DNA from: Haladaptatus paucihalophilus DX253
Lineage (GTDB): Archaea > Halobacteriota > Halobacteria > Halobacteriales > Haladaptataceae
DNA length: 64,000 nt
NCBI RefSeq assembly: GCF_000376445.1
Contig: NZ_AQXI01000004.1
Coordinates: forward strand, 124,001 to 188,000
Reading direction: 5' to 3'
Below, piece by piece: positions 1 to 64,000 of the stretch. A program made the translations under genes and the position numbers. The notes beneath the pieces were generated by a model, which saw only the letters and a list, made by a program, of their open reading frames with translations, was not told where the DNA came from and searched no databases. Positions within the stretch are counted from its first letter, which is position 1. Every line of letters begins with the position of its first letter.

Positions 1-479
1 GTGAGCTCCTGGCTTTCGGAAGCATGAATCGGAAACAGACACATCGAGGGAGATTACTCGGCTGATCGGCTTGTTTTGGAGTGAATCGATGCTCATATGG
101 ACTCAGTATTTCAGTGCAAGTCGGTTCGGCAGTATCACTTGAGATTTACCGTGCATTAGTCTCGCTATTCATGGTGCAATCTTCGATCGATTCACTGAGT
201 CGATTTCTCCACGAGTAGCTCCATGTTGCCCGGATTTCGCGTATGAAGTAGACTCCTATCTAGCCGATCATGCTTGGGGTGAGTCGAATGCGGTGCACCG
301 TTCTCACGGTGGTGTCGTCCAGTCAGAACCGCCGCCAATATCACTCTTGTTTTCCCCTCATTATGGGAGTCAGCAGGTGGCGCTACCTGTACATGTTGAC
401 GGTGGTCTTTCCGGTATTGGAATATTTGGAAGTAACTCGGGCTTGCCTAAGGGGCTCTCGGTGGTCGTGGTTACCTGTA
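1..479. other. Left edge, no gene recognised
   Basis: No convincing coding frame is seen before the small gene at 480. The only long open frame here merely extends that gene upstream, and its composition (rich in Arg, Ser, Cys, Trp) is unlike a haloarchaeal protein. The stretch may carry the promoter of the polymerase pair; no clear TATA box was fixed. Confidence 0.4.
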
Positions 480-728
480 ATGATGCAAAGCAGCCATAGT
501 GATGCCGGATGGGACACGTATCGCCGAGCACTTCGACCAACTGATCAAGCAGTTTTTGATCGACTCTTCGAGTATGCTCAGCTGCATACCGATCCCAGCA
601 CGGTTCACAAGCCATTGTTCGTCGAGACTCCCATTCTCATCTCGATCCTGATCGAACAGCAGCGACAGATCGATGATTTGGAAGACCGACTCGATCACGT
701 TGAGGACGATTTGAACGATCAGGGATGA
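480..728 (+). CDS. Small acidic coiled-coil protein upstream of the DNA polymerase
   Basis: This is an 82-residue acidic protein of unknown function. The first ATG of two consecutive ATGs at 480 is chosen because everything upstream in the frame looks non-coding. The last 25 residues are rich in Asp, Glu, Gln, Leu and Ile with heptad-like spacing (EQQRQIDDLEDRLDHVEDDL), which suggests a short coiled coil. It ends 4 bases before the ATG of the family B polymerase at 733, so the two are almost certainly co-transcribed and translationally coupled. I infer an accessory or partner role for the polymerase. No enzymatic motif is visible. Confidence 0.7.
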   Translation: MMQSSHSDAGWDTYRRALRPTDQAVFDRLFEYAQLHTDPSTVHKPLFVETPILISILIEQQRQIDDLEDRLDHVEDDLNDQG

Positions 729-732
729 GCCG

Positions 733-2832
733 ATGGTGTACAAAATCGACTACGTCGACGGCGACGTGCTCATTTGGTCGGTAACTGAATCCGGGGTGGA
801 GTGTGAAGTCGATGAATCGTACACGCCGACCATCTACGTGTCGGTGCATGGCGATGGTGAGTTTTCGACAGCACGTGCTGCACTCCAAGACCATCCTTCC
901 GTTGTTCGGGTTGCTGTCGTTGATGAACGCGTGAGTTTTCGCCACGACCCCGAGCAAGTACTTCGAGTGGATGTGGTCGACCTCAAGGCGGTCACCTCGG
1001 TAGCGCGAATGGTAAGCAGGTGGGGCTCTCCTGGTGAGTATCGCTGCTACAACGTCGACTTCTCGCGGGAGTTTCGCTACTGTCTCGAAGAGGAAATCGA
1101 CCCACTCCCGACCCGCGAACTCTCCCAGATGCAGATAGCCGTCTCGGAGACAGAACTCGCGAGTGCGCGGGTTACCGAACTCACGATTGACGATGAGACG
1201 GTGACTGGGAGCGGCGAAGACGTGTTAACGACATTGTCGGCTCGCGTTGAGTCGGTTGATCCGGATGTACTCTTTTTGAATACGAGCGATCTCATTCCCG
1301 TCCTCTTCCAGCAGGCTGACCGACTCGACGTAGAGTTCCAACTGGGTCGTCGGTCAGGCTGGCAGCAGCTGGCGGGCGAATCGACCTACGAAAGCTACGG
1401 GCAAGTGGGGCATTCACCAGCACGCTACAATCTGCCCGGTCGGGTGATCATCGACGGCTCGAATACGTTCATGTGGAATCAGACGAACCTCGATGGGTGT
1501 CTGTATCTCGTTGAGCAGTCGGGCAAGCCACTCCAGGAGTTGGCATGGTCCTCGATCGGAAATATTCTAACTGGGATTCAGATTCAGGAAGCCCGTGAGC
1601 GGAATGTCCTTGTGCCCTGGCGGTCGTGGCGGCATGAGAAATTCAAAACGATGCGCCAGCTGCACGACGCCGACCGAGGTGGCTTCACGTTTGCGCCGGA
1701 CGTCGGCCTACACGAGGACGTGCACGAACTCGACTTCTCCTCGCTGTACCCGAACATCATCGTCACGCGGAACGTGAGTCCCGAAAAGATCCGCTGTGAG
1801 TGTCACGCTGGGAGGGAGGACGTGCCGGGTATCGGGTATTCGATCTGCGACGAGCGGGGCTATCTGCCGGACGTGCTTGAGCCGTTGATCAAGGATCGAG
1901 ATGCGATCAAGGCCGAGATACGGGAGACTGAGGATGAAGAGCGTCGCGACGAGTTAGAAGGCCGATCGAGTGCGATCAAATGGATATTGGTCTCGTGTTT
2001 CGGATATCAAGGCTTCTCGAATGCGAAGTTTGGCCGCATCGAGTGCCACGAGGCGATCAACGCGTATGCCAGGGAGATTCTGTTGGAGACGAAAGCGGTG
2101 CTCGAGGAGCATGGCTGGCGGATTGTGCATGGCATTGTCGATAGTGTGTGGGTGACACCGATCGAAGACGAGGAACAGACGTCGCTTTCGGAGCTTGTCT
2201 CGGAGATTTCTGAAGAGGTGGCAATTCGGCTTGAGCATGAAGCCCACTACGACTGGATAGCGTTCGTGCCGTTACGTGATTCGGATGCTGGTGCGTTGAC
2301 GAAGTACTTCGGGAAGGTGGCTGGTGAAGACGAGTACAAGTATCGGGGTATCGAGTGTCGTCAACGGAGTACGCCGTCGTATATCGATGAGGCACAGAAA
2401 GCGGTGATTCGAGCGGTCGATGAGTATCGTGATCCAGAGGTGGTTTGTGAGGAATTACGGTCGTGGGTCGATCGGCTGGAGCGGGGAGCGGTTGATCCGA
2501 ATGAGTTGGTGATCACGAATCGGGTTTCGAAGAAACGCGAGGACTACACACAATCGACGCGGAGTGTGGCAGCGTTGGAGCGGGCGGCTGAGTTGGGATT
2601 GACGCGTGCGCCAGGGCAGAGTGTGTCGTATGTAGTGGTGGATGATACGAAGGACTCGCGAGAGCGGGTGATGTTGGCGAGTGAGGAGTTAGACGAGTAT
2701 GATGTCGGGTGCTATCGGGAGTTGTTGGTTCGTGCGGCAGCGAGTGTGTTGTCACCGCTGGGGTGGCGTGAGAGACGCATTGAGCAATTCCTTTCGAGTC
2801 ATGACGAAATCAGTCTGAACTCGTTTCTCTAA
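733..2832 (+). CDS. Family B DNA polymerase with diverged motifs B and C
   Basis: This is a 699-residue family B DNA polymerase, shorter than replicative PolB enzymes of about 800-900 residues. Motif A is intact (DFSSLYPN, residues 334-341). Motif B reads KWILVSCFG from residue 416, with Val and Phe where Asn and Tyr are usual. Motif C reads HGIVDS (466-471) where YGDTDS is usual: the first acidic residue is Ile468, while the second, metal-binding Asp470 remains. The N-terminal half has the position of a 3'-5' exonuclease domain, but no DxE motif I is evident, so proofreading may be absent. It resembles PolB2-like polymerases of haloarchaeal accessory replicons. Activity cannot be decided from sequence. 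A short fossil of a related polymerase gene lies near 11.2 kb. Confidence 0.9.
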   Translation: MVYKIDYVDGDVLIWSVTESGVECEVDESYTPTIYVSVHGDGEFSTARAALQDHPSVVRVAVVDERVSFRHDPEQVLRVDVVDLKAVTSVARMVSRWGSPGEYRCYNVDFSREFRYCLEEEIDPLPTRELSQMQIAVSETELASARVTELTIDDETVTGSGEDVLTTLSARVESVDPDVLFLNTSDLIPVLFQQADRLDVEFQLGRRSGWQQLAGESTYESYGQVGHSPARYNLPGRVIIDGSNTFMWNQTNLDGCLYLVEQSGKPLQELAWSSIGNILTGIQIQEARERNVLVPWRSWRHEKFKTMRQLHDADRGGFTFAPDVGLHEDVHELDFSSLYPNIIVTRNVSPEKIRCECHAGREDVPGIGYSICDERGYLPDVLEPLIKDRDAIKAEIRETEDEERRDELEGRSSAIKWILVSCFGYQGFSNAKFGRIECHEAINAYAREILLETKAVLEEHGWRIVHGIVDSVWVTPIEDEEQTSLSELVSEISEEVAIRLEHEAHYDWIAFVPLRDSDAGALTKYFGKVAGEDEYKYRGIECRQRSTPSYIDEAQKAVIRAVDEYRDPEVVCEELRSWVDRLERGAVDPNELVITNRVSKKREDYTQSTRSVAALERAAELGLTRAPGQSVSYVVVDDTKDSRERVMLASEELDEYDVGCYRELLVRAAASVLSPLGWRERRIEQFLSSHDEISLNSFL

Positions 2833-3170
2833 CGATAACACGTTTAGAGGAGAGATTTGGTGCATACTTACACCTCCATAGAACCAAGAATCACAGCATT
2901 GCTGAAAACATCAATCAGTGATACGTTTCCGTGGTCGTGCTGAATCTAGGGCGCGTATCTTGCACGACGTTATATTCACACCAGCAGAGTGGCGGGTACA
3001 GACAGTTGAGTAGACGCGTTGACCGACCAACACCATGTTCCCATCGAGAGCCAGGGGCGCCCTCGCTGTCTGCTCTCGGTAGACACTGGTCTCTTAGCAC
3101 GAGCATCGTGACGTTCAAACATGATTTCTATCAACAGAATTCTTTTGCCTCCATGAAACCTCCTAGGTGT

Positions 3171-5450
3171 ATGGGTTCTTCCATCCTCTCACCAGCAAGG
3201 GTACTGGAGGTGGTCGACACACTCGGGCCTCCCGGTACGCCATTGACGACTCCGGAAGTCGCCGCTGAGTTCGACTGTACCGACCGGACGGTCTACAACA
3301 AACTAGAGGAGCTCGTCGCGGAGGGGCCACTCAAAACGAAGAAGGTCGGCGCGCGCGGACGTGTGTGGTGGCGACCTGTCAGCAATGAAACGGAGGGTCC
3401 CAAGGAGGGTCCCAAGAACTTGAATGGGCCGCGAGAACGGGTTCGATCTCACCCCGTGTTTGACTCCGGGATGGTCGGCGTCATCGTCTGGGGGAGTGAC
3501 TTCACCATCAGGGACGCGAACGACGCCTTCTTGGAAATGGCCGGTATGGAGTTCGAAGAGGCGTTGGGCACGTCGTGGCGTGACCTCACCCCCGAGGAGT
3601 TCTACCTGGACTCAGAGCGCCACATCGAGCAAGTCGAGGAGACTGGTAGCGGCGTCCCTTACGAAAAGCAGTACTACCACAGCGACGGTTCATGCTGGTG
3701 GGGGCTGTTCGAATCGCAGGTGCTGAACGACAGCGAGAAGGTAGAGTTTGTCATCGAAATCACCGACCGCAAGGAGAGCGAGGTAGCGCTCGAACGGCTC
3801 AACGACGCGTCGCGGGAGCTAATCAACACCAAGACAGAAACCATCGCTGACCGCGTTGCGTCGCTCGCACTCGCGATACTCGACGTCGAGTACGCCGCAC
3901 TCTGGCGGTATGATGATCGGAGCGGGGACCTCGAAGAACACGCTGCCGACGCGGCCGGGGACGAAGACGCCGACGCGTTCGGTCTCCCATCCGAGATCTC
4001 CGATTGGGTCTGGCAGACGTTCATCGACACCGACGTCCACGTGCAGAACGATATCGGCGGCCAGATAGACGAGTCATCATCGTTACGAAGCTGCGCGTTC
4101 GTTCCGCTGGGCCGACACGGCGTCGTGACGTTCGGCTCGACGCAGGCCGACGCCTTCGACGAGCGCACGGTCGAGCTTGCAGAGACAACTGCCGCGACCG
4201 TCGAAACAGCGTGGAACCGGGCCCAAGGCGAACACCAGTTGAACGAGCGCAACGACGAGCTTGAACGTCTCGACAGGCTGAACGCGCTCATTCGGGGTGT
4301 CCATCAGCACCTGGTGGACGCCGACAGTCGCGAGACCATCGAACAGGCCGTCGTGGAGCAACTCGCCGACTCTGCCCTCTACGAATTCGCGTGGATTGGC
4401 GCGCGTGACCCGGGCACGGACACCGTCACACCCCGGGAGTGGGCCGGCGTCGACGACGGCTACCTCGATATGCTTTCGATTTCGACAGAGAGAACCGGCC
4501 TCAACGAGGATCCTATCGCCGCCGCCATACGAACGTCCGATCTACAGGTCGTCGCGGACGTCGCCATCGACCCACGTGCCGCACCGTGGCGCGAGGTCAC
4601 GCTTGATCGCGGGGCGCGGTCCTGTATTTCGATCCCGCTCCGGTACAACAGATCGAAATACGGCGTGCTGACGGTGTACATTTCTAGTCCTCAGTCCGAC
4701 GAGCGCGATCACGCCGTGCTCAAAGAGCTGGGAGAGACGATCGCCCACGCCATCGACGCCGTCGAGACCAAGCGGACACTACTGTCTGATAGCGTCACTG
4801 AACTCACGCTCGAAATCCACGACGGGGACGACGTACTCACCGCACTCGCCCAGGCGTCGGACTGCGAGATCACGTTCGACAGCCTCGTGCCCCTGCGCGA
4901 CGGCGCGGCTCGCCTGTTCTTCGTGACGGAGGACGTGAGCGCCAAGGAGGTACTGGACGAGGCTCGACGCTTGCCGAGCATCGCCGAGGTAACGCTACTC
5001 CGTGAGGCGGAAACCGAGAGTGTCTTCGAGGCGACGGTCACTGGATCAACACTCGCATCACACGTCATCGAGAACGGCGGCCTCGTCCGCTCGCTCACCG
5101 TCACCGCTGAGATGACCACCGCCATCATCGACCAGCCTGCTGGTACGACCGTTCGGGAGTTTGTCGAGACGATACGGATTGAGTATCCGAGTGCTGACCT
5201 CGTGGCTCGGCACTCGCGCGACCGTCCAATCAGGACACGCGAGGATATGCGAACGGTCCTCTCGGAGCGACTTACGGACCGGCAACGCGAAATCCTCGAA
5301 ACAGCGTACCGGAGTGGGTACTTCGAGTCTCCGCGCGTGCAAACCGGCAGGGACCTTTCGGAAGCGTTCGACATCACGCAGTCGACGTTCTCCCACCACC
5401 TCCGAGAGGGCGAGCGGCGGCTCTGTGAGCTAGTATTCGACTCGGCCTAA
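3171..5450 (+). CDS. PAS/GAF sensor regulator, bacterio-opsin activator (HTH_10) type
   Basis: This is a one-component regulator of about 759 residues. Order: an N-terminal winged helix (LTTPEVAAEFDCTDRTVYNK) ending in RGRVWWRP, a PAS domain (about residues 95-195, FDSGMVGVIVW onward), two GAF-like domains (about 210-360 and 370-530), a bacterio-opsin-activator domain, and a C-terminal HTH_10 (LTDRQREILETAYRSGYF to the end). Such proteins bind DNA through the HTH_10 domain and sense redox, light or small ligands through PAS/GAF; the ligand here is unknown. ATG 3171 is preferred to 3153 because the N-terminal domain begins there; the longer open frame back to 2931 looks non-coding. It stands alone, with 340 bases of intergenic DNA upstream. 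Confidence 0.85.
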   Translation: MGSSILSPARVLEVVDTLGPPGTPLTTPEVAAEFDCTDRTVYNKLEELVAEGPLKTKKVGARGRVWWRPVSNETEGPKEGPKNLNGPRERVRSHPVFDSGMVGVIVWGSDFTIRDANDAFLEMAGMEFEEALGTSWRDLTPEEFYLDSERHIEQVEETGSGVPYEKQYYHSDGSCWWGLFESQVLNDSEKVEFVIEITDRKESEVALERLNDASRELINTKTETIADRVASLALAILDVEYAALWRYDDRSGDLEEHAADAAGDEDADAFGLPSEISDWVWQTFIDTDVHVQNDIGGQIDESSSLRSCAFVPLGRHGVVTFGSTQADAFDERTVELAETTAATVETAWNRAQGEHQLNERNDELERLDRLNALIRGVHQHLVDADSRETIEQAVVEQLADSALYEFAWIGARDPGTDTVTPREWAGVDDGYLDMLSISTERTGLNEDPIAAAIRTSDLQVVADVAIDPRAAPWREVTLDRGARSCISIPLRYNRSKYGVLTVYISSPQSDERDHAVLKELGETIAHAIDAVETKRTLLSDSVTELTLEIHDGDDVLTALAQASDCEITFDSLVPLRDGAARLFFVTEDVSAKEVLDEARRLPSIAEVTLLREAETESVFEATVTGSTLASHVIENGGLVRSLTVTAEMTTAIIDQPAGTTVREFVETIRIEYPSADLVARHSRDRPIRTREDMRTVLSERLTDRQREILETAYRSGYFESPRVQTGRDLSEAFDITQSTFSHHLREGERRLCELVFDSA

Positions 5451-5632
5451 CTACCTACTCTCGGCTATAACTCGGTCTGGAAACGCCGTTCCAGGACTCT
5501 CGGTGGCCAGCATCACTCGTGTGTCTTCTAGATAATACCCGTCGAGCCACGTCGTGACCGAAGAGGTTCGAGCATATGCTTTCCCTTCCGTGGCTTCAAG
5601 GGGCGTCCATGGCTTACCAAAGCGGAGGAATC

Positions 5633-5968
5633 ATGAACGCTGAACGTCTCTCGTCAGAACTCTCATTAGACGACGTACTGGACGTGCTCGCGAACAGGTA
5701 TCGACGTCGGCTCCTTCTCACCTTGATTGACCAGAATGACCAAGACGACGATACACAGGGTCCCGGCGACGTCACCATCGAGGACGAGGAATTAAATCTC
5801 CCTAAGATCCAGATGGTTCACACCCACTTACCGAAGCTTGAGGACATGGGGTTGATCGAGTGGAACCGGGACAGCAATGAGGTGAAGAAAGGTCCCAAGT
5901 TCGAGGACATCCGGCCGCTGCTTGAGTCGATGCGCGACCACGACAACCTCCCCGACGGCTGGTTCTGA
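5633..5968 (+). CDS. Small winged-helix regulator (DUF7344-like)
   Basis: This 111-residue protein has the signature LDDVLDVLANRYRRRLLLTL, typical of the haloarchaeal winged-helix family in which a regulator sits alone or beside signalling genes. The recognition region follows (LPKIQMVHTHLPKLEDMGLI), then a basic-acidic wing. ATG 5633 is chosen because GGAGG lies five to ten bases before it; an alternative ATG is at 5609. It follows the PAS/GAF regulator by about 180 bases on the same strand. Target genes are unknown. Confidence 0.75.
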   Translation: MNAERLSSELSLDDVLDVLANRYRRRLLLTLIDQNDQDDDTQGPGDVTIEDEELNLPKIQMVHTHLPKLEDMGLIEWNRDSNEVKKGPKFEDIRPLLESMRDHDNLPDGWF

Positions 5969-6221
5969 GTCCTGTCACCGAGTTTGACTGGAACGCCGGA
6001 AGGTGCTGCCATGTGGCCGCATCTGTGACAGATTGACCCGCAAGTTCAGCTATACCGGACGGGGTGAGGTGATGTCGCCGTCCGTGCTGAATCCATCCTC
6101 TGTATCTAGCACACCATTCCTCACCGATGATTGGACGGTGTCTTCCAACTGCTGACTGGTTACTCTGGAAACGTCGGGACGTTCTCACTCAGCCCGTCCT
6201 AAACTGTCGCTAGTGGGAGTC

Positions 6222-6419
6222 GATTATAACGTTGTAATAGAGGGGGATCGCGTAAGCGACCCCCTCCATTTCGCAGAAATAGACGCAGAAATAGACGCAC
6301 TCCACCGTAACCAACCTACAACTACCACCATGTGTCACCGGCAACGCGGTGTGAATCTCTTGTGGTGGTGCCGCCCGAGCGGGGGTTCTGCGAACCCCCG
6401 TGATTACAACGCTATAATC
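6222..6419. repeat. Hairpin module A, flanked by 18-bp palindromes
   Basis: The two ends carry related palindromes: GATTATAACGTTGTAATA (6222-6239) and GATTACAACGCTATAATC (6402-6419), which match at 16 of 18 positions when one is inverted. Between them are a G5/C5 hairpin (6240-6266, GAGGGGG pairing with CCCCCTC), a perfect tandem repeat of CGCAGAAATAGA (6272-6295), and a hairpin of CGGGGGTTC and GAACCCCCG with a three-base loop (6380-6400). The stop codon of the minus-strand gene at 6418 lies inside the right palindrome. Module B at 14.2-14.45 kb has the same plan. A bidirectional terminator or a small mobile unit are both possible. Confidence 0.6.
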
Positions 6420-6891
6420 AGCGCCCTCCGTTTCCTCCTTCGTTCGCTTCGTGTGCTCGCATCCACCCGGCGAGGTCGGGGTGGGCGAACGTGATTTCGA
6501 TGTGATGGCCACCGACACCCATTGCATCGTCCACACACAGCGTCCGTGACTCTTTGTAGGTCACGCCGGGCACACGCTCGGCCATCTCCTCCATCACCCG
6601 ATAGCCGTCGTTCTTATACGCACAGCCATAGTGAGTCGCGACCTCTCGATAGCCCAGTCGAGCAACCATCACATCATTTGTCTTGGCGACGTTCTTCGCG
6701 TGCTCGAGGACGTTGAGGTACTTGTCTTCGACATGCTGACTCTCAGCGCGCTTTTCACGGAAGTTCACGAGTTCCGTGTTCTGTTCCGAACGCTGCACAG
6801 TCTCGAAGAGCTGGCGACCTGCATTAGTTGCTTCCGCAGCGAGGTTCGGCGAGTCGTCGTCAACACCCTCTTCAGTTTCGTAACCCCGCAC
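6418..6891 (-). CDS. Hypothetical protein, parent of the fragment beside CRISPR array 2
   Basis: I do not recognise this 157-residue protein. It is charged, with a helical N-terminal half (GRQLFETVQRSEQNTELVNF) and a conserved-looking centre (VARLGYREVATHYGC). The start at 6891 is GTG and uncertain. Just upstream an open segment without a start codon (about 6893-7050, ending IIQPRAGLRN) could be a broken 5' part of the same or a neighbouring gene. About 85 residues from its middle recur at 29385-29650, next to CRISPR array 2, so the family has moved or been duplicated. Its stop codon is inside the palindrome ending module A. Confidence 0.6.
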   Translation of the reverse strand: MRGYETEEGVDDDSPNLAAEATNAGRQLFETVQRSEQNTELVNFREKRAESQHVEDKYLNVLEHAKNVAKTNDVMVARLGYREVATHYGCAYKNDGYRVMEEMAERVPGVTYKESRTLCVDDAMGVGGHHIEITFAHPDLAGWMRAHEANEGGNGGR

Positions 6892-7076
6892 GAGGTTGAA
6901 TTATACGCGAGACCGACGCTCGCACCCGACTGTTCTTCTCTTCAGCGTCGATGAGGTTGTCGATGTCTGCTACCGAACTAAGAGGTTTGCTTGATTCGCT
7001 GCTAGATTTCAATAGGGGCAATTGCCGTTCGATATCAAAGTGAGAAGAAGAGAAGTGGGATGAATTCGCTATCTTG

Positions 7077-9835
7077 CTATTCTTCGGGCTGTGGTACTGT
7101 CACTGTCCACGGACTGAGATCCTCAACTGCAATGGAATACTCTCCAGCAGCGTCGAGTGTATACTGGAACGTTAGCTCCATACTTTTGCCCGGTTCGAGA
7201 TCGATCCTCGTTGCCCGAACCACATTTGCATCCACGGTCATTTTCAGCACTTGGATCGTCTCATCGCTACCGCTGTTCGTGATGGTCCCAGTCACCTCGA
7301 ACGGTTCACTACGTTCGACTGTGTCGGGCACATTGAACCCGTCAAACGCGAGCCACTCGAACTCCTCGGACTTTGGCATTACCTTGATGTTCCGAGAGGC
7401 AATTAGGTCATCCGACGATCGCCCGACGGCAACATCGTACGTTCCTGGTTCCTGGAACTGCGCTGAGAACTCAATCTGTTGTTCAGTCTGAGCAGGGATG
7501 CGCGCAAACTTTGTCTCCACAGCCTCTCCGCCGACGTAGAAATGTAGTTCCTCTCCACCAATCACGCTGCCATTATTTGTGACTTCGAGAAGGGCTGTAA
7601 CCGACTCACTGGCCATCGATCTCTCGGGAACGATGAACGAGTCGTAGCCATACTCGGGGGCTTGTACCAAGGGAAATCGCGCTGATCTGTCCCCGTTGCT
7701 GGACGAAGACGAACGGCCTGTCCGCCGCCTTTGATCATAGACGCAATGAGAGTGTCTGCTGATTTGACGACGAATTCATCGATCACAATCGAGGTCGGGT
7801 TTGTGTTGAAATCGGCATCTGAGCCGTCCGTATAGACGGTAGCGATGTAAGGCCGACCCTGCCCTTCGAGGAAATCGAGCGGGATCTCGAGAGCACGCGG
7901 TGTTTCGTCGGTTCCACTCCCAATGTACCATTCGTCACCCTTTCTGCGTGCAAACGTCGCGTACTGGCCTATCTCTCCGTTGACGATCTTCGTCTCATCC
8001 CAATCCACGGGAACGTTCTCGATAAACTCGAACTCACCCAAGTCGTCGTAGTTTTCGGGAAGATCGGCAACCATTTGCTGCCCACTGAACATGATAACAT
8101 AGAGGGCTAACTGCCGTGCTCGTGTGTTATGAACCCGAGTGTTGCCACCATATTTTGAATGCTTAACGTCGAAAATACCCTGATTGTAGTCAACTGGTCC
8201 ACCAAGCATTCTCGTGAATGGTATCGTGAGAGTGTGCCCTGGAGGGTTTCCTTGGGAACTGGCGTTTTCGTACTCGAGACCGCGAACACCCTCCTGACTC
8301 ATTAGATTCGGGAACGTGCGTCGTTTCCCCGTTGGTTTGACTGGCTCGTGGATATTGAGCATGAGCTCGTGCTTGGCTGCCGTCCGTGCAACGTGTTGAT
8401 AATGATTCACCATTACCTGCGAATGATGCGGATAGAGTTTACCATCTATGAGCATCCCTTCGGCACTCACGTATCCAAGTTTCGCTGACGGAATTTCGAG
8501 ATCCGCATAATAACTATAGGCCTGCTCCAACTGATTCTCGTAGTTTTCCACCCCGCCACCGGTTTCGTTATGAATCACCACATCTACTGGTGGATCCTGT
8601 TCGTGGCCGTACTGTACGACTTCTTCAAGATCATACTGCTCGGTGGAGTCGATAAAGTCGAAGGTATATGGCGGATTACTCCACTGATCGAACCCATTCT
8701 CCCAACCGGCGTTCCAGCCTTCGACGAGCAAGTTTCCGATTCCATGCTCGCTGGCGAATTCGATGTATCGCTTTGCGTTCTCCGTTGTTGCACCTACATC
8801 AGGACCGGGCGCCCAGCTTGCCTTTCCGATGTGCATCTCCCACCAGATCCCCATATACTTCGACGGGTTGATCCAGGAGGAGTCTTCGATCTCTGAGGGC
8901 TCGTTCAGGTTGAGCACGAGTTTGGACTCAACAAGATCACTGGGTTTTTCTCCGATGGTTAGCGTTCGCCACGGCGAAGCATGCGGCGTCTCTGCTTTTA
9001 CCTTCGTACCATCTGGGAGAGGGACGAGGGTCGACTCAAAGACGGACGGGCAATCACCGGCTCGGGTAACGGTCATCCCCGCGTAATCGGTGAGATTGGC
9101 TTCATGAAGACTCATATAGAGGCCGTCGTCGACTTTCATTGTCAGGGGTGTATTGGCCCCATCGACCTCGGTCCCCACATCGGGGGTGGATTTGATTCCG
9201 CTGAGTGGGGTCTCTTGGTAGATATATTCGTAACTCTCGTAATCATCAGGGATCCACCAGCAGGTGTAGTCGTCTGCGAATCGGAACTCCGTCCGTTCGT
9301 TCGTGATTGCGAATTCGTCTAGATTCTCTTGTTCTGGAAAGATGTACCGAAACGCGACGCCATCGTTGTAGGCACGAAACAGAAGTGTTAGTGACCGCTT
9401 CGGGCCGTTCTGTTCTTTCAATCCAACAGCGAGTTCATTGTAGTGGTTTCGTATCGAGTCAGTGGTTCCCCAAACAGGTTTCCAGGTCGTATCCTGACTT
9501 TGCCGCCGGACGCCCGTGACCGACATACGATCTTCGAGCGGCGCTGCATCTTCAAAGTGGAATCCGAGAGACGACTGCTCGACGAGTGTGCGGCCAGCAG
9601 AACTTACAGAGTATGTCGGACTGCTATTGTCCAGTGTGAATGTGATCTGTATGTTGCCATTAGGGGATGTGACGTGTTGAGTCGAGTTCCTCTTTTGGTT
9701 CTCAATTGCGGACTTGTTCGCAGCCGTGACGTTAGGCGTAATGCCTGCCGCTATGGCTCCAGCAGTGGCTAAAAATTTTCTCCGGGGAAAAATCTTGGCC
9801 GCTAATGGATCGGTGTCTTTCGAGTTGGGTGACAT
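7077..9835 (-). pseudogene. GH97 glycoside hydrolase with C-terminal CARDB-like repeats, frameshifted
   Basis: A secreted glycosidase, read as one gene with a frameshift near 7690-7710. The twin-arginine signal is at residues 17-32 (PRRKFLATAGAIAAGI). The GH97 body follows: HEPVKPTG at 496-503, RTFPNLMSQEG at 506-516 and LEYE at 520-523. Glu497, Glu515 and Glu521 have the spacing I recall for Glu508, Glu526 and Glu532 of the inverting enzyme SusB, so an alpha-glucosidase-type activity is likely. After GGGQAVRL (to residue 710) the frame shifts: the original runs on into nonsense and stops at 7562, while the next frame (7077-7670) continues as two beta-sandwich repeats of CARDB type (about 197 residues). 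Without the shift the protein would be about 915 residues. It could be a real mutation or a sequencing error. The GH97 domain itself is complete and could still function. Confidence 0.8.
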
Positions 9836-9856
9836 CGATTATCACGTGAGATAGCT

Positions 9857-9890
9857 GCACGTATATAACTCCTCATCAAGTACTTGTTGA
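9857..9890 (-). promoter_or_regulatory. Probable GH97 promoter with CAAGTACTTG palindrome
   Basis: Upstream of the GH97 start a TATA-like GTTATATAC (minus strand, about 9862-9870) lies roughly 30 bases before the ATG. It is followed upstream by the perfect palindrome CAAGTACTTG (9877-9886). The divergent TrmB-type regulator starts at 10035, so this palindrome is a candidate operator. Binding is inferred, not shown. Confidence 0.4.
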
Positions 9891-10034
9891 AGATTTCAGC
9901 AGACTACAGCGCCACCCATGGGTGATAGAATTTGAACGACATCGGTACCGAGTTGCGCAATCTTCAGAACGTTCGACTGTTCTTGGCGGTTGTGTTCATA
10001 CCTTTATCAATAGATGGTCCCTACACTGGCACCA

Positions 10035-11084
10035 ATGACGAGAACGAACGATATCGATCTCACAAAAAAGCTAACCACTTTCGGGTTTTCGGAAAAGGAG
10101 ATCGACGCGTATCTCGCTTTACTAAGTCATGGAGAAGCCACTGTGAGTACTCTCTCTGAAGATGCGGACGTCTCTCAGCAAGGAGTGTACAACATTACCG
10201 AGCGACTCGAGAATCGGGGCTTGGTTCAGGTGAATAGTCACGCTTCGCCTACGACGATTCGAGCGGTCCCGCCAGCTACGGCAATGGCGAAATTATCTGC
10301 GGAAATCGAGTCTATAACGCCAACATTGGAGAAACGTTTTACTGAATCTCAGCGTCAGGATCCCGAGGTTCAAATGATAAAGTCTCGGAAGACCATTCTC
10401 AAGCGGACAAAAAATGCAATCTCCCAGGCTCAAAACGAGGTTATTCTTGCAATCCCGGAATCTCTCTATCCGGAGGTAGAATCGGAACTCAAAGATGCAA
10501 TTGATCGGGAAGCGTTTGTACTTCTGTTAATTAGTGGAATGAACGCGCTCGATGAGGATGTACGTCAGTTCGAAGGGTCCGCTGACGTCATTCATTACTG
10601 GGAGGAAAGTGTGCCGTTCCTCTATACGGTTGATGATCAGACAGCGCTCATCGGAAAAGCCGATGTCGTTTCAAGCGAACAGACTGACGACGATGCCGTC
10701 GAAGTTTCGCGATCGATGCTCACGGGAACTGTACTTGGTACCTATCTTGGAACCTTCTGGCCGGCTTCCACTGAGGTATTCGTACGAGATCCGTATCCTC
10801 TTCCGCGGACGTTTGACTGGTTTCGGCAGGCGGTTCTCCATGCGGCCCTACACATGAAGGAAGGCACCGATCTCTGGGCAGATATTGAGGTCGAAAATGG
10901 AACTATGATATCTGGACCGATAAGCGACATCCGACAAGGGCTTGTTACCCCTCTGAGCAATGAGTTTTCACTGGAGACTAGCATTGTTGTTGAGACTGAC
11001 GAAGGGGAAGTAAGCGTCGGTGGCCCAACTGCGTTCATCGAGGACTACGAAGCCCAATTCGTGACGTTTCGAGAGAACAGTTGA
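10035..11084 (+). CDS. TrmB-family sugar-responsive transcription regulator
   Basis: A 349-residue TrmB-type regulator. The N-terminal winged helix is at about residues 8-70 (FGFSEKEIDAYLALL, then LSEDADVSQQGVYNITERL). The middle is phospholipase-D-like (EVILAIPESLYPEVESEL), and the C-terminal beta-rich part has the form of the TrmB sugar-binding region. TrmB proteins bind DNA and release or rebind on sugar binding, usually controlling nearby sugar genes. ATG 10035 is preferred to the in-frame upstream start at 10014. It is divergent from GH97 and paralogous to the regulator at 12897-13976, sharing the pattern GEATxxTxSEDADVxQQxVY. The island therefore has one TrmB beside each glycoside enzyme gene. 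Confidence 0.88.
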   Translation: MTRTNDIDLTKKLTTFGFSEKEIDAYLALLSHGEATVSTLSEDADVSQQGVYNITERLENRGLVQVNSHASPTTIRAVPPATAMAKLSAEIESITPTLEKRFTESQRQDPEVQMIKSRKTILKRTKNAISQAQNEVILAIPESLYPEVESELKDAIDREAFVLLLISGMNALDEDVRQFEGSADVIHYWEESVPFLYTVDDQTALIGKADVVSSEQTDDDAVEVSRSMLTGTVLGTYLGTFWPASTEVFVRDPYPLPRTFDWFRQAVLHAALHMKEGTDLWADIEVENGTMISGPISDIRQGLVTPLSNEFSLETSIVVETDEGEVSVGGPTAFIEDYEAQFVTFRENS

Positions 11085-11170
11085 AAGGACACTCAAACCT
11101 GCTATTCGAGAGCTATGTCAAGAGTGGAAATGTCTCGACTCCCCTATTACATCCAATCTCCCCTAAATTT

Positions 11171-11257
11171 GTGACGAGCAAGCCTATCCCCTGATGTGCT
11201 CGAATCGGTCATCAGGGATTACAACGCGATCAGAGCCAAGATTCGAGAGTCGCTGTG
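11171..11257 (+). pseudogene. Fossil of a family B DNA polymerase gene
   Basis: The translation DVLESVIRDYNAIRAKIRES followed by a stop matches DVLEPLIKDRDAIKAEIRET of the polymerase at 733-2832. The bases just before (GTGACGAGCAAGCCTATC) align with the polymerase codons for CDERGY after a one-base deletion. Only about 29 codons remain. It is a relic, not a functional gene. It shows that a polymerase gene copy once lay inside what is now the sugar island. Confidence 0.65.
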
Positions 11258-11302
11258 ACCGAGAACTCCCGAAATTCTACAGGTTGATCCTTTAGTGTGA
11301 CC

Positions 11303-12637
11303 TCAGCCTGATTGACCGACTGACGGCAAAAAGTGACCGTCGTTGAGCTCGGCGACAATCTTTGTTTCTGTACCGTTGAGTTGGACCTTCAGACTGGGAG
11401 CAAGCGTTCCACCAAAGAGTTCTTTTTGCTCTTCTGGTGGAAGATAACCCACCTCGTCGAGGCTGATCGAACCGCGAGACGTATCGTCGAGGCCACGGAA
11501 GTTCTCGAAGCTTTCGACCAAGATGTTGTCTCCTTGGGGCATCGCAAGCCACGAATACGCTTGGAATGGTGCTTCTTCGGGATTTGCAATAACTAATCCA
11601 CTATCGTTGAGCGGTTCGTAGTCACCATACAGGGAATCGCCCACAAATCCGTACAGGGCATCAGGACCGCTCAGACCGGGCGCAAACGTGAACTTATGGC
11701 TGATGGTGAACAGATACCACTTGCCCTCGTTAAACACGAAGTGAGGACGCTCAAGCTGTTGGTTAGTCCCGATTGCTTCCATTACCGGCGGCAATAGTTC
11801 CCACTCGGTCAACTCGTCATTCGTCGCTCGCATGACGCCGATGTTTCCGTTGAAACTTTTCGGGTCGCTTGGATCCTTACTTCCAGTTGGCGTGTTCGCC
11901 TCGAATACGACAAGGTCTTCACCCGTTTCGGGATGCTTGAAATACCACGGGTCACGGAACGCATAGACGATACCTTGCTCCCGAGACTGCTCGAGAGTCT
12001 GGTACATCTCACCGTCGGGCGTACCCATGATGGCGTGCTCTTGGTCGCCAGTTAGTTCGACGCCCTTCGGACCCGTTTCGATCGAAGCACCGATGCCCAC
12101 TGCGGGTCGCTGTCGGAACTCCGGTTCGGGACTGACAGCCGTGTAAAAGTGATAAATCTGCTCTTCGGTCTGATCATACATCGCAGAGCCGGCCCATTGA
12201 TGATGACCGAGTGGAGCATCGAATACCTCACCTCCTTCTTTCCAATTCTTACCGTTCCGCGAGTAAAAGTACCGGATAGTCGCTGCATTGTGGCGGGCAC
12301 CTGGAACGAGGTCGTTGGGTGCTGTGAGTGAGAAGACGATTTGCCACCCATCAATTTTCACAATAGACCCATCACGAGTCCGGAGCGGCCACGTGTCCCA
12401 GATCCAATACTGATCGGAGATTGAGTTTGGATTGTCACTGATCACCGGTGCAGTGGTAGCATCAGTCAGCTCGATTTGCTCTGCTTCTGAGCGTGTCCAT
12501 TGATCGGTACTGCCTGTTTCAACGGCAGCCACTGAGCCACTTATCGATGAGAGACCTAGACTGGCGACACCAAGGCCTGCGGCTGTTTTCATGAACCTTC
12601 GGCGGTTTGTTTTCGGCGAGTCGTTTTCGTTTACCAT
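11303..12637 (-). CDS. GH68 fructosyltransferase (levansucrase/inulosucrase), Tat-secreted
   Basis: A 444-residue extracellular enzyme that splits sucrose and transfers fructose to a growing levan- or inulin-type polymer or to water. The Tat signal is RRRFMKTAAGLGVASLGLS (residues 12-30). The GH68 five-blade propeller motifs are clear: WDTWPLR with nucleophile Asp81, WAGSA (148-152), FRDPWYF with transition-state stabiliser Asp229, and QLERPHF with acid/base Glu296, matching Asp86, Asp247 and Glu342 of Bacillus SacB by family knowledge. Length fits compact archaeal and Gram-negative-type GH68. Product type (inulin or levan) cannot be read from sequence. It sits between two TrmB regulators, and the one at 12897-13976 reads in the same direction upstream. 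Confidence 0.93.
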   Translation of the reverse strand: MVNENDSPKTNRRRFMKTAAGLGVASLGLSSISGSVAAVETGSTDQWTRSEAEQIELTDATTAPVISDNPNSISDQYWIWDTWPLRTRDGSIVKIDGWQIVFSLTAPNDLVPGARHNAATIRYFYSRNGKNWKEGGEVFDAPLGHHQWAGSAMYDQTEEQIYHFYTAVSPEPEFRQRPAVGIGASIETGPKGVELTGDQEHAIMGTPDGEMYQTLEQSREQGIVYAFRDPWYFKHPETGEDLVVFEANTPTGSKDPSDPKSFNGNIGVMRATNDELTEWELLPPVMEAIGTNQQLERPHFVFNEGKWYLFTISHKFTFAPGLSGPDALYGFVGDSLYGDYEPLNDSGLVIANPEEAPFQAYSWLAMPQGDNILVESFENFRGLDDTSRGSISLDEVGYLPPEEQKELFGGTLAPSLKVQLNGTETKIVAELNDGHFLPSVGQSG

Positions 12638-12658
12638 CGCAACAAAATATTTAATCTA

Positions 12659-12671
12659 CTTATTGAATAAG
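12659..12671. promoter_or_regulatory. Palindrome CTTATTGAATAAG before GH68
   Basis: A perfect 13-base palindrome lies 22 to 34 bases upstream of the GH68 start, in an AT-rich stretch (ATTAAATATTTTG follows toward the gene). Its position overlaps where a leaderless promoter's TATA box would be, so it may be both promoter and operator, for example for a TrmB-family repressor. Confidence 0.4.
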
Positions 12672-12896
12672 TTTCTGGCGAGAATTTTGATTATAGAGAT
12701 AACGATGCTTACGAATGTTATCTAACAAATTTACTAACACTGCGACTCAATAATACAATTGATGAATTGTTAATATTATATGCCATTTTGACATGGCTAG
12801 TAAATGAAAAATCTCAGTAAAATGCGATACGTCCGTAGCGCGCCGAGAACTTGAAGCAGCTTGGAGAGTACTTTGTCCCGTGAACAAGTCAACCGA

Positions 12897-13976
12897 TTAA
12901 TCAGGTCGAAGAGTGACCGACGTCGCTTCGTAATCTTCCAAAATCGTATTTTGTCCCCCAACACTTACCTCGCCTGCATCTGTCTCAATGTAGAGACTTG
13001 TTTCCAATGTATGTTCGTTCGTCGGTGGTTCGATGAGTGCCTGACGGATTTGGCTCACTGTCCCGGAGATCGTCTGTCCATCGGTCGTTTCGATATCCGC
13101 CCAGAGGTCCACCCCTGACTTCTGATGCAGTCGTGCATGAAGGACGGCCTGCCAAAACCACTCGAACGTTTTCGGGAACGAATCTGGTTCAGTGACGAAG
13201 ACTTCCTCTCCTGCCAGCCAATAGGCGCTAAAGAACATTCCCCGAACAGAACCTGCTAAGTGTTGTTCCGAGACTGCGACACCGTCGCCGCGATCGTGAG
13301 TTCCAGACAATAATTGAGCATCGCCTATCAAAACTGACTGAGTCGTCCGATGTTTTCTTGACTGGCTATCCGTAGCAAACAGGAATAGGACATTTTCGCT
13401 CCAACAACGAACAACATCCGCGGCACCTCTATACCGATTTCGTGCTTCCTCAAGATTATCCACGTCTTGGACGAGAAGGAATACAAGGAGGTCTCGCTCG
13501 ACCGCATCTTTTAGCTCTGATTCAATCTCTGGGTAAATATGTTCGGGAATTGCAACGATGACTTCTCTTTGGGCTTTCGAGATGGCATCTCGCAGTCGTT
13601 TGATTGCGGTTTTTTGCGACTTTACCATCTTCAGCTCGGGAGTCTGGGGTTCTGTGTCGTTAAACCGCTCTTCGAGAACCGGTGTTATCGAATCTATCCG
13701 ACCTGCGAGAGTTGCCATCGATTCATCTGGTGGTATGGCACGAATTGTCTTCGGTGACGCGTGATCGTTAACACGAACTAATCCACGGTCTTCCAATCGA
13801 TCAGTGATGGAGTATACTGCTTGCTGTGTGACGTCAGCGTCTTCTGAAATGGTACCCGTGGTTGCTTCGCCTCGCTCTAGCAGAGTGAGATAGACATCGA
13901 TCTCTTTATTTGAAAATCCGAACTCACCCAGCTCTTCTCTAAGCATCTCGTCTTTTGACTCACCGTACCCAGACAT
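12897..13976 (-). CDS. TrmB-family sugar-responsive transcription regulator, second copy
   Basis: A 359-residue paralogue of the regulator at 10035. The winged helix is at about residues 10-80 (FGFSNKEIDVYLTLLERGEA, ISEDADVTQQAVYSITDRL), then a phospholipase-D-like middle (REVIVAIPEHIYPEIESEL) and a C-terminal sugar-binding-type region. It lies upstream of the GH68 gene on the same strand with a 259-base gap that holds its own AT-rich promoter region, so co-transcription is not certain. It probably regulates GH68, itself, or both. Confidence 0.88.
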   Translation of the reverse strand: MSGYGESKDEMLREELGEFGFSNKEIDVYLTLLERGEATTGTISEDADVTQQAVYSITDRLEDRGLVRVNDHASPKTIRAIPPDESMATLAGRIDSITPVLEERFNDTEPQTPELKMVKSQKTAIKRLRDAISKAQREVIVAIPEHIYPEIESELKDAVERDLLVFLLVQDVDNLEEARNRYRGAADVVRCWSENVLFLFATDSQSRKHRTTQSVLIGDAQLLSGTHDRGDGVAVSEQHLAGSVRGMFFSAYWLAGEEVFVTEPDSFPKTFEWFWQAVLHARLHQKSGVDLWADIETTDGQTISGTVSQIRQALIEPPTNEHTLETSLYIETDAGEVSVGGQNTILEDYEATSVTLRPD

Positions 13977-14130
13977 TATACTGGTAATTGAGACTCAAAG
14001 ATGATTTGGCTGTTCATTCGTGTGAAGTCGTCTGGAGAGTAAATGACCACATCTCTATCGGCGAATACTCTTGTGAAATCACGTGCCGTTGGTGAACTCC
14101 ATAGAAATCGTCGTTCACAGAAAATCGCTA

Positions 14131-14247
14131 CTGGTGGCAGCACCGAACGATGTTGACAAGAAAAACGTCGACACGATCATGGCCGAGATTGTCGTCCTTG
14201 AAGATCCGATTCTCGATCGCGATAGTGAACTGATTACACTGTCGTAA
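14131..14247 (+). pseudogene. Short gene remnant ending in module B
   Basis: An open segment encodes LVAAPNDVDKKNVDTIMAEI and then VVLEDPILDRDSELITLS before a TAA stop at 14245-14247. It has no start codon in frame. Its end (ELITLS, stop) resembles the end of the minus-strand gene at 14434 (EEITVS, stop), and in both the stop codon lies in a GATTAC-type palindrome. Probably the 3' end of a lost gene. Confidence 0.35.
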
Positions 14248-14449
14248 TCTGCTTGAGCCGCCCAGTGTAATCAGCTAAACTGCTTCTTTCCTTCTCTTCA
14301 GGCCGCGAAGAGAAGAAGGAGCAATTACACCCCACAGTAGCCAACCGTTCATTCCACCATCAGAGGGGGTGCAAGTTGCACCCCCTCCTCATCTCTTGGG
14401 GATCGTCGATTACGGTCGGTGGCTCGATGGTGATTACGACACCGTAATC
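14232..14449. repeat. Hairpin module B, flanked by 18-bp palindromes
   Basis: Ends: GATTACACTGTCGTAATC (14232-14249) and GATTACGACACCGTAATC (14432-14449), which match at 16 of 18 positions when one is inverted. Inside are CTGATTACACTG (14230-14241) inverted as CAGTGTAATCAG (14263-14274), an imperfect CTTCTCTTC/GAAGAGAAG hairpin (about 14291-14315), and a near-perfect hairpin of GAGGGGGTGCAA and TTGCACCCCCTC with one central base (14363-14387). The plan is the same as module A. The stop codon of the minus-strand gene at 14434 is within the right palindrome, so at least part of the module may act as a transcription terminator for that operon. Confidence 0.6.
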
Positions 14450-15333
14450 TCCTCCGTGATGCTCTCGTCTTCGTCGGACGTAATCGGTGCTGCCGACGAG
14501 AGGACATCAAACTCTTCGTCAGCGTTTTCTCTCACCGTGTCTGTGTCTGCCTGATCGTCAGTACCGTCGTTGCTTCTCTGGTTGTTGGTATCCGCGTCTT
14601 CGTCCACAGTGCTGACGTGCTCCGTCTGTTCTGCAAAAAACGACTCCCATTCGTCTTCGTCAGCCACGAGGATATTTTTCTCGTTGCGGTGTTTCAGCGT
14701 GACAAGATTGTTGTCGTCCTCGGGGTCAGACGTCTCGTTCTGGCTCGTTCCTCGTGCCACGAACTCCATGACACGGCGCACCGTGTTTGGGTTGGTGTCG
14801 AGACCGTGTTCGTCGAGGATCTGTTTAACGAGCCATGACGGGAGTCGCATCTTCCCGTGGCCTCGTCGTGCACGCTCGTGGAAGGCCGCCCAGACGAAGG
14901 TTGCACGTTCTTTGTTCTTCGAGAGCTCGTGATTTCCGGTCTTCCGAGCGGCTGTATCCCGTTGAATCTGCAGCTGGTTTCCTGTGCCATCGAGATCGAG
15001 CACGTCGCTCACGTCGACCTCACCGCGTTCGAGATCGTCGATGCGTTGGTCTTGATCGTCCAATCGTTCACCGTGTCGTGCAACGGCTTTGCCGAGTGGA
15101 TAGGGACCAACCCAAAGATTTGCTGCTTTCTTCGCTTCTCCACGCCACTCGACAGAGGCTTGGTTTGTGACCTGCTCCTCAAGTTCGTTGATTCGCTCGT
15201 CTTTCTCGGCGACTTCCTGCTCGAGATCCTGAATGCGGTCGGTGAGTGTCTGAACGTGCTTAGCGAGGTCGCTGATCGAGACATCGTTGTCATCGAGAAC
15301 ACTGGACGCTCCGAACGTGGTGGGGTTACTCAT
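14434..15333 (-). CDS. Coiled-coil protein of an accessory-element operon
   Basis: A 299-residue acidic protein, last gene of a six-gene operon. About residues 20-65 form a coiled coil (LTDRIQDLEQEVAEKDERIN), followed by a conserved-looking centre (about 70-200) with RHGERLDDQDQRIDDLE and a helix-turn-helix-like stretch (LPSWLVKQILDEHGLDTNPN). The tail is poorly ordered and rich in Asp, Glu, Thr and Ser. ATG 15333 overlaps the preceding gene by 8 bases; the longer frame to 15399 would run further into that gene. The function is not recognised; the coiled coil plus possible DNA-binding helix would suit a plasmid maintenance or structural role, but that is speculation. Confidence 0.7.
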   Translation of the reverse strand: MSNPTTFGASSVLDDNDVSISDLAKHVQTLTDRIQDLEQEVAEKDERINELEEQVTNQASVEWRGEAKKAANLWVGPYPLGKAVARHGERLDDQDQRIDDLERGEVDVSDVLDLDGTGNQLQIQRDTAARKTGNHELSKNKERATFVWAAFHERARRGHGKMRLPSWLVKQILDEHGLDTNPNTVRRVMEFVARGTSQNETSDPEDDNNLVTLKHRNEKNILVADEDEWESFFAEQTEHVSTVDEDADTNNQRSNDGTDDQADTDTVRENADEEFDVLSSAAPITSDEDESITEEITVS

Positions 15334-15718
15334 TGGCAGGCACCTCCACTGTGACCGTAGTGTCCTCTGCTGGCGTTGAGAGACGCGGCAGGTGAGCAAT
15401 GGTAGTGAGCATGCCGATACAACGGGTAGTCGTGTCTGTGGCGGTGTGGGTGAACTCGAGAACAGTCATGGCAGAATCGGGCTGACTGGTGCAGTGGAAG
15501 GTGGGATACTGTAGTTCGTCCTGTGCCGTCGTGGTGATCGGTGGTGCCGTCAGAACGAGATACGGTCCACAGCGTGTCGGTGGGTTCGTCGCTTTGACCG
15601 TACAGATCGTCCGTGGCAACTCTGTCGTGGTGATGCGAACGCGGTCACTCGGTGAGAGGTGTGCAACGAGCGAGTTAGCATCGCGAGGATTCAACGGCGT
15701 CGGCGCATACCCACTCAC
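15326..15718 (-). CDS. Hypothetical protein in the accessory operon
   Basis: A 130-residue protein rich in Thr, Pro and Leu, with repeated beta-strand-like stretches (RVRITTTELPRTICTVKATN, YLVLTAPPITTT, TTVTVEVPANE). No signal peptide, metal site or known fold is recognised. Its ATG overlaps the stop of the upstream gene (15715) by four bases and its own 3' end overlaps the coiled-coil gene by eight, so translation is coupled along the operon. The neighbour at 15715-16047 has a similar beta-rich character. Confidence 0.65.
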   Translation of the reverse strand: MSGYAPTPLNPRDANSLVAHLSPSDRVRITTTELPRTICTVKATNPPTRCGPYLVLTAPPITTTAQDELQYPTFHCTSQPDSAMTVLEFTHTATDTTTRCIGMLTTIAHLPRLSTPAEDTTVTVEVPANE

Positions 15719-16047
15719 GCCTGCTCACCTCCATTTGGATTGACAATGCACTCGACCGTCGCATAGGTACGCAACCACGCATACGAGCCGGAGGGGGTGC
15801 GTCCGTAATGATCGAGGTCGGCCTCGGTGTACTCGTACTCGTCGTAGTAGTGGTACTGCAGCCGATACAGATCGTTCGACGGCGTGGCGACGTACAGGAC
15901 GTGCTCACCTGGCTCGGGACCACGACAGGAGAGTGTGGGTTCTGAATGCTCACACTGATAGACGATGCCGGTGAGCGTGCGCTTCTGGGTGTGGATTTGG
16001 ACTGGATCCGTGCACTCCAGCGCGAGAATTGTCTGCTGGTCGGTCAT
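15715..16047 (-). CDS. Hypothetical beta-rich protein in the accessory operon
   Basis: A 110-residue protein beginning MTDQQTILALECTDPVQIHT, with strands such as HVLYVATPSNDLYRLQYHYY and YATVECIVNPNGG. The start at 16047 overlaps the upstream stop in an ATGA arrangement; the longer open frame to 16131 reads back into that gene and is not used. Two or three cysteines are present but no paired zinc motif. Unknown function. Confidence 0.65.
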   Translation of the reverse strand: MTDQQTILALECTDPVQIHTQKRTLTGIVYQCEHSEPTLSCRGPEPGEHVLYVATPSNDLYRLQYHYYDEYEYTEADLDHYGRTPSGSYAWLRTYATVECIVNPNGGEQA

Positions 16048-16424
16048 TGCTCGGCCTCCCGTTTTTGGCGAAGGCGCTGACAGAGCTGGCAGGGTGCGTA
16101 CTGATCGTCTTGTGCCTCTGTGCGCGTGCAATAGGCGAGTGGGTTGTCGGTCTGCAGCGTACAGAGTGAGTGGTTGTCCGCATCGAGTTCGTGATACGCG
16201 AAGGCGTCGCCTACAAATTGATCGACGATAGCGACCGTCTCATCGGCAGGATACGGGTCGGCAGTGATGCGCTGGTCGCGTTCGGCATCGGTGAGGTTGC
16301 TTGTGAACTGGGTGTTACAGTAATGGGAGTCAGTGATCTTCACCGCGTAGGTGCCACAGTCCGGACAGCGTTCGAATGTGCTCTCGATCTCCTCGGGGGT
16401 GATCGAAGTGGACGTGCGGGTCAC
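16044..16424 (-). CDS. Zinc-ribbon-like hypothetical protein in the accessory operon
   Basis: A 126-residue protein with two candidate metal sites: CPDCGTYAVKITDSHYC near residues 20-36 and CTRTEAQDDQYAPCQLC near 98-115. The paired cysteines suggest one or two zinc ribbons, hence nucleic-acid or protein binding. The start at 16424 lies 56 bases after the upstream gene's stop, and its stop overlaps the next ATG by four bases. Confidence 0.65.
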   Translation of the reverse strand: MTRTSTSITPEEIESTFERCPDCGTYAVKITDSHYCNTQFTSNLTDAERDQRITADPYPADETVAIVDQFVGDAFAYHELDADNHSLCTLQTDNPLAYCTRTEAQDDQYAPCQLCQRLRQKREAEQ

Positions 16425-16480
16425 CGTCCATCACTGCCGATGGCTGTTGCTCTCCAGAGAGGGCGTTCGGTGGGGTGCAT

Positions 16481-16972
16481 CTACGCAGGCACCTCAGTTG
16501 TGGTGTGGGTGGTGGCGTCAATGCCGTAGCACCGTTCGAGGATGTGCTGGTAGTGTCTGCGAGTTTCTGTGTGGGCTTCGCCCGGTGGTGTCGAGGGGAG
16601 CTTGGGATTGCCCGTTTTGGTGGTGGCGACCGAGCGATAGGTGTCGGTGTCCTCGGGGATTTGGAAGCCCTCCTCGTCGTAGTCGATCGGGCAGCGGCGT
16701 TCGAAGAATCGCTGGCAGTCCGGCGTGGCGTAGATGCAGTACAGGGAGGGTTCTTTGTTGGTGGTCTTGGTTCGGGTTTCAAAGCCCACGCGGAGTTCGA
16801 CGAGGTACGCACGGGTGATTGGCTCGTCGGTAGTGGGCGTGGGTTGGTCTGGATCCTGGGCGGCGGTGTCGGGTGTGGGTTCGAGGCGTTTGACGGGGTG
16901 GAAGACTTTTTCGCCGAATTGGGCCTCGAGGGAGAGGAGCCCGCCGTTGGGTTTCTCGTCGAAGGACGCCAT
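16481..16972 (-). CDS. Hypothetical protein in the accessory operon
   Basis: A 163-residue protein starting MASFDEKPNGGLLSLEAQFG. A proline- and threonine-rich linker (about 33-50) precedes a globular part (AYLVELRVGFETRTKTTNKE, then YCIYATPDCQRFF). No family is recognised. The start codon shares its A with the TAA stop of a 23-residue frame upstream (TAATG), a strong sign of coupled translation. Confidence 0.65.
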   Translation of the reverse strand: MASFDEKPNGGLLSLEAQFGEKVFHPVKRLEPTPDTAAQDPDQPTPTTDEPITRAYLVELRVGFETRTKTTNKEPSLYCIYATPDCQRFFERRCPIDYDEEGFQIPEDTDTYRSVATTKTGNPKLPSTPPGEAHTETRRHYQHILERCYGIDATTHTTTEVPA

Positions 16973-17043
16973 TAGTCGAGTCCTCCGAAAATGGGTGGTT
17001 GGTAGTCGATGCGTTTTTCTACGGAAAGGGTATTGCTAGTCAT
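16972..17043 (-). CDS. 23-residue peptide, possible first gene of the accessory operon
   Basis: The frame reads MTSNTLSVEKRIDYQPPIF then GGLD and a TAA that overlaps the next ATG as TAATG. The tight coupling and ordinary codons argue for translation, either as a real micropeptide or as a leader that opens the downstream start. Too short for any family assignment. About 180 bases of AT-rich DNA, the probable operon promoter, separate it from the divergent gene at 17224. Confidence 0.45.
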   Translation of the reverse strand: MTSNTLSVEKRIDYQPPIFGGLD

Positions 17044-17223
17044 GCTTCTGTGACCTCAGAAGCGCGGTCGGGTGTGCCACCACCCGGCCAGAGTTTCTGA
17101 CCATCCACGCTTCTATACTCTGTTTGTAGCGCCATCTTAATAAGCGTTACTTAGTAACGGACTACAGAAATACGTTGGAAATTACTAAGTAATTCTGCAC
17201 GAAAGGACTAATGAGGTGACGGA

Positions 17224-17454
17224 ATGAGTACTATAGTAACTGTGGTTAATGAAGAGTTTAGCCCCTCCGAGAATCAGGAGGTTGTTCTGCAAGTCTTCAA
17301 AGACGAACAGCGGGTTAACCCACTTCGAATAAGAGATGTTACAGGTCTAGAAAAACAGCGCGTTAACGATGCACTTGGAAGTCTGGTCGATGCAGGCTGG
17401 ATTCGACGTGTGAATCGAGGTCTTTACGAATTTGTAGAAGACCCTCGGGAATAG
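17224..17454 (+). CDS. Small winged-helix protein
   Basis: A 76-residue winged helix: PLRIRDVTGLEKQRVNDALG is the helix-turn-helix, and SLVDAGWIRRVNRGLYEFVE gives the last helix and wing. It is a paralogue of the 84-residue protein at 41534-41788, sharing the ending AGWIRRxxRGLYEFVxDPRE. It stands between the divergent accessory operon and CRISPR array 1. A regulatory role, perhaps on the operon at 16972, is inferred from position only. Confidence 0.7.
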   Translation: MSTIVTVVNEEFSPSENQEVVLQVFKDEQRVNPLRIRDVTGLEKQRVNDALGSLVDAGWIRRVNRGLYEFVEDPRE

Positions 17455-17503
17455 TTCATATTCAGTTTCTACTTGATGTCGATATCTCGATAACTAAATC
17501 ATA

Positions 17504-19037
17504 GTAAGTGACCTATTTCTGTTCGTCTGTAACGTCGCCGCGAGAAGCTGTTCGACCTGGGAGACGTCGCTTCAACCCTACTACGGTTCGTCTGTAACAT
17601 TTCTGCCTTCGACCGACTCAACCCCTACGAGGCGGCTTCAACCCTACTACGGTTCGTCTGTAACGGAGAGTACGCCGATAGCGTCGACGCGATACACGAG
17701 GCTTCAACCCTACTACGGTTCGTCTGTAACTTTCCTGTTCGAGATCCTTAGGCCACTCCACAAGTCGCTTCAACCCTACTACGGTTCGTCTGTAACCATG
17801 ATGCCGCGAAAACAGCCTTCTCGGGAAGAGCTTCAACCCTACTACGGTTCGTCTGTAACAACAGCATCTCGAAAACGTCGGCCATGTCATCGAAGGCTTC
17901 AACCCTACTACGGTTCGTCTGTAACGACGTTGATTTCCTCGGCGGTCTCCTCGTCGTAGACGCTTCAACCCTACTACGGTTCGTCTGTAACGCGATCAAG
18001 CCACGATACAGGCGATTCAGACCAGCTTCAACCCTACTACGGTTCGTCTGTAACCGGAGTATCTGTTAGACGACGGCGTGCTACGAATCCAGCTTCAACC
18101 CTACTACGGTTCGTCTGTAACAATCGGCAATCAAGAAGAATCTCGTCACCGACGAAATTGCTTCAACCCTACTACGGTTCGTCTGTAACTGGAGAGACAC
18201 ACGGGGAATCAAGTGGACTCCGAGCTTCAACCCTACTACGGTTCGTCTGTAACTATCGTATTCTCAGCGACAATGTTACTCATCCTGCTTCAACCCTACT
18301 ACGGTTCGTCTGTAACGCACTCGTCCACGCGGTATGGACGTCCTCGACGAGGCTTCAACCCTACTACGGTTCGTCTGTAACCGGATGCGAGCGTAGAGGA
18401 TCGGTTCCTATGAGCGGCTTCAACCCTACTACGGTTCGTCTGTAACCCGCATCCCCGCTGCGATGACGCGGCGAATTCGCTGCTTCAACCCTACTACGGT
18501 TCGTCTGTAACATGCGACGGATGCATGGGATGCGGCATTTGAGTTGCTTCAACCCTACTACGGTTCGTCTGTAACCTGTGCGATAAATGCTGGTGTGCAC
18601 GCGCGGGTTCGCTTCAACCCTACTACGGTTCGTCTGTAACCATCGTGTTCACCGAGGTCTTTGAGCATCTCCGGGTGCTTCAACCCTACTACGGTTCGTC
18701 TGTAACACCAACTTCAACAACCGCCGTTTGTCCATCGTCAACAAGCTTCAACCCTACTACGGTTCGTCTGTAACAGGACGCGTCCACGTTCCCCGAGTGG
18801 ACGCCCGAGGCTTCAACCCTACTACGGTTCGTCTGTAACCCATCGCGAGGCTACGGAAACAACTGGAAAAAGAGGCTTCAACCCTACTACGGTTCGTCTG
18901 TAACTATTCGTCAGTCATTGATCGGGTCCTCGTATTCGTGGCTTCAACCCTACTACGGTTCGTCTGTAACGATTAGAGAGAAGATAAAACTCGCCTTGAG
19001 TCTGGGAGCTTCAACCCTACTACGGTTCGTCTGTAAC
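17504..19037 (-). CRISPR. CRISPR array 1, 23 intact repeats, type I-B
   Basis: Twenty-three identical 30-base repeats run from 17569 to 19037, with spacers of 33-38 bases. On the minus (transcribed) strand the repeat begins GTTACAGACGAACCGTAG and ends TAGGGTTGAAGC. A decayed end repeat at about 17504-17533 keeps only its final 13 bases on the plus strand (GTTCGTCTGTAAC), marking the old, leader-distal end, so there are 23 spacers. In the repeat, AACC (11-14) can pair with GGTT (22-25) around a seven-base loop, the weak stem usual for haloarchaeal I-B repeats. The leader is at the high-coordinate end, directly downstream of cas2. Confidence 0.99.
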
Positions 19038-19140
19038 CATGCCCAATTTCGGACACTCACCGGCTCTTCTCACTGTTCACACTTGGTCGTTTCCGTCGAC
19101 CGCCAATACCCCATGAACCCCCGGGGGGTCGACGGGCGAC
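19038..19140 (-). promoter_or_regulatory. Leader of CRISPR array 1
   Basis: About 95 bases between the first repeat and the cas2 stop are nearly the same as the leader of array 2 when read on the minus strand. The shared core includes AAGTGTGAACAGTGAGAAGA and GCCGGTGAGTGTCC next to the repeat. No separate TATA box is obvious in so short a gap, so array 1 may be read through from the cas operon or from a promoter within cas2. Confidence 0.85.
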
Positions 19141-19404
19141 TTAAAGAAACCGTGCGTCGTCGGTGGGGTCCTCACCGACAACCATTCGATCAACGTACTT
19201 CTCCGAGCTCATTCGGTAGATGATCGCTGACTCGTCGGACTTGAGTGTTTCACGTGTCTTGTTCTGAATCGTCTCGAGGTCGCCTTCTGTTACTTCTCCC
19301 TCGAAAACGGAGTTTTGGACGTGCGTGAGGTACTTCCGGAGGAAGTTTAGCATGAGACGTGTCCGATCTGCCTGCATATCGTAGACAACAACGATGTAAA
19401 CCAT
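19141..19404 (-). CDS. cas2: Cas2, spacer integration subunit
   Basis: An 87-residue Cas2 with the ferredoxin-like start MVYIVVVYDMQADRTRLMLN and Asp9 at the conserved first-strand position. Cas2 dimers bridge two Cas1 dimers and set spacer length during acquisition. The gene follows cas1 by one base on the same strand and is the last of the operon, directly before the leader of array 1. Length is typical. Confidence 0.97.
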   Translation of the reverse strand: MVYIVVVYDMQADRTRLMLNFLRKYLTHVQNSVFEGEVTEGDLETIQNKTRETLKSDESAIIYRMSSEKYVDRMVVGEDPTDDARFL

Positions 19405-19405
19405 C

Positions 19406-20398
19406 TCACCACCACCGTTTGAACGAGATGTAGGCTTCGCCAGTGAGCAAGTGTTTCTTGAGTTTGTACGCTTCTATGCGAAGCAAGTACTGGTAGCTCA
19501 CGTTTCGATCCAATCGTGGATGTTCGACCGTTTCCTCTAACGACTCTTCGAACGCTTTCGAGAACGTTTGCCGACCTGATTCGGTCAGTAAACATGAGTT
19601 GAGATCGGTCTCAAAATCGTCTGTCGTAAGCTGATTTCGATTGAGAAGCCGGAAGATAACACGGTCGGCGAGAAGGGGTTTGAACAGGTCGGCGATATCG
19701 AGGGCGAGTGAGTACCGCCGTTCACCGGGTTCGTGGAGGTAGCTCACCGCAGGGTCGAGTGCGGTCGCACGGATCGCTGAGACGACGTTCGCGTAGACGA
19801 GCGAATTGGCGAACGAAATGAGGCTGTTCGTCTCGTTATCCGGTGGATTGTAGCGACGACCGTCGAAAACGAATCCATCGGGGAGAATGGCGTCGAACGT
19901 CGAGTAATAGGCGCGCCGTGCCGTTGCTTCGACGCCCATCGTCTCCGCCACGTCGGTTGTTTCCGCAAGGCGGTCGCGTGTGTCTGCAAGCGTGGTTAGA
20001 ATGCTATCAAAATCGTGCCCACGTCGATTGTAGTACGAAACGTTTGACCGCATATTGTGAATACTACCGGCAACGAATTTCCGCGCTAAATCAACGCGAT
20101 GACCCGGATCATCGTATGCTCGTACCTGCTCAACTAACGTGCGACCGGACGTCTGACCGCGCTTTGGCATGACTGATCCTGCATAGTAGTCGTTCCAACC
20201 AAAGATATGGAGTGCAACGCCGTGTTTGTTGAGGAACGAAACTAACCGCGTGTTGTAATCGATTTGGCCGTGCAAGTAGACGGCTTCTGCCTTCTCGATT
20301 GGGAGATATTTCTTCTCGCCGTCGAGCGTGACGAGTCGCACAGTATCGTTGTGCCGTTCGAGACATCCATCGCTGAAAATGTGGTAATTCCTGTCCAT
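19406..20398 (-). CDS. cas1: Cas1, spacer integrase (type I-B)
   Basis: A 330-residue Cas1. The N-terminal beta domain starts MDRNYHIFSDGCLERHNDTV. The helical domain has the metal-binding set: the Glu in NETNSLISFANSLVY, the His in SYLHEPGERRYSLAL and the Asp in ALDIADLFKP. It inserts new spacers at the leader end with Cas2, helped by Cas4. ATG 20398 is used because it lies one base after the cas4 stop; the open frame to 20536 just reads back into cas4. Both arrays have almost the same leader, so this one Cas1 probably serves both. Confidence 0.97.
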   Translation of the reverse strand: MDRNYHIFSDGCLERHNDTVRLVTLDGEKKYLPIEKAEAVYLHGQIDYNTRLVSFLNKHGVALHIFGWNDYYAGSVMPKRGQTSGRTLVEQVRAYDDPGHRVDLARKFVAGSIHNMRSNVSYYNRRGHDFDSILTTLADTRDRLAETTDVAETMGVEATARRAYYSTFDAILPDGFVFDGRRYNPPDNETNSLISFANSLVYANVVSAIRATALDPAVSYLHEPGERRYSLALDIADLFKPLLADRVIFRLLNRNQLTTDDFETDLNSCLLTESGRQTFSKAFEESLEETVEHPRLDRNVSYQYLLRIEAYKLKKHLLTGEAYISFKRWW

Positions 20399-20399
20399 C

Positions 20400-20954
20400 T
20401 TAACAGCTCCAACAAAAGTCGTGATACGCACACGAATCGCAGACTGGTTTCTCGGTCGCAGACGGTGGCGAATCGCTCGTGACGACATCGTACACGCCGC
20501 GAATCGCGTTCTCGACTCGTTCCGATTCTTCTTCACCTAGTTCCACGTCTTCGCGTTTTCGCTCCGTGGGATGGGCGAGAACTCCCGATTTCTCGACACC
20601 GACGACGTGTTTCAGATACCAGAGATAGTAGAGTAACTGGAGTTTGGCAGGTTCAACAAGTGCCGACGACGGTTTAACCTCCATCACGCGCCCGTCGTCC
20701 AGCACGTCGATAGCGATGGTCCCATCGATTGAAACGTGTTTGCGCTTGTCCGCGTACGCCGTCTCATCGACGTTCGTTCCGCGAACGACTGCTGCGTTTC
20801 CACGGTCAATTTCGACGTGTCGACTATGGAACCAGAGCTCTCGCTTACAGACGACGTAGTACTGCATCATCACGCCAGTTACTCGGAACTCCTCGGGAGA
20901 TGCATCGTCCCGAGCAGTTTGCAGGAGCAGTTCGACAGGGTCGGGAGCGCTCAT
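20400..20954 (-). CDS. cas4: Cas4, iron-sulfur nuclease of spacer acquisition
   Basis: A 184-residue Cas4 of the RecB nuclease fold. Four cysteines for an Fe-S cluster are visible: one in YYVVCKRELW near residue 36 and the C-terminal group CDSCAYHDFCWSC. The nuclease motifs are the Asp in IAIDVLDDGRVMEVKPSSAL and the following ExK (EVK). Cas4 trims prespacers and selects them by PAM. The start overlaps the end of cas3 by four bases. Confidence 0.96.
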   Translation of the reverse strand: MSAPDPVELLLQTARDDASPEEFRVTGVMMQYYVVCKRELWFHSRHVEIDRGNAAVVRGTNVDETAYADKRKHVSIDGTIAIDVLDDGRVMEVKPSSALVEPAKLQLLYYLWYLKHVVGVEKSGVLAHPTERKREDVELGEEESERVENAIRGVYDVVTSDSPPSATEKPVCDSCAYHDFCWSC

Positions 20955-23581
20955 AGGAACCGATCCTCTACGCTCGCATCCGGAACGACGAATCCGGTAG
21001 TCGCATCGAAATATTCTTCGAATTCGTAGGAGTCAGGACGTAGCACGCGAACGTCGTTCTCCTCTTCTTGGCCTCCGAGCGGCGGGAGGTTGGTGACCTG
21101 TCTGAACTCCTCCGAATCCTCGTCGTAAATCGGAATCGACACCCGAAGTGGTTTCGTTTCGTCCACCAATCGTTTGACCGCGTCGTAATCGTAGTCGTCG
21201 TATGCCTCTTCGAGATCGTTTACGAGTTCCACATCGTCGCTCGTGAGACAGATAATCACGTCGATACATCGGGTGCTATCGATGAGCGATAGCCGACCGA
21301 GTGACTCTGCGTCGGCGGTATCGACGTACTCAACGTACTCCGCTTTCCCTACATCTTTGTCCTCGTGAAGACGCTCATAGTAGCTCTCGACAGCCTGTCG
21401 AGAAACGTCTTGTTCGGCCAACTGGCCGTCGTCGTTTCGCACCTCATCCAAAGCCGCAGCAGTAACTGGGAGAAGGGTCTCACCTCCCTTGTCGTAGACT
21501 GCCACTGCTGGGGTACAATCTTGCTCGTCCGGTTCGGCAAGCCACCATACTGTGACGTCGCCATACTCTTGTTCGAATGATCGATTACAGCGACCTGCGG
21601 CCTGTACGATACTATCGATTGGTGCAATGTCTCGATAGACCGCCTCGAAACTGAAATCAACACCAGCCTCTACAAGTTGCGTGGTAACTGCGACGACTTG
21701 CACACCTTCCTCACGAAGCATCTTGATTATTCGAACGAGAGCTAGCCTATCGGTCGGCCGAAGACGAGTCGAGAGGTGAACGAACGGTCGCTTATCGGAA
21801 CCGCAGATCTTCGCAATGGTTCGCGCGAGTGGATTCGACGCCCCCTCTTGGAGCACGTCGAAATACTGCTTTGCAATATCGGTCGTTTCTACGCGCTCGG
21901 TGACTTCCTCGGTTAACTTTCGCGCGCTGTCGATAGTGTTGCAGATTGCGAGCGTTGCAGTCCCTTCCTGAATTTCGACTGCGAGTTCACGGGCCGCAGG
22001 TTCGTAATCGAGTGGCGTCTCATCTCCGGCAAGAAACCCCTCGACAGAATCGTGAAGTCGGTACCGAACGCGCTCGGCAACCGAGAAATATTCGTCCATG
22101 TTACTGACCAGCGACATGGCGTTTCCAGATTCCTCAAACAGTTTCGGCTGCGTCGCTGTCATCGCAATCACAGTCGCATCATATTGATCAGTGAGTACAT
22201 TGACCAATCGTGGGACGAGTTTCCACCAGTCGAGTGGCAATGATTGGGGTTCGTCGAGGACGATAACACTGTCACGAAGTGCCGGAAGTTTCATCGACTG
22301 GGTGTTTCGTGGCCCAGCGAGACTTTCGAATAGTTGGACAAACGTTGTCACCGTGAGTCCCGAACGCCAGCTTTCACCAAGCATTCCGGCAACGTCGTCA
22401 TTCAAATCAGCCGCGTCGTAGCCACCATCCTCGTCAGCATCGTCTTTTGGGTTAAATTGAGTTTCCGCGAGATGGTGGTGAACCGCGAGGAGGCCATCAG
22501 TTCCGTCCGTTCCGAACACGTTTCGTGTTTCTTCCGCGACTTGGTCGATGATGCTCGTAAACGGTAGTGCATAGACCACTCGGTCACTGTCAGTTTCATC
22601 ACGAATTGCGAGCGCGGCACTCAGCCCCGACAGCGTTTTTCCCATTCCCGTCGGCAGAGTAATCGTCGCTACGTTCGTCTTGCTTTCCACGAATTCGGGG
22701 ACGCTTTCGAGGATATCCGTGCGAGCCTTGGAGCGATAGTAGTCAAGTCGTTCGCTCCGACTCCCCTTTCTGTCGGCGTTTGCGTCGGATTCAATGTCAC
22801 CGATGTAGGTGTCGAGCGTTTCCAGTTCGGGTGCCGTCGGCTCGTAAACCGACTCTCGTTCCGGTGCGCCCGCAGCACTCGTCTTGTCCGCGAGAACCAG
22901 CGACCCCCAACACTCCAGCACGAGTCCGTAAAAGTCGGGCGTGACGAACTCTGGATTGATACGTGTCCCGCCGAGCGCATCCGTGACGTGGTTTGCGACC
23001 TCTTGGAACAACTGTTTTCCCGTCCTTGCTCCCGTACACGACTGGACGAACGTCCCCCACGAATCGTCCGTTTCGGTTGCCTCCTCAAAGACTCGTCGCG
23101 CGAGTTTCGGAGCGTTTCGATCGATGTCGTCCACTTTCTCCGCTATCGAGTCAAGTCGGTTCGTACCGTCGAACTGATTTGATTTGTTGTGGACAAATGT
23201 GGCGATTTGGGGAAGCCGACCGTGGTGCTTTGCGACTGCGACGAACCCCGCGAGACAAGTTTGGGTTGAATACCCCGATTCCCGAAGAACGAAATATGCG
23301 GCGAATGCACCGAGTGGCGAGTGATACCGATTCTGTGGCGGGGGATTCCGTTGACTATCGTCGATGTACTGCTGAAACCACGTCGTCGCCTTTCCAAAGT
23401 CGTGGACAAGTGCGAGTTTTTTGACCACATCTACGAGCGACTCCCCGCTCGGTGTCGCCGCCTCCTCGGGAACTATCCACTCAACCCGATCTCGAACGTC
23501 GTGCAAATGATGAAGGAGATGAACCGCCGAGTGCCCGTCCCCTGCTGGATGCGAGTTCCGAACCTCTACGTCGGGAGCCAT
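20951..23581 (-). CDS. cas3: Cas3, HD nuclease-helicase effector
   Basis: An 876-residue fused Cas3. The N-terminal HD nuclease has LALVHDFGKA (His60-Asp61) and AKHHGRLP (His119-His120). The SF2 helicase has Walker A TLPTGMGKT (308-316), motif II VILDEPQSLP, and motif VI QAAGRCNR. Cascade recruits Cas3 to unwind and degrade the non-target strand. It ends four bases inside cas4, and starts one base after the cas5 stop. No broken motif is seen, so the interference arm appears intact. Confidence 0.97.
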   Translation of the reverse strand: MAPDVEVRNSHPAGDGHSAVHLLHHLHDVRDRVEWIVPEEAATPSGESLVDVVKKLALVHDFGKATTWFQQYIDDSQRNPPPQNRYHSPLGAFAAYFVLRESGYSTQTCLAGFVAVAKHHGRLPQIATFVHNKSNQFDGTNRLDSIAEKVDDIDRNAPKLARRVFEEATETDDSWGTFVQSCTGARTGKQLFQEVANHVTDALGGTRINPEFVTPDFYGLVLECWGSLVLADKTSAAGAPERESVYEPTAPELETLDTYIGDIESDANADRKGSRSERLDYYRSKARTDILESVPEFVESKTNVATITLPTGMGKTLSGLSAALAIRDETDSDRVVYALPFTSIIDQVAEETRNVFGTDGTDGLLAVHHHLAETQFNPKDDADEDGGYDAADLNDDVAGMLGESWRSGLTVTTFVQLFESLAGPRNTQSMKLPALRDSVIVLDEPQSLPLDWWKLVPRLVNVLTDQYDATVIAMTATQPKLFEESGNAMSLVSNMDEYFSVAERVRYRLHDSVEGFLAGDETPLDYEPAARELAVEIQEGTATLAICNTIDSARKLTEEVTERVETTDIAKQYFDVLQEGASNPLARTIAKICGSDKRPFVHLSTRLRPTDRLALVRIIKMLREEGVQVVAVTTQLVEAGVDFSFEAVYRDIAPIDSIVQAAGRCNRSFEQEYGDVTVWWLAEPDEQDCTPAVAVYDKGGETLLPVTAAALDEVRNDDGQLAEQDVSRQAVESYYERLHEDKDVGKAEYVEYVDTADAESLGRLSLIDSTRCIDVIICLTSDDVELVNDLEEAYDDYDYDAVKRLVDETKPLRVSIPIYDEDSEEFRQVTNLPPLGGQEEENDVRVLRPDSYEFEEYFDATTGFVVPDASVEDRFL

Positions 23582-23582
23582 A

Positions 23583-24392
23583 TTAGACGAACATCACCGT
23601 CTTTTCACCGACGACAGCCGTCTCGGGGTCTCGAACCGTCAGGGGCCCAGCGTCGGGATTGTAGGCGTAGCTGGTGAACCCAGTCGTCGTTCGTCCGCCC
23701 GAATCAGCGGTCATGAACGCTGGCGACTCCTCAACTTGGCATCGTGTCTCCGTCTCGGGGACCACTCGATCGACAGCGTTCGGAACCGCCGAATCGACCG
23801 ATACGAGACCATCCGTGGGGCCAACTTCGACAGCTTCGATACCGTGATACTCAAGTTCAGCGAGATGTTCCGAGAGGCCCAAACTCGGGACGTAATGTGA
23901 CCGACCGTCCTCCAACATCGTCGCTAACTCCTCGAAGCGATCGCCGTTCTCGAGCCAGACGTACAGCCGATAAGCTGGGTCGACGAGTACTTCGTAGTTG
24001 TGCTGCTGGCGAAGCTTTGTCGGATCGGGAAGTTTCACGCTCAGCTTCCCGCGTGAGTTCAACGACTGCATCGCCTCATTGGCCGTCGAAAGCGTGTTCA
24101 TCGGCATGTTCACGGTTCGAAGCGGTTCGACGGGTTCGACTGCAACCGCCGATTTTTCGGGTGCAAACAGATCGTAGTAGTCGTCCCGTCCGATGCCGAG
24201 AACGGCGGCGAGCAAGCCCGCGACCGTGGTTCGTGGGATGACGCGATAGGTTTGCTTGACGATATTCCCCTCGATACGGCGGAAGTGCCCCCATGGTCCA
24301 CGAACCGTAACCGAGAGGCATCGCGGCGGAACATTATCACTATCGCTGTCCGAGGGGAGGTTGTCCCACGCGGAGAGTGTTTCCTGTGTCAC
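23583..24392 (-). CDS. cas5: Cas5b, Cascade subunit capping the crRNA 5' handle
   Basis: A 269-residue Cas5 of type I-B. The first RRM-like strand is CLSVTVRGPWGHFRRIEGNI, followed by the conserved TYRVIPRTTVAGLLAAVLGI stretch typical of Cas5. It binds the 8-base 5' handle and anchors Cas8b and the Cas7 backbone. It lies two bases after cas7 and one base before cas3 in a continuous operon. Confidence 0.95.
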   Translation of the reverse strand: MTQETLSAWDNLPSDSDSDNVPPRCLSVTVRGPWGHFRRIEGNIVKQTYRVIPRTTVAGLLAAVLGIGRDDYYDLFAPEKSAVAVEPVEPLRTVNMPMNTLSTANEAMQSLNSRGKLSVKLPDPTKLRQQHNYEVLVDPAYRLYVWLENGDRFEELATMLEDGRSHYVPSLGLSEHLAELEYHGIEAVEVGPTDGLVSVDSAVPNAVDRVVPETETRCQVEESPAFMTADSGGRTTTGFTSYAYNPDAGPLTVRDPETAVVGEKTVMFV

Positions 24393-24394
24393 GG

Positions 24395-25441
24395 TCAGGG
24401 GAGCGTCGCTAGGTGTTCTTCGTACACGTCCACGACGCGGACTGATTCCGCACCGAGTGCGTCTTCGAGTGCTTCGTAAAGGAGTTCGGCGTCGCCGACT
24501 TCGTCGCCATACGAGATGGGGAGTACATCGCTTACGACAACGTGGACGCTCTCGATACGGTTCGCGTTCGTTTCGAGACGACTGACGAGTGAATCGACCG
24601 AGAGGGTGAGGTCACGGACGTTCCGAAGTTCGTCGTCCGGTTTTGTCCGGTCGCTGTCGAGTTCGAGGTCTTTGTCGAGACCACCAAGATGGAAACTGTC
24701 AGTGTCGTACTCCACGCGTATGTAGAGCCGCGGTTCCTGTCCGACCTTACTTCGGCTGATGGTCTGGTTCTTGATTGCACGCCAGCAGAGCGTATCGAGT
24801 CGCTCCACGTCCTCAGTCGTGAGATTTGTATCCTCGGCACCGTGTTCGTCCACGAGACCGTGGAACCGAATGAGACCGTACTGGATGCGGTGGTCGTCCA
24901 AGTCGAAACCTCCCTGTGCCTTCTCGTCCTGTGTTGCGATGACACTCGTGAGGCTGTCGTACTCCTCGTTCTCGTTGACGGCGTGCATCGACTTTCCGGG
25001 CGAGAACTGGACTGGTCCGGTGAAGTGGTTGGGGAGGTGTTGTGCGTACTTGTCGTCGGTATCGACGCTCATAGTTGCGCCGAAATATCGAACGTCGGAA
25101 CTATTGGCAAGGAACTCCCCGAACACTTCATCGGCAAGGTTTTCGTCAGGTGTCTCGTCCAAATCGACCTCTTTCAGTCGGTCTTCGAGAAGGTCTTCAC
25201 GTGTCGCCTGCTGACCATCCTCGTGGACATTTCGGATGTACACGCCGTGGCCGTCATCATCCAGTTGGTCGCGGAGGTAGCGTTTCAGGCGGACGTCGGT
25301 GACGATTGCCTGTCGCGTCTGTGGATCGATTCGTGGCCGATTCGCGCCACTCAGCGGGTTGCCGTTTGGATTTGCGTCCACGGCGTCATACAGGAAGACG
25401 ATTTCGGAGCGGTTCTCGACAGTAGTGGTTTCGTTCGTCAT
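24395..25441 (-). CDS. cas7: Cas7b (Csh2-type), Cascade backbone
   Basis: A 348-residue Csh2-type Cas7. The signature start EIVFLYDAVDANPNGNPLSG with RIDPQTRQAIVTDVRLKRYL is clear, as is the RRM core. Several copies coat the crRNA spacer in the complex. It overlaps the end of cas8b by four bases. Length matches haloarchaeal relatives. Confidence 0.96.
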   Translation of the reverse strand: MTNETTTVENRSEIVFLYDAVDANPNGNPLSGANRPRIDPQTRQAIVTDVRLKRYLRDQLDDDGHGVYIRNVHEDGQQATREDLLEDRLKEVDLDETPDENLADEVFGEFLANSSDVRYFGATMSVDTDDKYAQHLPNHFTGPVQFSPGKSMHAVNENEEYDSLTSVIATQDEKAQGGFDLDDHRIQYGLIRFHGLVDEHGAEDTNLTTEDVERLDTLCWRAIKNQTISRSKVGQEPRLYIRVEYDTDSFHLGGLDKDLELDSDRTKPDDELRNVRDLTLSVDSLVSRLETNANRIESVHVVVSDVLPISYGDEVGDAELLYEALEDALGAESVRVVDVYEEHLATLP

Positions 25442-27594
25442 TGGTCTACTTGGGAAGTTTCGGCAGGTTGTTCGTCCGTGTCGTTCGAGCGGATTTTTCG
25501 GTCGTTCATGCCGTAGGTGACGCCGAGCGCGTAGTAGAATCGGAGGTCGTCAGTATCGATACTCCAGTCGTCAGGATCAGGTCGGATGATTTTCTCCCGG
25601 AGTCGATCAGCGATGTAGTCGAATTTCATGCCGGGGTAGCTCATTCCGCCCTTCTTCTCTTGGCGGGTGTACGTCACAGCCTTCTCGATGGCATCCTCCG
25701 CGATTTTCTTAACCCGATTTCGCGTGACCGATTTCACTGGGAACTGGTCGACGAGCGTCGTGGAACGCCCCTGTTCGTACTCCTGATAGTCGCCGACCGC
25801 GCCGACGAGCGCGCCAAGGAGAAATGAGGCACATCGCTCATCATTCTTGGCAAGTGCTGGTGTATCTTCGATAAACGATTCGAGTTTCGTTGCTCCGGCA
25901 AATCCGCCGTCCGGAACGGGTTTCTCTTGTCTCGATTGCATAGGTCGTGATTCGTAAGTTGGTGGGTTCGTAATCGGTCGCAATGCCTTGTTCGCGTCTC
26001 TCACAGTGAGGAAATCGTGGTCGGCGCGTGCGAGCGCACAGAGTTGGGCGTACTGGCTGGGGACGAGAAACACGGGGAAGCCGTTCTCGTCGTCCCTACT
26101 GTCCTCAATGATACGCTCGACGTATCGCTCCAACAGCGACGAAATCGGAATCGCCTCGCCGGAGAGAATCGCAACGAGTGCCCGAATCCGGAAGTCGTCC
26201 GCACTTGCATCCGTGTCGTCGTCACCCGACGGGAGCGTTTGATACAGATACGATCCCGAGGCGACCGACCCGAGGATGTTCTCTCCGTTAAGGAGCTGCC
26301 AGTTTTCGTGATTCGGAAGTGCGCCCGTTCGTTTGTGCCCTTCACGAAATGCCGTGGTTTGGACGACCTGCGCATGCGCGAACGCAAGGTTAGCAGGATA
26401 CTGAATCAACCCGTTCATCGTCTCGCCGAACACGTCGTACCGTGACATCTGGTGAGGCATCACTGCCGACACGTAGAATCGCAGTCCGTTAGCATCCGCG
26501 TCATCACCGAATCGCTCCTTTTGATGCAGGTACGCATTCTCGATGGGGGTGAGCTGTTCGGACGAATCGCTCTCCGATACGATGCTGTACAGCAGTCGGT
26601 ACAGCAGATGGGTCTCCTCAGGCTCCGGAACGCCGAAAAAGTATGGCAGGTAGTAAACGTTCGTGTTGAATGTTCGGTACGTACACGCATCAACGAACGT
26701 CTCCGCGTTCATCAGCGTGACCGCCGCATCCTCCGAAATCGGATGCGTTCGCCATGCCTCGTCCGGATCGAATCCGGGGAACTTTTCGAGTTGTTTGCCA
26801 AGGAAGTAGTTCAGTGGGTCTTCTGCCGTTCCAACGGTTCGCGTTCGAGCGCCGGTTACGAGATCAATCGCTTCGCCCGACGAGTCCGACGCCTGTCCCT
26901 TCGAAACCAATTTCGACAATTTTCGGCGGCGCATCGCGGCCATGAGCACGTCGAGGTTGCCATCACTAGGCCAATGGTACTCCCCATCCGGTTCGGTTTT
27001 CACCTTCACCGTCAGAAGTGCCGAAGTCGAGCCTTTGAGTTGCGTGGTAACGCTCTCTTCGATAGTTTTGAGAACGGATTCGTCCTCGCCGAGGTCGGAG
27101 AGTGCGTTGATAATCCAGCCGTCTTTATGATCGTCTGCAACTGACTGGACTACGTCGTCCTTCGGCCATTTCGTCAGTCGTTCCTTCGCGTAGCGAGCGA
27201 GCTTTTCAGGATCGCTGTTTTTGCCCGCCTGATGAGTGATACTGTGGTCGATACCACGAGCAGCCGGATACTTGCAGTGTGCAACTTTTGGAATCCGTTC
27301 CTTGGTGTACCTCGTAATCCACACGGGACCACGTCGGTCGCCGGTCTCCAATCGTGGTTTGTCGCCCGAAACGTCGGCGCGAACGACAACGAGGCTGTCG
27401 TCTTGGTCCACGAAACCGTTAGCGGCATCCGGGGTAAGATAGGAGGCGTACGCCCCACCACCTGCGGTCGCAAGGGTGTAGAGCTTACCGTATAGGTACT
27501 GGATGTCTCGGAGAGACGAAATCGGCTTGTCGGGGAGTTCCTCTGCAAGTTTGTCTGCGGGATACTGCTGTTCGAACTCCTCAGGCGAAAGCAT
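25438..27594 (-). CDS. cas8b: Cas8b (Csh1-type), Cascade large subunit
   Basis: A 718-residue large subunit of the haloarchaeal Csh1/Cas8b type, recognised from its length, position between cas6 and cas7, and stretches such as LRFYVSAVMPHQMSRYDVFG and SILLERYVERI-like helices. Two cysteine residues occur but no clear zinc finger. It recognises the PAM and recruits Cas3; sequence diverges strongly in this family, so the call rests partly on context. It overlaps cas6 by 14 bases and cas7 by four. Confidence 0.93.
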   Translation of the reverse strand: MLSPEEFEQQYPADKLAEELPDKPISSLRDIQYLYGKLYTLATAGGGAYASYLTPDAANGFVDQDDSLVVVRADVSGDKPRLETGDRRGPVWITRYTKERIPKVAHCKYPAARGIDHSITHQAGKNSDPEKLARYAKERLTKWPKDDVVQSVADDHKDGWIINALSDLGEDESVLKTIEESVTTQLKGSTSALLTVKVKTEPDGEYHWPSDGNLDVLMAAMRRRKLSKLVSKGQASDSSGEAIDLVTGARTRTVGTAEDPLNYFLGKQLEKFPGFDPDEAWRTHPISEDAAVTLMNAETFVDACTYRTFNTNVYYLPYFFGVPEPEETHLLYRLLYSIVSESDSSEQLTPIENAYLHQKERFGDDADANGLRFYVSAVMPHQMSRYDVFGETMNGLIQYPANLAFAHAQVVQTTAFREGHKRTGALPNHENWQLLNGENILGSVASGSYLYQTLPSGDDDTDASADDFRIRALVAILSGEAIPISSLLERYVERIIEDSRDDENGFPVFLVPSQYAQLCALARADHDFLTVRDANKALRPITNPPTYESRPMQSRQEKPVPDGGFAGATKLESFIEDTPALAKNDERCASFLLGALVGAVGDYQEYEQGRSTTLVDQFPVKSVTRNRVKKIAEDAIEKAVTYTRQEKKGGMSYPGMKFDYIADRLREKIIRPDPDDWSIDTDDLRFYYALGVTYGMNDRKIRSNDTDEQPAETSQVDQ

Positions 27595-28405
27595 TCTCTC
27601 CCTCCAGTTCGCTTCTGTCCGGCGTTGTCTTCTCGACGATGTTCACGAACCCGAATCCGAGGCCATTTCGACCACCGATACCGGTATTGAGTGCCAGATT
27701 GAGATGGTGTCTATGCGTATCATTACGCACACGATAATCGAGTCTCCATTTGCTCACGACCATTTTGATTTCCGTTCCGGTCGTGACCGTCACCGGAAGT
27801 GCATACGTCTTGAGAAAGTCGTGTCCCTCGAACAGCGGTTCATCGACCTCCGCAGGCCCTGGACGATATTCCGGGGCAAAGCGGTCGTGTTTCTCTTGGA
27901 GATTATCGACGATGGCGTCGCGGAACGGTTCGATAGTGTGTTCGGGTTGCCAGTACGTTGGTGTTCCTTCGTGGCCTGTGCCGTCGATACCATACTCGTC
28001 GCGATGGTGGTCATACAGCCGGACGACAACACCAGTCGCAGTTTCGATAACACCTCGCGTTCCAGGTTCACCAACATCGACATCGAGGGCTCGCAAGGCG
28101 TCAATCTCGAATGGTCGATTGCCGATATTGAACTCCCGATCATCACGGAAGTTTTCTGCAATGGTGGCGAGAAGACCTTCGCGGGGTGAGGCGAGAAGGA
28201 ATTGGCGCTCGTCGCCGGCCTTCATTGACCCCCACGGGAAGATGTTCGAGTACGAGAGTCCAAGTGACGTGCCATTCCCGTGTTCGTCATCGAATTTGGT
28301 TCCTTGGAGCGCACGCCATATCCGACCACGAACTTTATGATGGAAGTTTGTATCTGGTGCAGCGTCGGCTTGTGCGACCAAGTCAACTAACAAACGCATC
28401 CTCAC
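27581..28405 (-). CDS. cas6: Cas6, crRNA-processing endonuclease
   Basis: A 274-residue Cas6, first gene of the operon. The C-terminal glycine-rich loop NTGIGGRNGLGFGFVN is the hallmark, and the first RRM begins RLLVDLVAQADAAPDTNFHH. His in the N-terminal region (NFHHKVRGRIWRAL) is the likely catalytic type. It cuts repeat RNA eight bases before the spacer. The start may be GTG 28405 or ATG 28399; AGGAGGTGA lies just upstream. The two arrays differ at two repeat positions that fall in the loop, so one Cas6 could process both. Confidence 0.95.
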   Translation of the reverse strand: MRMRLLVDLVAQADAAPDTNFHHKVRGRIWRALQGTKFDDEHGNGTSLGLSYSNIFPWGSMKAGDERQFLLASPREGLLATIAENFRDDREFNIGNRPFEIDALRALDVDVGEPGTRGVIETATGVVVRLYDHHRDEYGIDGTGHEGTPTYWQPEHTIEPFRDAIVDNLQEKHDRFAPEYRPGPAEVDEPLFEGHDFLKTYALPVTVTTGTEIKMVVSKWRLDYRVRNDTHRHHLNLALNTGIGGRNGLGFGFVNIVEKTTPDRSELEGENAFA

Positions 28406-28410
28406 ACATC

Positions 28411-28500
28411 ACCTCCTGTAAAATCAATACAGTTTTCATCTCTACAGATTACTCTTGTTATTGTATGTATATATGTTTTTATCATGGTCTGACATAGAAT
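28411..28500 (-). promoter_or_regulatory. Promoter and ribosome binding site of the cas operon
   Basis: On the minus strand an AT-rich core (AAAAACATATATACATAC, about 28463-28480) looks like the TATA region. AGGAGGTGA (28411-28419) just before the cas6 start is a strong Shine-Dalgarno sequence. All eight cas genes downstream are within two bases or overlap, so this probably drives the whole operon and perhaps array 1. Confidence 0.6.
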
Positions 28501-28665
28501 CTGATCAAAAGATGGGCCAGTCGCAACAGCTCCTACCGTTGGCTTCCTACCAGGGGCTTCAACCCGTGTGATTCTACTGGATGATCTGAAATCTTGATAA
28601 GGTGATTCCTACTAATTCGGCATTCTACAAGGTACCAAATAAGAATATATTTCTTTAAGACAACC

Positions 28666-28761
28666 ATCGACCTCCTAGGGGAAGAGGGGTTATTGGGGGT
28701 CGACGGAAACAACCAAGTGTGAACAGTGAGAAGAGCCGGTGAGTGTCCAGAATTGGGCATG
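28666..28761 (+). promoter_or_regulatory. Leader of CRISPR array 2
   Basis: About 95 bases before the first repeat are nearly identical to the array 1 leader, including GGTCGACGGAAAC, AAGTGTGAACAGTGAGAAGA and GCCGGTGAGTGTCC. Upstream, ATAAGAATATATTTCTT (about 28639-28655) is a plausible TATA region, so array 2 has its own promoter. It is divergent from the cas operon. Confidence 0.88.
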
Positions 28762-29384
28762 GTTACAGACGAACCGTCCTAGGGTTGAAGCTTCGCCCGG
28801 TTCGTTCTCGCACCCCGGCAGTCGGCAGGTTACAGACGAACCGTCCTAGGGTTGAAGCTGGAACCGCCCTTGTGGCACAGCAGCAAGCCGATGAGTTACA
28901 GACGAACCGTCCTAGGGTTGAAGCGATGGGTATCTTCACATCGACTACAACGCAACCGAGTTACAGACGAACCGTCCTAGGGTTGAAGCCTGTTTTTCGA
29001 GGCGGACAGAGGTTATCTCTGCCAGTTACAGACGAACCGTCCTAGGGTTGAAGCTGTCATTATTCGGTCCTCCATGTGCTCGTGAATCGCGTTACAGACG
29101 AACCGTCCTAGGGTTGAAGCCTATTTGGTAATGAGTTAGGGACGAATAGAGGACTTGTTACAGACGAACCGTCCTAGGGTTGAAGCCTGCCGTGTGTCGG
29201 CCACTGCCTGCAAAACGCCCGTTACAGACGAACCGTCCTAGGGTTGAAGCACCGACCACTCGTTACGTCCCTCCCATCTCGCCCAGCGTTACAGACGAAC
29301 CGTCCTAGGGTTGAAGCGAATTCATCGCACTGGTGGCGTTTGGAATTTACGCCAGTTACAGACGAACCGTCCTAGGGTTGAAGC
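28762..29384 (+). CRISPR. CRISPR array 2, 10 repeats, type I-B
   Basis: Ten identical 30-base repeats with nine spacers of 34-37 bases. The repeat begins GTTACAGACGAACCGTCC and ends TAGGGTTGAAGC. It differs from array 1 only at positions 17-18 (CC instead of AG), inside the predicted loop. The leader is at the low-coordinate end. The distal end has no degenerate repeat: the last perfect repeat ends at 29384 and the next base begins a fragment of an unrelated gene, as if the old end were deleted. Confidence 0.99.
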
Positions 29385-29650
29385 ATCGCGTGATGGAACG
29401 CTCGGCCATCTCTTCCATCACTCGATAGCCATCGTTCTTGTACGCACAACCGTAGTGGGTCGCGAGCTCTCGATATCCGAGTCGTGCAACCATCACGTCA
29501 TTCGTCTTGGCGACGTTCTTCGCGTGTTTGAGCACATCGAGGTACTTGTTCTCGACTTGCTGACTCTCAGCGCGCTTCTCGCGGAAGTTGACGAGCTCAG
29601 TGTTCTGTTCCGAGCGCTGGACTGTCTCAAAGAGCTGACGGCCTGCATTC
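29385..29650 (-). pseudogene. Internal fragment of a gene related to 6418-6891
   Basis: About 85 residues (NAGRQLFETVQRSEQNTELV to YRVMEEMAERS) match the middle of the protein at 6418-6891, with around 80 per cent identity by eye at the DNA level. Both the N- and C-terminal parts are missing. The C-terminal break is exactly at the last repeat of CRISPR array 2 and the N-terminal break is at the PIN-domain relic. Not functional. Confidence 0.85.
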
Positions 29651-29670
29651 GAGCTACACAAATCGAGAAG

Positions 29671-29931
29671 TCACTGGCTATTCAAGACGGCTCTCGCACG
29701 TTGGACATAGGTGTTCTTCGACCAACTTCGTGCCGTACTCATCTCATCGAGTAATGACTCCGCGTCAGCTGGTGATACAATCTCGTTTCGCACAAGCGCA
29801 ACGAGCAGCATCGGCGTGGTCACAAGCCGAGTATCAACGAGTGACGCATGGATGAGGGCAAGCCGATTGAACTCGTCACACAGAAATTGCGTCGCGTTGA
29901 GTTCGTTCGTGAGTGTCACGGCGGCGTTCTC
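29671..29931 (-). pseudogene. C-terminal part of a PIN-domain (VapC-like) protein
   Basis: The frame encodes SENAAVTLTNELNATQFLCD, EFNRLALIHASLVDTRLVTT and ends ARSWSKNTYVQRARAVLNSQ. This is the second half of a haloarchaeal PIN-domain protein of the DUF3368-like kind. The first half with the leading catalytic Asp is missing: upstream residues in the frame are antisense to the Mrr-like gene's coding strand end. A relic of a toxin gene. Confidence 0.65.
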
Positions 29932-30856
29932 GCTCCTGTTGGGGAAAATCGTCAGGGAAACGATAGTCTTTAAATACTGTTTGAGTTCGTCTCTTATACC
30001 GAATTTTTGTGATACTGGTCTCCGAAGGTGCCTCGATATATGTAGCAAAGCGTGCTTTGCTTTGAGCAGATATTACAGGAATATTCACCTGCCAATTTCC
30101 GGGGAAGTATCTATCTTTAGCAAACTTCTTCTTGGGATTGTAAGTAAACCCGTCATCACCATAGATGGAGAGATCACTCCAAGGATGAATCGATAAGTCA
30201 TATTTTGATAAATTAGTCAGCTCCATTGCAAGGAAGTACCCTTTAAATTCTTTTGGTCTCCGTATCTTTGCTTGGGAAGTCTTGATATACTCATAACCGA
30301 GAAGTTTTGCCCGGAACAGATCACATTCGTCAACAATATTGAGGCTGCTTGAAGGTTTGTGGTCTGTAGGAACAGTAGGAGTATTTTCTTCTATCTGGAT
30401 GGTCTCCTCTCTCCGATCGTCTACGTAGGACTCAACTAATTCTTCGGCAGACATTTCAACAACGAGTTCAGAAAGCGTATCTCCATTAACTAATTTGATA
30501 TTGAATTCTTGGGCAAGTGAACGGGCTTGGTTTGTAAATCTGCTAGTAGTAATTACTATGACTTCATCCACACTATCCCTTTGCTTAAGAGATGCATATT
30601 TTTGTAACTCAGGTCCTGAAACCGAACTATCGGTACCATATCGTTTTGTCTGAATTAGTGTTTTCTTGGGATATGGAAATGACTTCGTTGCGATAATATC
30701 GATTCCTTTGTCTCCAGATTGGGATGTTACTTCAGTTTCCCAACCACGAAAAGACCAAAGGTCGGAGACGAATTCTTCAAATTCGTATCCATTTAGTTGC
30801 TGAAGAAGAGGTAGAATCTGATCAGTAGTGATGTTTGATTCTTTGCCGGTCTTCAT
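29876..30856 (-). CDS. Mrr-like restriction endonuclease
   Basis: A 326-residue protein with an N-terminal Mrr catalytic domain (about residues 15-135): FEEFVSDLWSFRGWETEVTS, then GDKGIDIIATK and LIQTKRYG, giving the D-(Q/E)xK pattern of the PD-(D/E)xK fold. The rest (about 165-300) looks like a beta-rich domain with FLAMELTNLSKYDLSIHPWS. Mrr-type enzymes cut modified or foreign DNA. The last 20-odd residues (from about PQQERERRR) run into the PIN relic in another frame, so the native C terminus may have been lost. Its low-GC coding is unlike the CRISPR locus and suggests transfer. Confidence 0.8.
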   Translation of the reverse strand: MKTGKESNITTDQILPLLQQLNGYEFEEFVSDLWSFRGWETEVTSQSGDKGIDIIATKSFPYPKKTLIQTKRYGTDSSVSGPELQKYASLKQRDSVDEVIVITTSRFTNQARSLAQEFNIKLVNGDTLSELVVEMSAEELVESYVDDRREETIQIEENTPTVPTDHKPSSSLNIVDECDLFRAKLLGYEYIKTSQAKIRRPKEFKGYFLAMELTNLSKYDLSIHPWSDLSIYGDDGFTYNPKKKFAKDRYFPGNWQVNIPVISAQSKARFATYIEAPSETSITKIRYKRRTQTVFKDYRFPDDFPQQERERRRDTHERTQRDAISV

Positions 30857-30973
30857 AATCTGACTAAGTTAGAGAACAAGCATAAATTGTTGTGGTATTC
30901 ATATGATATTTATATACTATGTCTGTCATTTGCATATACCGCTAGGGCTAGCAGTACCGACACCCTCGAACGA

Positions 30974-31135
30974 TTATTCTTCCTCTCGAATCCACCAGAT
31001 AACCACCCGTGGACTCAACTTCCCTCGTTCTAACTTACCATGTTCATGCAACTCTTTGAGCCGCCGATGCACTGGCCATCGCTCCATCGCGACCGTATCT
31101 CCAACCCACCGAACGGTCACTGCCGGAAACTCTGT
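30974..31135 (-). pseudogene. C-terminal half of a winged-helix protein
   Basis: An open segment without a start reads FPAVTVRWVGDTVAMERWPV, HRRLKELHEHGKLERGKLSP and RVVIWWIREEE before TAA at 30974. The pattern VHRRLKELHEHGKLERGK is a typical recognition helix and wing. An in-frame TAA lies a few codons upstream, so the 5' half is gone. The rest of the 30857-31261 gap shows nothing clear apart from a short AT-rich promoter region before 31262. Confidence 0.5.
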
Positions 31136-31261
31136 TTACCTCAACCACCCTGAGTCTCTTCTCAATTCTTATATCCAAAACTGCATTTATTCAATACTGT
31201 TCTGGGATTTCCAGAAGGTCTGACATAGATTTATCTGTTCATCAATTAATTCAATAATCGA

Positions 31262-31906
31262 ATGAAGCAGACACGACGAAGCGTCCTTGGCGCAATCGGA
31301 GCCGTAGCAACAGTCGGAGTCGGCGCAACGCAAGTTCTTGGTGCAGACTCTAATGTTCCACTCCTTCTTGATCCATATCCGGGTGAAGAGTACCTGCTCG
31401 TCAAAAACACAACAGACTCGCCATTCAGCCTTGACGGGCACTATGTTGACTTTGAGTATGTAAACGACGGTGAAGATCAACGGTATTCGATTCCCTCCGG
31501 CTATACGATTCCTGCTGGTGGTACAATCAAAATTGCAACCGGGGCGGGAGAGGTCCCTGAAGGCGCTATTGACATGGACCAGCCCGATTATGAGATGAAC
31601 AACTCCGAAGCCGACGTATACGCGATCCTTGACGCTGACAAAAACGTCGTTGCTCGTAGTGACCAAGAGAAATACCGGGCATCGATCGATCCAAGCGAAG
31701 AAACAACGACCGACGAGACGACTACTGAAGAGGAAGATACCACCGACGACTCCGACGACAGCGAGTCGAGCGATAGCTCCTCGGACGATACTCAGTCAGA
31801 CGATGATACCGACTCTGACGAGAGCGAAAGCTCGGAAAGTGATGACTCCGAAGAGTCCGAGTCGGACGACTCGTCCAGCGAAGAGGATTCACAAGACGAC
31901 TGCTGA
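31262..31906 (+). CDS. Secreted protein with lamin-tail-like domain and acidic tail
   Basis: A 214-residue protein. The first 30 residues (RRSVLGAIGAVATVGVGATQ) form a Tat-like signal. Residues about 35-135 match a lamin-tail-type beta sandwich (EYLLVKNTTDSPFSLDGHYV; SIPSGYTIPAGGTIKIATGA). The last 75 residues are almost only Ser, Asp, Glu and Thr, a low-complexity acidic tail expected for a surface or glycosylated spacer. It is followed after 26 bases by another secreted protein and may be co-transcribed. Ligand unknown. Confidence 0.75.
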   Translation: MKQTRRSVLGAIGAVATVGVGATQVLGADSNVPLLLDPYPGEEYLLVKNTTDSPFSLDGHYVDFEYVNDGEDQRYSIPSGYTIPAGGTIKIATGAGEVPEGAIDMDQPDYEMNNSEADVYAILDADKNVVARSDQEKYRASIDPSEETTTDETTTEEEDTTDDSDDSESSDSSSDDTQSDDDTDSDESESSESDDSEESESDDSSSEEDSQDDC

Positions 31907-31932
31907 GACAGCCAGTCGATACCCCTATTTTC

Positions 31933-32934
31933 ATGACCAACAGATCACGGCGACGGTTTCTCACATCAGCATTGGCCACGATGAGTCTCGGTATGCTTGC
32001 CGGGTGTTCAGATATCCTCGGGTCTACCGAAACTAACACGTCCAAAACGTCCTCGAGAACGCCAGACTCGACGACAGCAGTAACAGAAACGATTGCAACG
32101 ACCGTTGAAACAGTGACTGCCACAAAACAGTCCACCAGTGAGTCATCAGAGGATACCTCGGCAGAACCATCCTCGAAAACGACACGGCAGGACGAAACAA
32201 CAACATCAGAATCATCTTCGACGTCGAACTCACAAGCGACAGAACGAAAGACATCGACTGAATCAACAAAGTCAACAGTCACTGCCGATGTCCCCGTGAA
32301 GACACCGACAACAACGTCGGAAGATACGATGTCCGTCGAGAGTGCATTGGAGTGGTTGATCAGCAGCCTCCAATCAGAAGGTGTCAATGCCTCTAACCCG
32401 ACTACGTGGCGTGATATTGCGAAAATCATCCATACGACCGACGAGACAACCCTTCTGGATGGATTGGCCGGAGAAATCGGAACTGTGGCTGGCCATTGGG
32501 TCCAATTCACCACCAAAGTCGAGGACCCACCATCCGAACTCCGAGTCACGCTGCAAGACGAGGATGGTGACGATATCGGGGGCTATTCGGTGATGACCAA
32601 AGATGCGGAGGCCGTGTTAGATGGGTTCATGACCACCGATGAGTTCTCTCGCCGAATCGTCTCGACAATTCGATTCTCACCCGATGTCCCAACAACCATG
32701 ACAACGCGGGCTCCCTCGACCACTACGACCACGACTACCACAACGACAACACCGCCGGAATCAACAACAACGTCGTCGCAAACGACTCGTGAGCGTCCAA
32801 CGACCACAACAGAGAGCCGATTCACAACAACACGCCGGACATCCTCATCGACAACCACTACTAAGACAGAAACGAGCAAATCGACAACGACTGCAACGGC
32901 CAGGGAAGCACACACGACCGAGTCATCCAGATAG
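31933..32934 (+). CDS. Thr/Ser-rich Tat lipoprotein
   Basis: A 333-residue predicted lipoprotein. RRRFLTSALATMSLGMLAGC carries both the twin arginine and a lipobox ending at Cys. A Ser/Thr-rich linker (about 27-135) leads to a globular middle (about 135-240, MSVESALEWLISSLQSEGVN; GHWVQFTTKVEDPPSELRVT), and a second Thr-rich, probably glycosylated tail ends the protein. Unknown function. A 30-40-base scrap similar to its middle (around GLAGEIGTVAG) appears at 43204-43245. Confidence 0.7.
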   Translation: MTNRSRRRFLTSALATMSLGMLAGCSDILGSTETNTSKTSSRTPDSTTAVTETIATTVETVTATKQSTSESSEDTSAEPSSKTTRQDETTTSESSSTSNSQATERKTSTESTKSTVTADVPVKTPTTTSEDTMSVESALEWLISSLQSEGVNASNPTTWRDIAKIIHTTDETTLLDGLAGEIGTVAGHWVQFTTKVEDPPSELRVTLQDEDGDDIGGYSVMTKDAEAVLDGFMTTDEFSRRIVSTIRFSPDVPTTMTTRAPSTTTTTTTTTTTPPESTTTSSQTTRERPTTTTESRFTTTRRTSSSTTTTKTETSKSTTTATAREAHTTESSR

Positions 32935-32966
32935 TCAATATCAGCGATAAACTAGTCAGTACGACT

Positions 32967-33233
32967 CTACTTGAGGAGCTTTTTCACCGTTGATCGCACC
33001 TTCGACTCTGCTCTGCGTTTCGCATACTGCTTTGGGTTCTTGACCTTCCGTGCGGTTCCAGACGCCTTCTAGACGCCTGTTTTCTTTCGAACCTTCCGCT
33101 TTACTTTCCCTGTCGTCTTTCGTTTGGCGTATTTTTTCGGGTCTTTGGCTGCTCTCACGATCTTCTCGGCTTTCGATTTCTTACGACGGGTGCGAAATGG
33201 ACCGATTTTCATTCCCATTCTAATTGTTTTCAT
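32967..33233 (-). pseudogene. Small basic Lys/Arg protein interrupted by in-frame TAG
   Basis: From ATG 33233 the frame reads MKTIRMGMKIGPFRTRRKKS, KAEKIVRAAKDPKKYAKRKT and TGKVKRKVRKKTGV, then TAG at 33069-33071. Reading past it in the same frame gives KASGTARKVKNPKQYAKRRA and ESKVRSTVKKLLK to a second TAG at 32967. The two halves repeat one motif (KDPKKYAKRK and KNPKQYAKRR), so the original was probably an 88-residue protein. The shorter 54-residue product could still be made. Strongly basic, unusual for a halophile; nucleic-acid binding is likely. Confidence 0.6.
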
Positions 33234-33414
33234 ACTCGATAAAGATTACTCTCGTTACATTACGAAGAGAACCGACGTGTATGCGTGAATCATTCAAGCC
33301 GTATTTTACCGCTGTACAGTGACGATGTAATGTGTGTTCCTCTGAATTATCGGCGTCTATTCTGGGCTATTTTGCCATTGCTCTTTTGTAGTATTATACC
33401 GTCTGGATGCTTGT

Positions 33415-33582
33415 ATGGCTAATTTGGTTGTCAAAGCAGCAGTGAAAGACCAGCTCGAAGGACAAAATGTAGCCAGCGACTTCTACGATGCACTCAACGA
33501 GGAAGTTGAGACGGTTCTCGAGGACGCTGCTCGCCGAGCCGAAGAAAACGATCGCAAAACCGTCCAAGCGCGCGATTTGTAG
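33415..33582 (+). CDS. Miniature histone-fold protein (DUF1931-like)
   Basis: A 55-residue protein, MANLVVKAAVKDQLEGQNVA then SDFYDALNEEVETVLEDAAR and RAEENDRKTVQARDL. The pattern VKAAVK...NVxxDFYxALxEEVxxLLxxAxxRAxxNxRKTVxxRDL matches the single histone-fold family often labelled DUF1931. Such proteins dimerise and are thought to bind DNA. The gene is complete and has a normal start and TAG stop. It stands alone among degraded genes. Confidence 0.75.
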   Translation: MANLVVKAAVKDQLEGQNVASDFYDALNEEVETVLEDAARRAEENDRKTVQARDL

Positions 33583-33659
33583 CGTTCCATCGCCTCAAGC
33601 TAGCATCAACCTGTTTTTGTTCGTCGTTATAAAGAACTCATCTCGCTAGGGACTAACCG

Positions 33660-33816
33660 CTACTCCGCCCGAATCCAGATCATCCGACGCGCTTTGGGCT
33701 TTTTCTTGCGAATCTCCCCCTGTCGGCAAGCCCACTTAAAACTCGTACATAATCCAACGTGACCATCCAAGCTCGTCCGCGATCTCACTCGTTATAGAAG
33801 GTTCGAACGGTTTCAT
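33660..33816 (-). pseudogene. Small winged-helix gene broken by a frameshift
   Basis: From ATG 33816 the frame reads MKPFEPSITSEIADELG and then diverges. After a one-base shift near 33762, the next frame reads SFKWACRQGEIRKKKPKARR and MIWIRAE to a TAG at 33660. Together these give a complete winged helix of about 52 residues (EIADELG as the first helix, GEIRKKK as the wing). Confidence 0.5.
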
Positions 33817-33830
33817 GACCGGAAGTGGAT

Positions 33831-34106
33831 CTATAGTAGGACAATCTCTTTGCGCTCTCCTACGATCACCGGAATATCGGTCGTATATTCTTTCCCAGTA
33901 AACACGACCGTCACAGCTACATGATTTGGTAATTTCTTCACCACCATCCGAGCGACCGCGTTGCAAATTCGGCCGGACCATCAGCATTCCGTGCCGTCAC
34001 AATCCGAACTTCGTCTGTTTCAGGAAGGTACTCAACATTCTTACTCTTGACCCGTTGCCGGACAGTCAGTGGCTTGCCGGTTGCCCGAATCCCAGGAAAT
34101 GGCGAG
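33831..34106 (-). pseudogene. Degraded gene of unknown family
   Basis: Two coding-like segments in different frames: RSPFPGIRATGKPLTVRQRV, KSKNVEYLPETDEVRIVTAR, NADGPAEFATRSLG (about 34106-33950), then MVVKKLPNHVAVTVVFTGKE and YTTDIPVIVGERKEIVLL to a TAG at 33831. The composition is protein-like in both, so a frameshift near 33950 is likely. No start is found; the upstream end abuts the NDH-2 stop codon. Family not recognised. Confidence 0.4.
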
Positions 34107-34109
34107 CGT

Positions 34110-35267
34110 CTAGAGTGTCTTCCAGGATCCGAGGGCGCGACTCCAAGTCGTTACACTAGCGATCCAGCGTGCAGCGACCATCTTTTTCAAGATCTGTGCG
34201 GGGTAGGAGCCAAACGTTTCAATGGGTAAAACTGGTACACTATGTGCAACAGCGGATTCACCGATCGAAATTACAGTTCCTTTATCCGAATAATTCCACG
34301 TTTCGAGTGGTTTCCCGTCAATCGATCGCTCAATATTTTTGGCTACAGTATCAGCAGCTTGCCAAGCAGCTTGTGCAGTTGGCGGAATAACGCCATCCCC
34401 ATTGTTGATGAGTCCTGCGTCGCCAATTACGAACACAGAGTCATCACTCGTTTTGAAGGTCGTGTCTGCCTGCACTCGATTGTGTTCTTTCGCGATCGAG
34501 ACGGATTCCATTGTATCATGCCCTGTAATCCCTCCCGTCCAAATAAAGAGATCAAAGTTAACGGAATTTCCACTCGCAAACTTGATCTGATTTGTTTTTG
34601 CTTCGGTAATTGGATCATCAGTAAGGATATCAATGTTCGCCTGTTCTAATTCCCTCCGAACGGATCGCTGGAGGTCAGATGAATGACCCGGCATAATTGA
34701 CTCCATTGCTTCAACGAGAGTGACCGAAATTGGGAGCCCTTCTTCATCAGCTAACGCGGCAATTTCACCTGCAGTTTGGATACCGGAGAGACCTGCACCA
34801 CCAACAACGACGTGTGCTGGATTCTCTTCTGAAGCGGTATTCGCTTGATCTCTCAACTGATCGTGGATGGTTAGTGCATCATCAAGTGACTTTACTGTAT
34901 GTGCATTATCCGACAGTCCGGAGATTCCATAATAGGCGGTCTGGCTCCCAAGAGCAATGAGAACGTAATCATATGATATCTCAGTGCCATCATCAAGACT
35001 GATAACTTGTTGATCAGTCTCGATAGTTTCGACCCGACCCCGGATGAAGTTCGTTGATGATTCCTTAATCTCATTGATCGGAATTGTAATTTCGTGTTTT
35101 GCATCTGGATTTCGAATTACTCTGTGTACCTCATGCAGCACTAAGTGATAATCATGGAGGTCAACCCATGTTATATTACAATCTCTATGCTGAAAACGCT
35201 GTTCTAAGCTTTGCACTGCACTTGTTCCCGCGTACCCTGCGCCTAGTACGACAATATCATGTCCCAT
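34110..35267 (-). CDS. NDH-2-type NAD(P)/FAD-dependent oxidoreductase
   Basis: A 385-residue flavoprotein. The FAD-binding GxGxxG is VLGAGYAGTSAV (residues 6-17); the NAD-binding one is VVVGGAGLSGIQTAGE (about 155-170); VFVIGDAGLI near 290 is the second FAD motif. It has the size and order of type II NADH dehydrogenases, which pass electrons from NADH to quinone at the membrane without pumping. The C-terminal helices (ILKKMVAARWIASVTTWSRA) fit membrane attachment. It lies just before the aldehyde dehydrogenase cluster and could reoxidise NADH made there. A sulfide:quinone reductase-like role is less likely as no conserved Cys pair is seen. Confidence 0.85.
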   Translation of the reverse strand: MGHDIVVLGAGYAGTSAVQSLEQRFQHRDCNITWVDLHDYHLVLHEVHRVIRNPDAKHEITIPINEIKESSTNFIRGRVETIETDQQVISLDDGTEISYDYVLIALGSQTAYYGISGLSDNAHTVKSLDDALTIHDQLRDQANTASEENPAHVVVGGAGLSGIQTAGEIAALADEEGLPISVTLVEAMESIMPGHSSDLQRSVRRELEQANIDILTDDPITEAKTNQIKFASGNSVNFDLFIWTGGITGHDTMESVSIAKEHNRVQADTTFKTSDDSVFVIGDAGLINNGDGVIPPTAQAAWQAADTVAKNIERSIDGKPLETWNYSDKGTVISIGESAVAHSVPVLPIETFGSYPAQILKKMVAARWIASVTTWSRALGSWKTL

Positions 35268-35457
35268 ACGGGATAATGGATTACAAATAATACTAAATAT
35301 TCGATTAGTGCAAATATTACACTGCTAAATGGCCCAATATCATGTAAACTTTGCATGGGTTCGCCGTTGCAGAGGTTGATTAATATAGAGGATACATCGA
35401 GAAGTAAATCCTGCAGCAGCTAGCAGTCGAGAAGAGGAAACTGATTACCGGGAATTT

Positions 35458-36981
35458 TTACTCAAACCCGACATTAATGCTCTTGGTTTGGGTATACTCT
35501 TCTAAGGTTTCAAACGCAGTCTCACGACCGGTTCCAGATTGTTTGTACCCACCAAATGGCTGACCGGCTTGAAATTCATTGTAGGTGTTGATCCAGATAT
35601 TACCCGCTTCGATATCGCGTGCTGTCCTATAGGCAGAATCCAAATCGTCCGTGATGATTCCTGCTGCCAGACCGAACTGCGTGTCATTCGCCAGTTCGAT
35701 CATCGTATCATAAGAGGACCACCGAAACACTGCTTCGACGGGACCGAAGATTTCCTCTTGTGCAACCCTGCTTTCGTGGTCGAGATCTGAAATCACGGTT
35801 GGTGCGACAAAATTTCCATCAGTAAGCGCCTCATCATCAGGAGGCCCTCCACCAGTTAGAATTTCCGCATCCGCCTCCAGTGCCCATCCAATATATCGCA
35901 TCGTTCTCTCCAACTCGGCCTGTGATACTTTTGGACCTAGTTCTGTTTCGTCTAGGAGTGGATCTCCAACTGTCAGACTCCCAACTTCCTCCATATATGC
36001 CGGGAGGAACTGGTCGTAAATATCCTCATGGATTAGCAACCGAGTCCCAGCACAGCAGCACTCTCCTGCGTTGAAAAATAACGCTTTAGTTGTGACTGTT
36101 ACTGCTTTCTCTATATCAGCATCCGGGAATACGATTACAGGACTTTTTCCACCGAGCTCTAACGTAAGATCAGTGATCGTGTTCGCAGTGTTCTTCATCA
36201 CTCCATGGCCGACTTCAGTTGATCCTGTAAAAGCGATTTTTCGCACATCGTCATGGCTTACAAGGGGTGCACCTGCTTCGGCACCATATCCGGTGATAAG
36301 GTTGACAACACCGGGCGGTAAAACATCTTCAGTTTCGCGGATGAATTCAATTATCGATAGAGGAGTCTGCTCAGCTGGCTTCAACACAATTGTATTCCCA
36401 GCGGCAAGAGCCGGTGCCAATTTCCAAGAAGCCATAAGCAATGGGAAATTCCAGGGAGTGATTTGTCCAACCACTCCATAGGGCTCTTTAATTGTCTGGA
36501 TATGGTTATTACTATCTGTAGGAATTGTTTTTCCTTCCAAGAAACGGGCAGCACCAGCGAAGTATCGAAAGTGATCGATTACTAGATCAATATCGTCACG
36601 AGATTCAGTAATTGGTTTTCCATTATCAAGCGATTCAAGTTTTGCAAATTCCTTTTTTCGGGTCTCGATACGATCTGCGATTTCGGTTAATATTCGTTGC
36701 CGATCTGCTGTTGAATATGCAGCCCAACAATCATCATATGCTTTCCAGGCAGCATCAACCGCACGATCGATGTCAGCTTCGTTCCCGGCTTGCACTTCAG
36801 CAAGGACTTCTCCCGTTGTTGGGTCGCGTGTTTGGAGTGTCTGTCCGGAGGCACTGTCGACCCAGTTGCCTCCTATGTAGAGTTGAGCAGTATAGTACGG
36901 GAGGAGGTCGTTCGCGACCTCTCTGTGCCGTTGTTTGATGATCTGCTTTCGATTCGAAGATGTATTAGAATGTGTTGACAT
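35458..36981 (-). CDS. NAD(P)-dependent aldehyde dehydrogenase, copy 1
   Basis: A 507-residue aldehyde dehydrogenase that oxidises an aldehyde to its acid. Landmarks: TPWNFPLLMASWKLAPALAA, FTGSTEVGHGVMK (cofactor loop), LELGGKSP with the general-base Glu, and NAGECCCAGTRLL with the nucleophilic Cys among three cysteines. The three-cysteine active-site segment resembles betaine-aldehyde-type enzymes. It is a close paralogue of copy 2 at 37999-39522 and is separated from it by a regulator. Substrate cannot be fixed. Confidence 0.93.
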   Translation of the reverse strand: MSTHSNTSSNRKQIIKQRHREVANDLLPYYTAQLYIGGNWVDSASGQTLQTRDPTTGEVLAEVQAGNEADIDRAVDAAWKAYDDCWAAYSTADRQRILTEIADRIETRKKEFAKLESLDNGKPITESRDDIDLVIDHFRYFAGAARFLEGKTIPTDSNNHIQTIKEPYGVVGQITPWNFPLLMASWKLAPALAAGNTIVLKPAEQTPLSIIEFIRETEDVLPPGVVNLITGYGAEAGAPLVSHDDVRKIAFTGSTEVGHGVMKNTANTITDLTLELGGKSPVIVFPDADIEKAVTVTTKALFFNAGECCCAGTRLLIHEDIYDQFLPAYMEEVGSLTVGDPLLDETELGPKVSQAELERTMRYIGWALEADAEILTGGGPPDDEALTDGNFVAPTVISDLDHESRVAQEEIFGPVEAVFRWSSYDTMIELANDTQFGLAAGIITDDLDSAYRTARDIEAGNIWINTYNEFQAGQPFGGYKQSGTGRETAFETLEEYTQTKSINVGFE

Positions 36982-37173
36982 TGCTCGAAGTGCTATTCAC
37001 TATATCTTTGATGGTTCTACATAACTATTTGGTGCGGTTGTGGGAGGCGTTAAGATTGATAACTACTATTTCTTGCATTATGTTTGCCCTTCTCTGATCC
37101 ACCCGTACCTATCTCAATAGAGGCCGACACGGAAAACAAGGTTCAATCCGATAGGTTAGAATTCGATCTAAAT

Positions 37174-37803
37174 TTAGTCATTTGCCCCACCATCTGTGGC
37201 GACTACCCGTTCTGTCTCATCGTCGAGATCTTCTTCACGGTCCTCTGTTTCCCCGTCGTTGTTTTTTACGAACTTTTCCCCTTCTTCTGTTTCGTGGAGA
37301 ATTTGCTCGAGTACTTCCGTATCATTGCGGAATTTGTGTATCTCTGGTAGGGAACTCGAATCAAACTGTGCGATTAAATCGCCATGTTTCTTGAAAAATT
37401 CGTGTTTCCAAGTTTCGCTTTTCTCGTGCTTTCGGAAGCGAGCGATAAACTGCCAGTGATGATAATCATCTGCATTGAAGAACATTAAGACGTGGGGGTC
37501 ATTCATCAAATCGTCATAGCATTCTTCCCACCGATCCTCAAAGTTAGGATAATGAAATGCAATTTGGAAAAGATGGTACTCAAAAAAGCTCTCATTTAAT
37601 AGGGAAACTTGTCGAAACACGTCCTTGTCGCTCAAGTCACGAAGAATATCGTTTACACGATTATGCGACAGCGAGATCCCGTACTCATCCTCTAATCGTT
37701 CCTTTAGTACTCGCACCGAAGCAGTTGGATGCTCGATACGGGCCTTCAGAATAGCGATATCCCGAGCAGAAATATCGTCGATCTCATCGATGGCAGAAGG
37801 CAT
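37174..37803 (-). CDS. Winged-helix regulator between the aldehyde dehydrogenases
   Basis: A 209-residue protein with an N-terminal helix-turn-helix (LKERLEDEYGISLSHNRVND) and a C-terminal sensing region (about 80-165, HVLMFFNADDYHHWQFIARF). An acidic tail (EDREEDLDDETERVV) ends it. The start MPSAIDEIDD at 37803 is chosen; the longer frame to 37848 adds a basic, non-conserved-looking stretch. Its place between the two aldehyde dehydrogenase genes, with own intergenic gaps of about 190 bases each, suggests it controls them. Confidence 0.78.
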   Translation of the reverse strand: MPSAIDEIDDISARDIAILKARIEHPTASVRVLKERLEDEYGISLSHNRVNDILRDLSDKDVFRQVSLLNESFFEYHLFQIAFHYPNFEDRWEECYDDLMNDPHVLMFFNADDYHHWQFIARFRKHEKSETWKHEFFKKHGDLIAQFDSSSLPEIHKFRNDTEVLEQILHETEEGEKFVKNNDGETEDREEDLDDETERVVATDGGAND

Positions 37804-37998
37804 GGTCTTATTGAGTCTATGGGGTTTCCAGATTAAAGGTCTTTTCACTTTTTGAGTTTGTTTGGCCTTCTCTGACGGGGTTTCTACGTTATTCCGGGTT
37901 GTATTCTTGAAACAACGTGTGGAAATTCCCGGGCCAAAAATGATCAGTGGCTATCTGATGGCAAGGACTGCCATTGGGAGGCCGAGAGCCAACGATCT

Positions 37999-39522
<1,524 letters not shown>

Positions 39523-39639
39523 TACGACAGTTATTCTGTAGACATCATTAATAACAATTTCTGTTCGGTAGTTACATATAAATCTGATATCGGCCTATAG
39601 CCATTACAATACACACTAATTCTGCCCTAGTCCGGTAAA

Positions 39640-39652
39640 TATTTATAATATA
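39640..39652 (+). promoter_or_regulatory. TATA box of the alcohol dehydrogenase gene
   Basis: TATTTATAATATA lies 22 to 34 bases before the ATG at 39673, the spacing expected for a leaderless haloarchaeal transcript. A weak purine stretch only follows it. Confidence 0.6.
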
Positions 39653-39672
39653 ATGATAGACAATGACGTGCA

Positions 39673-40737
39673 ATGCGAGCTGTAGTACTCGAGGAATTCC
39701 AAGAACCGCTGCAAGTACAGGACGTCGAACGACCAGAGCCAGAGTCACATGGTATTGTCGCAGAAGTCAACGGCTGTGGTGTGTGCCGAAGTGACTGGCA
39801 TTGTTGGCAAGGAGATTGGGATTGGTTCGGCTACCGGCCAGATCCGCCACACATTCTCGGCCACGAGCCTTGTGGCACAGTCGTAGCCGTGGGCGAAGAT
39901 GTCGAGAGCGTCTCAGAAGGGGACCACATCGCAATTCCCTTCAATTTCGCCTGCGGGAAATGTGACCTTTGTCGGAATGGGCACGAGAACATCTGTGAGA
40001 ATCACGTTGGGCTTGGCTTCATGAACGAAGCCCCTGGTGCATTCGCCGAAGAGGTTCACGTACCACACGCGGATATCAACGCTGTTCCGCTCCCAGGCAG
40101 CATTCATCCTGACACAGCTGCAGGAATCGGTTGCCGATTTATGACGTCGTATCACGCGATGGCGCATCGTGGTGATGTTGGCAATGGCGAAGACGTCGTT
40201 GTTCACGGCCTTGGTGGCATCGGACTTTCTGCCGTTCACATCGCGAACGCGCTCGGTGCGAACGTTATCGGAGTCGACCTCTTCGATGAGAAACTCGACA
40301 AAGCAGAAAGCCTCGGCGCCGTTGAAACTGTAAATGCAAGTGAGGTTGACGACGCTGCAAAGGAGGTTCAAGATATCACGAACGGCGGTGCTGATTGCTC
40401 AGTCGATGCACTGGGAATCGAGACGACATGCCTAAATGCTGTGAATTCTCTCAAAAAAGGTGGTCGCCATGTCCAAGTTGGACTCACGACCTCCGAGGAA
40501 GCGGGCCAAGTGCCGCTGCCAACCGACGAATTCGTAGCCAAAGAGATCGATTTCCGTGGCTCGCTTGGTCTCCAACCATCACGGTACTCCGAGATGTTGG
40601 ATATGATCAAGACGGGGAAGCTTGACCCGACCGAACTCGTGTCGGAAACCATCTCGATCGATGAAGTTCCGGATAAGCTTGCGGCAATGAGCGACTACGA
40701 TACGATGGGAATCCCCGTCTGCAGTGACTTCAGCTAG
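39673..40737 (+). CDS. Zinc-dependent alcohol dehydrogenase (MDR family)
   Basis: A 354-residue medium-chain dehydrogenase. Catalytic zinc ligands: Cys38 in GCGVCRSDWH and His64-Glu65 in ILGHEPCG; structural zinc: CGKCDLCRNGHENIC (about 94-108). The NAD(P) fold has VVVHGLGGIGLSAVHIANAL, followed by VDLFDEKLDKA, in which the Asp after the second strand favours NAD. It oxidises an alcohol to an aldehyde, or the reverse, and the adjacent aldehyde dehydrogenases could take the aldehyde further. Substrate unknown. Confidence 0.93.
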   Translation: MRAVVLEEFQEPLQVQDVERPEPESHGIVAEVNGCGVCRSDWHCWQGDWDWFGYRPDPPHILGHEPCGTVVAVGEDVESVSEGDHIAIPFNFACGKCDLCRNGHENICENHVGLGFMNEAPGAFAEEVHVPHADINAVPLPGSIHPDTAAGIGCRFMTSYHAMAHRGDVGNGEDVVVHGLGGIGLSAVHIANALGANVIGVDLFDEKLDKAESLGAVETVNASEVDDAAKEVQDITNGGADCSVDALGIETTCLNAVNSLKKGGRHVQVGLTTSEEAGQVPLPTDEFVAKEIDFRGSLGLQPSRYSEMLDMIKTGKLDPTELVSETISIDEVPDKLAAMSDYDTMGIPVCSDFS

Positions 40738-40908
40738 ATATTTATCTAGCTAACAATTTTTATCGTGTAGAAGAACGGGAGAGATATCTATGCCATATTC
40801 ACTGAGAGCTATCGGAATCACTAGGCACTCAGTAAGTAGGGTCAATTATCCGGTCTTTTGCCAGTGAGGTGAAGACGTAAGCCGAGGGAGTGCCGTGGTT
40901 AGCTCCAT

Positions 40909-40993
40909 TGGAACTGCCGAACGAACCACTGCTTCAGCCCTTTTTATCCATGGTACGCTAAGTGACGGTCTCGGATATCCCCGACCAGCGACC
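40909..40993 (+). pseudogene. Relic of a SWIM/SprT junction
   Basis: GGAACTGCCGAACGAACCAC followed by CTTTTTATCCATGGTACGC matches the junction between the SWIM gene end (ELPN, stop) and SprT start (ATGGCACGC) at 43670-43720 and 60020-60070. Here the SWIM stop has been lost and the SprT frame hits TAA after three codons. Only about 85 bases remain. Confidence 0.6.
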
Positions 40994-41151
40994 ACCACGG
41001 GAAAGAAGGCACTATCACGGACGTCTTGCAGGACACTCTCGGAGACGAAACTGGGCGAGAATTAGACTCCTACAGCTATCGCATTGAAACCGATGGTGAG
41101 GGAATCGATGTCTGGTTTCGGCATCGCGACTTGGTGCCAGTATCTCAGTAA
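40993..41151 (+). pseudogene. C-terminal scrap of an unknown protein
   Basis: The frame HHGKEGTITDVLQDTLGDET, GRELDSYSYRIETDGEGIDV and WFRHRDLVPVSQ ends at TAA 41149-41151. There is no in-frame start. It begins exactly where the SWIM/SprT relic ends, so the two were probably joined by recombination. The GTITDV and VWFRHRDL parts suggest a small beta barrel. Remaining bases of 40738-41174 show nothing else. Confidence 0.35.
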
Positions 41152-41174
41152 CCAATTACCGATACGCCACTGCA

Positions 41175-41414
41175 ATGGCCGATAACGAACGCAAACCCAC
41201 GTGGCCACAGATCCGAGATGCACTCGGAGTCGACGAAGATCGCCTTTGCAGTGCGTGGCTCACGGGAAGTTTTGTGAACCCGACGAAGAAAGTCACACGA
41301 GAGAGCGATGTCGATGTTGTCCTCGCATTCGAGAGCTTCGATGCTATGGACGACTTCGAATATGATGGGTGCTATCCGGAGATAATCGAGGTCGGAGGCA
41401 TCACTCGAGAGTGA
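41175..41414 (+). CDS. MNT-like nucleotidyltransferase, short or truncated
   Basis: A 79-residue protein with the minimal nucleotidyltransferase pattern: LTGSFVNPTKKVTRESDVDV gives G-S then D-x-D after 13 residues. The chain stops soon after the third strand (YPEIIEVGGITRE), where the third catalytic Asp and the rest of the fold would follow, so it is probably truncated. MNT-type proteins usually act with HEPN partners as toxin-antitoxin systems; none is found here. Confidence 0.5.
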   Translation: MADNERKPTWPQIRDALGVDEDRLCSAWLTGSFVNPTKKVTRESDVDVVLAFESFDAMDDFEYDGCYPEIIEVGGITRE

Positions 41415-41533
41415 TTATGATGGTGAAAGCGGCATACAGGTACCAGAAATGGATCGGTCGGCTGGTCTTGGACAAAGACTAAATTGAGGTCTTCAGCTAC
41501 AATCACGAGAAGACCGGGTTACTATGGATCGCG

Positions 41534-41788
41534 TTATTCTTCATTTTCACGAGGATCCAGGACAAACTCATACAGACCCCGAGTATACCGACGGATCCAG
41601 CCTGCATTAGTCAACTCCCGCAGATAGAACTCCACATTCCCCTTCGTAATGCCCGTATCCTCGTGAATCGATCGCGGAGTATGACGACCCCATGGCTGAT
41701 CGGTACCACGACTCTCTTTGAAGGCTTTCAACACCCTTTCCCCATCACCAGTCGGTTCAAAGTTCTCATTCACTGTTCCTCTGGACAT
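41534..41788 (-). CDS. Small winged-helix protein, paralogue of 17224
   Basis: An 84-residue winged helix: PRSIHEDTGITKGNVEFYLR is the helix-turn-helix, and ELTNAGWIRRYTRGLYEFVL the last helix and wing. It shares its ending with the protein at 17224-17454. Start 41788 fits family length. No partner gene is adjacent; the neighbour 41175-41414 is on the other strand, converging. Confidence 0.7.
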   Translation of the reverse strand: MSRGTVNENFEPTGDGERVLKAFKESRGTDQPWGRHTPRSIHEDTGITKGNVEFYLRELTNAGWIRRYTRGLYEFVLDPRENEE

Positions 41789-42200
41789 GATTTCAACCCA
41801 ATCTCATAGTAAGTCTCGCTACGATATCTACTTTCCTTCCCATTCAGGAAATTCACTATGAACTACAAATCTTTATTATGGTAGTAATCGTACATGTATC
41901 TGAGGGGCAGACGAGGACTTGGTCTTCTACTACCCTACAAATAACAAATAAATCGGGAGGCGGGCAGACCTGTGAAGGTTCTGTGCTGATGAATGATTTA
42001 CGGGTGGAACCATTCCCGTAGGAGCTACACCGCAATGTGGTCACTGGCACTGACAGGCGGGCGGCAACCACAAGCCGGTGAAATGGGAGTCCCCTGGCGG
42101 CATCCATTGAGAGAAAACCACTGGTAGCAATCGTGTACTGTCTATTCAGGACATCATTTGCGTACCCTCGCCACGGATTTACGGCGGGGTGGGGCCAACA
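41789..42200. other. Gene-free stretch with small hairpins
   Basis: No coding frame is convincing. Visible features: TACGGG/CCCGTA that could pair around 42000-42025, GC-rich segments around 42030-42110, and TTTGCGTACCCTCGCCACGG (42159-42178), close to TTTGCATACCCCCGTCGCGG at 42701-42720, each shortly before a gene for a membrane or secreted protein. It could be a degraded insertion-sequence end, but I cannot show that. Confidence 0.3.
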
Positions 42201-42671
42201 ATGGCGACCGAAAAACAACAACCGATAAGCGGGAATGAGAGAAGAGAACTGGATTCGAAAAAAGAACAGTCGTATAACTGGATGCTAATCAGTGCAAAAT
42301 GGGCGGTGATCTGTTTTGCCGCCTTAGTTCACGGTGCGTTAGGAATGGCTATGTTCGCTGCATTCGCGCCAACTCTCGGATTTGCCCTCGCAAGTGGTGG
42401 AACCATCCTATACTTGTGGCAGCTAAAAGAGCCACCGCTGCAAACGCTCGGAAATTCATTCTACATTGGAGCATTTCTGTTCGTTGCTGCTGCGATCGGC
42501 CTCTCTCTCAGTGCATTCACTGCAGGTCCGGCAGGTGCACTCGCTGGGATGTTTGGATTGGTTCTGTTTGGTTTCGGGGGTCTTGTCCTTGCGGTCGGGG
42601 CTTTCGGTGCCGGAAAGCTAACACTCAGGCTGGCAGCTCGTCGTGAGAACAGAAAACAACCGTCTGGATAA
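42201..42671 (+). CDS. Small integral membrane protein
   Basis: A 156-residue protein with a polar, charged N terminus (about 28 residues) and four probable membrane spans: about 30-50 (SAKWAVICFAALVHGALGMA), 52-70, 82-105 and 112-140, the last rich in Gly and Ala. A short basic tail follows. ATG 42201 is preferred over a GTG at 42189. Function unknown; next is the secreted protein at 42753. Confidence 0.65.
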   Translation: MATEKQQPISGNERRELDSKKEQSYNWMLISAKWAVICFAALVHGALGMAMFAAFAPTLGFALASGGTILYLWQLKEPPLQTLGNSFYIGAFLFVAAAIGLSLSAFTAGPAGALAGMFGLVLFGFGGLVLAVGAFGAGKLTLRLAARRENRKQPSG

Positions 42672-42752
42672 GAACTCAGCTTTCAGACCTTGCTGTACAA
42701 TTTGCATACCCCCGTCGCGGCTTCAAGATGGGGAAAGAGGACAAGGATAACA

Positions 42753-43175
42753 ATGACCAAAATGAATCGTCGTGTCTTCATGCACTCCGTCGGTCTCGGT
42801 GCTGTTGGACTGAGTGTTGCTGGTACTGCTAATGCCTGCAAGCACAAGCATGGCAAGAAGGAGAAGAAGCGAGCGAGCAAACACAACTTGGCACCACACA
42901 CGAAAATCATCGGCGACTCGTGGCGGCCAATCGAATCGTTTGGGACAACTGAGTACGCCATCACTGGCGAGGTCAAATGGACGGGTCAGTTTCCTGCCGA
43001 GATGTTCATTACCGCAACGTTCTACGATAAGCGGGAAACTGTGTTATCGTCAGATGGAATTGACTCTTTGTCACTCACACCTGGTGAAACTGGGGGGTTC
43101 CAAATCGATTATCTCAACGAAAATCCGAAGGAAGTAGCCGACTACAAATTAGCGACGGAAGTGTTCCGTCAATAA
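42753..43175 (+). CDS. Secreted FxLYD-like domain protein
   Basis: A 140-residue exported protein. The first 29 residues (NRRVFMHSVGLGAVGLSVAG, then TANAC) are a Tat-type signal; the Cys just after could be a lipid anchor, though the lipobox is imperfect. A Lys/Arg-rich linker precedes a beta sandwich with YAITGEVKWTGQFPAEMFIT, ATFYDKRETVLSSDG and LTPGETGGFQI, matching the FxLYD pattern of surface proteins. Starts at 42753 or 42762. Confidence 0.65.
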   Translation: MTKMNRRVFMHSVGLGAVGLSVAGTANACKHKHGKKEKKRASKHNLAPHTKIIGDSWRPIESFGTTEYAITGEVKWTGQFPAEMFITATFYDKRETVLSSDGIDSLSLTPGETGGFQIDYLNENPKEVADYKLATEVFRQ

Positions 43176-43203
43176 GATTGTAGGAGATCGGTGTGGATTT
43201 TCC

Positions 43204-43245
43204 TAGATTGATTTTCCGGAGAAATCGGAACCGTAGCTGGACCTC
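43204..43245 (+). repeat. Scrap similar to the lipoprotein gene at 32.46 kb
   Basis: CCGGAGAAATCGGAACCGTA with flanking bases resembles CCGGAGAAATCGGAACTGTG at about 32466-32485, which encodes GEIGTVAG in the lipoprotein. The match is about 35-40 bases. It shows recombination between the two regions. The rest of 43176-43324 holds nothing clear. Confidence 0.4.
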
Positions 43246-43324
43246 GGGTTCTTTCTACCAACCTAATCAGTACGTTTACACGACAGTGGGGAGACTCTAT
43301 AAGGACTGATCTGTACGGTTTCTG

Positions 43325-43680
43325 ATCCTGCCGAGACGGCACAGAAACGCGCACAGGCCGAACAATTTGCCTTCGACGTCGATGCCCCCGGACTCATCGA
43401 AGTGACCAACGAGAGTCACGAGAACCCCGAAGATCACCAGTACATCGTCTCCATCGACGACGTGACGCACGAACTGATGGCCTGCACGTGCCCGCATCAC
43501 GCCCACCGCAACGCATACTGCAAACATATGGCCGCCGTCGAAAACGCAACCGAAGAGGGAACGCTTGACGCCTTCCCGTCCGAGGACGAAGACGAACCCG
43601 ACAACTGTGACTGCGACGGCCTTAACGGGTTCCCGTGCTGGCCATGCGTGCGAACGGGACGGAAAGAACTGCCGAACTAA
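43325..43680 (+). pseudogene. SWIM zinc-finger protein, 5' end missing (copy 1)
   Basis: The frame DPAETAQKRAQAEQFAFDVD continues through the SWIM motif CTCPHHAHRNAYCKH to CDCDGLNGFPCWPCVRTGRK and ELPN. Compared with the intact copy at 49148 the first dozen codons (MSTKTPSELEAD) are lost. A GTG at 43402 could still start a shorter 92-residue protein with the whole SWIM motif. It is followed at once by a SprT relic. Confidence 0.7.
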
Positions 43681-43704
43681 CCACCGCTTCAGCTGTTTTT
43701 ATCC

Positions 43705-44292
43705 ATGGCACGCCAATTGACGTTCTCGGATATCACCGACCAGCGAATGCTTACGATGTGTATGGAGACAGCATCGACAAATGCGACGTAACTCCGACGA
43801 CAAAGACAGTACTACTTGATGTCATCCAATACTGACAGTGCGTGACTGGGGTCATCCACTACGCGTTACAAATCTTGGGAGACCAACGCCAACAACAAGC
43901 AGTACGAAAAACGAGATCATGAAGGCCGTATCTTCAGCGATGCCGTTTGATTCCAGTAAGAATTCGACTACGTACGCTGCAGGGAGGGCTACGACAACAA
44001 AGGCGATCGTTATCCAATTTTCACGGCTTACCATCGATATTTTTGGATAAACCTTCCATTCAGAAATAATTTGTGTGTAGTAACGATCACGCCGCAGAGC
44101 TGTTTATTGCCGATTCTACTCAAAGCAATTGCGGAGTGATAAGGTTGCCACAAAACTGCCTGGCAGTACTACGAATTCGGCGACGCAGATCACGGCACAA
44201 CGTTCACCCGATGGACGGATACACTCGACACCTCACAGTACTGCAAACGGTTCACTTCGCCGAACTGGTGGGTAATTTGCGAGGAGAGCAAT
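43705..44292 (+). pseudogene. SprT-like metallopeptidase relic (copy 1)
   Basis: The first 45 bases match the start of the intact gene at 60059 (ATGGCACGCCAATTGAC), then the frame decays. From about 44150 similarity returns: YYEFGDADHGTTFTRWTDTL and the cysteine region of the ribbon (ICEE), matching YHEFGDADHGSTFTRWTDYL. The HExxH segment between is lost, and a small membrane gene on the other strand (43852-44034) occupies the gap. Beyond 44292, bases up to about 44420 still match the DNA after the intact copy, including a GGTTAGTA/TACTAAC hairpin. Confidence 0.7.
43852..44034 (-). CDS. Small two-span membrane protein
   Basis: A 60-residue protein, MVSRENWITIAFVVVALPAA then YVVEFLLESNGIAEDTAFMI and SFFVLLVVGVGLPRFVTRSG, with two clear membrane spans. 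It lies inside the broken SprT copy on the opposite strand. Two-span proteins of this kind are common next to haloarchaeal regulators; no function is known. Confidence 0.55.
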   Translation of the reverse strand: MVSRENWITIAFVVVALPAAYVVEFLLESNGIAEDTAFMISFFVLLVVGVGLPRFVTRSG

Positions 44293-44476
44293 GGACAATC
44301 TCCGCGATAGAGAATTAGACACGAGGAAGATTATTGCGAAGTATTGCTTCTTGTTCGAGCCATTTCTATTGTGTTTGCATCGGAATTCAGATGGAGTTTG
44401 GTTAGTAGTCAATACTAACTTCAGACACCCACGGTGAAACTTCTCACCTACGATAGCCAACCAGAACTCGTTGAAA

Positions 44477-44550
44477 AGCCTTAGGAGAGATTTGAACTCT
44501 CGACCGACTCCTTACAAAGGAGTTGCTCTGCCAGCCTGAGCTACCAAGGC
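44477..44550 (-). tRNA. tRNA-Thr (anticodon TGT)
   Basis: The minus strand folds as a tRNA: acceptor GCCTTGG with CTAAGGC, D arm TAGCTCAGGCTGGCAGAGC, anticodon arm ACTCC-TTTGTAA-GGAGT with anticodon TGT, and T arm GAGAG-TTCAAAT-CTCTC. It is 74 bases without CCA. The SWIM/SprT relic ends about 50 bases beyond its 3' end, a usual place for integrated elements. Confidence 0.93.
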
Positions 44551-44697
44551 ACTCCGATGTCACTACGCACCCAACAAAGACCTTCTCCTTTCCTTGTCTC
44601 TCGTTACCGTAATTGATTCCCAGTCTCCTGTCAACCAATATATCACGTAACTCGTTGCCACACAAGAACTTTAATCAATACAAATAATTATCAATCA

Positions 44698-45513
44698 ATG
44701 TTTCAGCGTCCGGTACAGCATATTTTCTTTGATCTTGCATTCGGGGTCTATACTGCCATCCTTGCCCTCGTAGTTGTAGCACTCCTCACGAGCACTCACT
44801 ATCTTTCGCGTATCTCACTCGCTACAGCCTGCTTCGGCTTTTTGCTTGGCGTTGCACTTGCAGTAGCTCGCGATAATCTTATTGAATTACTTGTTCGTAC
44901 TCGTCTCTATCTCGCGGCTTCACTCGGACCGCTGTTGTTTCTCTTGATCACCGATATTGGCACTTCTTCCGGCGTCATCCCAGATGCAAATCTGCTTCAA
45001 GATTTGACCGATGAAGCTCTGTTACTCGCAATCACAGGGCTCATTCTCTATGGTACAACGATGAATTGCTATGCTGTAATCCTCCAGCAAAATGAAGACG
45101 TGCTCACAGAGTGGTTCGGACGAGCCGATACACGGTATCTCCGTTTCGTTCGAATACTCTCGTTCGTGAGTGGTCTCGTCTTCCTTGCGAGTGGACTCAT
45201 GCTCCCTATTTCAATAGAACCTGCTCAGGGGTTGTTCGCCTCGATTGGCGGCGTTCTCCTTGCTAATGCAGTAATCGTCGGAAAAACCAGGCACTATACA
45301 CTGGTTGAGAGCGGCCTCCTCGTAAAACGGAGTGGCACACTCGCTACCCGATTTATTCCACGCCAGCAGCTACGCTCGGTCGAATACAATGAGGATGTTC
45401 TCACGCTTCATCGAGGGTTCCCATGGCCAGTGCCATTTCGATGTCGACTCGGACCGATTCCAGATTCTGAATCAGTGGCCTACTCACTTCAGAAGTATGT
45501 AGACGGAGATTAG
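44698..45513 (+). CDS. Membrane protein with C-terminal PH-like domain
   Basis: A 271-residue protein. About six membrane spans cover residues 10-195 (YTAILALVVVALLTSTHYLS; LLLAITGLILYGTTMNCYAV; FVSGLVFLASGLMLPI). The last 75 residues (HYTLVESGLLVKRSGTLATR FIPRQQLRSVEYNEDVLTLH) look like a cytoplasmic bacterial-PH-type domain. ATG 44698 follows an AT-rich promoter region after the tRNA. Function not recognised. Confidence 0.7.
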   Translation: MFQRPVQHIFFDLAFGVYTAILALVVVALLTSTHYLSRISLATACFGFLLGVALAVARDNLIELLVRTRLYLAASLGPLLFLLITDIGTSSGVIPDANLLQDLTDEALLLAITGLILYGTTMNCYAVILQQNEDVLTEWFGRADTRYLRFVRILSFVSGLVFLASGLMLPISIEPAQGLFASIGGVLLANAVIVGKTRHYTLVESGLLVKRSGTLATRFIPRQQLRSVEYNEDVLTLHRGFPWPVPFRCRLGPIPDSESVAYSLQKYVDGD

Positions 45514-45524
45514 AACCAAGATTC

Positions 45525-45743
45525 CTACTGAGAGAGGACACGGCGAATCGGGGTCTGAACGAGATACAGTGCGATTGTCGCACCAAGGAATGGCGTGAGA
45601 GCATCACTGACTGTGTGAATATTGCCGATGAGGAGATTGACGAGTACAGCAATGATTCCAACGAGAACAGAAAACGCCAGACGCTGCTTGTCGAATAAGA
45701 GTTCTCGAGAGGAGGGAGATGAGCGAGCTGAGTTTGCTGTCAT
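45525..45743 (-). CDS. Small two-span membrane protein
   Basis: A 72-residue protein with a polar N terminus (MTANSARSSPSSRELLFDKQ) and two membrane spans (LAFSVLVGIIAVLVNLLIGN; LTPFLGATIALYLVQTPI). It converges on the gene at 44698 with only 11 bases between stops. Conserved-looking but unnamed. Confidence 0.6.
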   Translation of the reverse strand: MTANSARSSPSSRELLFDKQRLAFSVLVGIIAVLVNLLIGNIHTVSDALTPFLGATIALYLVQTPIRRVLSQ

Positions 45744-46005
45744 ACAAACCTATTGGATAGTGTTCTGAATAAACATTACGAGTGGATCGAAATTAGCGTA
45801 TCTCTATCTTTTTGAGGAACATTCAACACCCACTAAGTCATCGTACCGATGAATTGCTCTCTTTGTTCCTGGTCGGCCTTTGGTGTGGCTCTCATTTAGC
45901 AGCGAGCAGCACCTGATCACGACGCTGCCTTCTCGATAATCGCTAAAACAGTCTCACATGTTATAATAACTATTTGACGTAGTGTATTCTCATAGAGACT
46001 ACAGT

Positions 46006-46368
46006 ATGGTTACAGAGCAAACTCGAGCCCGGATGGAGTTTATCGGAAATATCGCTAGCCTACTGGCAATCTTGCTGTTTCGGAGACGCTCTGATGAGTA
46101 TGAACCCCTCTCTCGTCGCTGGATGATTGCTGGGTTTGTTAGTATGATCCCGTATTTGTGGGCGTACGATCGTGATTGGCATGCGCTCAAGAGTTCTATT
46201 CGACGACGGGGAATCGCGACGATGGGGTGGTCAGCTATTCAGCAATTCATCCTGCCAGAAAATGAGTCTGTGAAATACAGTTTTTCGATCGGGATGCTCG
46301 TTGGTGGCATTGTATATCGACTTTGGTATGGTGTGCTCCAGCCCCACCCCATCATCGATAACGAATAA
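46006..46368 (+). CDS. Hypothetical protein with hydrophobic segments
   Basis: A 120-residue protein starting MVTEQTRARMEFIGNIASLL. Hydrophobic stretches at about 10-24 and 40-55 (WMIAGFVSMIPYLWAYDRDW) and 92-110 (YSFSIGMLVGGIVYRLWYGV) suggest membrane association. ATG 46006 is preferred to the in-frame start at 45982. Not recognised. Confidence 0.55.
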   Translation: MVTEQTRARMEFIGNIASLLAILLFRRRSDEYEPLSRRWMIAGFVSMIPYLWAYDRDWHALKSSIRRRGIATMGWSAIQQFILPENESVKYSFSIGMLVGGIVYRLWYGVLQPHPIIDNE

Positions 46369-46951
46369 AACAGGACTATCGGGGGTTCATCGGTTCACTA
46401 TCTGGATGATCAACCAATATTGATTCGTTTCTCTCACCCTTGAGGATCAGCTGTGACTCTCACTCACCACCACTGGTTTCGATACTAAGAATTCGGACAT
46501 CGCCAGATTGGTCAGTGTCAATTTCAGGCTTCGAACTGGGTAATAGAGACATGACTGGATTAGTTGAATATCCCTGCTCGGGCACACTATGGCACGCGTT
46601 CGAGCAGGAAGAAGGGGGTGGCGAGGGAAAGGGCGTGTGGATCAGGAGTGATGGCGCCAGACCCACGCGAGACCGATTCAGGGTGTCAGAGGCAACCGCG
46701 CCACACCCAGTCGCTTAGTGGGGTTCGGTATATGCTTTGTGCTATTGTTAAAAAATAAGACAATCAGACAAGCAAACGTTATTTCAAGTAGATCCGCTAG
46801 CCACCGGGTTGTTACCGCAAGAAACTCCGACTCACGCATCTGCGCCAAAATATCGTCGTCAGCTATGCCTACTTGCTTCGACAGCTGTGCATCTCCGTCA
46901 GTGTTAGTGACTACCCGAGTGACATCGAACAATTAGAAACTGAGAGCGATC
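46369..46951. other. Mostly non-coding, one doubtful small frame
   Basis: Nothing firm is seen. An 84-codon frame on the minus strand (46678-46932) has ordinary codons in its first two thirds (LSKQVGIADDDILAQMRESE, then a hydrophobic LLEITFACLIVLFF) but an odd end; it could be a truncated gene. The plus-strand part around 46560-46720 is GC-rich without a clear protein. Confidence 0.3.
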
Positions 46952-48028
46952 TTACTTCACCGGAAACCGAAGTAGTGCTCCAACACCACTGAAGGCAGCC
47001 ACGAATTGCGATCCACGTTCTGTATCACTGTCGATCACATATCCGTCACCACCCTGTTGTTCGACAGCAGTTTCCAACTCTCCTCGGTGATCTCGCGATA
47101 CTGTTGATGCAATGAGTACAGACTCAACCGCACCGAACTCAATCGCCCGCTCTACTTCCTCAGTACCATACGCAACTAACTCCCCAGCCCGAAGCCGCGA
47201 GTAGAACTCATCAAGCCGCTCGCGTCCTTCTCGCTGTTCGGCATCTAATAACTGTTTGTCCGCTTTTTCGACAAGCTGGTCTAGCCCCTGCACGGTCGCA
47301 TACTCAACCGAGTACGTTCCGAGCAACCGATTACGCAACCGATGATCGAGGTAGCCGTCCGAGACGAACCGCTTTGCAGTCGCGAGCGTTCCTCCAACAA
47401 CAAGGCTGGTAACCGTTCCTTCGTCACCAGTGAATGCTTCGGTGGCGATATCCCCCACTTGTTGGAAGAACTCGTGGACTTGCCGTTCGCGGTCTCGTTC
47501 GAACCGCTGGGCAGATTGTCCACCTGCCCTGGACTTTCCCATCACTTGGCTTTCGAACGTCCGAATCGGGATAATGCGCTCTCCAACGAGTCGCCCAATA
47601 GCAGCACCACCTCGTTCAATGACGATGAGTCCAAAGGTCTCGTTCGGCGTAACCGCTTCGACCAATGGAGTGAGGTCAAAGTGATCGTCACACCGGTATG
47701 TGGACTCCGTCACCGGAGCGGGCAAGTCGTCGAAGGCAGTCGAGATCAGGTCTCCATCAACGATACCTGCATAGACCACGAGGCCGCTCTCCGGTGTGGT
47801 TTCGTATCGACGGAGTATCCGCTGAACACGCTTGAGCGCTTGCTGGACATGATCTCGTGTTTGATCAGATTTGATATTTTCGGCACTGGCGTATTCCTGG
47901 GCGATTCGTTCTCGAATCGATCCTAACGACTTGCTGTTGGGAACAGTAACGGTGACAAGTTCAGTGCCGTCCCCTGTGAGTGATTCGAGGTGCTCGATCT
48001 GGTCGCGAAGATCGTATGTTTGTGACAT
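46952..48028 (-). CDS. aRF1-type release factor paralogue
   Basis: A 358-residue paralogue of archaeal release factor 1. All decoding and hydrolysis motifs are present: NIKS (51-54), YRCDDHF fitting YxCxxxF (111-117), and GGQ (169-171, in GKSRAGGQSAQRFERDRERQ). The usual aRF1 is about 415 residues; this one is shorter, mainly in domain 3, where no cysteine-rich mini-domain is seen. It could act in termination or, like other eRF1-family proteins, in rescue of stalled ribosomes. ATG 48028 is chosen; upstream residues to 48121 are Trp/His-rich and unlikely. A housekeeping aRF1 is presumably elsewhere. Confidence 0.88.
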   Translation of the reverse strand: MSQTYDLRDQIEHLESLTGDGTELVTVTVPNSKSLGSIRERIAQEYASAENIKSDQTRDHVQQALKRVQRILRRYETTPESGLVVYAGIVDGDLISTAFDDLPAPVTESTYRCDDHFDLTPLVEAVTPNETFGLIVIERGGAAIGRLVGERIIPIRTFESQVMGKSRAGGQSAQRFERDRERQVHEFFQQVGDIATEAFTGDEGTVTSLVVGGTLATAKRFVSDGYLDHRLRNRLLGTYSVEYATVQGLDQLVEKADKQLLDAEQREGRERLDEFYSRLRAGELVAYGTEEVERAIEFGAVESVLIASTVSRDHRGELETAVEQQGGDGYVIDSDTERGSQFVAAFSGVGALLRFPVK

Positions 48029-48209
48029 TGTATACTGGTGGCTTGTGAGTAGTTGATTGGCGATTCCGTGAGGCCGACCTAACGACCCCTGCCACCAGCT
48101 ATGAAAACAGAGAGATGCCACTCATCGACTGCACGACCGTACTGATGCACAACTGTGAGCGGTGCATATCACAACACAGGTATCGCTCAGCTAAAAGAAT
48201 TCTGGAGAG

Positions 48210-48644
48210 TTACGCCTCTCTATCAACCGGCACCCGCTCGAACCCCATCGTCCGAAAATCACTGTCGAAGGCGAACAGATGCTCTATCTCGTGCTCTCGG
48301 GCAAGCACTGCACTCGTTTGATCGACAAACGAAATCTGCTGGTCGTCAAAACGCTCGAACTCATCACACGCCGCATTAAACGTCTGTTTACCCACCGGTA
48401 GGATATTGAACGTCTTCGACTGCCGAACTGTCGAAAGCGCCTCAATAGCCGCTGTATGTCCAATCTGGTACAACATCAACGTCGCAAACTCAGAAAGCAC
48501 ATACCGACTCGTAAACACCGGTCCATACTCACCTTCCTCCATTCCATCGAAGACCGCATTTGCTGTGTCGTGATTCACATCGTCCTCATCAAAGGCAGCG
48601 TACAACCCACCAGTATCAACAAACAGCGGCAGTGGACGACTCAT
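48210..48644 (-). CDS. VapC-like PIN-domain toxin
   Basis: A 144-residue PIN-domain ribonuclease. Acidic residues in order: Asp10 in LPLFVDTGGLYAAF, Glu in YVLSEFATL, Asp in ISFVDQTSAVLA and Asp in LFAFDSDFRTMGF. Such proteins usually cleave tRNA or rRNA and are held in check by a co-encoded protein. The start overlaps the stop of the upstream gene at 48641 by four bases. No residue is missing, so it should be active. Confidence 0.88.
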   Translation of the reverse strand: MSRPLPLFVDTGGLYAAFDEDDVNHDTANAVFDGMEEGEYGPVFTSRYVLSEFATLMLYQIGHTAAIEALSTVRQSKTFNILPVGKQTFNAACDEFERFDDQQISFVDQTSAVLAREHEIEHLFAFDSDFRTMGFERVPVDREA

Positions 48645-48994
48645 TTTGAACTATTCCCATAGAGGATATCATCCACGTGCTCGGACGCATCAGTCGATTC
48701 CCCAGAGCTGTAGGTCGTCCGGGAAAAGATCGGGTCACTCGGATCTACCTCGTGCACTGAATCCTCATCGACAAGCCACCAGACGACTCGACCGGCAGTT
48801 TGGCGACTCTTCACTCGGCCTTGATCCTCGAGCTGTCCAAGCTTCCGCCGGGCCGTTTCTCGTGAACACTCAAGCGCATCTGCGACATCACCAGAGGTCA
48901 CTATTGGTCCCTCTACTTCCTCGAAAATGGCGAGTACGTCGGCGAGCGTCACCGTCTCGACGTACCGCCCTGAATCACTGCGGTCTTTGGACAT
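48641..48994 (-). CDS. Winged-helix antitoxin/regulator of the PIN pair
   Basis: A 117-residue protein. A winged helix occupies about 15-75 (IVTSGDVADALECSRETARR KLGQLEDQGRVKSRQTAGRV VWWL), followed by a tail (DPIFSRTTYSSGESTDASEH) that could bind the toxin. In haloarchaea such a gene directly before a PIN-domain gene is the usual antitoxin arrangement. It probably represses its own promoter. Confidence 0.8.
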   Translation of the reverse strand: MSKDRSDSGRYVETVTLADVLAIFEEVEGPIVTSGDVADALECSRETARRKLGQLEDQGRVKSRQTAGRVVWWLVDEDSVHEVDPSDPIFSRTTYSSGESTDASEHVDDILYGNSSK

Positions 48995-49147
48995 ACGCCA
49001 CAGTACACACTACCGAAGTATAGTCCTGTTGGTGTATGCCATGTGGTGTATACAATATGGTAGGAAGAACGGTGCCCTCGGGCGTGTGTAGAAACGCGCC
49101 GGGTGCTGGTACACCCGGCACCGGTCTTCCAATTGGACCAGAAGACC

Positions 49148-49537
49148 ATGAGTACGAAAACGCCTAGTGAACTTGAAGCTGACGAGACTGCACAGAAACG
49201 CGTACAGTGGGAACAATTTTCCTTCGACGTCGATGCCCCCGGACTCCTCACTGTCACCAACGAGAGCCACGAGAACCCCGCAGATCACCAGTACACTGTC
49301 TCCATCGACGACGTGACCGACGAACTGATGGCCTGCACGTGCCCGCATCACGCCCACCGCAACGCCTTTTGCAAACACATGGCCGCCGTCGAAACCGCAA
49401 TTGACGACGGAACACTCGATGCGTTCCCCTCCGAGGACGACGACGAGACCGAACCAGACGACTGTGACTGTGACCACCTCGGTGGCTTCCCGTGCTGGCC
49501 GTGCGTGCGAACGGGACGAAAAGAACTACCGAACTAA
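49148..49537 (+). CDS. SWIM zinc-finger protein, intact copy
   Basis: A 129-residue protein starting MSTKTPSELEADETAQKRVQ. The SWIM motif is CTCPHHAHRNAFCKH (about 72-86), giving CxC...CxH. A second cysteine group ends it (CDCDHLGGFPCWPC). SWIM domains bind DNA or protein and often sit in recombination or transposon-linked proteins. Two further copies in the window (43325, 59669) lack the 5' end but keep a SprT gene after them; this copy is whole but its SprT has gone, with similarity ending just after the stop. Confidence 0.82.
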   Translation: MSTKTPSELEADETAQKRVQWEQFSFDVDAPGLLTVTNESHENPADHQYTVSIDDVTDELMACTCPHHAHRNAFCKHMAAVETAIDDGTLDAFPSEDDDETEPDDCDCDHLGGFPCWPCVRTGRKELPN

Positions 49538-49545
49538 CCACCGCG

Positions 49546-49656
49546 TCAGTCGTTCGTAGCTATCTTTTTGAGATTACTGATCCGATCCTCGATTGACGGA
49601 TGTGTCTCGATGAGCGCTCGCAATCGACCATGCTTGGTTAGAAATGCCGATGTGAC
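49546..49656 (-). pseudogene. C-terminal end of an M48 (HtpX-like) peptidase
   Basis: The minus strand reads VTSAFLTKHGRLRALIETHP and SIEDRISNLKKIATND before TGA. The pattern LxxTHPSIEDRIxxL is the conserved end of HtpX-family membrane peptidases. Everything before it is lost. The rest of 49538-49959 contains only short unassigned frames. Confidence 0.55.
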
Positions 49657-49959
49657 CACGTATCTACACACGAAGTGCCAGCTCCTCCTTTCAGCACTGA
49701 CTGCAAGAACTTCACGACAGGACAGAGATTCGATACAGGTAGCCAGTCAGACAGAAGGACGTTTCTTTGGCGTGTTCCCTGACCGTTGCAGCCAGTGAAC
49801 TGTCTACGCAGACGGTGACCGACTGCGAGCGACTGTGCCATCGACTAACAGCGGGCGTGTCTGGAGCGCTACGAAGACGCATTTGGCGAAGCGTAGCCGT
49901 CAGAACGGACGTATCAGACGAAGATTGAATCGTTCACTCCATGGAAAACCGAGACTGGG

Positions 49960-50175
49960 TCACTGGGCGTCTCGCGCACTCTCCAGCGACGCGAAGAATC
50001 CGAAGTACGCGACGACACCTGCGAACAGTGACAAGTGGTACGCCCACGTCGGTGCCGGAAGCGCATCGAACAACGCCGAGACGACGGCAACCCAGATTAC
50101 TGCGAACGCGAGATCAACGACCATCCCGGACCGATGCTCGCGGACATGGTCTAGAACGGTGCCGGTGAGCGACAC
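49960..50175 (-). CDS. Small membrane protein at the end of the acetate cluster
   Basis: A 71-residue protein, MSLTGTVLDHVREHRSGMVV followed by two membrane spans (DLAFAVIWVAVVSALFDALP; AYHLSLFAGVVAYFGFFASL). It starts one base after the UspA stop on the same strand and is probably the last gene of the symporter operon. Function unknown. Confidence 0.72.
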   Translation of the reverse strand: MSLTGTVLDHVREHRSGMVVDLAFAVIWVAVVSALFDALPAPTWAYHLSLFAGVVAYFGFFASLESARDAQ

Positions 50176-50176
50176 G

Positions 50177-50638
50177 TTACTCGGCCTCCCGTTCGTCCAC
50201 GACCAATACCGACCGATGGGTAGACCGGAGCACGCGCTCGGTGACGCTTCCGAGTAGCATTCGCTCGATGCCGCTACGGCCGTGACTTCCCATCACGATG
50301 AGGTCGACATCGTGGTCGCTCGCGACGTTCGCAATAACTCGGTGGGGTTGGCCGCCACGGAAGTGTTCTGCAACGTCGATACCGCGTTCGCGGCCTCGCT
50401 CGGCGACGTATCGGGTCGCGTCGCGGGCGCGTGCTTCGAGGTCGTCCATCTCGCCGAATCGACCGGCACGAATGCGGTCGACTTGCTCGGTTCCGAGGGT
50501 CACGTCCACAGCATCTGTATCCACGACGTACAGCGTCTCGACCGCGGCGTCGAATTTCTCCGCGATGGCGAGTGCTTCGTCGACCGCTCGTTCTGCCGTG
50601 TCGCTGCCGTCCGTGGGAATGAGGATGCGTTCGTACAT
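50177..50638 (-). CDS. Universal stress protein UspA family
   Basis: A 153-residue single-domain Usp. The start MYERILIPTDGSDTAERAVD is typical, and the ATP-binding loop is complete: GSHGRSGIERMLLGSVTERV fits G-2x-G-9x-G-S/T. Usp genes often accompany transporters in haloarchaea, where they may regulate activity in response to ATP. It begins directly at the symporter stop (50639), so it belongs to that operon. Confidence 0.9.
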   Translation of the reverse strand: MYERILIPTDGSDTAERAVDEALAIAEKFDAAVETLYVVDTDAVDVTLGTEQVDRIRAGRFGEMDDLEARARDATRYVAERGRERGIDVAEHFRGGQPHRVIANVASDHDVDLIVMGSHGRSGIERMLLGSVTERVLRSTHRSVLVVDEREAE

Positions 50639-52282
50639 TCAGTCGTCCCCCGAAACCGGACCGTTGGAGGCCAAAACCACGTCTTCGGCACTCTGTTGTT
50701 GCCCCATCGGTTCGGGGCTGTGACACTGCCGAACGATGCGTTTGATGCGTTCTGGTGGCTCGTCGGTCACCAGTGAGACCGCGATGGTGACGGCGAACAC
50801 AATGGGCGTTCCAGCGAGCGCAGCACCGACCGCCGGGAAGACGTCGGCGTAGAGGGGCACGACTGGGCCCGCGTCGGTGGCGAAGATGAGTTCGTTGAAC
50901 ACCGCGGCAGTCCAGATGAGGAGTCCGGTCGTCATTCCGGCGAGCGCGCCCTGTCGATTGGCGTTCTCCCACCAGAGGCCGAGGAAGAACATCGGGAATA
51001 ATACGAGTCCGGCGAGCGAGAACGCGAGTGCGACCAGTTCACCGACTAGTGCCGGTGGGTTGAGCGCCGTGACGGTCACGATAGCACCGAGAGCGATAAT
51101 GGTGAGGCGGCCAATGATGAGTTGTTGGCGCTGTGTCGCGTCGGGGTTGATGATGTTCGTGTAGATGTCGTGGGCGGCCGCCGACGAGGCGGCGATGAAC
51201 AGGCCTGCGGTCGTCGCGATGGCGGCGGCGATACCGCCTGCGGCGACGAGACCGACGAACCACGTCGGGAGGTTCGCGAGTTGCGACGCGAGGACGACGA
51301 TGACGTCGCCTTCCGCGCCGCTCATGCCGCTGGCGCCGTAGACGGGGCCGACCGACTTGGCGTAGAGGTCGGTGCCGAACGCCGCGAACGCGGGGGCGCT
51401 CAGATAGAGCAGGCAGATGAAGAACAGCCCCCAGACGGTGGACCAGCGGGCCGTTCGCTCGCTCTCGACGGTGTAGAAGCGGACCAGCACGTGGGGTAGT
51501 CCACAGGTGCCGACGATGAGCGAGAACGCGGTCGCAATCCAGAGGTAGTAACTACCGCTGCTGAACGGTTCCGTGAACTCTGAGTTGAGCGAATTCAGCA
51601 TCGCGCCGTACTCGATTTGCGGCAGGAACGTCGAGTAGCCCTGCGTGTAGCCAACGACGTAGAGGCCCGCGAGGAACGCGACGATGAGGATGACGTACTG
51701 GACGGCCATGTTCTTCGTCGCGCCGAGCATCCCCGACAGCGCGAGGTAGCCGACGGTGATACCCATCATCAAGACGACCATCGTGGTGTAGTCGCCACCG
51801 AAGACGTAGATGCCGACGAGTCCCATGCCGCGGGCTTGGCCGACCGAGTAGACGAAGCCGATGAGAATCGTCGTCAGCGCGCCGATGGCGCGCGCGGTGT
51901 CGGAGTTGAATCGGTCGCCGACGAAGTCCGGCGCGGTGTACTTGCCGAACCGGCGCATCTGGGCGGCCATGAAGATGAGCAACACGAAGTAGCCCGTCGA
52001 CCAGCCGATGACGAACGCGAGTCCGTAGTAGCCCGACAGCGCGATGAGTGCGGCCATCCCGAGGTATGACGCTGCGGACATCCAGTTGGCGCCGATAGCC
52101 ATGCCGTTCTCGACGTTCTCGATGGAGCGACCGGCGACCCAGAGGTCGTCGGTGTCGGTCACGCGGAAGGCGTATCCGATTCCGAGGAACAACAGCAACA
52201 TCCCCGTGACCATGATGGCGGGGATGATTTTGAACGAGGCGTTCAGTGCGTCCGGGAGCAGGTTGAGCGGCGTCAGCATCAT
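50639..52282 (-). CDS. SSF-family sodium:solute (acetate-type) symporter
   Basis: A 547-residue membrane protein with about 13 spans. The SSF core is seen in AIGANWMSAASYLGMAALIA, FVGDRFNSDTARAIGALTTI and the sodium-site region LVAAGGIAAAIATTAGLFIA. Similarity and neighbours (DUF4212 subunit, acetyl-CoA synthetases) point to acetate or another short-chain acid as the substrate. It overlaps the DUF4212 gene by four bases. No defects seen. Confidence 0.92.
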   Translation of the reverse strand: MMLTPLNLLPDALNASFKIIPAIMVTGMLLLFLGIGYAFRVTDTDDLWVAGRSIENVENGMAIGANWMSAASYLGMAALIALSGYYGLAFVIGWSTGYFVLLIFMAAQMRRFGKYTAPDFVGDRFNSDTARAIGALTTILIGFVYSVGQARGMGLVGIYVFGGDYTTMVVLMMGITVGYLALSGMLGATKNMAVQYVILIVAFLAGLYVVGYTQGYSTFLPQIEYGAMLNSLNSEFTEPFSSGSYYLWIATAFSLIVGTCGLPHVLVRFYTVESERTARWSTVWGLFFICLLYLSAPAFAAFGTDLYAKSVGPVYGASGMSGAEGDVIVVLASQLANLPTWFVGLVAAGGIAAAIATTAGLFIAASSAAAHDIYTNIINPDATQRQQLIIGRLTIIALGAIVTVTALNPPALVGELVALAFSLAGLVLFPMFFLGLWWENANRQGALAGMTTGLLIWTAAVFNELIFATDAGPVVPLYADVFPAVGAALAGTPIVFAVTIAVSLVTDEPPERIKRIVRQCHSPEPMGQQQSAEDVVLASNGPVSGDD

Positions 52283-52707
52283 TGTTCGGTCCCTCCGTCG
52301 GAGGCGACTGCCTCGGCGTCGCTCACAGTTTGGGTCGTCGAGTGTTCGATACCATACTTCTCGTCCAGTTGGTCACGCTTGCGCGCGTAGACGAACGAGA
52401 GGATGAGTGCACCGAGCGGGGACCCCGTCGCGGTCAGGAAGTAGTGTAACGGAAAGCCGAACACGGTGATGCTCGTCATGAGGTCTGGCGCGAGATACGT
52501 TGCCGTCACAGGGGCGAAGACAACGAGCACCCACGCTGCGAACATCGTCCACACGATCTTCAGGTGGTCCCGCATGAACGGGGTCGATGGCTTGAAGATG
52601 TTGACGCGGGCGTCGAGGTAGTCGGTGGTTCCTCGGTCGGTAGCGACACCGCCGTCTGTCTCTATTTCGGCACGTTGCTCGTCACGTCGTGAGGTTTCGT
52701 CTGTCAT
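52279..52707 (-). CDS. DUF4212 small subunit of the SSF symporter
   Basis: A 142-residue protein. After an acidic N terminus, FMRDHLKIVWTMFAAWVLVV FAPVTA and FGFPLHYFLTATGSPLGALI form two membrane spans with the DUF4212 pattern, followed by SFVYARKRDQLDEKYGI. These proteins are encoded directly before SSF symporters and are thought to be their second subunit. ATG 52707 is used; the longer frame runs into the synthetase gene. Confidence 0.9.
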   Translation of the reverse strand: MTDETSRRDEQRAEIETDGGVATDRGTTDYLDARVNIFKPSTPFMRDHLKIVWTMFAAWVLVVFAPVTATYLAPDLMTSITVFGFPLHYFLTATGSPLGALILSFVYARKRDQLDEKYGIEHSTTQTVSDAEAVASDGGTEQ

Positions 52708-52762
52708 GGTGTGGTCTCGTCTATCATCGTCGTGTTCTGAACGTCGTTTTCGTTCGAATCGT

Positions 52763-54760
52763 TTAGTCATCCGATACTGACGCCGCGATGTCCTCGACGA
52801 CGTCGGGATTCCGCAGGGTCGAGGTGTCGCCCAGTTCATCGTTGTTGGCGATGTCCTCCAAGAGGCGGCGCATAATCTTCCCAGAACGAGTTTTGGGGAG
52901 TTCGGGCGTGAACACAACCGATTCGGGGCGTGCGATCGGCCCGATGGCGTCTTCGATGCCGCCAACGACGCGCAACCGGAGTCCGTCGCCTCCTTCGTAT
53001 CCCTCTTCGGTGATGACGTAGGCGTAGACGGCTTCGCCTTTCACCTCGTGGTCGCCGCCGACGACGGCGGCCTCCGCGACGCCCTCGACGCCGACGATCG
53101 CCGACTCGATTTCCATTGTCCCGAGGCGGTGCCCGGAGACGTTGATAACGTCGTCCACGCGACCCAATACCGTGATGTAGCCGTCGTCGTCTATCTTCGC
53201 GCCGTCCTCTGGGAAGTACACCCAGTCTTCCATGTCGTCGCTATCGGTGTCGGAGTACTCGCGCCAGTATTCGTCGATGTAACGCTCGTCGTTCTTGTAT
53301 AAGGTTCGCAGCATCCCCGGCCACGGCTTTTGCACCGTGAGGTAGCCCGCACGCCCTGCGTCGACCTGCGTACCGTCGGTGTCTACGATTTGTGCATCTA
53401 CACCGGGGAGCGGCGGCCCGGCGCTTCCGGGTTTCATCGTGCCGATGCCGGGAAGCGTCGTGACCATCATGCCCCCCGTCTCAGTCTGCCACCAAGTATC
53501 TACAATCGGACACGATTTGTCGCCGATATGTTTGTAGTACCACTTCCATGCCCGCGGGTTGATCGGCTCACCGACCGTCCCCAGCAGTCGGAGCGAGGAA
53601 AGGTCGTGTCGGTCGGGATACTCACTCCCCCACTTCATGAACGCTCGAATCGCTGTGGGAGCGGTATACAACTGGTTCGCCTCGTACTCCTCGACGATTT
53701 CCCAGAGGCGGTCGCGCTCGGGATAATCTGGCGTGCCCTCGTACATCATCGTCGTGGTGCCGAGTGCGAGCGGCCCGTAGACGATGTAGGAGTGACCCGT
53801 AATCCAGCCGATGTCTGCCGAACAGAAGTACGTGTCTTCTGGTTCGATATCCAGCACTGCTTGACTGGTCCACGCCGCCCACGACAGATACCCACCGGTC
53901 GTGTGCTTGACACCCTTCGGCTGCCCGGTGGTGCCCGACGTATACATCAGAAACAGCATGTCCTCGGCGTCCCGCTCAACTGGTTCGACCGTCTCGCCCG
54001 CTTGTTCGGCGACGAGGTCGGCGTACGTGCGTTGATCGTCTGCGAGGTCGTGGCCGAAGCCGTCGCCGTCGCGGAGGCGCTCTACGACCACAGCATCGGA
54101 TACGAAGTGCTCGACGCCCGCGAGGCCGTCATTGGCTTTATTGAGGTGGTCGAGCGGGTCGCCGCGACGGTAGTAGCCGTCGCAGGTCACGAGGTACTCC
54201 GAGTCAGCTGCGTTCATCCGCGTCGCCAGTGCGTCTGCCGAGAACCCGGCGAACACCACGCTATGGGGTGCGCCGATTCTGGCGCAGGCGAGCATCGCTA
54301 TCGGAAGTTCCGGAATCATCGGCATGTACATCGTCACGACGTCGTCCTCGCCGACGCCCATCTCCCGGAGCGCAGCCGCGAACTCGTTGACCTCCCGATG
54401 CAGGTCCTCGTAGGTGTACGTGCGGTTTCCTTCCTCGAGTGGTTCGCCGACCCACTCGATGGCGGCCTCGTCGCCGCGCTCATCGAGGTGGCGGTCCAAG
54501 CAGTTCGCCGAGGCGTTCAGCTTTCCGTCGGTGAACCACTCATAAAATGGCGGATTCGACGCATCTAAGACCTCGTCGTAGCTCTCCTCCCAGTCGAGCA
54601 GGTCCGCCGCTTGCTCCCAGCACTCTGGCCAGTTCTCTTCGAACTCCTCGTAGATCGACTTCTCGGAGACGTTCGCCTGTTCGACGAACTCCTCTGGCGG
54701 GTCGAACGCTTCTTGTTCTTCAAGTCTCGCTTCCAACTGTACGCCGTCTTCGTCGCTCAT
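52763..54760 (-). CDS. acs: Acetyl-CoA synthetase (AMP-forming)
   Basis: A 665-residue adenylate-forming ligase making acetyl-CoA from acetate, ATP and CoA. Motifs: P-loop YTSGTTGQPKGVKHTTGGYL, the acetate-pocket region DTWWQTETGGMM, the hinge LGRVDDVINVSGHRLGTMEI, and the adenylation lysine in KTRSGKIMRRLL. The Trp in DTWWQTE is the residue that limits the pocket to acetate or propionate. It lies 56 bases upstream of the DUF4212/symporter genes on the same strand, so uptake and activation are probably co-expressed. Confidence 0.94.
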   Translation of the reverse strand: MSDEDGVQLEARLEEQEAFDPPEEFVEQANVSEKSIYEEFEENWPECWEQAADLLDWEESYDEVLDASNPPFYEWFTDGKLNASANCLDRHLDERGDEAAIEWVGEPLEEGNRTYTYEDLHREVNEFAAALREMGVGEDDVVTMYMPMIPELPIAMLACARIGAPHSVVFAGFSADALATRMNAADSEYLVTCDGYYRRGDPLDHLNKANDGLAGVEHFVSDAVVVERLRDGDGFGHDLADDQRTYADLVAEQAGETVEPVERDAEDMLFLMYTSGTTGQPKGVKHTTGGYLSWAAWTSQAVLDIEPEDTYFCSADIGWITGHSYIVYGPLALGTTTMMYEGTPDYPERDRLWEIVEEYEANQLYTAPTAIRAFMKWGSEYPDRHDLSSLRLLGTVGEPINPRAWKWYYKHIGDKSCPIVDTWWQTETGGMMVTTLPGIGTMKPGSAGPPLPGVDAQIVDTDGTQVDAGRAGYLTVQKPWPGMLRTLYKNDERYIDEYWREYSDTDSDDMEDWVYFPEDGAKIDDDGYITVLGRVDDVINVSGHRLGTMEIESAIVGVEGVAEAAVVGGDHEVKGEAVYAYVITEEGYEGGDGLRLRVVGGIEDAIGPIARPESVVFTPELPKTRSGKIMRRLLEDIANNDELGDTSTLRNPDVVEDIAASVSDD

Positions 54761-54927
54761 GTGCCAAGTTCACAACCCGCACCTTATTACATAAGTGATG
54801 GAGCTAACTATACCAATCCGCTCGAATCTTGCACTGAGAGCCCTGTACCGAAAGTTCCCACCAACAACTACCAGATCTAGCCGGAGTATGTTCGTCCGAC
54901 AGAACCTGCAAGGCTAGACACTTAGTG

Positions 54928-56784
54928 TCACTCAGTCTCATCCAACGCGGGATCGGTCTCCTCGAAGACGCTGTCGAGGAGTTTCTGTTGTGCCTTCCGG
55001 AGGTGGTTATGCAGCGTTGGCGAGGAGACACCCATCGAACTCGCGAGTTCTTCTGCCGTACTCCCGCGCGGCCACTCGAAGTATCCCGCGAGATACGCAG
55101 CCCTCAACACTGTTCGTTGGCGCTCCGTCAAGCGGTCCTGCACCGACTGCTGGACACGGACACCACCCTGCGTCGGTACCTCGACCTCGCGCTTCGAACA
55201 CAAGTCCGTCTCCGGAAACACATCCTCAACTGCTTCGACCACGCTCCGAACGTCGGCATGTCGTGAGAAGACCCCCGACACGTCGAGCATGCCGGACTGC
55301 GCTGAAAGTTCACGGACGTTCCCACCGCGCTCAATCAAAATCGTCGCGAGCGATTCGCCAGAGACGGTGAACTCGAAGAGCGCATCCTCACCGTAGTCGC
55401 GGATGAGCCGTGCATCTTCGACGGCTTCCGCATCGGTCACACGATCGAGCACCTCGCTGACGGCAGCCCCACTGGCAGTCACGAAATACAGCAGCGAGTG
55501 CTCTTCGATGGGGACCACACCGTCGAGCGAGAATTGACAATCGAGTTCGGCAGACGCGGCGACGAGAAAGACGCTACTGTCCGTACTCCGCAACGAGAGC
55601 GCGACACCCGTATCTGTCAAGAGCAATCGCTTGCGCTCGATGGAGGTCAATGTCAGTCCGATGCGCCGACCGGCGTCCGCGAGGAGCGTCCGGTCTGCCG
55701 ACCGAAACGAGTCACCGGCCACACAAACAACACCGTGAACGGTCTCACTCGATTCCAGCGGCGCAACGGCGAAAGAACACCCAGAGAGCACGCCACCGAT
55801 ATCCGCAGCGACCGACGATGCATCCACGACCGTAACGGCACCTGATTCCGCTCCGTCGAGTGCGTCCGTCGCGTCGAGAATCGCACCCGGAACGTCGCTC
55901 TCGTCATCGTTGTCGGTAGCACCGTCGGTGTCACGTTTGCTGTTGCCGTTTTCGGCGTGGTCGTCGGTAGTTCGCGGCGGCGTGACACTCGCCCGTGTAG
56001 CGCCTCGTTCGTCACAGAGCCAGACGCCACGGTACAGGTCCGCGAGCTGGTCACAGGCGGCGGCGCGTACGTCCTCATCGGTAGACGCTTCTGTGAGTGC
56101 TCGGCCGAGTGCTTCCATGCACGCGAGGCGGTCAGTGCGTCGCGATTCCGGTGCCGGAATCCGGGAGTCAGGACGACCGGGACGGCCGCGCCTGTGACCG
56201 CTCCGAGTCGGTGGTTGAGTGGTGAAGGCGTCGATAATCGTCGCCGTCGTCGGCGTGGGATAGTACTGTGTGAGGCTGTCGAGACGCTTCCAACCGCCGA
56301 CGGACTGTACGACGCGTGGATCTACGTGCTCCTCAACGAGGTGACGCCACGCGAAATGCTTGCGTAAGTCGCGGCAAGTCACGTCGCAGGGACCATCGAC
56401 TCGATCGGCGACGTCGCTGACGATCATCTGGACGCGACGCGGTGAGACGGCGATGAACGGGTCTCCTGTGTCGATATCGTTCGCAGCGCGGTACTTTTGG
56501 AGGTCGTGGGCGATTGCTCGCGGCACGTATGCCTCGCGAGTCTCGTCGTCGCCTTCGGGCACGGTGAGGAAGAAAAATCGGTCGCCGTCGTGGTCGTGGT
56601 CGCAGAGGTCGGCCGGCCGAATCCGCGTCAGTTCGGAGGGCCGGAGACCGACGCGTCCGGCGAGCGCCACGATGAGGTCCTCGCGGTAGGTTTCGGTGGC
56701 GCGACGGAGACGTTCGTACTCGGTTGTCGTCAGAAACTCGTCGCCTCCATCGCGCGTCATTCTGTTTCGGGTTTTCTGAGACAC
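54928..56784 (-). CDS. Tyrosine-recombinase-like/GAF/HTH_10 fusion regulator
   Basis: A 618-residue fusion. Residues about 15-180 have the tyrosine recombinase fold: Arg48 in VGLRPSELTRI, Arg141 in CRDLRKHFAWRHL, Trp165 in VGGWKRLDS and Tyr174/175 in LTQYY. The HxxR His is replaced by Arg138, so strand cleavage may be impaired. A polar linker follows, then a GAF-like part (about 230-390), a bacterio-opsin-activator domain and a C-terminal HTH_10 (LTERQRTVLRAAYLAGYFEW to the end). It lies between two acetyl-CoA synthetase genes and is likely their regulator, with the integrase part perhaps giving extra DNA binding. Confidence 0.85.
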   Translation of the reverse strand: MSQKTRNRMTRDGGDEFLTTTEYERLRRATETYREDLIVALAGRVGLRPSELTRIRPADLCDHDHDGDRFFFLTVPEGDDETREAYVPRAIAHDLQKYRAANDIDTGDPFIAVSPRRVQMIVSDVADRVDGPCDVTCRDLRKHFAWRHLVEEHVDPRVVQSVGGWKRLDSLTQYYPTPTTATIIDAFTTQPPTRSGHRRGRPGRPDSRIPAPESRRTDRLACMEALGRALTEASTDEDVRAAACDQLADLYRGVWLCDERGATRASVTPPRTTDDHAENGNSKRDTDGATDNDDESDVPGAILDATDALDGAESGAVTVVDASSVAADIGGVLSGCSFAVAPLESSETVHGVVCVAGDSFRSADRTLLADAGRRIGLTLTSIERKRLLLTDTGVALSLRSTDSSVFLVAASAELDCQFSLDGVVPIEEHSLLYFVTASGAAVSEVLDRVTDAEAVEDARLIRDYGEDALFEFTVSGESLATILIERGGNVRELSAQSGMLDVSGVFSRHADVRSVVEAVEDVFPETDLCSKREVEVPTQGGVRVQQSVQDRLTERQRTVLRAAYLAGYFEWPRGSTAEELASSMGVSSPTLHNHLRKAQQKLLDSVFEETDPALDETE

Positions 56785-56904
56785 ATGAATAAATATTAGG
56801 AATCCATGGCGGCATTCTGTGCGGTCATCCGCTAACCGTATCGAACAGTGTGTAAACGACGGAGAGAATTATTTCGTGTTTATCCGAAAGCCCGAAATGG
56901 AGTG

Positions 56905-58824
56905 CTACTGCTCGAGGAGCGATTCGAGTTCGCCGACGATTTCCGGATTGCGGAGCGCACTCGTATCGCCGAGGTCCTCGCCGTTCGCGATTGCTTCGAG
57001 ATACCGCCGCACAACCTTCCCCGACCGCGTCTTCGGAAGCGACGGCGCGAACGTGACCGTATGCGGGACCGCGATAGCGCCAATCGCCGACTCGACCGCT
57101 CTCTCGATTTGGTCTCTGAGTGCGTCGTCGCCTGCGACGTTCGACTCCGGACTGACGAATGCGTGGACCGCCATCCCTTTCACGGTGTCCGACCGACCGA
57201 CGACGGCCGCCTCGGCCACACCTTCGACGCCGACGATCGCCGACTCGATTTCCGTACTGCTCAATCGGTGACCGGAGACGTTGAACACGTCGTCGGCCCG
57301 CCCGCGCAGATGGAGGTAGCCATCCCCGTCACGAACCGCTTTGTCGCCAGTCTCGTATTGCCAGTCGCCATCCGCGGTTCGCGTTCGGCGACCGCCCCAG
57401 TCGGTCTGCTCGCAGAGCGATTTCGCCATGCCCGGCCACGGCCGCGTCAGGACGAGCTCTCCGGGCAACCCCGAATCGACCGGCTTACCGAGTCCGTCCA
57501 CGACTGCGGCCTCGACACCGGGGAGACTCCGACCGACCGCACCAGGCTGCATCGAATCGACACCGGGGAGCGTCGAGAGGACAACCCCGCCGGTCTCGGT
57601 CTGCCACCACGTGTCCACAACCGGACACTCGCCACCGCCAACGTGTTCACGATACCACTGCCACGTCGTCTCGTCGATTGGTTCGCCGACACTGCCGAGC
57701 AGACGGAGCGACGAGAGGTCGTGTCTATCGGGGTACTCGCTGCCCCACTTCATGAACGCCCGTATCGAGGTCGGTGCCGTGTAGAAGACATTGACATCGT
57801 TGCGGTCGATGACCTCCCAAAGGCGGTCTTTCTCCGGATGGTCCGGCGTCCCCTCGTACAGGACGGTCGTCGCGCCAATCGAGAGCGGGCCGTAGACCGT
57901 GTAGGAGTGGCCCGTAATCCACCCCACGTCAGCGGAACACCAGAGAACGTCATCCGGCATGAGGTCGAACACGGCGTGACTCGTCCACGCCACGTGCGCG
58001 AGATACCCGCCGGTCGTATGCCGCACCAGCGTCGGCTCGCCGGTCGTGCCGGACGTATAGATAAGAAAGAGGAGGTCGTCTACGTCGCGCTCGACAGGGG
58101 CGATTTCGGTCCCCGCATGGTCGGCCACGAGATCGTCGAAGGCGTGGTGGTCGCCAGCCGGGATATCGTCGTGAAGACGGTTGACGATGACTCGCTCGAT
58201 CGACTGTTCGACGGAGAGACAGGCGTTGTCGGCCATGTGCTTCAAGTCCAGTGCGGTGCCACGGCGATAGTAGCCGTCGCAGGTGACGAGATATTCCGAG
58301 TCCGCACCGCTCATGCGTGTAGCGAGTGCGTCCGCGGAGAACCCCGCGAACACAACACTGTGCGGTGCACCGATGCGCGCACATGCCAGCATCGCTATCG
58401 GGAGTTCCGGCACCATGGGTAGATAGATAGTGACGACGTCGTCTTCGCCGACACCCAGGTCACGCAGGGCGGCCGCGAACGCGTTCACTTCTGCGTAGAG
58501 TTCCCGGTAGGTGTAGGTGCGAGTCTCTTCGAGTTTGCCTTCCCAGATAATCGCGGTCTCGTCACCGCGATCGGCCGCTACGTGGCGGTCCACGCAGTTG
58601 GACGCCGCGTTGAGTCGCCCACCGGGAAACCAGCACGTCGTCCCGTCGTCATCCAACACGTCGTCGTATGGACGGTCCCACTCTAACAGGTCGGCGGCGG
58701 CCTCCCAGCACGCTGGCCAGCCAGCCTCGGGGAACGCGTCTGCGTCGCGCTCGGTGATGTTCGCCTCGGCGACGAACCCTGTTGGCGGCTCCTCCCATTC
58801 GTCTTTGCGCCTCCCGTTCGCCAT
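56905..58824 (-). CDS. Acetyl-CoA synthetase-like ligase, second copy
   Basis: A 639-residue paralogue of the synthetase at 52763. It keeps DTWWQTETGGVV, GRADDVFNVSGHRLSSTEIE and KTRSGKVVRRYL with the adenylation Lys. The P-loop is unusual: YTSGTTGEPTLVRHTTGGYL, with Thr-Leu where Lys-Gly is normal in TSGTTGxPKG. It may have lower activity or another acyl substrate. It is upstream of the fusion regulator on the same strand, with a 120-base gap. Confidence 0.9.
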   Translation of the reverse strand: MANGRRKDEWEEPPTGFVAEANITERDADAFPEAGWPACWEAAADLLEWDRPYDDVLDDDGTTCWFPGGRLNAASNCVDRHVAADRGDETAIIWEGKLEETRTYTYRELYAEVNAFAAALRDLGVGEDDVVTIYLPMVPELPIAMLACARIGAPHSVVFAGFSADALATRMSGADSEYLVTCDGYYRRGTALDLKHMADNACLSVEQSIERVIVNRLHDDIPAGDHHAFDDLVADHAGTEIAPVERDVDDLLFLIYTSGTTGEPTLVRHTTGGYLAHVAWTSHAVFDLMPDDVLWCSADVGWITGHSYTVYGPLSIGATTVLYEGTPDHPEKDRLWEVIDRNDVNVFYTAPTSIRAFMKWGSEYPDRHDLSSLRLLGSVGEPIDETTWQWYREHVGGGECPVVDTWWQTETGGVVLSTLPGVDSMQPGAVGRSLPGVEAAVVDGLGKPVDSGLPGELVLTRPWPGMAKSLCEQTDWGGRRTRTADGDWQYETGDKAVRDGDGYLHLRGRADDVFNVSGHRLSSTEIESAIVGVEGVAEAAVVGRSDTVKGMAVHAFVSPESNVAGDDALRDQIERAVESAIGAIAVPHTVTFAPSLPKTRSGKVVRRYLEAIANGEDLGDTSALRNPEIVGELESLLEQ

Positions 58825-58862
58825 TCGCTTTGAGGTTCATCTAGACAGACAAAAATCTTCGT

Positions 58863-59516
58863 CTACCCAGGTCCGAAGGCCGCGATATCGGCTCCCACTG
58901 TCGCCAGTGCGTCGGCGGGGTTCGGGTCGCTGTCGGCTAGATGCGTGTACTGGTGTTCCGGGATGTTCGACAGTGCCACCGTGATGGCCTCGCTGTACGT
59001 CTCGACGCCCGGTTCCGTCGGGTCATCGCCGCCCCAGACGTCTCGGATGACCGTCATAGAATCGATGCGCACTTCCAGCCTGCGTGGCTCGTAGCGAACC
59101 AACAGTTCGGAGAGCCCGAGCTGGAGGGCGACGTACTCGGCGGTGTTGTTCCCCGTCTGGGAGCCGACGGGTCGGCCGAGACGGGCGAGTTGATCCTCCG
59201 CAGCGTCCATGATGACAGCACCCGCACCGGCAGGGCCGGGGTTGCCGCGTGAACTACCGTCGACGTAGAGGACGAGTGTGTCGCTCGTCGGCTCGGGGAC
59301 GGGTGGCCGGGTGAGACCTGAGTCCAGCAGGCTTTCGAGCGCGCGACGCAACTCGGCCGGGGTGGTCGCGGGGTCGAAGAGACCGCCGTAGCCGGGGACA
59401 GCGTCGTTGATAGCGTCGGTGGCAGCCGCCACCTCGTAGCCGACGCCCGCAAGTACCTCGTCGACGAGCTCGGCGAGTGGCGAGAGGTATTCGGCCGGGA
59501 GGCAGTCGTCGGTCAC
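58863..59516 (-). CDS. rnhA: RNase HI (type 1 ribonuclease H)
   Basis: A 217-residue protein with a haloarchaeal N-terminal extension (about 70 residues) before the RNase H fold. Catalytic acids: Asp in LVLYVDGSSRGNPGPAGAGA, Glu in TGNNTAEYVALQLGL, Asp in VRIDSMTVIRDV and Asp in ADSDPNPADALA. It removes RNA from RNA-DNA hybrids. It is 38 bases downstream of the synthetase start on the same strand, probably independent. Confidence 0.9.
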   Translation of the reverse strand: MTDDCLPAEYLSPLAELVDEVLAGVGYEVAAATDAINDAVPGYGGLFDPATTPAELRRALESLLDSGLTRPPVPEPTSDTLVLYVDGSSRGNPGPAGAGAVIMDAAEDQLARLGRPVGSQTGNNTAEYVALQLGLSELLVRYEPRRLEVRIDSMTVIRDVWGGDDPTEPGVETYSEAITVALSNIPEHQYTHLADSDPNPADALATVGADIAAFGPG

Positions 59517-59668
59517 GGTACTTTCCCCTTCGGGCTGCGGTTCCGGGGCCTCATATTATCGCTCACTGATGATCTCGTTGACTGATCGCACCACTGCATA
59601 TCGGTCTTCGGTGGTCAAGCGGGATAATCTCTTCAGGTGGCACCGGTCTTCCGTAAACAATCGCAGCC

Positions 59669-60034
59669 CTTGAAGCTGACGAGACGGCACAGAAACGCGC
59701 ACAGACCGAACAGTTTTCCTTCGACGTCGATGCCCCCGGACTCCTCACTGTCACCAACGAGAGCCACGATAAGCCCGAAGCCCACCAGTACGTGGTTACC
59801 ATCGACGACGTGACTGAGGAACTGATGGCCTGCACGTGCCCGCATCACATCCACCGGAACGCCTTCTGCAAGCACATGGCTGCCGTCGAAAACGCAATCG
59901 ACGACGGGACGCTCGACGCATTCCCGTCTGAGGACGACGACGAGACCGAACCAGACAACTGCGACTGTGAGGGCCTCAACGGGTTCCCGTGCTGGCCATG
60001 CGTGCGAACGGGACGGACGGAACTGCCGAACTAA
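59669..60034 (+). pseudogene. SWIM zinc-finger protein, 5' end missing (copy 3)
   Basis: The frame LEADETAQKRAQTEQFSFDV runs through CTCPHHIHRNAFCKH to CDCEGLNGFPCWPC and ELPN. The first eight codons of the intact copy (MSTKTPSE) are missing and no ATG is in frame before 59792 (GTG), which would give an 80-residue product keeping the SWIM motif. It is directly followed by the intact SprT gene. Confidence 0.7.
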
Positions 60035-60058
60035 CCACCGTTTCAGCTGTTTTTATCC

Positions 60059-60628
60059 ATGGCACGCCAATTGACATTCACAGATATCACCGCCCAGCGA
60101 ACGCTCACGGAAAGCGCGAAAGCTGTGACCGACGATACTCCTGAGACACCAACGGCCCTCCTCGACCGAGCCCGACAGCACGCAACGAACGTTGCCGCCG
60201 AGCATTTCCCAGAGCTGCCGGTCGAAACGATCGACTGGGAAATTTCACATCGAGCCCAACGACAGGCGGGTGTTACGAAGTACGACCCTGCAACGGAGGA
60301 AATCACGATCGCGCTGACCTGGACGGCCTACGAACAACACGGGTGGGAACAATTCAGTTCGACGGTGCGCCACGAACTCATTCACGCCTGGCAGTACCAC
60401 GAGTTCGGTGACGCGGACCACGGCTCGACGTTCACCCGCTGGACGGACTATCTCGATACTTCGCAGCACTGCGAACGCTTCACCACGCCAAAATGGTGGT
60501 TGGTGTGCGAGGACTGCGGCGGTCGGATTGCCCGATATCGACGCTCGAAGACCGTCCACAACCCGGAAAAGTACAGCTGTAGTCAGTGCGGCGGTGCAAT
60601 TCGCGTCGAGGAGGCAAACTGCCACTAA
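60059..60628 (+). CDS. SprT-like zinc metallopeptidase, intact
   Basis: A 189-residue SprT-family protein. The zinc site is RHELIHAWQYHEFGDADHGS: HExxH with a third His eight to ten residues on. A C-terminal zinc ribbon has CEDCGG and CSQCGG. SprT/Spartan proteins act on DNA-bound or crosslinked proteins by family knowledge. The start MARQLTFTDITAQRTLT follows the SWIM stop by 24 bases. One relic at 43705 and another at 40951 show it was part of a repeated SWIM-SprT cassette. Confidence 0.85.
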   Translation: MARQLTFTDITAQRTLTESAKAVTDDTPETPTALLDRARQHATNVAAEHFPELPVETIDWEISHRAQRQAGVTKYDPATEEITIALTWTAYEQHGWEQFSSTVRHELIHAWQYHEFGDADHGSTFTRWTDYLDTSQHCERFTTPKWWLVCEDCGGRIARYRRSKTVHNPEKYSCSQCGGAIRVEEANCH

Positions 60629-60741
60629 CCTCGTTTAAGTAGTTCTCGCGATAAGCAATAGATACGAGGAAGATTCTCGCGCCTCACTGCTTTCTGCCTG
60701 AGTTCTTGCTGTCGCTCCTAGTTCACAGAAAAGCCGGTGCT

Positions 60742-60762
60742 GGTTAGTATTGTATACTAACC
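60742..60762. terminator. Hairpin after SprT
   Basis: GGTTAGTAT and ATACTAACC pair perfectly around TGT. A related hairpin (GGTTAGTA/TACTAAC at 44400-44419) follows the decayed SprT copy, so it belongs to the cassette. A terminator or an element-end role are both possible. Confidence 0.45.
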
Positions 60763-60814
60763 CTCTATAGCCCAATTTCTCACTGTAATGCACCCCAAAC
60801 AGAAGAGCTATTAC

Positions 60815-60830
60815 GAATTATGCATAATTC
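60815..60830. promoter_or_regulatory. Palindrome GAATTATGCATAATTC before 60840
   Basis: A perfect 16-base palindrome ends nine bases before the ATG of the winged-helix gene. It overlaps the expected TATA position of a leaderless promoter, so self-repression by that protein is likely. Confidence 0.5.
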
Positions 60831-60839
60831 ATAACTACG

Positions 60840-61373
60840 ATGGCACAGTCTGCTGCCTCCACCGATTCGATACCAATTGCGCAACTCCAAACAGTCGTCG
60901 AACTACTGGAGAACCCAACACTAGCACGAATCTACACCTACGCGCTCCGTTCCGACGGCGCTACTGTCGCGGACTTCGTCACCGAACTTGACGTTCCACA
61001 GGGAACCGCCTACGACTACGTTCGAACGCTCGAGGCTGCGGGGCTACTGACGAAACAAGAAGACAACCGCCCCTACGAATTCGAAGCCGAACCGCTCTCG
61101 CTCACGCTCACGACAAATGGCGAAACGCGAACCATCACGGACGAACTCGTGGACGCTGCATCACGCCGCACAGAAAACGAGGATATCGACGTCTACATTG
61201 ACCGGCATGGTATCGATGGCCTCGCAACGGCTCTGGAGTACGCTCGTGAGTTCGTGGAGGGCACCGTCAATCACCGAATCTTGGCTCGCGAACAAGATCT
61301 TTTGCCACTCGAAGCCGAGATCATCTTGCAGGCCCTCGAACCAGTTGTCCGTGCACACTCCGACGACGAGTGA
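60840..61373 (+). CDS. ArsR-like winged-helix regulator
   Basis: A 177-residue protein. The winged helix is at about 18-85 (LLENPTLARIYTYALRSDGA TVADFVTELDVPQGTAYDYV RTLEAAGLL). The C-terminal part (about 90-175) is helical (YIDRHGIDGLATALEYAREF) with the form of a ligand or dimer domain. It is convergent with the MazF-like pair, 23 bases apart, and has a perfect palindrome just upstream. Confidence 0.8.
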   Translation: MAQSAASTDSIPIAQLQTVVELLENPTLARIYTYALRSDGATVADFVTELDVPQGTAYDYVRTLEAAGLLTKQEDNRPYEFEAEPLSLTLTTNGETRTITDELVDAASRRTENEDIDVYIDRHGIDGLATALEYAREFVEGTVNHRILAREQDLLPLEAEIILQALEPVVRAHSDDE

Positions 61374-61396
61374 CATTCAACAAAGGGCCGTGAATA

Positions 61397-61717
61397 TTAC
61401 TCGAAGACGTACTGCGTCATCGTTTCGACCGCGGTGTCCACAAACTCCTCGGACAGTCGAGCAACTGCACGGTCAATATCAATGTCCATGAGCGAAACGA
61501 CAGCCCACGGAGAGACAAACGACTCTCGATTCAGTGTGCCCGCCTCGAATTTGTTCGCCAGTGAGATACCTTCGGGATACTCTTTCGTGGTGATACCAAG
61601 CGCTATGTACTGTTGGCCTGCAAACGCATGATCCTGACCGCTAATAATCAGATACGGCCGTCGAGGTGTATTTCCAAACGGGTCAGAAGCGACGACTACG
61701 GCACCACGTCCATACAT
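61397..61717 (-). CDS. MazF/PemK-like toxin
   Basis: A 106-residue protein of the MazF/PemK fold: GAVVVASDPFGNTPRRPYLI with the early Pro-Arg-Arg-Pro, then ITTKEYPEGISL and the SFVSPWAVVSLM stretch. MazF-like toxins cleave RNA. It overlaps its upstream partner by a single base (61717), as in toxin-antitoxin pairs. Whether it is active is unknown. Confidence 0.75.
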   Translation of the reverse strand: MYGRGAVVVASDPFGNTPRRPYLIISGQDHAFAGQQYIALGITTKEYPEGISLANKFEAGTLNRESFVSPWAVVSLMDIDIDRAVARLSEEFVDTAVETMTQYVFE

Positions 61718-62097
61718 TACTCCTCCTCCGCCGAAGTGCTCTCTTGTTCCTGGTCGTCAAGACCCGGAAGATCATCGTCCCAGTCTGGATTCTCGTCGTA
61801 GTAGTCGCCCTCGAACTGCATCGCAACCGTCTCTAATCCGATGAGACTCGCCGTGTGAGCATCGTACGCTTCAGGGTTGATTGCCCAATATTCTCCCTTA
61901 TGCCGGACGAGTCCCCGCGTCTCGAGTCGACTCAGTGTCGTTCCAACACTCCCACGGGGGAGATCAAGTTCCTCGGCTAATTCACCAGCACGGTATCCTA
62001 ACTCTGGATCGTCGGCAAGAAACTCAAGGATGTACCGTCCATTCGTGTTTTCATTCGGTAGCTCTGTTGGGTGATAGCTCTCGAAGTCAACGGGCAT
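61717..62097 (-). CDS. Winged-helix antitoxin of the MazF-like pair
   Basis: A 126-residue protein. The winged helix (about 20-75) reads YILEFLADDPELGYRAGELA EELDLPRGSVGTTLSRLETR GLVRHKGEYWAI, followed by a helix and a very acidic tail (DDLPGLDDQEQESTSAEEE). The tail could mimic RNA and block the toxin. It probably binds its own promoter upstream of 62097. Confidence 0.75.
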   Translation of the reverse strand: MPVDFESYHPTELPNENTNGRYILEFLADDPELGYRAGELAEELDLPRGSVGTTLSRLETRGLVRHKGEYWAINPEAYDAHTASLIGLETVAMQFEGDYYDENPDWDDDLPGLDDQEQESTSAEEE

Positions 62098-62207
62098 ACG
62101 TAACAGTATGTAATAGATAGTAATAAGAGTAGTGTCGCAGACGAGACCGCCTGCATATTCTGCTACCGGTGATTATTCTCTCCTATCCTACACACTCTCG
62201 CCCTGTG

Positions 62208-63457
62208 GACAGTCAGCCAGGCAGAAACAGGGTGCCCCCCTGACGTGAAACACCCCGTCTTTCAAGTGAAATTCAACAGCACAGCCAACCAGCACCAGCC
62301 ACCCTGACAGTCCACTACTCTCACACCGGATTTCCGGAGTAACTCAGCTATACACTACTGGGGGACGCTCTCTCCTTCCGCAATCACTCTCGCCCCCCCA
62401 TAGACAGTCCCATAGACCCATACCAATGACAGTCCAGGGGCTGATTCACAGAGGACAGTCTGTTGGCTGCAACCAGTCACGTCACAACTCGTCCCAACAC
62501 ACTGGACAGTCCTCCGGTCGTCACCAGATATGACCATCACCCGCTGGTGCCGGGATGACAGTCCCACGGGTTGTAACACTACCAATGTCTATTTTGCTGG
62601 TCGGGAATGGACAGTCAAGAGTCCATCTGTCCCCCCTCTGGGTTTGTTGCGCTCATCTCTCGTGGACAGTCTCGTAGCGTGGATCAATACCGGTCACTGG
62701 TACGTTCATTGAAACCTCGGTGTCTCTCCTAGTGGCACCCCCACCATAGCACCCGTGTTGGCATCCAGATCTGCGTGAAGTCAGTGGGCACCCCAACCAA
62801 TGCATCCACTGGCACCCCACTCTCGTCGCTCATCGGATTTTGTCGTCCTGTCCCGGTAGAGGGACTGTCAGAACTCGTCGCGCTTGGTGACTGTCCTGTA
62901 CTGTCTCACAGCCTCTGTGTCTCGCACTTCCTCACTCGGTGTTTGGGGTGGATCGTTTCTCGAGGTCATCTCATCCTGGTGGCTGTCGGTACTCCGGCTA
63001 GCTCCTCATCGCACTGCTCATCCCTTGTTTTCAGCCACCTTTCTCGCTCCCTCTCCACTGTCCGTGGCTGTCTCGTTCTCATTGACTGTCCACTGATCTC
63101 AGTCTAATCACCTCTCTACCTCGTGTTGTCGGTATGCCCTTCGGGAAGCTAGATCTGTCTCTATTTCTGTCTTCTATCCGCATTGTCGGACTGTCCCATC
63201 TCACGGTATTCTCTATTCTATGGCTGCTGTTTCTACATCATGGGACTGTCCCTCTGTGCTCGCACTGGCCTCTCTCGTTGTCTCGTCGTGGTGGACTGTC
63301 GTCCAGTCCCTACACACCAATCTGCAGAAATATTGTTTTTGGGGGGACTGTCCACACACCACTTTTCATCTGTTCGCCATGCCTCATTCGGGCGCGGATT
63401 TCCATCCACTTCTCAGAAGTTTGACTATCAGCATCTTCGTGTATTTCGTGACTGTCG
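62208..63457. repeat. Opposed arrays of GACAGTC, possible replication origin
   Basis: Nine copies of GACAGTC occur on the plus strand at 62208, 62306, 62403, 62428, 62454, 62505, 62557, 62610 and 62665. Eight inverted copies (GACTGTC) follow at 62863, 62889, 63084, 63189, 63244, 63294, 63346 and 63451. Most carry a G before and many a C after. Spacings cluster at about 25-26, 50-55 and 97-105 bases. No gene is convincing between 62098 and 63895; frames there are rich in Ser, Cys, Leu and Phe and look like chance. The layout suits iterons of a replication or partition site, but no initiator gene is adjacent in the window. Confidence 0.7.
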
Positions 63458-63568
63458 GCCCTGTCTTTCGGCCTCATTGTCTCAGAAAATTTAGATTCAT
63501 TCTGGGTGCCCACTCTATCTGTCTCGCATAGTGGGGGTGCCCTCCTCACTACGCTCATCTGGGGTGCC
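62231..63568. repeat. Second repeat family GGTGCC/GGCACC in the same block
   Basis: GGCACC occurs at 62734, 62787 and 62811 (centre) and the inverted GGTGCC at 62231, 62546, 63505, 63536 and 63563. Most are extended by C's or G's (GGCACCCC, GGGTGCCC). The centre copies lie between the two GACAGTC arms and three of the inverted ones lie just outside the right arm. This gives the block a layered inverted symmetry. Confidence 0.5.
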
Positions 63569-63895
63569 CATTTGTCGTTACTCAGTTCGTTATCAGTCTC
63601 TCTTCAGTCGTGGGTTTCGTTGGTCGCACTTCGGTTGCTTTTCCAGTGTGTTTCTGCAGGGATGTTGCCGTCGGTTTTCTCTCTTTTTTCTTATACGTTG
63701 TTTCTCTCGGTGGTTGGTTTGTCTGCTGTTGTTTGGGGTGTGTTTCAGCTATATGTGTCGGGGTGTTCTGAAAAGGCCTTATTACAGGCGTAGAAATTAA
63801 GGCCTTGGAGTGAATACAGCCTATAGAAACACAGTATGGAAAATGGGCTCTGTTGAAACCCTATTAGTCAGATATCTTTCCTGCTGAAACAGCTG

Positions 63896-64000
63896 CTACG
63901 GAGACGTGCTTACCTCACACGGATGAAGAGTGGCCTCAAGTTCGTCGAGTCGGTCAACATACTCTTTTCGTGCAGGCTGAGTCAAAAAGAATATTTTAGC
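63896..64000 (-). CDS. End of a gene that runs off the window
   Basis: The minus strand reads AKIFFLTQPARKEYVDRLDE and LEATLHPCEVSTSP before TAG at 63896-63898. Only 34 residues are visible and no family is recognised. Codons look normal. The bases 63570-63895 between this gene and the repeat block show no other gene. Confidence 0.45.
   Translation of the reverse strand, partial: AKIFFLTQPARKEYVDRLDELEATLHPCEVSTSP

Follow-up and report, generated by a model that had tools for sequence, protein, structure and literature searches.

A palindrome-bounded module as a candidate paired site for a haloarchaeal family of predicted DNA-binding proteins

At positions 6222-6419 of the window, the 64,000-nucleotide stretch of Haladaptatus paucihalophilus DX253 DNA analyzed here, two related palindromes enclose a short stretch with hairpins and a tandem repeat, and a second module of the same design lies at 14232-14449. 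The window sits on a 317-kb replicon. A first-pass annotation proposed that the module is a functional RNA, a terminator, or a small non-autonomous element. To which gene does such a module belong, and does it act as RNA, as DNA, or as something that moves?

In this study, we examine the module, the gene beside it, and their relatives across the Halobacteria. The module adjoins the 3' end of one specific plasmid-encoded gene family, here called gene1, whose products have a conserved N-terminal coiled coil and a predicted C-terminal winged-helix domain. Its palindromes are paired, inverted, co-varying sites that match the protein type and keep a conserved spacing. The explanation that we favor, at about even confidence, is that the module acts in cis as a DNA site of gene1, a replicon-encoded protein, the type-A copy at 6222 being a remnant.

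The modules of the window and the gene family beside them

The palindromes, hairpins, and 12-bp tandem repeat previously described at 6222-6419 were all recovered (Table 1), and the stem-loop at 6325-6368 is a third hairpin, additional to the two listed before. Both palindromes of the second module are perfect. The window contains eight palindrome matches with up to two mismatches, as compared to 1.9 expected, a number reached by none of 100 shuffles; the exact pattern GATTAY-N6-RTAATC has four occurrences in the 4.3-Mb genome, of which the two window modules account for three. The earlier placement of a stop codon inside the palindrome is correct for the copy at 14.2 kb, where the TAA lies fully inside, but not for the copy at 6222, where the TGA (6418-6420, minus strand) overlaps by only two bases.

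Table 1. Coordinates of the module features and associated genes (positions in the window unless a locus is named)
Feature	Position	Strand	Remarks
Left arm outside the palindrome, up to ~140 bp	6095-6221	+	Common to about half of type-A copies
Distal palindromic site, type-A module, GATTATAACGTTGTAATA	6222-6239	no strand	2 mismatches to GATTAC-N6-GTAATC
GC-rich hairpin 1, type-A module, GAGGGGGATCGCGTAAGCGACCCCCTC	6240-6266	no strand	
12-bp tandem repeat, type-A module, GCAGAAATAGAC x2	6273-6296		Relatives have 1-3 copies
Middle stem-loop, type-A module, CCACCA...TGGTGG	6325-6368		Inner CACCG/CGGTG
GC-rich hairpin 3, type-A module, GGGGGTTCTGCGAACCCCC	6381-6399		
Proximal palindromic site, type-A module, GATTACAACGCTATAATC	6402-6419		1 mismatch; overlaps gene1 stop codon
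5'-truncated gene1, type-A C-terminal domain	6418-6967	-	Probable displaced remnant; open reading frame 6418-6891, 157 aa
Distal palindrome, type-B module, GATTACACTGTCGTAATC	14232-14249		
Extra half-site GTAATC, within type-B module	14267-14272		
Long imperfect stem-loop, type-B module	14282-14322		
25-bp inverted repeat, type-B module, GAGGGGGTGCAAGTTGCACCCCCTC	14363-14387		Stem rewritten compensatorily in type B'
Extra half-site GATTAC, within type-B module	14408-14413		
Proximal palindrome, type-B module, GATTACGACACCGTAATC	14432-14449		Contains gene1 stop TAA
Intact gene1, type B, 299 aa	14434-15333	-	N-terminal coiled coil, winged-helix-like C-terminal domain
Operon genes 2-4, small proteins	15326-16424	-	Gene 4 has a zinc-ribbon pattern
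Operon gene 5, 163 aa	16481-16972	-	In a class-wide search, restricted to Haladaptatus
Divergent small winged-HTH gene, operon head	17224-17454	+	Pfam and PHROG matches are those of the L005 homologue
RuvC+TNB protein, Natrinema pallidum pNPA200	L267:7131-7913		
RuvC+TNB protein, Natrialba magadii pNMAG01	L266:6916-7638		

In an alignment of about 50 full type-A copies, the palindromes, hairpins, and tandem repeats are conserved, the repeat number varying from one to three, and mean column identity is 79%. The GC-rich hairpin 3 is retained, with compensatory changes, in a chromosomal relative. A coding function was excluded, as stops interrupt every reading frame of the module in most copies. 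The earlier view that structure and position are conserved, and not sequence, thus describes relations between types, even across genera, but the two window copies are not one design in unrelated sequence: they represent types A and B of a single family, and type A is strongly conserved in sequence. The left arm at 6095-6221, beyond the distal palindrome, usually accompanies a module.

Intact copies of gene1 are part of an operon of five genes, with a small winged-HTH gene in divergent orientation; the window contains the type-B operon at 14434-16972. We distinguish at least five types of the C-terminal domain (A, B, B', C, D, and others). Across the types, the operon backbone keeps about 85% identity, from which we infer that the C-terminal domain and the module that follows it are exchanged as a unit. 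A CRISPR array of 23 repeats (17569-19037) begins just past the divergent HTH gene of the type-B operon; its spacers, compared with the gene1 loci, gave self matches only.

A search for paired palindromes yielded 26 exact-pattern pairs, sited at gene ends, in nine of nine Haladaptatus genomes, and none in 50 other haloarchaeal genomes drawn from the rest of the family and order; a consensus-module search gave about 90 matches across the nine genomes. The earlier proposal of a conserved functional unit holds; rather than being a general element between genes, the unit accompanies one protein family, gene1, on its 3' side. Beyond these pairs, type-C gene1 is widespread, with 52 plasmid records, typically in the order wHTH, zinc protein, gene1, long intergenic stretch. 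Class-wide, gene1 matches were found in 282 of 391 genomes, many of them weak and possibly reflecting coiled-coil similarity only. A chromosomal type-A-like gene with 47-49% identity is followed by the same design in three genomes.

The winged-helix assignment comes from a fold prediction for type C and from sequence pattern for types A, B, and D. The type-C model (pLDDT 79) has a coil at residues 20-92 and a C-terminal helix-helix-wing, and the structures that match it best are winged-helix domains of a generic kind, at a modest Z of about 5, matches that set no particular family aside. The type-A C-terminal domain, modeled from a single sequence, gave a low-confidence structure too poor for use. 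Searches of Pfam, NCBIfam, PADLOC, Rfam, and PDB sequences gave no match naming the gene1 family, the matches being coiled-coil noise; an anti-phage system was rejected, as the PADLOC matches are at the coiled-coil level only. A viral or phage origin was also rejected, neither gene1 nor gene5 having relatives in viral contigs or phage records; gene1 of locus L005 matches PHROG 33117.

Several further loci are of note. The largest contig of the genome that contains the window carries, at about 1.955 and 1.983 Mb (L380 and L381), two near-identical type-A-like gene1 and module copies, 28 kb apart, that adjoin a PIN-domain gene. In a region of Haladaptatus caseinilyticus NZ_CP111042 (L240), a deletion joins the coil of a type-B gene1 to the module, leaving no C-terminal domain. 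Downstream of the Natrialba gene1 (L266, past 8810) lie several iteron-like direct repeats of about 40 bp, GTGACGACCGG..CCCGGTGACACGTGGC, that are absent from most relatives.

Inverted site pairs that follow the protein type

Every gene1 type comes with a module of its own, enclosed by an inverted pair of sites particular to that type. The half-sites are GATTAYAAC in type A, GATTAC in type B, CGTTAC in type B', and (C)CGACCAC in type C, where the pair is CCGACCAC...GTTGCCGG; the type-D site, GCTGAC-N6-GTCAGC, is common to Haladaptatus type D and a Halorussus relative. When type B' is compared with type B, the change from GATTAC/GTAATC to CGTTAC/GTAAC(G) affects the two palindromes and the internal half-sites alike, and further loci have CGTTAC-type palindromes in pairs about 209 bp apart. 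Palindromic cis sites adjoin the gene in types A to D and in 68 type-C loci.

Co-variation was measured in these 68 non-redundant type-C loci from across the Halobacteria by comparing the end of gene1 with the stretch at +100 to +340 for an inverted match. The inverted match averaged 14.6 of 18 positions within loci as compared to 13.4 across loci (p=4.6e-12), 12.2 for shuffled sequence, and 12.8 in the direct orientation (p=2.7e-10). Relative to the gene1 stop, type-C site 1 begins at -28 and site 2 at +175, and the pair spans 214 bp (quartiles 211-235). The statistic, like the fold prediction, is for type C, and the assignment of sites in types A and B comes from the comparison of types.

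In the mechanism that we propose, the N-terminal coiled coil of gene1 would serve as the presumed dimerizing part and the C-terminal winged helix as an interchangeable DNA-binding domain. The two palindromes would be inverted copies of the recognition site of that domain, enclosing the hairpin- and repeat-bearing stretch of about 200 bp that starts at the gene1 stop codon, so that gene and site would be swapped together. Gene1 probably binds the palindromes and bridges or loops the pair.

The folding of the module raises another reading, namely that it is a structured RNA derived from the gene1 transcript at its 3' end, whether a 3'-UTR element, a processed small RNA, or an RNA partner of gene1. 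The window modules fold far better than shuffled sequence (z -5.6 at 6222 and z -7.3 at 14232), the two palindromes can pair as a closing stem of 17-18 bp, and such strong folding is more than simple protein sites need, which counts against the explanation we favor. The type-A alignment folds better in the gene sense (z -9.1) than on the opposite strand (z -4.0), departures from pairing in type-A closing stems are 91 G-U against 32 A-C, and the B/B' hairpins are rewritten compensatorily. This strand preference is, however, inconsistent between types, being for the gene sense in A and B, for the opposite strand in B' and the chromosomal relatives, and for neither in C and D. The mismatches in the type-C sites of the 68 loci (30 G-U, 32 A-C, and 93 other) are not base-pair-like, only two of 26 consensus pairs on the plus strand of type A show a double change, and Rfam has no match to the module, its matches in the window being tRNA and CRISPR repeats. 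Because the strand preference flips across types and the type-C mismatches are not wobble-like, a pair of protein sites is favored over RNA, and an RNA closing stem as the sole explanation is weakened. The functional RNA of the first-pass annotation gains no consistent support from strand or wobble patterns, and we regard it as an unlikely rival.

In all intact copies the module lies at the gene1 3' end. This position, together with its GC hairpins, would also suit a terminator working in both directions or an insulator, set between converging genes, or a roadblock behind gene1 to which the protein binds in regulating itself; in type B, the distal palindrome also contains the end of a plus-strand reading frame. 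No site with a hairpin and a T-tract was found in 5960-6900, and the earlier call of a terminator is not borne out, as the U-tract hairpin is absent. Moreover, the far-side neighbor is unrelated in many copies, and termination has no need for a pair of inverted sites, about 214 bp from one another, that are particular to a type and change along with that of the protein. This reading is rather improbable. The plus-strand reading-frame fragment (14110-14248) ends in IMAEIVVLEDPILDRDSELITLS and a stop, and a related fragment precedes another type-B module (L068).

Truncated copies downstream of intact operons

The 6222 copy is downstream of, and co-oriented with, the intact type-B operon. Such copies retain the module and a variable portion of the gene1 3' end, from about 50 to 1000 bp and more. 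On replicons with one intact operon, 26 truncated copies within 50 kb are downstream and two upstream of it (p=3e-6), and 28 of 28 have its orientation. As compared to the intact gene, substitutions in the truncated copies amount to 0.066, 0.052, and 0.314 at codon positions 1, 2, and 3, respectively. Divergence mainly at third positions implies that these copies diverged as working genes and were cut later, and this coding constraint, with the downstream placement, identifies the fragments as displaced older versions and not as a spreading mobile element.

The alternative is a small MITE-like element, non-autonomous and ending in palindromes, that multiplies by transposition. The many copies per genome accord with it, as does the sharp left boundary in about eight of 27 copies, in which left-hand similarity to other copies stops exactly at the distal palindrome (6222-6239). 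Transposition, however, accounts poorly for copies that carry the gene1 3' end with a variable 5' truncation, for their polar, co-oriented placement, or for third-position divergence even in truncated copies, each a functional gene before truncation; and no target-site duplication was seen by eye in the junctions inspected. In the copies examined, the module came with gene1 3' sequence and not as an independent insertion. The non-autonomous element proposed at first is contradicted by these data and highly improbable. A retroelement-like or one-ended insertion, considered from the constant 3' end and variable 5' truncation, was dropped on the grounds of polarity and coding divergence.

Judged from its sequence and placement, then, the 6222-6419 copy is a displaced older version. 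Serial replacement would proceed by the entry, upstream, of a more recent C-terminal domain that brings a module and cargo along, the old 3' end remaining behind. In the window, type B (14.2 kb) and a carbohydrate island would have been acquired upstream, leaving the truncated type-A gene1 and its module; the cargo between the two modules includes glycosidase and levansucrase genes with TrmB regulators.

Replacement of this kind has a counterpart in the orphan C-terminal modules of Rhs and CdiA, in which the 3' part of a gene is exchanged and 5'-truncated, co-oriented older versions are left downstream. Gene1 resembles them in its truncated, co-oriented leftovers downstream. The difference is that the part exchanged in gene1 is a predicted DNA-binding domain with a cis site, and not a toxin-immunity pair.

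Possible roles of the gene1-site complex

Tentatively, the complex of gene1 with its sites may be a replicon-maintenance, centromere-like, or copy-control site. This weaker proposal is made because the distribution is near one per replicon, because a chromosomal copy exists, and by analogy with SegB and AspA. The 23 intact gene5-bearing operons are on 22 contigs, a single replicon holding two. Several observations count against it: the operon has no ParA-type ATPase, the plasmid NZ_CP111039 has its ParA and orc1/cdc6 at other places, and some plasmids are without a gene5 operon. In addition, one Haladaptatus genome (G004) has four co-resident replicons with the same type C and the same site, which would not be expected were incompatibility set by the site alone and which weakens strict incompatibility typing.

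Among known systems, the closest parallels to gene1 and its module in their likely mode of action are SegB and AspA, archaeal DNA-binding proteins whose genes adjoin palindromic sites. SegB of the Sulfolobus SegAB system is a dimer that binds DNA site-specifically and has two palindromic sites next to its gene, a proposed centromere analogue (PMC5120986). Gene1, whose DNA-binding domain is predicted, likewise has palindromic sites next to its gene; the SegB sites, however, are upstream and the gene always follows the ParA-type segA (PMC5120986), whereas the gene1 sites are downstream, inverted, and about 214 bp apart, in an operon without a ParA-type gene. AspA of the pNOB8 AspA-ParBA system is a winged-HTH dimer encoded on the plasmid, with a palindrome of 23 bp near its gene as the putative centromere (PMC5120986), and the type-C gene1 sites are also about 23 bp. 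In that system the site is upstream, with ParB and ParA in the same cluster (PMC5120986), whereas the gene1 cluster has neither and its two sites flank a structured stretch. The proteins of the gene1 operon gave no ParA match, and because this partner is absent from the operon, we do not place the gene1 system in the ParA-dependent partition class.

An origin or copy-control region for a gene1-type initiator, with the 12-bp repeats as iterons beside the hairpins, would fit the variation of these repeats between one and three copies, the larger iteron-like repeats in Natrialba, and, in some plasmids, the presence a few kb away at most of a separate orc1/cdc6-type gene; plasmid Rep winged helices are among the weak structural matches. 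Against it, the type-A repeats can drop to one unit and none were seen in the type-B module, the structural matches are weak and generic, and the plasmid NZ_CP111039, taken as a whole record, has its own orc1/cdc6 and ParA elsewhere, the ParA lying at a distance of about 9 kb beside a partner gene of its own. We consider an origin improbable.

In 21 of 37 other haloarchaeal loci examined (Natrialbaceae), a protein of about 240-260 aa precedes gene1. It has the RuvC-like motifs GVDLG, TEDSH, and ADYNAAK and a Cas12f1-like TNB zinc ribbon; its C-terminus is TnpB-like, and the protein appears TnpB-derived, without the N-terminal half of TnpB. A TnpB/RuvC nuclease gene directly upstream was absent in the Haladaptatus loci tested. 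The omega-RNA of TnpB in IS200-IS605 elements is a structured stretch of about 200 nt from the 3' end of the gene. The gene1 module is likewise about 200 nt, structured, and beside a TnpB-like protein in some relatives, but it follows gene1 and not the nuclease gene, and its RNA strand signal is inconsistent. There is only a slim chance that gene1 and the module form the center of a nucleoprotein or RNA-based system of haloarchaeal replicons that is yet to be described, in which the module would be the structured RNA or recruiting site of a TnpB-derived system, gene1 would replace the missing RNA-binding half of TnpB, and other small proteins would have taken the place of the nuclease in Haladaptatus.

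Literature searches of open-access papers found no description of gene1 with its module. The means by which haloarchaea maintain and sort their many large co-resident replicons are poorly understood, and gene1 with its module is a concrete, widely distributed candidate for a part in this upkeep. The proposed arrangement is an exchangeable DNA-binding domain with an adjoining two-site cis element, whose specificity would be readable from the motifs GATTAC, CGTTAC, GACCAC, and GCTGAC. A conspicuous class of repeats in Haladaptatus plasmids would thereby be explained as the fossil record of domain exchange, marking successive acquisitions of cargo.

Follow-up and report, generated by a model that had tools for sequence, protein, structure and literature searches.

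What is the unit that brings gene ends and palindromes together in this stretch of Haladaptatus paucihalophilus DX253 DNA? The window, i.e., the whole 64,000-nucleotide stretch that was analysed, is part of the 316,765-bp contig G000:C4, whose closest matches are Haladaptatus plasmids. The pattern GATTAYNNNNNNRTAATC, with at most one mismatch, occurs four times in the 64 kb, and the four sites form two pairs with a spacing of about 180 and 200 bp, respectively (Table 1). In 100 dinucleotide shuffles, the mean number of matches was 0.27 and the largest was two, with none reaching four, so that the palindromes of the original prediction are real.

Each palindrome pair represents the limits of a ~200-bp module at the 3' end of a gene family, named g5. 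The internal hairpins of these modules are GC-rich. The extent first ascribed to the module was too small, as it runs from 14232 to 14449 in type B, with a matching pair at 6222-6419 in type A. Stop codons were correctly placed at the palindromes: the one at 14434 and that of the remnant frame (14245-14247) lie inside, and the TGA at 6418-6420 overlaps the edge with two of its three bases. The remnant at 14131-14247, taken for a third gene ending at the site, is actually a decayed globin fragment adjoining module B. Its homologue is a truncated haemoglobin, over residues 95-119 (tblastn, 64% identity, E 3e-6), and the intact haemoglobin copy in H. salinisoli has its own stop codon before the palindrome. 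The similar last residues noticed at two ends (EITVS and LITLS) have a trivial origin, as ITVS and ITLS are the palindrome itself, translated outward from both sides.

On Haladaptatus plasmids, g5 closes an operon of five small genes. One such operon, with a g5 of type B, is complete in the window, which also contains a type A g5 end that is truncated at its 5' side and has its module. Full-length g5 copies start with MSNTTxSGASS...SDLAKHVQSLTDRVDDLEQEVAEKD, and the window gene 14434-15333 does likewise; the gene at 6418-6891 has no such front and is a 5'-truncated end. By their codon-position differences, g1 to g5 are conserved as proteins. Against Pfam and NCBIfam, none of the operon genes scored above a curated cut-off; nor was the operon seen to contain a ParA, Rep or Orc gene, and PADLOC returned weak coiled-coil-like matches alone (g3 of the window left out). 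In PHROGs, g5 of type A matches phrog_33117, of unknown function (E 3.7e-59); despite this match, g2 and g5 found no counterpart in phage records and viral contigs.

The g2 marker is present in 24 of 293 genomes of the order, distributed over six of 87 genera. Up to eight markers were found on one Halorussus contig, two of which may be one place at contig ends. A search for operon starts yielded 24 places in nine Haladaptatus genomes. These 24 starts had suggested one operon per replicon, acting as an incompatibility determinant, a candidate that was rejected as weakened by the eight markers on the Halorussus contig. The DNA of the leader hairpin and the 23-residue frame (16972-17113) is nearly identical across the compared operon starts, and the operator regions upstream differ. 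In two Halorussus operons (L274:3071-6262; L276, reverse strand), g5 is replaced by the gene of a ~1,063-residue protein with two CxxC motifs at its start, and an alternative last gene of ~390 residues occupies the g5 position in L187 and L266, which are Haladaptatus and Halorussus operons.

Table 1. Positions of the palindromes, modules, operon genes and displaced fragments in the window.
Feature	Position	Strand	Remarks
Matches to GATTAYNNNNNNRTAATC	6222-6239, 6402-6419, 14232-14249, 14432-14449		1 mismatch in 6222-6239
Terminal palindrome (site 2), type A module	6222-6239	.	
Type A 3' module	6222-6419	-	
5'-truncated g5 type A end	6418-6967	-	displaced copy downstream of operon; open frame 6418-6891
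Decayed 3' end of truncated-haemoglobin gene	14146-14220	+	the earlier 'remnant'; adjoins module B
Terminal palindrome (site 2), type B module, GATTACACTGTCGTAATC	14232-14249	.	similarity of B copies begins here, flanks differ
Type B 3' module	14232-14449	-	~200 bp, internal hairpins
Gene-end palindrome (site 1)	14432-14449	.	g5 stop codon inside
g5	14434-15333	-	N-terminal coiled coil constant (MSNPTTFGASS...SDLAKHVQTLTDR); C-terminal domain of type B
g4	15326-15718	-	no family match
g3	15715-16047	-	no family match; listed ORF 15715-16131 starts further upstream
g2	16044-16424	-	Cys/His-rich (zinc-finger-like) protein; best operon marker
g1	16481-16972	-	no family match
23-residue leader peptide frame (MTSNTLSVEKRIDYQPPIFGGLD)	16972-17043	-	stop overlaps g1 start
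Leader hairpin GAAGCGTGG...CCGCGCTTC	17059-17113	-	found in aligned operon starts
Two inverted repeats TTACTTAGTAA / TTACTAAGTAA	17147-17192	.	operator-like, between operon and regulator; different sequences in other operons
Divergent small helix-turn-helix regulator	17224-17454	+	resembles HTH/MarR genes annotated next to other operons
Third g5 type A fragment	29399-29649	-	starts at recurrent boundary R2372; without module
End of PIN-like toxin gene	29674-29946	-	fused 24 bp upstream of fragment 29399-29649; 93% identical to L190 copy

Over 1,924 bp, the window operon (type B) shares 82.6% identity with the operon of L065 (type A); the two become unrelated from within g5. Behind the same operon, C-terminal types A, B, B2, C, D and others are found. 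The g5 protein has the constant N-terminus and the exchangeable C-terminus that characterize Rhs/CDI-type polymorphic systems, and in a profile comparison of types A and C the N-termini alone align (residues 1-105 with 1-101). Read by eye, the modules behind types A, B, B2 and C each have their own palindrome: GATTATAACGTTGTAATC-like in A, GATTACACTGTCGTAATC-like in B, GTTACACTGTCGTAAC-like in B2 and CCGACCAC...GTGGTCGG in C. In Halorussus, the same operon has a different coiled coil, carrying type C and another type. This type C is 54-55% identical to the Haladaptatus copies, its stop codon lies again within the type-specific palindrome, and L262 shows a compensatory change.

These sequence comparisons support an exchange of g5 3' ends together with the module. 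The idea of cassette exchange at 3' ends is retained in this form, and not as the capture of three unrelated genes at a single constant site. At 6418 and 14434, the genes assigned to different families represent alternative forms of a single gene, g5, and the site does not stay constant below differing upstream genes, because the palindrome sequence changes with the g5 C-terminal type. Nor are the genes homologues with a conserved coding end, which would have argued against an exchange: their homology lies at the front and not at the end.

The type A module has 90 matches in all nine Haladaptatus genomes, of which 73 include the terminal palindrome and 17 lack the 3' end, as counted by eye; further fragments without the 3' end appeared in another search. 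The type B module gave 31 matches in seven of the nine genomes, several of them short. When 30 type A copies are aligned, the similarity ends sharply at the outer palindrome and runs on into the gene at the other side. The outer limit at the terminal palindrome recurs with many different flanks (57 rows), and 27 of 53 type C ends fall at query 298-300; about 20 copies are alike up to ~140 bp past the palindrome, so this limit is not absolute. Flank searches for the window copy and three others revealed no clean, uninterrupted empty site. In type A modules, the hairpin GGGGGTTCnnnGAACCCCC and the hairpin adjoining the terminal palindrome have constant stems and loops that vary between copies. 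RNA covariation was not visible, as the type A copies are too alike.

The majority of copies consist of a 5'-truncated end that has retained its module; these are here called orphans. Their 5' limits mostly differ and are spread over ~650 bp of g5 coding sequence. Within 100 kb of the 5' ends of the 24 operons, and excluding the operons' own modules, 61 of 69 orphans lie downstream in the same orientation, four downstream in the opposite one, four upstream in the same orientation and none upstream in the opposite one, counts that are not independent because the nine genomes that contributed copies belong to a single genus and the copies share descent (e.g., the type C - PIN gene - type A unit at R2372), so that p-values overstate. 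The majority pattern occurs in 15 of the 18 operons with orphans. The four opposite orphans are all located on G007:C30, and the four upstream ones include the window fragment 29399-29649. Type C, fetched after the pattern had already been seen in A and B, contributes 21 orphans (also within the 69), of which 18 lie downstream in the same orientation, two downstream in the opposite one and one upstream in the same orientation. Every type C piece with a type A neighbour within 10 kb is oriented like the nearest of these (31 of 31), and adjacent pieces more than 5 kb apart share their orientation in 88 of 104. The downstream orphans were also compared with the module of the operon itself: where this is of type A, downstream orphans are present in none of four operons, and where it is of type C, a type A orphan comes first in five of five.

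The orphans differ from the reference at 177, 145 and 1121 sites of the first, second and third codon position (1121 of 1443 at the third), and among 40 orphans the frame is broken by frameshifts in nine and by a stop in three more. The third-position bias makes the orphans look like former functional gene ends, and they may be said to derive from many once-functional g5 alleles. Together with the few broken frames, it favours the displacement of former ends over the spread of a non-coding repeat.

The orientation of the copies was also compared with the composition of the replicons. In the flanks of 59 type A copies, gene-sense AT skew is positive in 42 of 59 (the copies not being independent), and GC skew gave a null result (p 0.54). 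On G003:C5 (599,015 bp), nearly all module pieces switch orientation at 321-375 kb, near the cumulative GC-skew minimum at ~340 kb. An insertion coupled to the replication strand was not retained: G003:C5 fits it and, judged by eye, so do G003:C2 and G004:C5, but the sign is opposite on G004:C8. By eye, Orc1/Cdc6 positions did not coincide with the switch points. The constancy of the 3' ends and the variability of the 5' ones had suggested LINE-like copying with 5' truncation, which was set aside because the 3' module was the search bait, some fragments have no 3' end and the orphans are coding-like.

Unrelated small genes occupy 40 gaps of less than 3 kb (21 clusters; some loci overlap) between a module and the next truncated end. 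Over the Pfam cut-off, this cargo comprises PIN domains, a Fic/Doc protein, nucleotidyltransferases (one with a HepT-like partner) and a bacterial globin. Two more genes, PIN-like and accompanied by small partners, gave weaker matches, below the cut-off (PIN_9, E 0.0012; PIN_4/DUF3368, E ~0.02); for several of the toxin labels the family matches are weak or lacking, and we assigned the HTH/PIN-like pair by our own reading. Judged from their sequences, other gaps appear to hold enzymes or transporters. Two dissimilar PIN-like cargos (L185 and L190) stop at one point of type A g5, R2372, and the window segment 29399-29946 is a remnant of such a PIN/type A join. The window gap from module B to the displaced type A end measures 7.3 kb and contains the globin remnant, two TrmB-type regulators, a levansucrase, a GH97 glycosidase and a CARDB protein. 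Elsewhere in the window, a gene cluster is flanked by two CRISPR arrays in facing orientation (17512-19044 and 28756-29390), whose repeats differ slightly. The outer parts of the arrays (19007-19149 and 28650-28792) constitute an 87% inverted repeat, and the second array abuts the g5 type A fragment.

The AlphaFold models of the type C and type A C-termini (weak, with a mean pLDDT of 56-57) both display a strand-helix-helix-strand-strand order after a long helix. With the type C model, Foldseek returned no PDB match at E 0.001; its weak matches include several winged-helix proteins, among them the replication terminator protein. No toxin family matched g5 types A and B over the cut-off. From the two weak models and these weak matches, g5 is taken to be a putative DNA-binding protein, with the palindromes as its presumed targets. 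The g5 C-terminal domains are thus predicted to be winged-helix DNA-binding domains, each of which would bind the adjacent palindrome.

Taken together, the modules are probably the 3' ends of exchangeable g5 alleles. Each would be a DNA-specificity end, composed of the winged-helix domain and its presumed cognate site, that is displaced like an orphan Rhs end. The operon, located on haloarchaeal plasmids, would be controlled by a repressor, and its g5 joins a constant coiled coil to one of several unrelated C-termini. The type-specific palindrome, in two copies ~200 bp apart directly behind g5, one of which holds the stop codon, would be bound by the domain, so that domain and site would constitute one specificity cassette. 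Incoming DNA carrying another C-terminal end, its module and cargo would recombine into g5 downstream of the conserved front. The older end would be cut at its 5' side and, keeping its orientation, module and cargo, would be moved downstream; over repeated rounds, orphan ends would build up into one-way arrays interspersed with small genes. The conserved front would provide homology at one side, presumably for homologous recombination; at the other side, the varying cut points in the old end suggest that joining is loose. Of this scheme, the exchange, the linkage of domain and module, the common orientation, the position downstream, the variable 5' cuts and the mostly constant 3' limit are seen in the sequences, and the DNA binding, the order of events and the recombination route are proposed. 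The purpose is perhaps replicon or element specificity; one specificity per replicon is a misfit with the up to eight operon markers on one Halorussus contig.

In bacteria, orphan rhs ends are displaced fragments downstream of the main gene, as described in PMC3967940. As in the g5 system, a constant N-terminal part is combined there with an exchangeable C-terminal one, and displaced ends without start signals lie downstream (PMC3967940). The g5 system differs from Rhs and CDI in that the host is an archaeon, the exchanged domains resemble winged-helix domains rather than toxins, a palindrome-bounded DNA module is exchanged with the domain, and no immunity gene follows.

The arrays are also reminiscent of integrons. 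The module would then be a recombination site, and a recombinase would insert circles consisting of a gene, a truncated g5 end and a module at the terminal palindrome behind the operon, older cassettes moving outward. The single orientation, the position downstream of the operon, the sharp limit at the terminal palindrome with its many flanks and the small, unrelated and partly toxin-like cargo would agree with such insertions. The same cargo with a truncated A end is even preceded by a B2 module in L101 and by a C module in L090. However, in this one mixed pair the common cargo starts ~100 bp beyond the terminal palindrome and not at it, the 5' limits of the orphans mostly differ from one another, and the third-position bias indicates former gene ends rather than pure sites. 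Moreover, the TIGR02249 integrase is absent (none of nine genomes at E 1e-10). An integron-like mechanism is therefore rather unlikely. The same doubt applies to an archaeal integron-like platform unrelated to integrons, in which g5 would supply a matched domain and recombination site, capture cassettes (many of them toxin-antitoxin pairs) one-way and change specificity by joint exchange of domain and site. Archaeal integrons have been reported from 75 MAGs of nine phyla (PMC9668308); the terms "Halobacter" and "haloarchae" are absent from the main text of that paper. Integrons share with the g5 arrays the one-way order of small, toxin-antitoxin-like cargo with structured sites beside a platform (PMC9668308), but no IntI-type integrase was found for these arrays, their sites are ~200 bp long with two palindromes and attached coding sequence, and their 5' limits vary.

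Homologous recombination between the operons of two circular plasmids could also leave direct operon repeats, one of which decays. Such single crossovers would account for the direct orientation and for the same 3' flank occurring with different 5' flanks and the reverse; indeed, the flank behind the intact operon L071 is common to the orphan L104 over 800 bp. Plasmid fusion nevertheless predicts relics at either side of the operon, against 61 orphans downstream and four upstream in the same orientation within 100 kb, and the small cargo between the modules is left unexplained, which makes this origin improbable.

A transposase-free mobile repeat, moved by an IS200/IS605 transposase, is very improbable. 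The PATEs of Haloquadratum, which are too short for a transposase gene and related to IS605 ends (PMC3119063), are likewise haloarchaeal multi-copy elements with two mutually similar near-terminal palindromes (PMC3119063), and the many module copies with different flanks are compatible with this type of element. The g5 modules do have palindromes near both ends but are not short non-coding units with defined ends: their copies reach into protein-coding sequence with a strong third-position bias, and they belong to a protein-coding operon on which their position and direction depend. At E 1e-5, the Y1 transposase is absent from the genome of the window itself and from four of the nine genomes overall. 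The flank searches also yielded no precise empty site beside a fixed short target. Finally, an ordinary transcription terminator, or a conserved coding end common to homologous genes, to which stop codons within hairpins and GC-rich internal hairpins would correspond, is hardly credible, as the hairpin sequence changes with the protein domain and the paired module of ~200 bp accompanies displaced gene ends in arrays.

Plasmid partition and replication specificity modules consist of a protein and an adjacent site. The exchangeable g5 ends resemble them by a presumed DNA-binding protein beside a presumed site, mostly on extrachromosomal replicons, and differ from them in that several g5 operons are possible per replicon and in the lack of a recognised ParA, Rep or Orc. 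Candidate roles for the operon are maintenance, partition, replication control or recombination. In the open-access literature, no title or abstract describing this system was found.

Exchangeable g5 ends would extend the orphan-end principle of bacterial competition toxins to an archaeal DNA-specificity system, and would explain the ordered build-up of cargo in arrays on large haloarchaeal plasmids. The five small operon proteins, which have no match in curated families, would become candidates for recombination, partition or replication machinery. Each array would be a readable record of past exchanges, so that the order and the route of gene gain by these plasmids would be testable.
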